A DNA stretch of 26,344 nt from a virus: positions 1 to 26,344 of IMG/VR virus record IMGVR_UViG_3300032118_000051; one strand, written 5' to 3'. Positions 1-26,344 of this stretch are shown here, piece after piece; position 1 is the first letter of the stretch, and every line of letters begins with the position of its first letter. A program made the translations under genes and the position numbers. Under the pieces are notes generated by a model. The model saw nothing but the letters and a program-made list of their open reading frames with translations. It searched no databases and was not told the DNA's origin.

Positions 1-1
1 C

Positions 2-67
2 TATGAGTTTGATATGTCAGTATTAGAACTCATTAAAAGATTAAGACAGCACATCGAGGATTTATGA
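2..67 (+). CDS. 3' end of an upstream gene (partial, unknown function)
   Basis: An open frame enters from the left edge and ends at a TGA at 65-67, giving a 21-residue tail ending in ELIKRLRQHIEDL. Its stop overlaps the next start as ATGA (64-67), the same coupling used by the genes that follow, so it is probably the last part of a real gene. The visible tail looks like a charged alpha-helix. Its function cannot be told from this fragment. Confidence 0.6.
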   Translation, partial: YEFDMSVLELIKRLRQHIEDL

Positions 68-285
68 CAGCACAGCAATTAAGAGATAAGTTAAATCGCG
101 AATTTGGTTTTATTGATAGACCCTGGCCTAGGTCAATAGAAGTAGATGCTGACACATATGCTAATTGCTGTCAAGCTATATTTGATTATGTTAATGAAAA
201 TCTTAATAAACAAGTTAGTTTAGGAGTAGAAAATAATGGTTTGATATTCAAGAATATCGAATTGATTTATAGGCCAAAACTATGA
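64..285 (+). CDS. Hypothetical phage protein, 73 aa
   Basis: A small acidic protein of unknown function. The N-terminus (TAQQLRDKLNREFG) is predicted helical and the C-terminus has short hydrophobic strands (GLIFKNIELIYRP). No catalytic or metal-binding motif is visible, and there is no signal peptide or membrane span. The ATG overlaps the previous stop in an ATGA. Its own stop overlaps the next start in the same way at 282-285, so it is one link in a translationally coupled chain of early genes. It is called from its tight fit in the operon, not from a recognised family. Confidence 0.7.
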   Translation: MTAQQLRDKLNREFGFIDRPWPRSIEVDADTYANCCQAIFDYVNENLNKQVSLGVENNGLIFKNIELIYRPKL

Positions 286-509
286 CAAAAATCTGTGTTT
301 TCGCCAAAAATGAAACTGAAGCTAAGCGATGGGCTAGTAGCCAGAATTTAAAACAAGAGCAATATTTCTATCCACATAGTATAAATGATTTAATGTTTAA
401 GAGCAATTTTCATGTAATCGCAATTGGAGCATCTGAATTAGAAGGAAGTTTTGATTTTGAGAAGATATATAACTTAGCTTTAGAGAGAGGAAAAATTGGT
501 CGATTCTAA
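282..509 (+). CDS. Hypothetical phage protein, 75 aa
   Basis: A small soluble protein of unknown function with an alternating strand/helix pattern. A first strand (KICVFAKN) is followed by a helix (ETEAKRWASSQN), then a second hydrophobic strand (FHVIAIG) and a C-terminal helix (FEKIYNLALERGK). This suggests a compact alpha/beta fold. Short phage proteins of this layout often sit in replication modules, but no catalytic residues stand out. The start overlaps the upstream stop in an ATGA, and the last 14 bases overlap the TTG-initiated gene that follows. Its role may relate to the ATPase two genes downstream, which is inference from position only. Confidence 0.7.
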   Translation: MTKICVFAKNETEAKRWASSQNLKQEQYFYPHSINDLMFKSNFHVIAIGASELEGSFDFEKIYNLALERGKIGRF

Positions 510-651
510 TAAAGTCGTGATTGAATTTACAATAACAGAAGCTATGATTTTATGTGCTATTTTAGCGAGTTCAACTCCGCCCGTTGGTAATGAAATGGTA
601 GCATTTATGCTCTATGGTAGAATAAAACGTAAATTAGATGAAATATCGTGA
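496..651 (+). CDS. Hypothetical microprotein, 51 aa, TTG start
   Basis: A 51-codon frame fills the space between the 75-aa gene and the ATPase gene. The best start is TTG at 496, preceded by a purine-rich ribosome site (GAGAGAGG, 483-490) at good spacing; an internal ATG at 544 is the fallback. It ends at TGA 649-651, overlapping the GTG start of the next gene as GTGA. The product has one hydrophobic stretch (AMILCAILASS) followed by a basic C-terminus (GRIKRKLDE), so a membrane-associated or helix-forming role is possible. No family is recognised. The exact overlap at its 3' end supports it being a real gene despite its small size. Confidence 0.55.
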   Translation: MVDSNKVVIEFTITEAMILCAILASSTPPVGNEMVAFMLYGRIKRKLDEIS

Positions 652-1892
652 GCGAATCGTGGGTGCAGGATTTAATAGAAGAACACCAAGCCGTTGAGAC
701 GCCTGAAAGCTGGATATATTGGAGTCTGATGTGTTGTATTTCCGCGGTGGCGGCAAACGCTTATACCTTGAGAACTTTAAAGGGAAACTTATTATATTAC
801 CCAAATATATATGTAATTTTAATGGGGGAGAGTGGATTAGGGAAAGGTTTTCCTGTAAACCTAGCGAAGCGTTTAGTCCAGTCAGCAAACAACACAAGGG
901 TGATAGCCGGACGTAGCTCTATACAAGCCATAATAAAAGAACTTGCTACTACACGCTCTGAGCAGGGTAAGCCTATAATGACAGATTCAAGGGGGTTCAT
1001 TGTCAATGGAGAGCTATCTACTGCTATCATTCAAGATCCAGATAGCTTAACAATATTAACTGACTTATATGATAGAGCATATAATCCAAATTGGACAAAT
1101 CTTCTGAAGGGTGATGGTGCCGAAAAACTCAAAGAACCTTACATTACTTGTTTATTTGGATCATCACCAGCCCATTTTTATGATAGTATCCCGCAGTCAA
1201 ATATTGAGGGCGGTTATATTGGGCGGAATTTGGTTATTTACGAAGAAAAAAGATCAAAAGACGTTGATTTACTTGACTCAGAGAAAGAGTCTGTTGATGA
1301 AGATAGATTTACAAACTACATAGTTCCTAAATATATTCCTCATCTCATTAAGATAGCCACTAATAAAGCTAGATTAATACCTGATGAAGCTGCTAGAAAA
1401 ACTTTCAATACATGGCGAAAAGAGTGGCGTTCTACACAGGCTCAATACAACGATAAGACTGGATTTGTTAATCGCGTACCTGATCATGTATTAAAGATAG
1501 CTATGTGTCTCTGTCTTGCTAGATATGAGAATAATGCAATTATAATAGAGTCTGATATTAGAGAAGCTATTATACGTATTAGTGGATTGATATATGCAAG
1601 TGCTAAAGCTGCTGAAGGCGGAGGATTAGATCCATTAGCGGCTCAGACAAAACGAATCGTTGATCATTTAATTTCAGCTCCAGACAATGCTTTAATGCGA
1701 AGAGATTTATTAGTTAAAGGTTATGGAGATTACGATCCTATCATCTTAGATAAGATAATTGATACATTAATGGAGATGAATTGGATTAAAAGAGAGAAGA
1801 TAGGGATAGGGATGCATGCTGATTATCTTTATCATCTTGCGGGTGAACCAAAAGAGTCTTTAATGAGATTCAGACAGAGAGGACAAAAATGA
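648..1892 (+). CDS. P-loop ATPase, DUF3987/primase-helicase-like
   Basis: A predicted ATP-binding protein of 414 aa, probably acting in phage DNA replication. The N-terminal helix-rich segment (SWIYWSLMCCISAVAANAY) is followed by a strand ending in a clear Walker A motif, GESGLGKG, at residues 60-67. Further along are an acidic strand (FIVNGELSTAII), where a Walker B-type element would lie, and a conserved-looking TCLFGSSP segment around residues 156-165. The C-terminal quarter resembles a winged-helix domain (ALMRRDLLVKGYGDYDPIILD). This order matches DUF3987-type proteins, which often accompany or fuse to primase domains; no primase domain is present here, so it may work with a separate primase off the left edge. 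The GTG start overlaps the previous stop (GTGA), and the stop overlaps the next ATG (ATGA). Confidence 0.8.
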   Translation: MSESWVQDLIEEHQAVETPESWIYWSLMCCISAVAANAYTLRTLKGNLLYYPNIYVILMGESGLGKGFPVNLAKRLVQSANNTRVIAGRSSIQAIIKELATTRSEQGKPIMTDSRGFIVNGELSTAIIQDPDSLTILTDLYDRAYNPNWTNLLKGDGAEKLKEPYITCLFGSSPAHFYDSIPQSNIEGGYIGRNLVIYEEKRSKDVDLLDSEKESVDEDRFTNYIVPKYIPHLIKIATNKARLIPDEAARKTFNTWRKEWRSTQAQYNDKTGFVNRVPDHVLKIAMCLCLARYENNAIIIESDIREAIIRISGLIYASAKAAEGGGLDPLAAQTKRIVDHLISAPDNALMRRDLLVKGYGDYDPIILDKIIDTLMEMNWIKREKIGIGMHADYLYHLAGEPKESLMRFRQRGQK

Positions 1893-2086
1893 TCAAGTAC
1901 TTCTGCGATATTTGTGGGAAAGAAACTATTGATGAAGGTAGGCTTAAAGAAACTTGTATAATAAATAAAGAAAAAACAATATTATTTGAAGTTATGGTAG
2001 GATTGAATGGAGTTTGGAATACTGGGAATTTTCATCATAAATGTATAGCAGCACTTATTGGAAATAAATATGGGAATAAAAAATGA
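1889..2086 (+). CDS. Small putative zinc-binding protein, 65 aa
   Basis: A 65-residue protein with an N-terminal CDIC knuckle (C6, C9) and a later HHKC (H49/H50, C52). Together these make a plausible CCHC zinc site folded around a beta-rich middle (TILFEVMVGLNG). Such mini zinc ribbons are common in phage early regions, where they can bind nucleic acid or host proteins, but no specific role can be assigned. Its start overlaps the ATPase stop, and its stop overlaps the next start (both ATGA), so it is probably co-translated with the ATPase. Confidence 0.7.
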   Translation: MIKYFCDICGKETIDEGRLKETCIINKEKTILFEVMVGLNGVWNTGNFHHKCIAALIGNKYGNKK

Positions 2087-2265
2087 CATTAGATGAACTA
2101 AAATTATAATTAGAAGAAGTTGAGGCGGAGAGAGATTTCGAGCATAATCGTTTTGTCGAGGCGTTGGAAGAATCAGTAAGACTAGAAGAAGAACGAAATA
2201 TGTTACGGCAGACTTTGTTTTTCATCAGAGAAACGCTGGAAAATAATGGGTTTAAAGTAAGATAA
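2083..2265 (+). pseudogene. Small coiled-coil ORF interrupted by an in-frame TAA
   Basis: Starting at the ATG that overlaps the previous stop (ATGA, 2083-2086), the frame reads MTLDELKL, meets TAA at 2107-2109, then continues open for 51 more codons to a TAA at 2263-2265, two bases before the next ATG. The continuation (LEEVEAERDFEHNRFVEALE..., then RNMLRQTLFFIRETLENNGF) is a typical charged coiled coil, in register with the first eight residues. One C-to-T change (CAA to TAA) would explain the break. Either the gene is a recent nonsense mutant, or the stop is read through. Re-initiation at TTG 2164 or ATG 2200 could still make a short product. Confidence 0.6.
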
Positions 2266-2267
2266 AA

Positions 2268-2468
2268 ATGATTAGAGAAGTAGTAAAGCTAGCAATAGAA
2301 ACTAGAACATACTATAGAGCTATCTTAGATTGTGGACATATGTATACACGTCTACTTCCTGTAAAGGATAGAATTAAGAAAAGATATATTTGTCATTCTT
2401 GTAAAAATCAAGTTGAACGTGCTGAAAGAGGCGCAAAACCAATGTTGAAAAGAAGGAAAAACAAGTGA
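2268..2468 (+). CDS. Small basic zinc-finger-like protein, 66 aa
   Basis: A 66-aa basic protein. It carries DCGH (C22, H24) and CHSC (C42, C45), which could together bind one zinc ion. A basic loop (VKDRIKKRY) separates them and the tail is very rich in Lys and Arg (MLKRRKNK), so nucleic-acid binding is plausible. It starts two bases after the interrupted frame upstream, and its TGA overlaps the GTG start of the next gene. Family and exact role are unknown. Confidence 0.7.
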   Translation: MIREVVKLAIETRTYYRAILDCGHMYTRLLPVKDRIKKRYICHSCKNQVERAERGAKPMLKRRKNK

Positions 2469-2797
2469 AAAAAACAAAGTTTAAAGGCGGAGCTGTTAGA
2501 GGAAAAGAGAAGTTCGACCGCTTTCCTCACCGATTTGATTTAATCGATCCGGCCGCTGAGAGACGAATAGCAGAGACTTACGGGGAAGGTGCTGCGAAAT
2601 ATGGATATTGTAATTATAAGAAAGGTATTCCAGCTACTAACCTATTAAATCATGCTATGGATCATATTAATCGTTATAGACTTGGTGACAATCAAGAAGA
2701 TCATTTAGCTCATGCTTGCTGGAATCTTATTACTATTATGTATAATGAAGCTCATAATCCTAATATGATTGATATTAACTTCAGCTTGAAGAAATGA
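2465..2797 (+). CDS. Probable dATP/dGTP diphosphohydrolase (DUF5664-like)
   Basis: A 110-aa all-helical protein resembling the N-terminal domain family of phage dATP/dGTP diphosphohydrolases (DUF5664). Diagnostic stretches are HRFDLIDPAAERRIAE (22-37), EGAAKYGYCNYKKGIP (41-56), LLNHAMDHINRY with a GD after it (60-75), and DHLAHACWNL (79-88). Members are thought to clip purine deoxynucleoside triphosphates; in some phages such enzymes adjust the dATP/dGTP pool, including in phages that replace adenine with 2-aminoadenine. The metal ligands would be the Glu, Asp and His residues in these helices, but I assign them by analogy. The GTG start overlaps the previous stop. It probably belongs to the phage nucleotide-metabolism set. 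Confidence 0.75.
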   Translation: MKKTKFKGGAVRGKEKFDRFPHRFDLIDPAAERRIAETYGEGAAKYGYCNYKKGIPATNLLNHAMDHINRYRLGDNQEDHLAHACWNLITIMYNEAHNPNMIDINFSLKK

Positions 2798-2898
2798 TTA
2801 AACTCCTAATCGAAAACTTAAAGTTTAGATGGATAGAATGGACCGATAAAAGACCTCTTATAGGCGAAAAGTTATTTGCTGAGATAGAAAGACTCTAG
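2794..2898 (+). CDS. Hypothetical microprotein, 34 aa
   Basis: A 34-codon frame starts in the ATGA that ends the diphosphohydrolase gene and ends at TAG 2896-2898. The product is a basic/aromatic helix-like peptide (LLIENLKFRWIEWTDKRP, then GEKLFAEIERL). It is too short to classify. Its exact overlap with the upstream gene and its stop codon lying inside the CTAG that also ends the opposite-strand gene argue that it is real. It is the last gene of the rightward block. Confidence 0.5.
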   Translation: MIKLLIENLKFRWIEWTDKRPLIGEKLFAEIERL

Positions 2899-5800
2899 CG
2901 CATTCTCATTTTTCTAAAACCCATAGGCTTCTTTTCAGGATAGTCTTGGCTCATTCCGGCTAATGAGGCTCCTGCCATAGCTGTATCTAAACCAACACTA
3001 TGAGCAAAATCTGGTTCAGCATTAACTAAATCATTTAAATCTTGAATAAATATTGGAACAAACTGTTTTCCAATTTGACTTTGGATATTAGTTTTTTCTC
3101 CATACTGAGTAGTCATATTACCGGCCGTAGCTGGATTATCACTTTTACCAGTGAACTTAGATGTTAAAATAGTATGTGCAAAGTTAATCATAGGAGCTTC
3201 TTTACTAGCTAGAAATCTTCCAGCGATTTCTAATCTACTTGTTGGCACTTTAGAATCTGTCTTACCAGCTAGGAATCTAGCAGTAGCTACAACATACTGT
3301 TGAAATCCAGCCCAGGGATCAATAACCTTATTTCCAAATCTAGATTTCATAAAGTCTGATGATAAGATATTAGTACTAATCTTAGCTCCCGCCAGAGAAC
3401 CTAGAGTGTCAATCGTAGTTCCTAAAGCCGCAATTCCTAGCAAACTTTTCAGACCATCTAAACGCATTCCTTTAGGCAGACTTGTGTAAATTTTAGGATT
3501 AGTAAACATTTGAATACGAGAAGCCATCATTCTAGGGGACCATAATACAAGATTAAGTTCATTAGTCATCTTATTTAACATTCCCAAATCTCCTCTACCA
3601 GTGGAAGTATTGATATAACGAGCTATAGCTTTAGCTTCTTTAGTTGGGACCGTTGCCGTCTTTGCACTACCATCTTTATTTTTACCAATCTCAATAGTTT
3701 CAGTAGCTTCATATCCTAAAGCTTTAGCCTGCTTAGTCATACTCTTATATACATCAAAATCTAATTTATTCAAGAAGCCATTATAGGCTCTCTGTGATGC
3801 GGCCGATGCCATAGGAATTCCACTAGCTCTAGGAATATTACCAATATAGCTATTAAGAAACTCCTCATCAGATTCTAATACACTACCAGGCTTGCGAATA
3901 AATAATCCAGCTTCTCTTGATTCCAGATACTGAGGATCACTATGGATAGCATCCATTGATGCTTCGTAAAATTCTTTATTACCAAAGAATTTAAACATAT
4001 CACGAAATGCAGGATAGAACTCTTTTCTGGCAATCATACCAGCTCCATGTCGTAATGGAGCCGCTAGACTGAGCATATTTTGAAGGGATTTCATTGTATT
4101 AGCTAGTTTAGATACTTTAAGTCCAACAGCTCCAATACCCCCATGAAGCTCTGTAATCTTACTACCAAATCCATTTCCAAACACATTATCTAGAACATTC
4201 AATTCCGACCTTACAGGAGTCTTTTCACCATTCATAAGCTTGAATAATGCAGTATAACCTCTAGCTTTTTCACCTTCTGTAATTTGAGCGCGTTTAATAG
4301 CTGTAAACAGAGCATCAGCTTCTGCTTTCTTTAATCCTAATGCTTCACCTGGTTCTGATTTTTCAAACTCGCCTCTTAATGTGGATAGGCTCTTAGCGGC
4401 ACCAATAGAACCTTCTTCTTTAACTCCTGCAAAAGCAGCAAATCTTCTAGCTCTTTCTACTTTATTAATAGCTTGTTGTTCCTCATTAGATGCTTTAGCT
4501 TCTTCTAAGGCTGAGAATAGCTTCTTTACGGCTGATTCAGTAGTTCTTTTTCCATCTGGTTTATCACCTGGAGGAACTCCGCCTTGTCCTTTTCCTCCAG
4601 CTCTTGACTTAATTCCCGTTCCGCTGAGAAGGTCTTCTGTAGTGCCTTCTCTCCCCCTAGACTCTTTATATGCTTGTAATACTTTTTGTATTTCTCCATT
4701 GTAGAGGCCGGTATTTTTATCTGCGATTGAGTTGAGGATGTTGTCTTGAGCTTCGACTGACCTTCTTGCTCCAAACTTGCCATAAATATCTCCTAAACGT
4801 TTTGTGAAAGATTCATTATGGCCGGCTCGTTCCGGCTCGATATGAGCCATTTCATGAAGAATAGTATGTAAAATATTAGCTGATGCTTCATCAGGACTCA
4901 TCCTTTCAATAGCAATAAAAGGATTAATTAAAATAGCAGACTTGCCACTTCCAGGATTTGGAATGTGAATTCCATGAAGCTTATCATCGAAAATGATACC
5001 AATTTTCTCTAAACGGTCAGTCCATATTTTATTTCCAACAACTGTTATAGCCTCTTTTAATGTTCCAGCTATGTTTCCAGCTAAAGTTTGAAATGCTGTA
5101 TCACTTGTAATCTGTTTCATCTCAGCAGGAGTTATCTGACCTTTAGGATCATATATAGCTATTTTATGCCCAAATGTATTTGGAAATTCGCCTTTACCAA
5201 CATTAATTTCTTGCATAGAGTTATAAAGCTTTTTTAACTCATCTACTCTCTTACCAATACTAGGTTTAATGATATTTTCATCAATGTATTTATCAATTAT
5301 TTGTTGGGTGGAGCCTCGAATTGTCTCTCTATTAGCTGTAAATGGATAATCTGGATGACCCTCTGGAACTTTTGATTTAATATTAACTAATAATCTGCCA
5401 GGAATTCCATGTAATTCTTCATATCCACTTCTACCTTTTCCCTGCCATAATCCGTTATTTAAAATTTCATATCCAACACCCTGAGACGAACCATATTTTG
5501 TTCCTTCTGGAACTATTAACTCTACATTAGCAAAGTCACCTGAAAGTTTAGTTATATCAGCTTTATTTAAATCAATATCAGATTTATGGGTTTCAAAGTT
5601 CGCTTCATTTCCTTCATATCTTTCATGTTTTAAATTTATTTTACCTTTAATACCTGGAGAATTTTTTGCTAGATTTTTAGCAAATTCATCTGCATCATAA
5701 AATCCTTCTTCTTTAGGAACATAAGTTCTAACAGTAGTTCCAGTTTTATATTCAGGACGATCTGTCTCATATATTTTAGTTTTAATATCAACGCCTTTTA

Positions 5801-7895
5801 ATAGCTCAGCAGGAGTCCCACTAAATTTATGTTCTAATAATTTACCGTTCTCTCTAACAACTGAAGTAACTTCAACTCTTTCTCCACCTAGTAATGGAGC
5901 GGCTTTAGCTAGTCCGAATCCACCAGCCGCATCGACATCATTTCTTTTACCAGATGATCCCAAATCAGTAAAAACTGACTGTAATTCAGCCTTAGTCAGT
6001 CCTTTACCATTATCTTTAACTTCAACGTATTTCTTTGGTCTATTTAAAGTGACATTAATTTCTCCACTAGTATCTAAATGACGAATTGCATCTACTGAAT
6101 TTTGTAATAATTCTTTAGTAGCAATTCCGGTAATATTACCGGCATATAAAGATGAACCTAATACTTTACCTAAAGACTCTACATCAGCCCCAATCTTGAC
6201 TCCACCACTAGTAGTTTTTGCAAACTGGGGTTCTTCAGAAGGCTTAGCATATTCTGGAGGTTTCCATTCCTCAGCTTTACCTAAATCAATAGCTTCTTCA
6301 GCAGGATATCTTCTAGACTCTTCTTTACCAGTTCTAGCTTTCATTCTATCCATGAAATTTTGAGCATCTTTAGACATAGTACCAGATGATTCAGTAGCTC
6401 CTAATTCATTTAGTTTATCTCCAATAGCTTTCATAGCTCTACCAGTTAGTAATCCTTTAGATTTATTTACTGCTAAATCTTGAACTAGATTCTTTCCTTC
6501 AAGATCAGTAACTATTTTAGCAACTGCTATAGGCTCACCAGCTTTATTACGATACACAACATGCTTATATAAATCTTTATCTTCTACTGATAATCCAGGC
6601 TCTCCTGAACCAGCCTTTCCTAAAACTCTGCCTACATATTCAGGACTTTCTGGATGACCACTTCCACCATAGTTAGCTAGTAAATCTTCAAATGATGGTT
6701 CAGCAGCTTTAACTTCAGCAGGTTTAGCGTATTCTGGTGGAGTCCAAGCTTCACCTTTCTGATCTGCTAACATCTTATTTCTAATATCTTCACCCCTCAT
6801 AGGAATAGCATCTTCGGGAGTTTCTGGTACTTCAATACCTCGTTTATTTAGTTCTTCAGGACCAGTATGTGTATATCTCTTACCATCTTCAACAATATTA
6901 TACATAGGCTGGCCTTGCTCATTGAGAGCAAGAAATTCAGCTTGAGGCTTAGGAACTTCAGTAGCAGGCATTTCTTTACCCATATTAAATCTCTTTCTAG
7001 CTAATTCATAAATAATATCATCCTGACTTTTTGCAGGAGCAGACTGTCTAACAGTTTCTTCTGGAGTTAAATGCTCAGCAGCAAGATTAGGACTACGAGT
7101 AGGCAAAGCCTTTTCAGACTCGAATGGATTTACAAAAGGTTGTTTAACAGCAGAAGGTTCTTCAGGTTTTACTGATTGTATAAATTTACTTATCTCATTC
7201 ATCTTAGCATCAGGATTCTGTTTTATGAAATCAGCTACTTTTTGTCTAGTGAATGTAACTTTAGCAGGAGTCTCAATATTAAGAGGTTCATTAGATTTAT
7301 ATGGAATTTCTTTAGATTGACGAATAGAAGGTTCTTCTACTGCTGTAGGAGCATGTGCTTTCATTCCTAATGCTCCCATACCAGCTTCTAATGCACCAGA
7401 TATAAATTCACTAAAATCTCTATTTTTTACACCTTCATAGCCATGCTTAACACCTTCAGCCGCTACGGGAACAGATAAAGCTCTAGTTCCAGTTCTCAGA
7501 GCTGATGCTACTCTAGGTAATACAGACTCAGCTAATGCTGCACCTTCACCGGCTCCAGCAAATGTCAGATTTAAAGGGGATGTTAAACCAGAAGTAGCAT
7601 GACCTAAACCTTCAATATAAGCAGCTAGAATATTTCTTGTTTTGGAAGATTCATTACCTCTTATACGTGAAGCAACAGACTCAGCAGCTCTAGTCGGAGC
7701 TTCTGTTAATGGAGATGAAGCCCGATCCCAAGCTTTTTTTAATGCACTAGGTTTATCAATTTCTTCAGGTTTTACTGGAGAAGCATATTCTGGTGGTTTC
7801 CATCCCCCTTCTCCATCATCTTGTGAATCATCTATAGCTGTAGCATAGCTAGGAGGTTGCCATTCAGGAGCATCTTCGTAATTAACTTTACGCAT
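2895..7895 (-). CDS. Giant polyvalent-type virion protein: GNAT-like, Hsp90-like ATPase, zinc protease
   Basis: A 1666-aa multidomain protein, last gene of the late block. Visible modules: an N-terminal hydrophobic/disordered part; a GNAT-like segment (about 430-520); a GHKL/Hsp90-type ATPase with N-box ELLQNSVDAI (595-604), DNGKG (628-632) and GGFGLAKA (658-665), followed by FTANRETIR (852-860), which resembles the Hsp90 middle-domain arginine motif; a zinc metallopeptidase motif HEMAH (1014-1018) with GHNESF after it (1025-1030); and a long conserved-looking helical C-terminus (about 1255-1666) with a hydrophobic stretch near 1481-1505. This mix is typical of phage polyvalent proteins, thought to be packaged and injected with DNA to disarm host functions. 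It directly follows two ejection-like genes; its ATG abuts the preceding TAG, with AGGA just upstream. Enzyme activity is inferred from motifs only. Confidence 0.8.
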   Translation of the reverse strand: MRKVNYEDAPEWQPPSYATAIDDSQDDGEGGWKPPEYASPVKPEEIDKPSALKKAWDRASSPLTEAPTRAAESVASRIRGNESSKTRNILAAYIEGLGHATSGLTSPLNLTFAGAGEGAALAESVLPRVASALRTGTRALSVPVAAEGVKHGYEGVKNRDFSEFISGALEAGMGALGMKAHAPTAVEEPSIRQSKEIPYKSNEPLNIETPAKVTFTRQKVADFIKQNPDAKMNEISKFIQSVKPEEPSAVKQPFVNPFESEKALPTRSPNLAAEHLTPEETVRQSAPAKSQDDIIYELARKRFNMGKEMPATEVPKPQAEFLALNEQGQPMYNIVEDGKRYTHTGPEELNKRGIEVPETPEDAIPMRGEDIRNKMLADQKGEAWTPPEYAKPAEVKAAEPSFEDLLANYGGSGHPESPEYVGRVLGKAGSGEPGLSVEDKDLYKHVVYRNKAGEPIAVAKIVTDLEGKNLVQDLAVNKSKGLLTGRAMKAIGDKLNELGATESSGTMSKDAQNFMDRMKARTGKEESRRYPAEEAIDLGKAEEWKPPEYAKPSEEPQFAKTTSGGVKIGADVESLGKVLGSSLYAGNITGIATKELLQNSVDAIRHLDTSGEINVTLNRPKKYVEVKDNGKGLTKAELQSVFTDLGSSGKRNDVDAAGGFGLAKAAPLLGGERVEVTSVVRENGKLLEHKFSGTPAELLKGVDIKTKIYETDRPEYKTGTTVRTYVPKEEGFYDADEFAKNLAKNSPGIKGKINLKHERYEGNEANFETHKSDIDLNKADITKLSGDFANVELIVPEGTKYGSSQGVGYEILNNGLWQGKGRSGYEELHGIPGRLLVNIKSKVPEGHPDYPFTANRETIRGSTQQIIDKYIDENIIKPSIGKRVDELKKLYNSMQEINVGKGEFPNTFGHKIAIYDPKGQITPAEMKQITSDTAFQTLAGNIAGTLKEAITVVGNKIWTDRLEKIGIIFDDKLHGIHIPNPGSGKSAILINPFIAIERMSPDEASANILHTILHEMAHIEPERAGHNESFTKRLGDIYGKFGARRSVEAQDNILNSIADKNTGLYNGEIQKVLQAYKESRGREGTTEDLLSGTGIKSRAGGKGQGGVPPGDKPDGKRTTESAVKKLFSALEEAKASNEEQQAINKVERARRFAAFAGVKEEGSIGAAKSLSTLRGEFEKSEPGEALGLKKAEADALFTAIKRAQITEGEKARGYTALFKLMNGEKTPVRSELNVLDNVFGNGFGSKITELHGGIGAVGLKVSKLANTMKSLQNMLSLAAPLRHGAGMIARKEFYPAFRDMFKFFGNKEFYEASMDAIHSDPQYLESREAGLFIRKPGSVLESDEEFLNSYIGNIPRASGIPMASAASQRAYNGFLNKLDFDVYKSMTKQAKALGYEATETIEIGKNKDGSAKTATVPTKEAKAIARYINTSTGRGDLGMLNKMTNELNLVLWSPRMMASRIQMFTNPKIYTSLPKGMRLDGLKSLLGIAALGTTIDTLGSLAGAKISTNILSSDFMKSRFGNKVIDPWAGFQQYVVATARFLAGKTDSKVPTSRLEIAGRFLASKEAPMINFAHTILTSKFTGKSDNPATAGNMTTQYGEKTNIQSQIGKQFVPIFIQDLNDLVNAEPDFAHSVGLDTAMAGASLAGMSQDYPEKKPMGFRKMRMR
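6240..6269 (-). repeat. W-x-P-P-x-Y-A repeat, copy 4
   Basis: Encodes EWKPPEYAKP (residues 543-552) between the GNAT-like segment and the Hsp90-like ATPase of the giant protein. It is nearly identical to copies 2 and 3, in DNA as well as protein. Confidence 0.75.
6720..6749 (-). repeat. W-x-P-P-x-Y-A repeat, copy 3
   Basis: Encodes AWTPPEYAKP (residues 383-392), just before the GNAT-like segment of the giant protein. Confidence 0.75.
7776..7805 (-). repeat. W-x-P-P-x-Y-A repeat, copy 2
   Basis: Encodes GWKPPEYASP (residues 31-40) in the disordered N-terminus of the giant protein. Confidence 0.75.
7842..7865 (-). repeat. W-x-P-P-x-Y-A repeat, copy 1 (divergent)
   Basis: Encodes EWQPPSYA (residues 11-18), the most diverged of the four copies, at the extreme N-terminus of the giant protein. 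Confidence 0.65.
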
Positions 7896-8759
7896 CTATT
7901 GTCCTGCGTGATTCTGATTCCAGTCATCTACTTTATCAGCAGGAATTTGATATGATTGACCATCCTTACCTTTAACTGTTACAGTCTTAGCTCCTGCACC
8001 TCTTTTAGTTGTTACAGTTTTTTTAGTTCCATCAGGATTTAATTCGGTAGTAGTTTCAGTAGTAGCACCTTGTTCTGTTTTCTTTTTTAGCTCATCAATC
8101 TGATCTTGATGCTGTTTACTAGTTATATCAAATTGATGCTGTTTATTCTCTAGCTCTAGTTTATGTCTTTCCTCCATAGCCGTGGCTAAATCTTTATGAG
8201 CTTGTAATTGAGCTTCTGCATTTGTACCTTTTTGTGTTAGAGCTTGCTGTGCTAACTCTAACTTACTATTGGACTCATCAATCTTACGCTGCAGATCACT
8301 CTTTTTAAGTTCATCTATCTGATTACTCTTTTCTTGATTCAGCTTCTGTTGAGCATCTTTGATATTTAAAGCTTGCTGACCCATTTTACCAGTCTGATTT
8401 AATCTTTGACTTTCTAAGTTATTCTCTTGCTGTCTTATTCCAAGTTCACCCTTTTGATAGCCAGTCATCTCATTAGGATCTCTAGCCATTACAGTATTCA
8501 TACCTTGAGTATTAGGCTGTCCTTGATTCTGTTGCTGTCTAGCACCTTCTGGATCAAATAATGATCTCATTCTCATACCTTGCCTAGCATTCAAATCAGC
8601 ATCAAATAAAGCTTTATTCTTATAATCTATCATTTCTCTGTCTTTTAGCTGATTTACAATATTTAGTGGAGTTTCATAATCTGGTCTTTGCTCTCCAACA
8701 GCTCCAAAAATGCCACTACCACCAGTAGGGTTTTTGCCGAGATTTTCCATGAAAGTCAT
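7896..8759 (-). CDS. Coiled-coil, Gln-rich putative ejection (internal virion) protein
   Basis: A 287-aa hydrophilic protein. The middle (about residues 95-225) is one long Gln/Lys/Glu-rich coiled coil (for example LQRKIDESNSKLELAQQAL). It is followed by a Thr-rich linker (TTETTTELNPDGTKKTV) and a short C-terminal domain (GKDGQSYQIPADKVDDWNQN) like those seen at the ends of other phage structural proteins. It lies between a 279-aa Ala/Ser/Gln-rich protein and the giant multidomain protein. The trio is reminiscent of the internal ejection proteins of podoviruses (T7 gp14-15-16, P22 gp7-20-16), though I see no direct sequence match. The start at 8759 has AGGA about seven bases upstream. Confidence 0.65.
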   Translation of the reverse strand: MTFMENLGKNPTGGSGIFGAVGEQRPDYETPLNIVNQLKDREMIDYKNKALFDADLNARQGMRMRSLFDPEGARQQQNQGQPNTQGMNTVMARDPNEMTGYQKGELGIRQQENNLESQRLNQTGKMGQQALNIKDAQQKLNQEKSNQIDELKKSDLQRKIDESNSKLELAQQALTQKGTNAEAQLQAHKDLATAMEERHKLELENKQHQFDITSKQHQDQIDELKKKTEQGATTETTTELNPDGTKKTVTTKRGAGAKTVTVKGKDGQSYQIPADKVDDWNQNHAGQ

Positions 8760-8767
8760 AAATAATC

Positions 8768-9607
8768 CTACGATCTGTGGCCAAAGATTGCGTTACTTAC
8801 AGTAGCTTGTTTTCTCTGATTGAGTTCTTGCTGTCCTTGACCTAACTGAGATGCTTGAACTACTTGATTACCAAATGTATGAGTTAAAGCAGGTGTAGTT
8901 CCATATAGAGATGTCTGACCTTGTATAGCACCTAATTCATTACTCTGCTGCATTCTCTGAGCTTCTAATGCTCTATTTGCATTACCTTCATCTGACCTAT
9001 TAATGGCATCAGAATTGCGTAAATCAACACCTGTTCTAGCAGCATTTTCAGATTGCGCTGCAGAAGAATACATTGGAGCTACTGCTATTCTATTACTAGC
9101 TACATTCTGAGCAATACCAGCATTAATATCTTGATTACCCCTAGATACTGCATCAGATAATCCACGAGTAAGTTTAGCTGTTGCAGCAGTATAATTAGGA
9201 CTATAACCGCCCTGCAACGATTTACTACGATCTATATTTTGTTGAGCATTAGCATAAACTGATCTGATAGGAGAAATTCCTCTAGACCTTATATCTGCAA
9301 TATCACCAGCAGAATATCCACCACTAGTTGCTAAATCTGATAAGTTTGCTAATGATCCAGATACTTCAGCAGATCGACTATATTTCGCTAAATTAGCATT
9401 TGTTCTCTCAGCTGTTACTGGATTTGCTTGATTTTTAGCAAGTATATCTTGATAGTTTTGCATAATCCTATCATAATCGCTAGCTTGCTGGTCAGCAGCG
9501 GCTGTGAATGTAGATGGATTACCAAATAATGATGTTGGCGAAGTTGACGATCTTTGCTGACCAACAGATTGCCAACTTGGAACAGTTTGAGCTGATGCGA
9601 TCCCCAT
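8768..9607 (-). CDS. Putative ejection/internal virion protein, Ala/Ser/Gln-rich
   Basis: A 279-aa helical, low-complexity protein rich in Ala, Ser, Asn and Gln (for example LAKNQANPVTAERTNANL, NANRALEAQRMQQSNEL). The middle (residues 80-160) carries Gly/Ser turns between helices. No enzyme motif, signal peptide or clear membrane span is visible. Proteins of this composition just upstream of a coiled-coil protein and a very large protein are typical of the DNA-ejection set of short-tailed phages, so a role inside the virion is likely. The start overlaps the upstream stop in TAATG and is preceded by a strong ribosome site (GGAGGGAG). Confidence 0.6.
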   Translation of the reverse strand: MGIASAQTVPSWQSVGQQRSSTSPTSLFGNPSTFTAAADQQASDYDRIMQNYQDILAKNQANPVTAERTNANLAKYSRSAEVSGSLANLSDLATSGGYSAGDIADIRSRGISPIRSVYANAQQNIDRSKSLQGGYSPNYTAATAKLTRGLSDAVSRGNQDINAGIAQNVASNRIAVAPMYSSAAQSENAARTGVDLRNSDAINRSDEGNANRALEAQRMQQSNELGAIQGQTSLYGTTPALTHTFGNQVVQASQLGQGQQELNQRKQATVSNAIFGHRS

Positions 9608-10011
9608 TATTTAACTCCCTCCACCGATATCCAGACTTCTTCTTTAAAATCTAGTGCAGCTTGAACTTTCTCTTGTAAGTCATAAAGTGCTGTATTAGAC
9701 TCTAATATCATATTATATCCTCTAACTTTGCCAACTAGGATACAACCACTGGTATCCTTGGCTGTGTTACCAGCATGAATTAATATACCATCAAATTCAG
9801 GCACATCTAATAAGCGCATCATATTCTTTCTAAAATGTGGAGAATAATTAATAATTATTTTATAACGACCTTCAGGTATACAAGTCTTATTATCTACTTT
9901 TATCTTATTGGGTTTATCTTCTAATGTGAAGCATTCAAACCAACCATCAATAAATAACTGACCGATTATACAATCTGGATTCAGTTCTCGACGCTCTAAT
10001 CTTAATTCCAT
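9607..10011 (-). CDS. DUF5675-family protein with L,D-transpeptidase-like motif
   Basis: A 134-aa beta-rich protein of the DUF5675 type. The N-terminus (LRLERRELNPDCIIGQLFID) and TLEDKPNK with IPEGRYKIIINYSP are characteristic. The core GILIHAGNTAKDTSGCILVG (residues 75-94) places H79 ahead of S88-G89-C90, the spacing style of YkuD L,D-transpeptidases (H...S-x-G-C). It may therefore act on peptidoglycan crosslinks during entry or lysis, but catalysis is inferred. It sits between tail-fibre and ejection-protein genes, a common place for virion-associated or lytic wall enzymes. It is the only candidate cell-wall enzyme in the window. No signal peptide is visible. Confidence 0.75.
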   Translation of the reverse strand: MELRLERRELNPDCIIGQLFIDGWFECFTLEDKPNKIKVDNKTCIPEGRYKIIINYSPHFRKNMMRLLDVPEFDGILIHAGNTAKDTSGCILVGKVRGYNMILESNTALYDLQEKVQAALDFKEEVWISVEGVK

Positions 10012-10013
10012 TA

Positions 10014-11042
10014 TTATGCTACCTGTGCGATATTTCCTTCGACATTATAAGTTACTGTTGTAAAAGTTCCAGTAGTTGCTATTGTAATAGTTGTAGATGC
10101 CTTACATCTTATATGATAAGCTAAACTTTCATAAGGCCCAACTCCAGTAGCATTTGTAATGGCTGTGAGTAGAGTAGCACCACTTAATTGAGTAAATCCA
10201 AAAGTTAGCGTTCTAGATGTATTAGTTTCATCAGTATATGTTATTGTTACTGTAAAATTATGATTAGTAGAAACAGTGACATTAACATTAGCAGAAACTA
10301 AGAAACTACCATCAGTTGCTCCTACTGTATAAGCAGCTACAGAAGCAACAGCAGCAACTTGGGCAGTAGAACGACCAGTTCCATATATTGCAGGTATCCC
10401 CCATCCTGATGTATTAATATTGTTATATTTAGGAATTAATCCACTTGAGTTGATTAAGAATTTTTCTGCAACTGAAAAAGGTTGTGTCGGTGCTGCTGTC
10501 AATATTCCTAATCTTTTATTTGCAATATCCCAAAAGAAATTAGAATTATCTTGGCCATATATTCCAGAAGCACCTGCGAATACTACAGAACCCTGTGTAA
10601 ATGTAGTTGAAGTTCCTGTTCCACCATGAGTTACTTGTAAAGGATCTCCAAAACTAAAATTAGAACGTAAGGAACCAGCACTATCCATTACAACGAAAAC
10701 ATCATCAGTATAAATTAGATTATCTCCAACTTGAAGTGTTCCTCTCCATACTATTCTAAATGTCCCATTGTTATTAATACGAATAGTTACAGTAGTTGGT
10801 ACAGTATCAAGTTGATATATGGATAAGAATTTTAATTGGCGACTAGAATCAGTTGCGGGTGCCGTTACCATTGATACAGCAGTAGCATCATTAGTTACAC
10901 CATCATTTTCGCTTATGCTAGTTAATGTAAATAAAGATTGACTAATATCGACATAAGATACAGTAAATGGCAATTGATTGGTGGTAACAGCACCCCCAAG
11001 CAAAATCTCCAATGATTTCAAGTTACTGTCGAGAATTAACAT
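10014..11042 (-). CDS. Tail fibre-like protein, 342 aa
   Basis: A beta-rich structural protein. Residues 1-120 form a beta-sandwich-like module (LDSNLKSLEILLGGAVTTNQ, later RIVWRGTLQVGDNLIYTDD) often found at the N-terminus of phage fibres. Residues 137-180 carry the familiar tail-fibre signature: THGGTGTST, GSVVFAG, then YGQDNSNFFWD and NKRLGI. The C-terminal part (about 215-342) is rich in Thr, Val and Ala strands and probably trimerises or forms the tip. No intramolecular chaperone or peptidase motif is seen. It overlaps the upstream 68-aa gene by seven bases. Receptor binding is inferred from family and position; the true host-contact tip could be one of the neighbouring proteins. Confidence 0.7.
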   Translation of the reverse strand: MLILDSNLKSLEILLGGAVTTNQLPFTVSYVDISQSLFTLTSISENDGVTNDATAVSMVTAPATDSSRQLKFLSIYQLDTVPTTVTIRINNNGTFRIVWRGTLQVGDNLIYTDDVFVVMDSAGSLRSNFSFGDPLQVTHGGTGTSTTFTQGSVVFAGASGIYGQDNSNFFWDIANKRLGILTAAPTQPFSVAEKFLINSSGLIPKYNNINTSGWGIPAIYGTGRSTAQVAAVASVAAYTVGATDGSFLVSANVNVTVSTNHNFTVTITYTDETNTSRTLTFGFTQLSGATLLTAITNATGVGPYESLAYHIRCKASTTITIATTGTFTTVTYNVEGNIAQVA

Positions 11043-11242
11043 CTTAAACTAATCCTTGCTCCAACATTTGCAAATGATGTACCATTAATATTTGTAATGG
11101 TAGTAGAAGTAATAAAAGAGTTTAATTGCTTTTCTGTCGATTTAGCTTCATCTATTAATTGGTTAATAACTTGAAATAATGGAGGATCTTTAACTTGTAA
11201 TCCACTAGTTAATAATTGAGATTTTAATCTATCTAAATTCAT
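11036..11242 (-). CDS. Hypothetical small protein in the tail cluster, 68 aa
   Basis: A 68-aa protein with an N-terminal helical half (MNLDRLKSQLL, then PPLFQVINQLIDEAKSTEKQ) and a Ser/Thr-rich C-terminal half (NSFITSTTITNINGTSFANV). The helix could form a trimeric coiled coil joining a fibre to the tail. The start overlaps the upstream stop as ATGA, and its stop overlaps the fibre start by seven bases, so its translation is probably coupled to both. No family is recognised. Confidence 0.6.
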   Translation of the reverse strand: MNLDRLKSQLLTSGLQVKDPPLFQVINQLIDEAKSTEKQLNSFITSTTITNINGTSFANVGARISLRC

Positions 11243-11526
11243 TGTGGATAACCAGAATATATGAACTTAGTGAATACTACTATTTTAGAAATAACAAAGG
11301 ATTCCCCGATACTACTAGTCCCAACTCTAATCTGCCCACGTTGATTTGAAAAATTAGCTAAGTCAAGTGGCTCTATATCAGAGAATACAGACATTGGAAT
11401 ATCAAATAAATTGTTAATTCTTACATTATGAAGCGAATTTATAGATACATTTAGATTACCACTTCCATTAACTCGAAATCTAACAGCTCCAAAATGGAGA
11501 ACGTCCCCAGATGATGAATTAGGCAT
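11239..11526 (-). CDS. Hypothetical beta-rich tail protein, 95 aa
   Basis: A short all-beta protein (DVLHFGAVRFRVNGSGNLNV, later GESFVISKIVVFTKFIYSG). It has no signal peptide and no catalytic motif. It is overlapped at both ends (TAATG upstream, ATGA downstream) by other tail genes, so it is probably a minor tail, fibre-base or adhesion component. The short sandwich-like strands could be a carbohydrate-binding or trimerisation module, which is speculation. Confidence 0.6.
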   Translation of the reverse strand: MPNSSSGDVLHFGAVRFRVNGSGNLNVSINSLHNVRINNLFDIPMSVFSDIEPLDLANFSNQRGQIRVGTSSIGESFVISKIVVFTKFIYSGYPQ

Positions 11527-12548
11527 TAGTTACCTATAAATCCAATCTTGGCGAATGGTTCAGGAATTGCAACTTCTGTAGTAGTTCCATCATGACGATA
11601 AATGGTATCCGTGGTTTTACCCGAAACTAATGTATATACTCCAGAAACGTTGCCGTAAAGTAAAACCTGTAATGATTTTATTAGGATTACGCCACCAGTT
11701 TTTAATGTAGCTGAAACAGTAACAGTTTCTTCGACAGAAAAATCAACATCAAGAATAAAAGTCAAATCGGTATCAGTGAGTTCAACTATATTAACAGTTT
11801 TTATATTATGAGTCCCGCCAGAAAATATAAGATTAATACCACTTCTATCTTCACCATCATTTATGAGTATTATGCCAATTCCGCCATCATCAGAATGAAG
11901 GGTTACTCTGTCTCCAATATGAACAGGAGAATTAATAGTATAGGTGTTAAATAAAATTGAGTAAGTTCCAAAAATCCAATATGGATTTGAATTATTTGAA
12001 ACCTGCATACTAGCAACATTAGCAGGATTTCCTGAATTTATACTAGCTGCAATTGAAACAAGAGCTGTTATTGTAGATAAATCTAACGCACTAGTAGAAG
12101 GATCATTAGTAATAATATCAAAATCTAGAAAATGATCTCCAAGATTAGATACATCAACTGTATCAACAACATTTCCATTTAATGATCTAGTTCCAGTAGC
12201 AGAAGTAACTTCACCGCCAGCACCACTATAATTAAGTTTAATAGTGCTTTCAAATATTGCTGATATTACAGTAAAACCAGAAGGCAAACTAGCAAAATCA
12301 ATAGGAGTAACAGAACCATCCAGATACCAAGAATTTCCAAATGGTTTAGCAGAAAATTCAGCATTTACAGAATTAAGACCAGTTGGTGTAGGTATATCAG
12401 CAGAATTGATACCGAATCCCGCTGGAGTTACAATACGGTTTATAGCTGCTAATAATGCTGAATCACTAGTTAAGCCACCAGCTATTTCTTTCCATGGAGA
12501 ACCAACTTGACTAACAACACTATTAAAAGCTAAAATAAATGTTCCCAT
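11526..12548 (-). CDS. Putative tail/fibre structural protein, 340 aa
   Basis: A 340-aa beta-rich protein with no Cys-based motif or enzyme signature. The N-terminus (FILAFNSVVSQVGSPWKEIAGG) is followed by a Gly/Ser/Thr-rich segment, then two long stretches of beta-strands separated by turns such as HSDDGGIGIILINDGEDRSG, and a C-terminal part ending in EVAIPEPFAKIGFIGN. The composition and the location right after the tail hub gene suggest a tail appendage or receptor-binding protein. It shares a TAATG junction with the hub gene upstream and another with the 95-aa gene downstream. The specific family is not recognised. Confidence 0.6.
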   Translation of the reverse strand: MGTFILAFNSVVSQVGSPWKEIAGGLTSDSALLAAINRIVTPAGFGINSADIPTPTGLNSVNAEFSAKPFGNSWYLDGSVTPIDFASLPSGFTVISAIFESTIKLNYSGAGGEVTSATGTRSLNGNVVDTVDVSNLGDHFLDFDIITNDPSTSALDLSTITALVSIAASINSGNPANVASMQVSNNSNPYWIFGTYSILFNTYTINSPVHIGDRVTLHSDDGGIGIILINDGEDRSGINLIFSGGTHNIKTVNIVELTDTDLTFILDVDFSVEETVTVSATLKTGGVILIKSLQVLLYGNVSGVYTLVSGKTTDTIYRHDGTTTEVAIPEPFAKIGFIGN

Positions 12549-14416
12549 TACACTCTGTCCGATCCAAAGATAATTTGATCAATATTAACAATAGCTACAG
12601 TATTAAATAGTGCTATACAAGACCACGGTGTCCATCTAATTTTTTTGCTATCCATACCATTAGAATAATTACCGACTAACAAACTTTTATCTGGCGACAC
12701 GATATAAATTTCATGCTGAATAGGAGCATTTACGATTTGAATATTGCTAAAACTAGTTCTGGCTTGATCCCTCCAAGCTTTTTCTATTTTCCAGCTAAGT
12801 TCTGGAATTTGATATCTGCCATTAAATATGGTAACACCAGCGTAAGTACAAACGATGAGAAAGTCTACCGAGTTGCTACCAGAATCTAAAACAGTTGCAA
12901 TTCCATGAACTGGAGTGCCAAGAGCATTGTCTACAACAGTTTCGGACCAACTACTAGGAGAGTCGCCATTATCAACATAACTAACAGTTCTTGATCTTTT
13001 AAATATGTATAGTACATCTCTCATTTCTTGAGTATTAGTTACAGGATTGCCATCTAATGTAACTACGATAAGTCCATCAATTTGATTAATTGCTTCAGGT
13101 TCACCTACCTGAGAGACTAAAACTAAACTAATATCAGTATAAGTAGCACCAATACAGAGTCTATTATGATATAAGCCTAGAGTGGCACCGGCTGGAATTT
13201 CAGAATAGTTATCAAATAAGTGTGAAGCATCTGATAATAAATCAGCATCATAAAATGAAATATCATTTAAAAATAAATCTGTATTATTATTTATAGTAGC
13301 ATTAGGGACAAAAAATAAATCATACCCTTCTAAATCTCCATTAAATCCAGTTATTCTAAGACTTGCTACTAAATGCCTCTTAACTACATGAGAATCAGGT
13401 GAAACATCAACTGAAGTAAATGAAACAGATAATGTTGCTGAAGTCGTGAAAGATGTTAATAATCCAGGTGGAGATAAATAACCTGTATCAGTCTCAGAAA
13501 CAAAACCAAATATATGAACTCCTGCATCTGTATGACCAGCAGCACCATTACCTACTGTCATAGTTCCAGCTAATGCAGCTCCAGCAGCCTTTCTAGCAGC
13601 AGTTCCATCACCGTTATAAACATATAAAAATTGACCCTGTAATCCTCTATCAATACCCAATGAACTTGTAATAATAGCAGTATTTAAGGTAGGAACATTA
13701 GCACCTAATGCTCCATCAGCAGTATTATCAGTAAATACAGTAGTTGTGTTATCTGCTATTGTTGTGAGAAGTTTTAATTGGGTTCCAGCAGCTATAGTCC
13801 TATAAATATTTCTAGCTGTTGCTACTCCTGAAGGATCAACTGGTATAACAGATAAATCTACTTGTTGATTAGGACCAGCAACAACTAGTACAGATCTTAA
13901 AGGTGAAGCAGTAGTCTCACCTGTTGGTGTTACAAATGTAGAAGCATATTGATGTAATCCAGCATTAACACCAGCTCCGGCTACGGCTGTGGCAATTAAT
14001 CCAATATTTGGAGCCGGTGTTGTAGCTTGTTGTGGTGCAAAAGGACTAATATATCCTCTACCTGCATATGGTTGAAATGCAAAATCAGTCATTCCATCTA
14101 TAGTTAATAAAGGACCAAATACTGTAGTTGAATCTACTATATGAAATATTTCGCCAAAACCAGTAACTGTGTTTTTAACTAAAATAATTAATGTATTAGC
14201 AGATTGAGTTGCATAATTATATATTCTTTTTATATTTTCTAATGGAACTAAGACATCCTGGCTTAAACCAATACCATCACGACTTCCAAAAGAAGAAGTA
14301 GCAATAAATTTAATATTATCACAATCGGTGAAATGATCAGATGGAACTTCATCTTCGCTTCCACGCTTCCACCAACCATTGAAGTTAGTAATCGGTGTTG
14401 GAGTATGATCTCTCAT
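12548..14416 (-). CDS. Tail hub/DNA stabilisation protein (P22 gp10-like, propeller-like)
   Basis: A 622-aa beta-rich protein. The N-terminus (NFNGWWKRGSEDEVPSDHFTDCDNI) names itself as the 'gold-standard' opening of podovirus tail-hub proteins that plug the portal channel. The middle (about residues 145-245) looks like a fibronectin-III-type insert (STFVTPTGETTASPLRS, then ARNIYRT). The C-terminal half repeats blade-like strands (DVLYIFKRSRTVSYVDNGD, LGTPVHGIATVLDSG, VTIFNGRYQIPELSWKI), consistent with a beta-propeller. The preceding gene is a gp4-like adaptor, which is the order seen in P22-type tails. The assignment rests on fold pattern and order rather than on close identity. The start is six bases from the adaptor stop, and a ribosome site is weak. 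Confidence 0.65.
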   Translation of the reverse strand: MRDHTPTPITNFNGWWKRGSEDEVPSDHFTDCDNIKFIATSSFGSRDGIGLSQDVLVPLENIKRIYNYATQSANTLIILVKNTVTGFGEIFHIVDSTTVFGPLLTIDGMTDFAFQPYAGRGYISPFAPQQATTPAPNIGLIATAVAGAGVNAGLHQYASTFVTPTGETTASPLRSVLVVAGPNQQVDLSVIPVDPSGVATARNIYRTIAAGTQLKLLTTIADNTTTVFTDNTADGALGANVPTLNTAIITSSLGIDRGLQGQFLYVYNGDGTAARKAAGAALAGTMTVGNGAAGHTDAGVHIFGFVSETDTGYLSPPGLLTSFTTSATLSVSFTSVDVSPDSHVVKRHLVASLRITGFNGDLEGYDLFFVPNATINNNTDLFLNDISFYDADLLSDASHLFDNYSEIPAGATLGLYHNRLCIGATYTDISLVLVSQVGEPEAINQIDGLIVVTLDGNPVTNTQEMRDVLYIFKRSRTVSYVDNGDSPSSWSETVVDNALGTPVHGIATVLDSGSNSVDFLIVCTYAGVTIFNGRYQIPELSWKIEKAWRDQARTSFSNIQIVNAPIQHEIYIVSPDKSLLVGNYSNGMDSKKIRWTPWSCIALFNTVAIVNIDQIIFGSDRV

Positions 14417-14421
14417 ATTAA

Positions 14422-15117
14422 TTAGTATGAAGTTCCTCTTCTCTTAAAGGATGCTCTAAATGGTCTACGTCTTGTAATAATTGATTGCATACCTTTAACT
14501 GGAATGCCTAACGCTCTGCTTAATGCTGTGCCTGTGAGAGCATCTAAAGCCATTGCTCTAGTTGGATTTTCTCCTACAAACATTGAGCATAAAGCAGCTG
14601 TTTTATATTCTAAGTATGTTTTAACATTAGTAAATGGAAGATTTACATTAATATCTTTAATTAAAATTGGGGTATTAAATATTGATGCAATATAATCTAA
14701 TTTTAAGTCAATATCAGCATTAGCAGGTACTAAATTGATCCTTCCACCTTCCCAAGCATAAATTAAAAACATGGAAATTGTAGTATTATCTTCTAAATAA
14801 TGTGGAATAAACTCCTTCTTGACTACTGGAGTCCAATTATTTAATCCGGTTGGGGACTCCCATAGTTGTTGAAGCTCGATGAAATCAGATGGCAGCGCAG
14901 GAACTGTGTCTATTCCTAATCTATCAATACCAGATTTAATTTTGATAGCTTTACTAGTCTCATTTGTAATTGGAATATCATTTAACTCATATAACTCTTG
15001 TAATTCATCCAGTGCAAGATTAAAATATGGTAAACAAGCAGTATTAGTATACTGTTGTTGTCCTGTATCATTCATCAATGAAGCAACGATTTTAATTATA
15101 TCATTTGGTTTAGGCAT
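14422..15117 (-). CDS. Head-to-tail adaptor (P22 gp4-like)
   Basis: A 231-aa mostly helical protein. It begins with a helical bundle (PNDIIKIVASLMNDTGQQQY, then LPYFNLALDELQELYELNDI), followed by strands in ALPSDFIELQQLWES and GRINLVPANADIDLKLDY. A second helical region contains YLEYKTAALCSMFVGENPTRA. The C-terminus is strongly basic (TRRRPFRASFKRRG). This pattern is that of adaptor proteins which assemble in a 12-fold ring under the portal. It precedes the tail hub gene, as in P22-like tails. It starts three bases after the upstream stop. Confidence 0.65.
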   Translation of the reverse strand: MPKPNDIIKIVASLMNDTGQQQYTNTACLPYFNLALDELQELYELNDIPITNETSKAIKIKSGIDRLGIDTVPALPSDFIELQQLWESPTGLNNWTPVVKKEFIPHYLEDNTTISMFLIYAWEGGRINLVPANADIDLKLDYIASIFNTPILIKDINVNLPFTNVKTYLEYKTAALCSMFVGENPTRAMALDALTGTALSRALGIPVKGMQSIITRRRPFRASFKRRGTSY

Positions 15118-15120
15118 TTT

Positions 15121-15477
15121 TTATGTCCAGATGAGCCGAACTCCTACGATAGTAGCAGCAGCATTCAGTACTAGGCTTACAAATGTAGTATTTAATGCTA
15201 TGCTAGTGGGATCAGTTAAATGTAATGGAATTCCAGTATCTCCACCAACTCCTTTAAGTGTAATTAAATTTGTATTAGCAGTAGGGGGGATAATTGTTAA
15301 GCCAGTTATTACTAATCCGCTAACAACTGGAGCTGTTATCGTATTAGGTCCAGAAGCTAATGTTTGAATAATAGCTTCACCTGCTGATACTGCATTATCT
15401 AATGCTGACTGAATTAATCCAACAGTTATATCTCCTGAGAATTGAATCTGAACGGTGCGACTAGATGTTATTGACAT
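15121..15477 (-). CDS. Hypothetical beta-rich virion protein, 118 aa
   Basis: An all-beta protein of 118 aa. It has a Thr/Ser-rich N-terminus (SITSSRTVQIQFSGDITVG), a helix (IQSALDNAVSAGEAIIQTLA), and a C-terminal strand block with ITLKGVGGDTGIPLHLTDPT and ending VGVRLIWT. This resembles small structural proteins found beside adaptors in other phages, but I cannot name the family. It has no enzymatic residues and no membrane segment. It is joined to the upstream zinc-ribbon gene by a TAATG junction. A head-completion, fibre-base or decoration role is possible. Confidence 0.6.
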   Translation of the reverse strand: MSITSSRTVQIQFSGDITVGLIQSALDNAVSAGEAIIQTLASGPNTITAPVVSGLVITGLTIIPPTANTNLITLKGVGGDTGIPLHLTDPTSIALNTTFVSLVLNAAATIVGVRLIWT

Positions 15478-16202
15478 TATACAGCAAATTTAATGTCTTT
15501 TGAGAGTGGATTATCAGAATCAATAGCTTTGCAAGAAGGACAAATAGGATACAGAGGATTCCTCAAGCTACCACAGAATTTGCATGGCTTGAGTTCAGCA
15601 GCTTGAAAGTCTCTTAACCAAGGTTTCTCATTGAAATTTAACGCTCTAGCAGCTAGACGCATATCATCATGAATTACAAGAGGATTATTGTTAGAACGTG
15701 CCCAAAGACTATCTGCAAGACGAACTAAAACCTTGAACCAGTTAGTTTGACGATTTTTAGCATTTTCTAATTCAGTTTTAAAATTAGTTTTAACTTGTAG
15801 ACTAGTATGTGGACCTAAAGCAAAAAATAATCCCGGCATACAATCAGCCATATCGCACCCTAGCATTCCATTACAGTAATCTTTGACAATAGATTCAGCT
15901 ACTTGAATGCTACTAACAGGAATTTCTAACATAGGTTGATCAATATCAATATCTTTCCACCAACTAGAACTACCAACTACTAGAATTCCAGGTTCTTCAT
16001 ATGTTCCAGATGGAATAATAAACCTACCTGGCTCAATTGTATGTTTGACTTCAACAATTTCTTTAGGAAACACACTTACAATAGTGCATTTATCCATTGG
16101 GTTCTTAACAGACCTAATAAGTCTACGATTATTTAATAAAGCATTAGTAAACGCCATCTGGGTGTTACCGGCTCGAATTGGTACTCCAACTTCTTCAGAC
16201 AT
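15477..16202 (-). CDS. Hypothetical 241-aa protein with C-terminal zinc ribbon
   Basis: A two-part protein. Residues 1-130 are beta-rich (CTIVSVFPKEIVEVKHTIEP, GTYEEPGILVVGSSSWWK) with three extra cysteines (C110, C116, C121). Residues 135-200 are helical. The C-terminus carries a clear zinc ribbon, CKFC (C207, C210) and CPSC (C221, C224), of rubredoxin-knuckle type. It sits among head and connector genes, so it is probably a structural or assembly protein, perhaps contacting DNA or another virion protein through the ribbon. A good ribosome site (GAGAGGAAG) precedes the ATG. No enzyme function is visible and the family name is unknown to me. Confidence 0.7.
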   Translation of the reverse strand: MSEEVGVPIRAGNTQMAFTNALLNNRRLIRSVKNPMDKCTIVSVFPKEIVEVKHTIEPGRFIIPSGTYEEPGILVVGSSSWWKDIDIDQPMLEIPVSSIQVAESIVKDYCNGMLGCDMADCMPGLFFALGPHTSLQVKTNFKTELENAKNRQTNWFKVLVRLADSLWARSNNNPLVIHDDMRLAARALNFNEKPWLRDFQAAELKPCKFCGSLRNPLYPICPSCKAIDSDNPLSKDIKFAV

Positions 16203-16223
16203 TTCTTCCTCTCTTTTTTGATA

Positions 16224-16760
16224 TTATTGTATCGTGGTGTTTCCAGGAACAATAATACCAGTTCCTTGAGATAAGTGATCAGTTACATCAGTTTCATTAC
16301 CGAATAAATCATCTTCGACTCTCTTAATATGAGCTAAATGCTCTTCTGGAGACACATTCTTATCTTTATATCTTGTAAAAGTGTTAGCACCTTGAATATT
16401 ACTAAGTAATGATTCAATTACGTGCATACACCCATCAAAGAAGGGAGGAAGATACTTACCATTTTTATCTTGGAATACCCAAGCCGGCTCGTATGAAATC
16501 TTTGATACAAGATCAGTTTCACCAACGATGGGAACTAATCTCTCTAATATGTATTTAGCTTTAATATATTGCCTATATTTAGGTAATTCACGAACTTCTG
16601 GATAAATCAGTTCAAAGCCTTCATCAGTGAAATCTGTAAGTCGTTTCTCAAACTGATCATCAGAGAACACGACTCTAAATCTAGGAGTATTACCAAATTC
16701 AGTTCCATATCTTTCCACTAACTTCTTATTAATGTCTGCGATTGGCTCTCGAAGTTCCAT
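16224..16760 (-). CDS. Hypothetical head-region protein, 178 aa
   Basis: A 178-aa soluble alpha/beta protein. It has a helix-rich N-terminus (PIADINKKLVERYG), a strand region (TPRFRVVFSDDQFEKR), then ELIYPEVRELPKYRQYIKAK and YEPAWVFQDKNGKYLPPFF. The latter part is helical (CMHVIESLLSNIQG) and ends in a flexible Gly/Thr-rich tail. No known catalytic motif appears. It is made from the same late transcript as its neighbours but is preceded by a 90-base leader with a 10-bp inverted repeat and no obvious ribosome site. The position, between the beta-helix gene and the zinc-ribbon gene, suggests a virion or assembly role. Confidence 0.65.
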   Translation of the reverse strand: MELREPIADINKKLVERYGTEFGNTPRFRVVFSDDQFEKRLTDFTDEGFELIYPEVRELPKYRQYIKAKYILERLVPIVGETDLVSKISYEPAWVFQDKNGKYLPPFFDGCMHVIESLLSNIQGANTFTRYKDKNVSPEEHLAHIKRVEDDLFGNETDVTDHLSQGTGIIVPGNTTIQ

Positions 16761-16770
16761 AAAATTTTTG

Positions 16771-16811
16771 TGTAGCTTTTCTTTTACTAGATTCTCACCC
16801 TAAAAGCTACA
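16771..16811 (-). promoter_or_regulatory. Long inverted repeat in the leader of the 178-aa gene
   Basis: In mRNA sense, TGTAGCTTTT pairs perfectly with AAAAGCTACA, separated by 21 bases. With one bulged base the stem extends further on the outer side (TTTTG against CAAAA). It ends about 10 bases before the ATG at 16758-16760. There is no U-run after the 3' arm in either direction, so it does not look like a simple terminator. It may be an RNA-processing, stability or translation-control element. Confidence 0.6.
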
Positions 16812-16850
16812 AAAGGGGATGAGCCTAGCTCTTATCGAGAGAGATTAATC

Positions 16851-17759
16851 CTACGCAGGAACAGTAGCAATAGGAACGGTCGAATCAAATGCCATATTAC
16901 TCCACTGTCCTGTAGTTCCAGACTTATAACCCTTAGCAATGGTGATATCAGCAATAACATCCTTGAATCTATTTTCGATAACAACAGTATCAGTTCCACC
17001 TAAGAAGTTGATACGATTACCAACGGTAACAGGGTTAGTCGAATATAACACGTTACCCTGAACTAGATAGCGATCACCAACTACGAAAACATCATTAGCA
17101 TTCTGAACAAATTTATTTCCACGAATAGTACCATGACTTGTATTTGCAATACCAGCACCCGCAGTAGACTTGATAGCATGACCACCAGCACCAGTTAATG
17201 CTTCAAATATGCAACCTTCAATTCTAATTTTCTTAACTTCGATAAGTTCAACACCATGACCTGCTGAGCCACCTGTAGTAAAGTAGCAATCTTCAACAGA
17301 ACCATGAGACGAATCAGGAATAGCTGTAGTTTCACGTCTATCAAATGTAATACAAGCAGAAGCAGCTACAGGAGCAAATTGAATATTAACGAAACTCCAA
17401 CCTTGTGCGACAACTCTAATTAATGGTGTAGTAGCTACAGGAGAAGCAGGAGCTAACCAAGAAGCTCCACCACCTGTAGGAACTCCACCAGATGTAGCTT
17501 GTCTTGGATCATTAGCAGAACCTAATACAGTAACATCATATACAACAGGTGCAGTAGCCTGCTCTTTAAGAACACCAGATAAAAGAATTAAATCTCTATT
17601 ACGAAGATTAGGTGATAAGTCAGCAAATGTAGTAAATGAACCTCTTGGACCACCACCTTGAGGAAACAGATACCATACTCTATTTATAACTTGATTCCCA
17701 ACTAAGGCAACTCGATTATCAATCTGTTGCTGTTCTCTCCAGTAATTGCGCATTGTCAT
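16851..17759 (-). CDS. Right-handed beta-helix protein, 302 aa
   Basis: A 302-aa protein dominated by the short-strand ladder typical of right-handed parallel beta-helices. Rungs include FVNIQFAPVAASACITFD, then HGVELIEVKKIRIEGCIFE, HAIKSTAGAGIANTSHGTIRGNK, VFVVGDRYLVQGNVLYS and TVVIENRFKDVIADITI. The repeated G-N-x-F/V and E-x-C-x-F pattern matches pectate-lyase or tailspike folds. The N-terminus (NYWREQQQIDNRVALVGNQ) is helical and may attach it to the particle. It lies in the head module, between the coat-associated gene and head-completion genes, not among tail fibres, so it may decorate the capsid or be a spike. The ATG has GGAG upstream and a structured 94-base leader. Confidence 0.7.
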   Translation of the reverse strand: MTMRNYWREQQQIDNRVALVGNQVINRVWYLFPQGGGPRGSFTTFADLSPNLRNRDLILLSGVLKEQATAPVVYDVTVLGSANDPRQATSGGVPTGGGASWLAPASPVATTPLIRVVAQGWSFVNIQFAPVAASACITFDRRETTAIPDSSHGSVEDCYFTTGGSAGHGVELIEVKKIRIEGCIFEALTGAGGHAIKSTAGAGIANTSHGTIRGNKFVQNANDVFVVGDRYLVQGNVLYSTNPVTVGNRINFLGGTDTVVIENRFKDVIADITIAKGYKSGTTGQWSNMAFDSTVPIATVPA

Positions 17760-17775
17760 TTTTAGTTCTCCAGCT

Positions 17776-17810
17776 CTTTCTGAGCCAACGCCTTGCGGCG
17801 CCAGAGAAAG
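17776..17810 (-). promoter_or_regulatory. Hairpin with GNRA tetraloop in the leader of the beta-helix gene
   Basis: In mRNA sense, CTGGCGCC and GGCGTTGG form a stem (with G-U wobbles) closed by a GCAA loop (17793-17796), and CTTTCT pairs with AGAAAG at the base, leaving a small bulge. It follows the first hairpin directly and lies 17 bases before the ATG. A GNRA-capped stem is very stable. It may set mRNA ends, slow ribosomes or partly stop transcription between coat and downstream genes. Confidence 0.55.
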
Positions 17811-17845
17811 GAGATGAGAAGTTCAGAATTAAACCTCTCATCTCC
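17810..17845 (-). promoter_or_regulatory. Ten-base-pair hairpin after the 104-aa gene
   Basis: In mRNA sense, GGAGATGAGA pairs perfectly with TCTCATCTCC, and the stem can extend inward by about five more pairs with wobbles (GGTTT against GAACT) around a loop of about six bases. It begins eight bases after the stop of the 104-aa gene. The run after the 3' arm is TTTCTCT, a weak U-tract, so a partial terminator lowering expression beyond the coat genes is possible but unproven. Confidence 0.55.
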
Positions 17846-17853
17846 CATTTGAT

Positions 17854-18168
17854 TTACGTCACAGTCATTGGATAGTAAAGAGCAGTAACAGGATCATAGA
17901 ACAGTAATACAGGTCTATTAGTGATAGTAGTGTAGGCAATAGCGATGTTACCTCCAGTATTAAAACCATTCGCTGTTCCAGTAGTCCACCTAAATGCTAA
18001 CATATGGGCGCCCGTAACAGGAGGAGTGATAGTAGTTACTGGAGTAGTTCCTGAAATAGTGCTAAGAAATGTCTGTGGTGCAATAGTAGCAGCAGAAGCA
18101 ATTACAGGTGGAGTAGGCTGTTTATCACTTTGTACAGAAGAAAGATTTTGGAAGAGGTTATCACTCAT
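17854..18168 (-). CDS. Hypothetical coat-associated beta-rich protein, 104 aa
   Basis: A 104-aa protein with a Pro/Ala/Thr-rich N-terminal half (QPTPPVIASAATIAPQTF) and a beta-sandwich-like C-terminal half (TPVTTITPPVTGAHMLAFRW, ITNRPVLLFYDPVTALYYP). It follows the coat gene by 11 bases, with a GGAG ribosome site, so it may be made in large amounts. A head decoration or fibre-attachment role is possible by position. It is followed by the structured leader, which could mark the end of a high-expression segment. No firm family. Confidence 0.65.
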   Translation of the reverse strand: MSDNLFQNLSSVQSDKQPTPPVIASAATIAPQTFLSTISGTTPVTTITPPVTGAHMLAFRWTTGTANGFNTGGNIAIAYTTITNRPVLLFYDPVTALYYPMTVT

Positions 18169-18179
18169 TTTATTTTCTC

Positions 18180-19433
18180 CTAGTATCCAGAAGGGATAGC
18201 TAATGCGTCAATATATGCTGTAGCAGCAGGATTCAAAACAAATGTCTGGAATCCAACCACCATATAGAAAATATCAGCCGCAGCAACTCCACCAGATGCA
18301 CCCCTTAGTTCAAAAATACGACGACCATCTGATGTATAGAAGCCAATTGGCAATATTTCAGCACGTCCCCAAACAGAACTAACAACAAAATCAATACGTT
18401 TCTTAGACCAGTTAAAGTGGGTCTTAATAGGAGCACCAGCAAGCTGCATATTATCACCAAAATACATGTTAAGAGCTTCATCTTTAGGTGCTTTATGAAT
18501 AATAGAAATTAACTGCCCAATTTCCTCATAAGCTTGTGCTTGACAAGGATGGGTCCATGCCGTAGGGTCAAAATTATTATCAATACCAACCCTATTACCA
18601 ATCTTATTAATAGCTAATCGAGGTGAAGGTAAAGATAAAGGAGCATTATTACCATTAACACGGTTAGACCTAATTTCAGGAGTAGTAGCCCTATCATAAC
18701 CTAACCAAGTACCAGTAGAAGCATTACTGTGATGATACTGAACACCATATAGACCAGGTAGAGCAGTAGGATTGGAAATACCATCAACAACAAGAACATC
18801 AGTAGCAATAGCACCTGAAATAGCTGGAGTAACATCAATAATCTTATTTTCAACGTCCCACTTAGTAATAACCCCTTTACCTCTAAATGTAGCTAATGTA
18901 GCATCATAAACTTGAACGACCTGATCATATCGAACTAACCTAGCTCCATATTCAGTATCAAGAGTATAAGTATCTACACCAGCACTAGTTGATACAACAC
19001 TAATGGTTCCAACCTGACCAGTACCAGTACCTTGTAATTGAGCATCTAACTGTCGCTTAATTTCAACAGTAGCACCTGCCGTTAATCTCCTAACTGCGTT
19101 AATAACAGATTTACGACGGTCATCAGTAGACCACTGAGTTAATTTAGTATATTCAATATTCTCTGATAGAAACACAGGTCGTAGAACGGCCTTATCCCAA
19201 GTTGGACCGCCACCACGTCCCATATCTCCACCATCAGGATTAAAATATTGGAATCTACCACCAGGACGTAATTCCATAGGTGCTCTCATTTCACGATATG
19301 AAACTACCTCTACATCACGCTTTTTAATATTACCTAAGAAACCATCATCACTTTCAAACACAGTTGTTACTTTCGGAAGAACCTTTTCAAGTTCTGTTCC
19401 GGCAACAACAGATTCTACAACAGCACCTGGCAT
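18180..19433 (-). CDS. Major capsid (coat) protein, 417 aa
   Basis: Called from order (portal, scaffold, then this), length and composition. It has a mixed alpha/beta sequence with an N-terminal arm (MPGAVVESVVAGTELEKVLPK), an extended region rich in Gly (RPGGRFQYFNPDGG), then ENIEYTKLTQW and a helix (RRKSVINAVRRLTAGATVEI), like the E-loop and spine helix of HK97-fold coats. An insertion of strands lies in the middle (for example VVSTSAGVDTYTLDTEYG). The C-terminal part has YEEIGQLISIIHKAP and a final strand block. No protease domain is present. A good ribosome site (TAGGAG) precedes the ATG, and a small hairpin covers the preceding stop. Confidence 0.8.
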   Translation of the reverse strand: MPGAVVESVVAGTELEKVLPKVTTVFESDDGFLGNIKKRDVEVVSYREMRAPMELRPGGRFQYFNPDGGDMGRGGGPTWDKAVLRPVFLSENIEYTKLTQWSTDDRRKSVINAVRRLTAGATVEIKRQLDAQLQGTGTGQVGTISVVSTSAGVDTYTLDTEYGARLVRYDQVVQVYDATLATFRGKGVITKWDVENKIIDVTPAISGAIATDVLVVDGISNPTALPGLYGVQYHHSNASTGTWLGYDRATTPEIRSNRVNGNNAPLSLPSPRLAINKIGNRVGIDNNFDPTAWTHPCQAQAYEEIGQLISIIHKAPKDEALNMYFGDNMQLAGAPIKTHFNWSKKRIDFVVSSVWGRAEILPIGFYTSDGRRIFELRGASGGVAAADIFYMVVGFQTFVLNPAATAYIDALAIPSGY

Positions 19434-19446
19434 TTAGACTCCTATC

Positions 19447-19461
19447 AGACCATTAAGGTCT
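19447..19461 (-). promoter_or_regulatory. Small hairpin between scaffold stop and coat ribosome site
   Basis: In mRNA sense AGACC pairs with GGTCT around a TTAAT loop, covering most of the scaffold TAG and ending just upstream of TAGGAG, the ribosome site for the coat protein gene. It is only five base pairs, so a role in tuning coat translation is tentative. Confidence 0.35.
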
Positions 19462-20683
19462 AGTCACGCATGAAAAAATCACTTACGGATTCACCTTTTT
19501 TCATCTCGTTCTTACCCTTTGGCTGAGATGGTCGGCCAGTTGGAATAGTTCTCCGCGTTGGAGTTTCTTCTTCTACTTCTTCGGTTTCCCTTTTTGAGGG
19601 AGTTGCGTCTTTTAGAGCTTCTGCTCTAGCTTTGAGAATCGCATTCTTCAAATTTGCTTTAGCTCTAGAGAGATAGTAAGACTCAATCTTGCCTTGCGAG
19701 TCCTTTGAGAATTTGCTCTCAAATGATGCTCTCCAGAGTTTATCTAAATTCTTAACTACAGAGGAATCACTTCCAATAGCATCAGTAAGATATTTCATAG
19801 CGTCATTTACAGCATTCTTCTTAACATATGAAGACATTTTACTTCTAGGATCAATATATTCAGAGATAGTTGCTCTTAATCTATTATCTACTCTTGTTTG
19901 CATCTCATCACGAGATGTTTCAAATCTCTCTTTTACTAGAGAAAGTCTTTCCTGCTCTACTTCGTTCTTTCCAGCATCTTCGTTTTTAGGCACGCGGAGT
20001 GTAGGAGTAGTAAATTTGCTAGAACCAAAAACAAATTGATTAACAAGTAATGCTGCTTGTTTTAAATCATCATTATCTGTATCATTAGCTTCCTGAACCA
20101 TTTCCATAATAAGACGCTTATTTAAATTTCCAACAACATGAAAATATGCTTCTTTATCAACTTTAGCCAGAGTTGGAAGATATTCATCTACGATAATATT
20201 AAAAGCTTTCTCATCAGATGATTTAACATTTTTTAAAATTTCTTCTGTCTTACCACTTAGTAACTGATTCTCGAAATCATGAAATACTTCAGCTTTCTCA
20301 GCTATTTCTTTAGCATCATCAAATGAACCGAATAACTCATTATATTGTCTATCCCGATACATAATTTTTTCCATAAATGGAAAATCTTTAAATAAATCAG
20401 GATACTTTTTAAGAATCTCTTTCTTACGAGGCGGAGCTTCGATATCAATATCTTCATCCGGCTTAGATAAATCTAGCTTTTCAATATCTTCATCAGGCTC
20501 AAGTATTTCTAATTCGTCATCTTCTTCATCTTTTACTGGAGGTTCATCATCTTCTTTAGGCTTAGCTTCTTTCTTTTCAGGCTTAACAGGTTCTTCATCA
20601 TCAATAGTCTTAAATAGATCATTAATTTCATCAGCCGTCTTAGGTGTTGCCGGCTTTGCGTCAGGAGACAGGATTTCGGGCAT
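19460..20683 (-). CDS. Scaffolding protein, 407 aa
   Basis: A very charged, mostly helical protein directly between portal and coat, the usual place of the scaffold that guides procapsid assembly. The first 110 residues are acidic and disordered (EEPVKPEKKEAKPKEDDEP, then DDELEILEPDEDIEKLD). After this come helices (KEILKKYPDLFKDFPFMEK, YNELFGSFDDAKEIAEKAE, ERLSLVKERFETSRDEMQTR), and a basic C-terminal segment (TRRTIPTGRPSQPKGKNEMK) suitable for binding the coat protein. No protease triad is visible. Its start overlaps the 3' end of the portal gene by 23 bases and is preceded by GAGGA. Confidence 0.75.
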   Translation of the reverse strand: MPEILSPDAKPATPKTADEINDLFKTIDDEEPVKPEKKEAKPKEDDEPPVKDEEDDELEILEPDEDIEKLDLSKPDEDIDIEAPPRKKEILKKYPDLFKDFPFMEKIMYRDRQYNELFGSFDDAKEIAEKAEVFHDFENQLLSGKTEEILKNVKSSDEKAFNIIVDEYLPTLAKVDKEAYFHVVGNLNKRLIMEMVQEANDTDNDDLKQAALLVNQFVFGSSKFTTPTLRVPKNEDAGKNEVEQERLSLVKERFETSRDEMQTRVDNRLRATISEYIDPRSKMSSYVKKNAVNDAMKYLTDAIGSDSSVVKNLDKLWRASFESKFSKDSQGKIESYYLSRAKANLKNAILKARAEALKDATPSKRETEEVEEETPTRRTIPTGRPSQPKGKNEMKKGESVSDFFMRD

Positions 20684-23075
20684 TTGATTCCTCAGTTATT
20701 TTTTCAGGTTGTGCCGGCTTCTTTGGTGGAGCAGAACCTGAAGTTTGTTGTTCGACACTTTTAGTTTTAGCACCAGTAGCTAATGCAATCTGATCATCGT
20801 GCATTTGTTGAGCTTGGGCTTCCTGATTAACAATAGCCATATGTGCTTTCATATGTAATAAAACATTTTTATATCCATTAGGATTCTCTTGCTTAGCAAG
20901 TCTACCGGCACTACTAATTAACCAGCTCTTACAAATAGAGGCTTCAATTTGATGATTATCTACGTCAACATCAATTTCAACAGATGATTTTTCTTCAGGA
21001 GGTGGAGGTGGCTGTTGACCAGATTGTTGTGCAGCTTGAGTGGCTTGCTGATAAGCTGCAACTAATTCTTGGTCAGGAGGAATTGGAGTTGAATTGACCA
21101 ACTCAACAATTTCTTCATATTGTTTCTGACGATCATCGCCTCCCGGCAATTTAAAGCCAGGAATTTTTATAACTTTAGCAATATATGGAAGATTATCTGG
21201 GTCCATTAAAGCTGTCATAATCTCTTGATTGTTCAATTGGAATAGCTGCATTATCATATCAGCTTGTTGCTCATCAGATATTGGCAATTTATCATTTGGT
21301 TCTAATTCAATAGAGCCAATTTTACCATCAGTTTCAGCCTTGCGAATAAATACGTTAATAAAATTACCTTGATCATCTTTCTCAACTATTCTTTCATCTT
21401 CAACCATTTCTTTCATAAATAATGGAATAGCTTTGCCAAATATCTTCTTCCACCAAATAGTCATCATACGCCACGGTGTCTGAAGGCGCTGTAAAGCCAT
21501 TCCTTTAGACATTGCATATTCAGATGCCGTTCCAGAGCTATTTCCACCCTGTTGACCACCAAATAAGCTTGGTAATGCTCCGGAAACAAACTGACCTAAC
21601 TCTTGTATAATTTTATAGAAACTAATTACTTCTGGAGATAGCGATGCTGTTTGTATACTATGGAAGCCTTCACCAATATTTCTAGTTCCAGATACAGGTT
21701 TAGTAGGTGTTAAAGTTCCAGGCATCGCTTCGATCTGACGCTGAGCATTGAAATTAACAACAGCAGGATCAGCAAATGTCTGAGCGATACCATGTTCAAT
21801 TGTTTGTAGTGTTAAAGAGATTAAATCATTAACAATATCTTGAATGTTAGTTAATAATTCTCCTAGTGGATCATGAGTTAAGAAGTCAGACATAGGATTT
21901 TCAGTTAAAGTCCAACAATCATCTAAACATTCATTTTCATATTCAGTAGGAATATCATTAATCATTACAAATCTAGCCCCATCGGGGAATCTCTTTTTTA
22001 ACTTCTTATAGTCTGCTTCTGGTAAGAAGTTAAATGCTGCAGGTCTAAGCCAAGAAGATTTGACTGTAACATTTTCCTCTGGAAACTGACCCCGATATTG
22101 AGTATTAAGACGCCCATACTGTTCATATGGATCATTAACTCCAGCAGTTGTCCATCCTCCATGCGGAATTTTATCTCTAAGATGAGGATATTTCTCTAAA
22201 GCATTAACATAATGAGTTTCATAAGAAAAAATCAAATAGGGCGTCCCATCTTGTTTTTTAGCATAGTTAGCAACTTTAATATATAGTCCACCATATACTT
22301 CGAGACAAATACGACTTTTTGGTTCTTTAGTTACGCCAACTAAACGAGTAATAATTAATTTACTCTTTTGCAGCTCTGGATCTAATTGAGTACCACATTC
22401 AAGGCAAATCGGACCTTCTTCTAGTGCATTTTTAATATCTACATCATCGTCATCAGGCTTAAATTCATCTTCTTCATTTGCAGAAAATGCTTCATCTGGA
22501 ACTCTGGATTTACAAACAGGACATACGAAAGCATCTACTTCCTCGTCTTTATATTTAGGCTTATCATAAGTTCCATACTCCTTATCCTGTTTAGAATATG
22601 AATAACAACCAACTATAGTTTCTGTACAATAAATATAAAGAGCATGGAGCCATAAAAACATTACGTCGTTATGCTTATAGATTAATTCGGCTATCTTATC
22701 GCCAGCCTGAGTCGTTGATAAGTCTAATGGATTATCAGCATCATCTGGAACACACTCTATTGCTGGAATTTGAATACTTAAAGCAGCAATGATAGTTTCT
22801 AAGAAAGCTTTGAATACGTTAACTGGCTTATCGTAATAATCCTGATCAGTATCAGTTGAATTAGTATCTCTATTATATACTCTATAATCATGAGCTTGCT
22901 CCGACCAATAAATCTGGGAGAAGTTAGCCCAATATAGTTTAAGGCGACGCATGTGCCTAATTTGGCGTTCACGCGTTATTCTATCCTCTTTATCAAAGTG
23001 GTCGGCAACCGTCTTTAATAAAGAAGAGATTTCGTCGAAGTCTCGATCTTTGTAGCTTTCTCGATCTTCAGACAT
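20661..23075 (-). CDS. Portal protein with zinc-ribbon insertion, 804 aa
   Basis: The portal ring through which DNA enters and leaves the head. Evidence is size, gene order and typical stretches: an N-terminal helical part (RITRERQIRHMRRLKLYWAN), YYDKPVNVFKAFLETIIAAL, and later DPLGELLTNIQDIVNDLISL, which fits the portal core and stem, and SSGTASEYAMSKGMALQRLQ. It carries an insertion with CPVC (C185, C188) and CLEC (C224, C227), a likely zinc ribbon separated by a very acidic loop. The C-terminal 130 residues are Gln/Pro-rich with a proline run near 689-693 and a disordered tail. The start overlaps the upstream small gene in TAATG. It is likely a podovirus-type portal, larger than most. Confidence 0.85.
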   Translation of the reverse strand: MSEDRESYKDRDFDEISSLLKTVADHFDKEDRITRERQIRHMRRLKLYWANFSQIYWSEQAHDYRVYNRDTNSTDTDQDYYDKPVNVFKAFLETIIAALSIQIPAIECVPDDADNPLDLSTTQAGDKIAELIYKHNDVMFLWLHALYIYCTETIVGCYSYSKQDKEYGTYDKPKYKDEEVDAFVCPVCKSRVPDEAFSANEEDEFKPDDDDVDIKNALEEGPICLECGTQLDPELQKSKLIITRLVGVTKEPKSRICLEVYGGLYIKVANYAKKQDGTPYLIFSYETHYVNALEKYPHLRDKIPHGGWTTAGVNDPYEQYGRLNTQYRGQFPEENVTVKSSWLRPAAFNFLPEADYKKLKKRFPDGARFVMINDIPTEYENECLDDCWTLTENPMSDFLTHDPLGELLTNIQDIVNDLISLTLQTIEHGIAQTFADPAVVNFNAQRQIEAMPGTLTPTKPVSGTRNIGEGFHSIQTASLSPEVISFYKIIQELGQFVSGALPSLFGGQQGGNSSGTASEYAMSKGMALQRLQTPWRMMTIWWKKIFGKAIPLFMKEMVEDERIVEKDDQGNFINVFIRKAETDGKIGSIELEPNDKLPISDEQQADMIMQLFQLNNQEIMTALMDPDNLPYIAKVIKIPGFKLPGGDDRQKQYEEIVELVNSTPIPPDQELVAAYQQATQAAQQSGQQPPPPPEEKSSVEIDVDVDNHQIEASICKSWLISSAGRLAKQENPNGYKNVLLHMKAHMAIVNQEAQAQQMHDDQIALATGAKTKSVEQQTSGSAPPKKPAQPEKITEESNARNPVS

Positions 23076-23233
23076 TACTTCTTCTTTTTCATGAACATCG
23101 AACGCTTCTTAGCCGGTGTCTTATGAACCATTTCCTCAGCAACTTCTTCACTAGGACCAACACCTTTTTTAGATTTCATACCATGAGCAATTCCAGCCAT
23201 AAAACGATATTGTTTTGCAGTTTTAGCTGGCAT
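23075..23233 (-). CDS. Small basic protein, DUF3008-like, 52 aa
   Basis: A 52-codon frame between the second beta-rich protein and the portal. It reads MPAKTAKQYRFMAGIAHGMK and ends in a very basic tail (AKKRSMFMKKKK), the look of the small DUF3008-like phage proteins (MPAK...Q.RFM...). Its TAA overlaps the portal ATG as TAATG, and its ATG sits 10 bases after the previous stop with AAGGAAAAT upstream. Such proteins are abundant in phage structural modules, but the function is unknown; a DNA-binding or assembly role is only a guess from the charge. Confidence 0.65.
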   Translation of the reverse strand: MPAKTAKQYRFMAGIAHGMKSKKGVGPSEEVAEEMVHKTPAKKRSMFMKKKK

Positions 23234-23243
23234 TATATTTTCC

Positions 23244-23483
23244 TTATGACATTATGACTGTTGTAACTGGCGCACCGGCACCGGCAACAACTGTGTACGT
23301 TAAAGTCGTAATTGTTAATAAAGTAAAGTAGAATGACCCAGTGACATCAACAATATTAACCATACCCTTGTCATAATCAAAATGTAACTGACCAACATCA
23401 TTAAACTGCTTAGCGACACTATTTCCATTTATATCTGCTACTGTAATATTAACTGTAGCTGTGATAGCTGGGTTTAAAGGCAT
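23244..23483 (-). CDS. Beta-rich small protein, paralogue B, 79 aa
   Basis: A 79-aa protein of short strands (ITATVNITVADINGNSVAKQF, then QLHFDYDKGMVNIVDVTGSF). It resembles its upstream neighbour in layout: a Val/Thr-rich strand, a Gly/Ser turn, FNDV or FRDV, then a D-Y/F-N/D-K/R strand and a terminal T-V strand (TLTYTVVAGAG). The two probably arose by duplication. It may be a head decoration or minor virion protein, which is inferred from location between TerL and portal. Confidence 0.6.
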   Translation of the reverse strand: MPLNPAITATVNITVADINGNSVAKQFNDVGQLHFDYDKGMVNIVDVTGSFYFTLLTITTLTYTVVAGAGAPVTTVIMS

Positions 23484-23484
23484 T

Positions 23485-23715
23485 TTAGCTAAAAGCTAAA
23501 GTCGAAATACCACCTGAAACAGTAAAGGTAACTGTAGCAATAGCTGAAAAATCAAAATACTGAATACCAGCAGAACCAGAACGAGTAAGCTTTACTACGT
23601 TACGATTGAAATCAACTTCAACGTTAACTACATCTCTAAATACTTGTGCTGTAACTGACTGTCCGGGTCCAGTCGTAGATGTAACAGTGACAACGGCGGG
23701 TGCAGCGTTAGCCAT
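23485..23715 (-). CDS. Beta-rich small protein, paralogue A, 76 aa
   Basis: A 76-aa all-beta protein (PAVVTVTSTTGPGQSVTAQVF, RDVVNVEVDFNRNVVKLTR, FDFSAIATVTFTVSGG). It has the same strand order and length as the next gene on the late transcript, with FRDVVNVEVDFNRNVVKL matching FNDVGQLHFDYDKGMVNI. It has no signal peptide or catalytic motif. Its start overlaps the stop of the coiled-coil gene in TAATG. It may be a capsid decoration or cement protein, without direct evidence. Confidence 0.6.
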   Translation of the reverse strand: MANAAPAVVTVTSTTGPGQSVTAQVFRDVVNVEVDFNRNVVKLTRSGSAGIQYFDFSAIATVTFTVSGGISTLAFS

Positions 23716-24071
23716 TAAGTTCCTTCTTTCTCAACAATTCCCATTTCAGCCTCTAAACGTTCAGTAGTTATTTGGTCAGTAACAAAATCAGGTTTACCTA
23801 AACTCTTAGACTGTTTAAGAATTTTAGCTCCTTCTCTATCTCTAGCTTCTAATGCAGCACGACGGCGACTAAATAAAACTGAAGTTTGAGCAATTTGATT
23901 CATTTCAACTGGAGGAGCCTCAAACTCTTTAGGCTTAATAATATTCAATAACATATCAGTTAACTGTTTCTTCTCAGCTCTTTCATATTCAAGTTGCTGC
24001 TTAAGAGTCTCACAACTTTTACAGATATCGAAATCAGTAATACCAAATAGTCGAAGAAGAAGCCGAATCAA
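23715..24071 (-). CDS. Hypothetical coiled-coil protein with CxxC, 118 aa
   Basis: A 118-aa helical protein. Its start overlaps the TerL stop as ATGA. The N-terminus is basic and hydrophobic (MIRLLLRLFGITD), then CKSC (C17, C20), a coiled coil (TLKQQLEYERAEKKQLTDML), and a second charged helix (SRRRAALEARDREGAKILKQ). The CxxC could bind metal or form a disulphide. It is commonly placed after terminase genes in related phages as far as the pattern suggests, but I cannot name a family. It may assist packaging or head assembly. Confidence 0.6.
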   Translation of the reverse strand: MIRLLLRLFGITDFDICKSCETLKQQLEYERAEKKQLTDMLLNIIKPKEFEAPPVEMNQIAQTSVLFSRRRAALEARDREGAKILKQSKSLGKPDFVTDQITTERLEAEMGIVEKEGT

Positions 24072-25762
24072 TGCGTCCTCCTTGCAAAACGAGAGCGTCT
24101 AGAGATTGGAATACAATCATTCAATGTTAACTCATTTTGACGCTCAATCGCTTCCATTTGTCGATAGAAACCTGTCATATCACCTGACTCCTCGAATCGC
24201 TTATTAACTTGATCAATTAATGCAGCTTTATTAAGAGAGCCTATTTCACCATTAAGAAATCGTTTAGCAGTTTTACAGAAATATCTTAAACAGTCAATAG
24301 GATCATCACCTTCAAACTCTGCAAGATCCTCAATCTTTTTCTCGTCATAAATACACATTGGAATAGTATCAATTAAAACTTTACAGTCATCAAAAATTTG
24401 TATCACTGGTAAATTATCTTCTTCTGGTTCATCATAGAACTGTTTCTTATAATTATCTAACGCGGCGGGACCGTAGTTTCGATAAATTTCCTGAGATAAC
24501 GCTAAATCGTAGAATTCACCTTTAGCTCGTAAACTTGTACGTTTCTCCCACCTTAACATATCATGTATTAATTGTAATCCGGCTACGCGACTTCCAGGAG
24601 TATTCTCTGAACTGTTTGGAACAAGATCAGAGTATTTCTGAAATTCATCGCAAATTAATTCACCACCACGAGACTGCCAAGCACTACCGCATAGAACTGT
24701 ATGAACTGGTATTTCATTATTTTCATTATGTATCTCTCTTATTTCACTAGCCCAATATGGAATATCTCTTCCATACCAAGCTCTTTCTCTGTATATGTAA
24801 ACTTTATGATTTGGTGCAATAGCTCCCCACATCGCATAACACATAGCTCGTTTTCCCCAGTCAATAGACAATATCTTCGGCCACCATTCAGGTATTTGGA
24901 ATCTTTTAATAACATGCAAAGCATTATCTGGTTCACCAGGGAATCGCATCGGTCGGAAAGTGGTGAAAACACTTCCCTTATAAGCGTGCCAGTCTCCATA
25001 TCTCTTTGCTTTGTATTCAGCTTCACTAACAGATTTTAATATCTCTAACTTCTTAACATATAATGGATCATATTCCATTCCATAAGGATTATCCTCTGCT
25101 TTAGCTGGAATAAAAATTCTAAGAAGTCCTGTATTAATATCTCTAATAATTGTATGCCCATCTTCATTGGGCCTAACAAATCTATTGAATACAAATGTCT
25201 GTCCAACTCCTCCGGGATTACTTCCATTTCTAACAATAGCAATATTAAAGCTGCTGCTAGGCCGGACACGACTACCAACCATGTAATGATATGGATATGC
25301 ACTGAAGTGAGTAAGTTCATCAAAAGCACAGTAATTATACTGAGATGAGTCATACATTGAAATATCAGAATCATGTTGGACGTGTCCAAAGTCCTGATAT
25401 GAATTAAATTCCGGCCATTCCCAACTATGTTTTTGGTCATTGTATTTAGCTCCAGTCTTAGGATAATATTCTTTACTTAAACGTATGATTTCACGTTCAA
25501 GGTCAGGAAACTTACGACGGAATATAATACCTTTGTATCCTCTAAATTTATAAAACCCTCGAAATAAGGGTAATAGTGTGAGTATCCAAGACTTACCACC
25601 GTATGCTGCTCCACCATAGAGTGCCTCAAAAACTTGATCTGGTAATCTTAGAAGTTCTTCTTGAACTTCATGAGGTTTAATATTTTTCTCTCGAAGAACA
25701 TCTTCAAACATCCCATTACCGGGATCACTTGATATTATATTATTAGCTATGGAGATAGGCAT
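24068..25762 (-). CDS. terL: Terminase large subunit (packaging ATPase/nuclease)
   Basis: The motor that cuts concatemeric DNA and pumps it into the procapsid. The ATPase domain has Walker A GGAAYGGKS (50-58), Walker B YCAFDE (144-149, with D148 and E149), and a coupling motif SNPGG (181-185). The nuclease domain has ILSIDWG (298-303, D301) and DDPIDCLRYF (486-495, D487 or D490) as acidic metal ligands. At the place of the second nuclease motif the sequence is VLCGSAWQSRGG (356-367), lacking the usual Asp. Length 564 aa is normal. No small terminase gene is recognised in the window; it may lie to the right or be one of the small upstream genes. Confidence 0.9.
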   Translation of the reverse strand: MPISIANNIISSDPGNGMFEDVLREKNIKPHEVQEELLRLPDQVFEALYGGAAYGGKSWILTLLPLFRGFYKFRGYKGIIFRRKFPDLEREIIRLSKEYYPKTGAKYNDQKHSWEWPEFNSYQDFGHVQHDSDISMYDSSQYNYCAFDELTHFSAYPYHYMVGSRVRPSSSFNIAIVRNGSNPGGVGQTFVFNRFVRPNEDGHTIIRDINTGLLRIFIPAKAEDNPYGMEYDPLYVKKLEILKSVSEAEYKAKRYGDWHAYKGSVFTTFRPMRFPGEPDNALHVIKRFQIPEWWPKILSIDWGKRAMCYAMWGAIAPNHKVYIYRERAWYGRDIPYWASEIREIHNENNEIPVHTVLCGSAWQSRGGELICDEFQKYSDLVPNSSENTPGSRVAGLQLIHDMLRWEKRTSLRAKGEFYDLALSQEIYRNYGPAALDNYKKQFYDEPEEDNLPVIQIFDDCKVLIDTIPMCIYDEKKIEDLAEFEGDDPIDCLRYFCKTAKRFLNGEIGSLNKAALIDQVNKRFEESGDMTGFYRQMEAIERQNELTLNDCIPISRRSRFARRTH

Positions 25763-25766
25763 CTAA

Positions 25767-25949
25767 TTAAGGATTAACTTTAGGCGGAGTCAGTTCTTGT
25801 TTGATAGTCTTACCACTAGTAAGAGCAGTTTCAATCGCAGTCTTAATACTGCTAACTGGAACACCCTTAATCTTGATACCTTGCGCATCTAACACGTCCA
25901 GTACGTGCATCCCAACTGAAAAAGCTTTCCCTAACTTAGACCACCTCAT
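25767..25949 (-). CDS. Hypothetical small protein upstream of terL, 60 aa
   Basis: A 60-aa protein with an N-terminal helix (KLGKAFSVGMHVLDVLDAQG), a short strand (IKIKGVP) and a second helix (SSIKTAIETALTSGKTIKQE), with a Pro-rich tail. The ATG overlaps the upstream membrane protein stop in ATGA, and the stop is four bases before the terL start. It could be a very small DNA-binding or regulatory partner of the terminase, but no helix-turn-helix is clear and no family is recognised. Confidence 0.6.
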   Translation of the reverse strand: MRWSKLGKAFSVGMHVLDVLDAQGIKIKGVPVSSIKTAIETALTSGKTIKQELTPPKVNP

Positions 25950-26260
25950 GCTGCTTTCTCCTTATTCAATTTGTAGGTTAATTGTTGAAACATATAAACC
26001 TTAGCGATATCCCACACACTATGAAATGCCTCATTAAGTAATGGAATATGAATAGTTAGCATTCTAGTAGTTGGCTCAAACTGATAATTCAAACCAACTG
26101 ATGTAGCAACTGCGAAAGCCAAAGCAAAATATCTTTTAACGTCTTCAGATGATGTAGTCTTTAAAAATGGAAAGAGTTTAGAGTTCTTAAGAAATTCAAT
26201 AATATAAGATGTGAATGCACCACTGATTGCCTGATTAAGAATTAGCTGTGTGTTATCCAT
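25946..26260 (-). CDS. Putative membrane protein (possible holin-like), about 104 aa
   Basis: A short protein with hydrophobic stretches: GAFTSYIIEFL near the N-terminus, and YFALAFAVATSVGLN near residues 44-58. The C-terminus is basic (QQLTYKLNKEKAA). I place the start at ATG 26260, which overlaps the stop of the upstream gene by eight bases and has GGGGG four bases upstream; starts at 26299 (13 residues longer) and 26281 are possible. Two short hydrophobic segments and a charged tail resemble small holins or membrane-anchored phage proteins, but this is a weak inference. The stop overlaps the next start in ATGA. Confidence 0.6.
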   Translation of the reverse strand: MDNTQLILNQAISGAFTSYIIEFLKNSKLFPFLKTTSSEDVKRYFALAFAVATSVGLNYQFEPTTRMLTIHIPLLNEAFHSVWDIAKVYMFQQLTYKLNKEKAA

Positions 26261-26342
26261 TGAACCCCCGAACAAATTCATCTTTACATAATTCTTCAAT
26301 AGAACCTAATGGCTGAGAATGACCGCCAGAATGAAGATGAAT
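26253..26342 (-). CDS. 3' end of a gene entering from the right edge (partial)
   Basis: An open frame runs in from the right edge and stops at TAA (26253-26255), overlapping the next ATG. The visible part contains HLHSGGHSQPLGSIEELC and ends DEFVRGFNG. It is a plausible charged C-terminus, with no recognisable family. It is listed because the overlap with the membrane protein start continues the tight packing of the late block. Confidence 0.5.
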   Translation of the reverse strand: MHLHSGGHSQPLGSIEELCKDEFVRGFNG

Positions 26343-26344
26343 TA

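Follow-up and report, generated by a model that had tools for sequence, protein, structure and literature searches.

The window, a 26,344-base virus record from IMG/VR, carries on its minus strand a structural gene block that includes a terminase (24068–25762, assigned with PHROGs), a capsid gene (18180–19433; PHROGs support a head protein), a portal-sized gene of 804 aa and a 622-aa gene with a weak PHROGs match to an internal virion protein. The final gene of this block (2895–7895, minus strand) is a single open frame with an ATG and encodes a giant polyvalent-type protein of 1666 aa. Upstream of it, on the same strand, lie two genes for candidate internal virion proteins: a directly adjoining 287-aa gene (7896–8759), whose homologues are likewise placed upstream in six loci, and a 279-aa gene (8768–9607), whose homologues show this arrangement in 16 fetched loci. 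By position, the three products look like internal or ejection proteins of podovirus-type phages. The portal and major capsid proteins had no match among annotated phages, so no isolate supplies virion data. On the plus strand, the window also holds a DUF3987 gene (648–1892; Pfam E 2e-11), presumably helicase/primase-like, and a gene with a dATP/dGTP diphosphohydrolase N-terminal domain (2465–2797; Pfam E 5e-16), for which a modified-purine or nucleotide-pool role is possible.

Comparison with relatives delimits a conserved N-terminal segment in the giant protein (residues 10–190; 7326–7868), followed by a GNAT-like segment recognized by eye (residues 401–545; 6261–6695) that is common only to L022 among the fetched loci and has no match in Pfam. 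The protein continues with a GHKL/Bergerat ATPase domain (residues 568–732; 5700–6194), a transducer or Hsp90-middle-like domain (residues 733–897; 5205–5699), a linker of helices in the predicted model (residues 898–961; 5013–5204), a zincin protease domain (residues 962–1098; 4602–5012) and a conserved C-terminal backbone (residues 1123–1656; 2928–4529), all on the minus strand. All motifs of the original prediction were found on that strand within the single 1666-aa frame: ELLQNSVDAI (595–604), DNGKG (628–632), GGFGLAKA (658–665) and GTTV (719–722) in the ATPase domain, PFTANRETIR (851–860; 5316–5345), which contains R857, in the transducer, and HEMAH (1014–1018; 4842–4856) and GHNESF (1025–1030; 4806–4823), which holds the third ligand, a histidine, in the zincin. 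A WxPPxYA repeat occurs in four minus-strand copies, two at the N-terminus (7842–7862 and 7782–7802), one directly preceding the GNAT-like segment (6726–6746) and one directly preceding the ATPase domain (6246–6266). It is also found in L002, L003, L009 and L022, and in a shortened form in L005, and is possibly a docking, packaging or cassette-junction tag.

The ATPase domain matches Pfam HATPase_c_3 (E 7e-9, exceeding its cut-off) as well as HATPase_c, and has the N-box Glu and Asn, DxGxG and glycine box of the GHKL superfamily, together with its Bergerat fold and transducer. A profile built from ten sequences of the family matched Hsp90 chains in the PDB (E 2e-15). Together with the residues retained across relatives, these matches place the motifs beyond chance resemblance. 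The predicted structure of residues 568–1099 (AlphaFold2 with six input sequences; mean pLDDT 75.7, pTM 0.56) recovers both the Bergerat ATPase with transducer and a zincin of the SPRTN/Wss1 type, with most zincin blocks at pLDDT 80–95 and a poorly modelled ATP lid (pLDDT <50, at 35–40). Foldseek placed Hsp90/TRAP1 at the top (E about 1e-13). Model residues 1–312, aligned by VIA, matched Hsp90 N-terminal and middle domains (Z 17.5 over 277 residues, r.m.s.d. 3.8), TopoVI-B (Z 17.4 over 290 residues, r.m.s.d. 4.6) and GyrB (Z 16.5 over 273 residues, r.m.s.d. 5.3). Because the fit to TopoVI-B and GyrB is as good as that to Hsp90, the unit is a GHKL ATPase with transducer, and Hsp90 is not singled out; judged from the model, a DNA clamp and a protein clamp would suit it equally. 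The description as an apparently complete Hsp90-like unit stands for the N-terminal and middle domains with the catalytic Arg motif, which the protein shares with Hsp90, HtpG and TRAP1, but not for the Hsp90 C-terminal dimerization domain: none was recognized beyond one weak HtpG row (Z 3.2), and in the giant protein the zincin comes next. In a viral structure library the best match was A0A516L4L2 (TM 0.60 by query, 644 alignment columns against the 532-residue model), which probably spans the entire ATPase–zincin model; Hsp83 and RIIA proteins ranked after it.

The SprT/Wss1-type assignment of the protease is likewise borne out by the fold match and by the retained HExxH and third ligand on the following helix. 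The zincin part gave VIA matches to SPRTN (Z 7.9, 99 residues, r.m.s.d. 3.1), Wss1 (Z 7.7, 97 residues, r.m.s.d. 2.5), the Aquifex protein 1oz9 (Z 7.6), which we take to be YbeY-type, selecase (6.6), BepA (6.2), abylysin (6.1) and CapP (4.4); zincins filled the top rows, from Z 7.9 to 4.4, and unrelated rows reached about 4 or less. Sequence matches in the PDB to the zincin profile numbered three, each weak and each to a zincin. Pfam WLM matched three of ten family members (best E 5e-4), L079 reached 19.9 bits against a cut-off of 26, none of these matches exceeded the cut-off, and the window protein had no WLM match. The domain resembles SPRTN, Wss1 and the minigluzincins abylysin and selecase in fold and ligands, but differs in its fusion to a GHKL ATPase and, in some relatives, in a Glu third ligand. 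A second model, of the zincin with the C-terminus (pLDDT 59.7), showed no confident fold and no recognizable ejection-protein match for the C-terminal backbone, so that the label ‘ejection protein’ rests on gene position.

Scans of viral contigs, the last with patterns for the ATPase motifs alone, yielded 23 distinct giant proteins with the ATPase, the window protein counted (1320–3673 aa if complete). E595, N599, D602, D628, the glycine box, K664 and R857 are kept in 23/23, with one protein having Glu in place of G659. Although the last scan relied on ATPase motifs only, all 22 proteins uncut by a contig end have the zincin, with HExxH and third ligand intact; 14 have His as this ligand and 8 have Glu, an alternation that a zinc ligand would allow. 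At least 22 different giant proteins of phages thus carry the domain pair. L003 and L005 match the N- and C-terminal parts of the giant protein (67% and 60% identity, respectively, in the C-terminal alignment), yet have neither ATPase nor zincin. Since such close relatives share the flanks and lack both domains, the ATPase–zincin unit is a swappable cassette, and in the more distant L025, L026 and L078–L081 it sits within other backbones. Pfam LPD38 is present in L078; the window protein itself has no Pfam LPD or polyvalent domain. Among 50,697 records of annotated phages, tblastn found no full-length relative, and matches covered the ATPase alone or the ATPase with part of the transducer.

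A first scan of genome contigs with a narrow alignment found nothing; with a broader alignment it found 42 bacterial loci, mostly in Myxococcota or ‘Deltaproteobacteria’ MAGs and in Nannocystis pusilla, often with several per genome. These free-standing proteins (about 840–1860 aa where complete; for example, Nannocystis L033) have the order of the phage cassette, namely GHKL domain, transducer with NxxR, and HELTH...GHDEEF, but lie outside any giant phage protein and have a stretch of roughly 350 residues between transducer and zincin. Their profile matches that of the phage family at 99.4% over 262 columns covering the N-terminal and middle domains. Against the phage profile their zincin scores lower (about 17–23 bits in some members), and kinship there rests mainly on motif and order. 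An SNF2 helicase gene lies upstream in 6/6 loci examined (L028, L029, L033, L042, L044 and L055), fused to an Eco57I-type methylase domain in four (L042, L055, L029 and L044); an SNF2–methylase module is also widespread in polyvalent proteins (PMC5512222). Such loci are possibly mobile or defence loci; PADLOC, run on L033 and L036 proteins, gave weak GHKL matches to TmtA at most and no defence assignment. The L044 and L053 genes, from MAGs labelled Klebsiella pneumoniae, cluster inside the Myxococcota-like clade, and these MAGs are probably mislabelled. On a Neisseriaceae MAG contig (L027:1–2277), ATPase–transducer and zincin are split over two adjacent reading frames, perhaps owing to a phage contig or a frameshift.

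With its several unrelated enzymatic domains (ATPase and protease) and cargo that differs among relatives, the giant protein agrees with the polyvalent proteins of Iyer et al. 2017 (PMC5512222), which are giant multidomain phage proteins with swappable enzymatic cargo, zincin metallopeptidases and, as in L078, LPD38. The fusion in a polyvalent-type protein proposed originally is thus upheld, and so is the view that the pair is unusual: GHKL and Hsp90 terms are absent from the text of that census, and the open-access literature, covering GHKL proteins with a metallopeptidase or WLM/SprT domain in phages, Hsp90-like virion proteins and phage SPRTN, gave no account of the pair. Judged by the open-access literature searched, this is a polyvalent-type protein with a so far undescribed ATPase–protease pair.

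Its conservation in at least 22 giant phage proteins and a bacterial family makes it probable that the pair is a genuine ATP-controlled protease, which phages swap in as cargo. As a whole, the reading that the cassette (residues about 568–1098) forms one ATP-controlled protease, likely ejected with the DNA and acting early, is given a probability of roughly 0.5. The GHKL domain would bind ATP, whereupon two cassette copies might shut into a clamp, with the transducer and its R857 completing the ATP site; movement might then be relayed through the helical linker to the SPRTN/Wss1-like zincin, which would cleave a protein that the clamp holds or threads. That two intact active sites are always paired, in phages and bacteria, argues for control of proteolysis by ATP state. 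The polyvalent virion protein would carry the cassette as swappable cargo, and since its conserved ends seem to belong to internal (ejection) proteins, the cassette most likely enters the cell with DNA and acts early, where it could strip host proteins off the incoming DNA or cleave a defence protein. Packaging and ejection are suggested by gene position and polyvalent-protein features. This reading is favoured by the folds, by active sites that are complete in all 23 ATPases and all 22 zincins, by the domain order shared with bacterial proteins near SNF2 helicase genes, by the cassette-less L003 and L005, by LPD38 in L078 and by the conserved neighbours. Against it stand the poorly modelled ATP lid, the C-terminal backbone without a confident fold and zincin Z values that are modest at 6–8; moreover, with their long stretch before the zincin, the bacterial homologues need not share a direct mechanical coupling.

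One variant, which we regard as possible, is that a GHKL–transducer dimer encircles incoming DNA, as in TopoVI-B, GyrB or MORC, while the SPRTN-like protease clears host proteins bound to that DNA; the standing of this variant overlaps with that of the ATP-controlled protease because it is a sub-case of it. The near-identical Z values for TopoVI-B and Hsp90 do not discriminate here, since all GHKL-transducer proteins have one fold, and the giant protein has no identified DNA-binding segment. We nevertheless lean towards DNA-bound substrates, given that the best zincin matches are the DNA–protein-crosslink proteases SPRTN and Wss1 and that methylase–SNF2 helicase genes lie near the bacterial homologues. 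A strong rival, if on balance an unlikely one, is that the zincin has its own giant protein as substrate and, as the virion matures or once inside the cell, cuts it to free its domains, while the ATPase acts separately or times the cut. Self-processing has been proposed for polyvalent metallopeptidases, with DdrB processing in phage P1 as precedent (PMC5512222), and the WxPPxYA repeats do lie at domain junctions; yet zincin-less L003 has the repeat and zincin-less L005 its shortened form, and the constant presence of an ATPase partner, seen in the free-standing bacterial proteins too, points to a role beyond self-cleavage. With self-processing equally open, the original proposal that the protein cuts a host defence protein is not supported as worded, nor is the designation ‘chaperone’, given that TopoVI-B and GyrB match as well as Hsp90. 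A role as chaperone or unfoldase, maintaining the giant protein or its companions in a state fit for tail passage, would draw on the Hsp90 similarity, but appears improbable: L003 and L005 have the same backbone without the cassette, which is therefore not needed for ejection in general.

It is similarly improbable that an RIIA-type counter-defence ATPase was fused to polyvalent domains by happenstance, even though the GHKL domain is related to that of phage RIIA. PHROGs matched the giant protein to RIIA families (E 4e-9), RIIA proteins made up most of the tblastn matches listed among annotated phages, and the profiles agree at 98.9% over 169 columns; this match, however, ends at the ATPase domain, and seven RIIA-type proteins checked have no HExxH. 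In the tree RIIA forms a single clade (100/100) with the giant-protein family outside, its exact placement being unsure because of its long branch. RIIA is also stand-alone and usually next to RIIB, which adjoins it in 5/6 fetched annotated RIIA loci (the sixth stops at RIIA), whereas the giant gene has no RIIB beside it, its adjacent ORFs being that at 2465–2797 (plus strand) and the 287-aa gene, which has no PHROG match.

An ATP-controlled protease of this kind, if real, would add another route coupling ATP to proteolysis, a GHKL clamp with a protease, delivered by phage at the onset of infection; to our knowledge, the energy-dependent proteases of bacteria rely on AAA+ ATPases. More tentatively, phage-ejected proteins and bacterial methylase–SNF2 loci may share a widespread, undescribed class of ATP-gated proteases in which an Hsp90/topoisomerase-type clamp, instead of an AAA+ ring, controls a SPRTN-like zincin. 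The cassette also allows the role of injected polyvalent proteins to be tested in a defined way, and connects phage RIIA-like ATPases, polyvalent proteins and a bacterial methylase–helicase locus.

Further features were seen in the phage relatives. Where the ATPase–zincin cassette otherwise sits, L005 has an ART-like segment recognized by eye (L005:7081–7370; ITLYRGE...WYSDDP), in which Pfam found no ART. The giant phage protein at L080:3822–10634 also contains a pyridine-nucleotide-disulphide oxidoreductase domain (Pfam E 3e-9). A deoxyhypusine synthase gene, of which the window has none, lies immediately upstream of the polyvalent gene in three relatives (L005:4976–5989, L002:4946–5971 and L003:4973–5989), recognized by Pfam DS (E 1e-36) in L005 and assigned by sequence likeness in L002 and L003.
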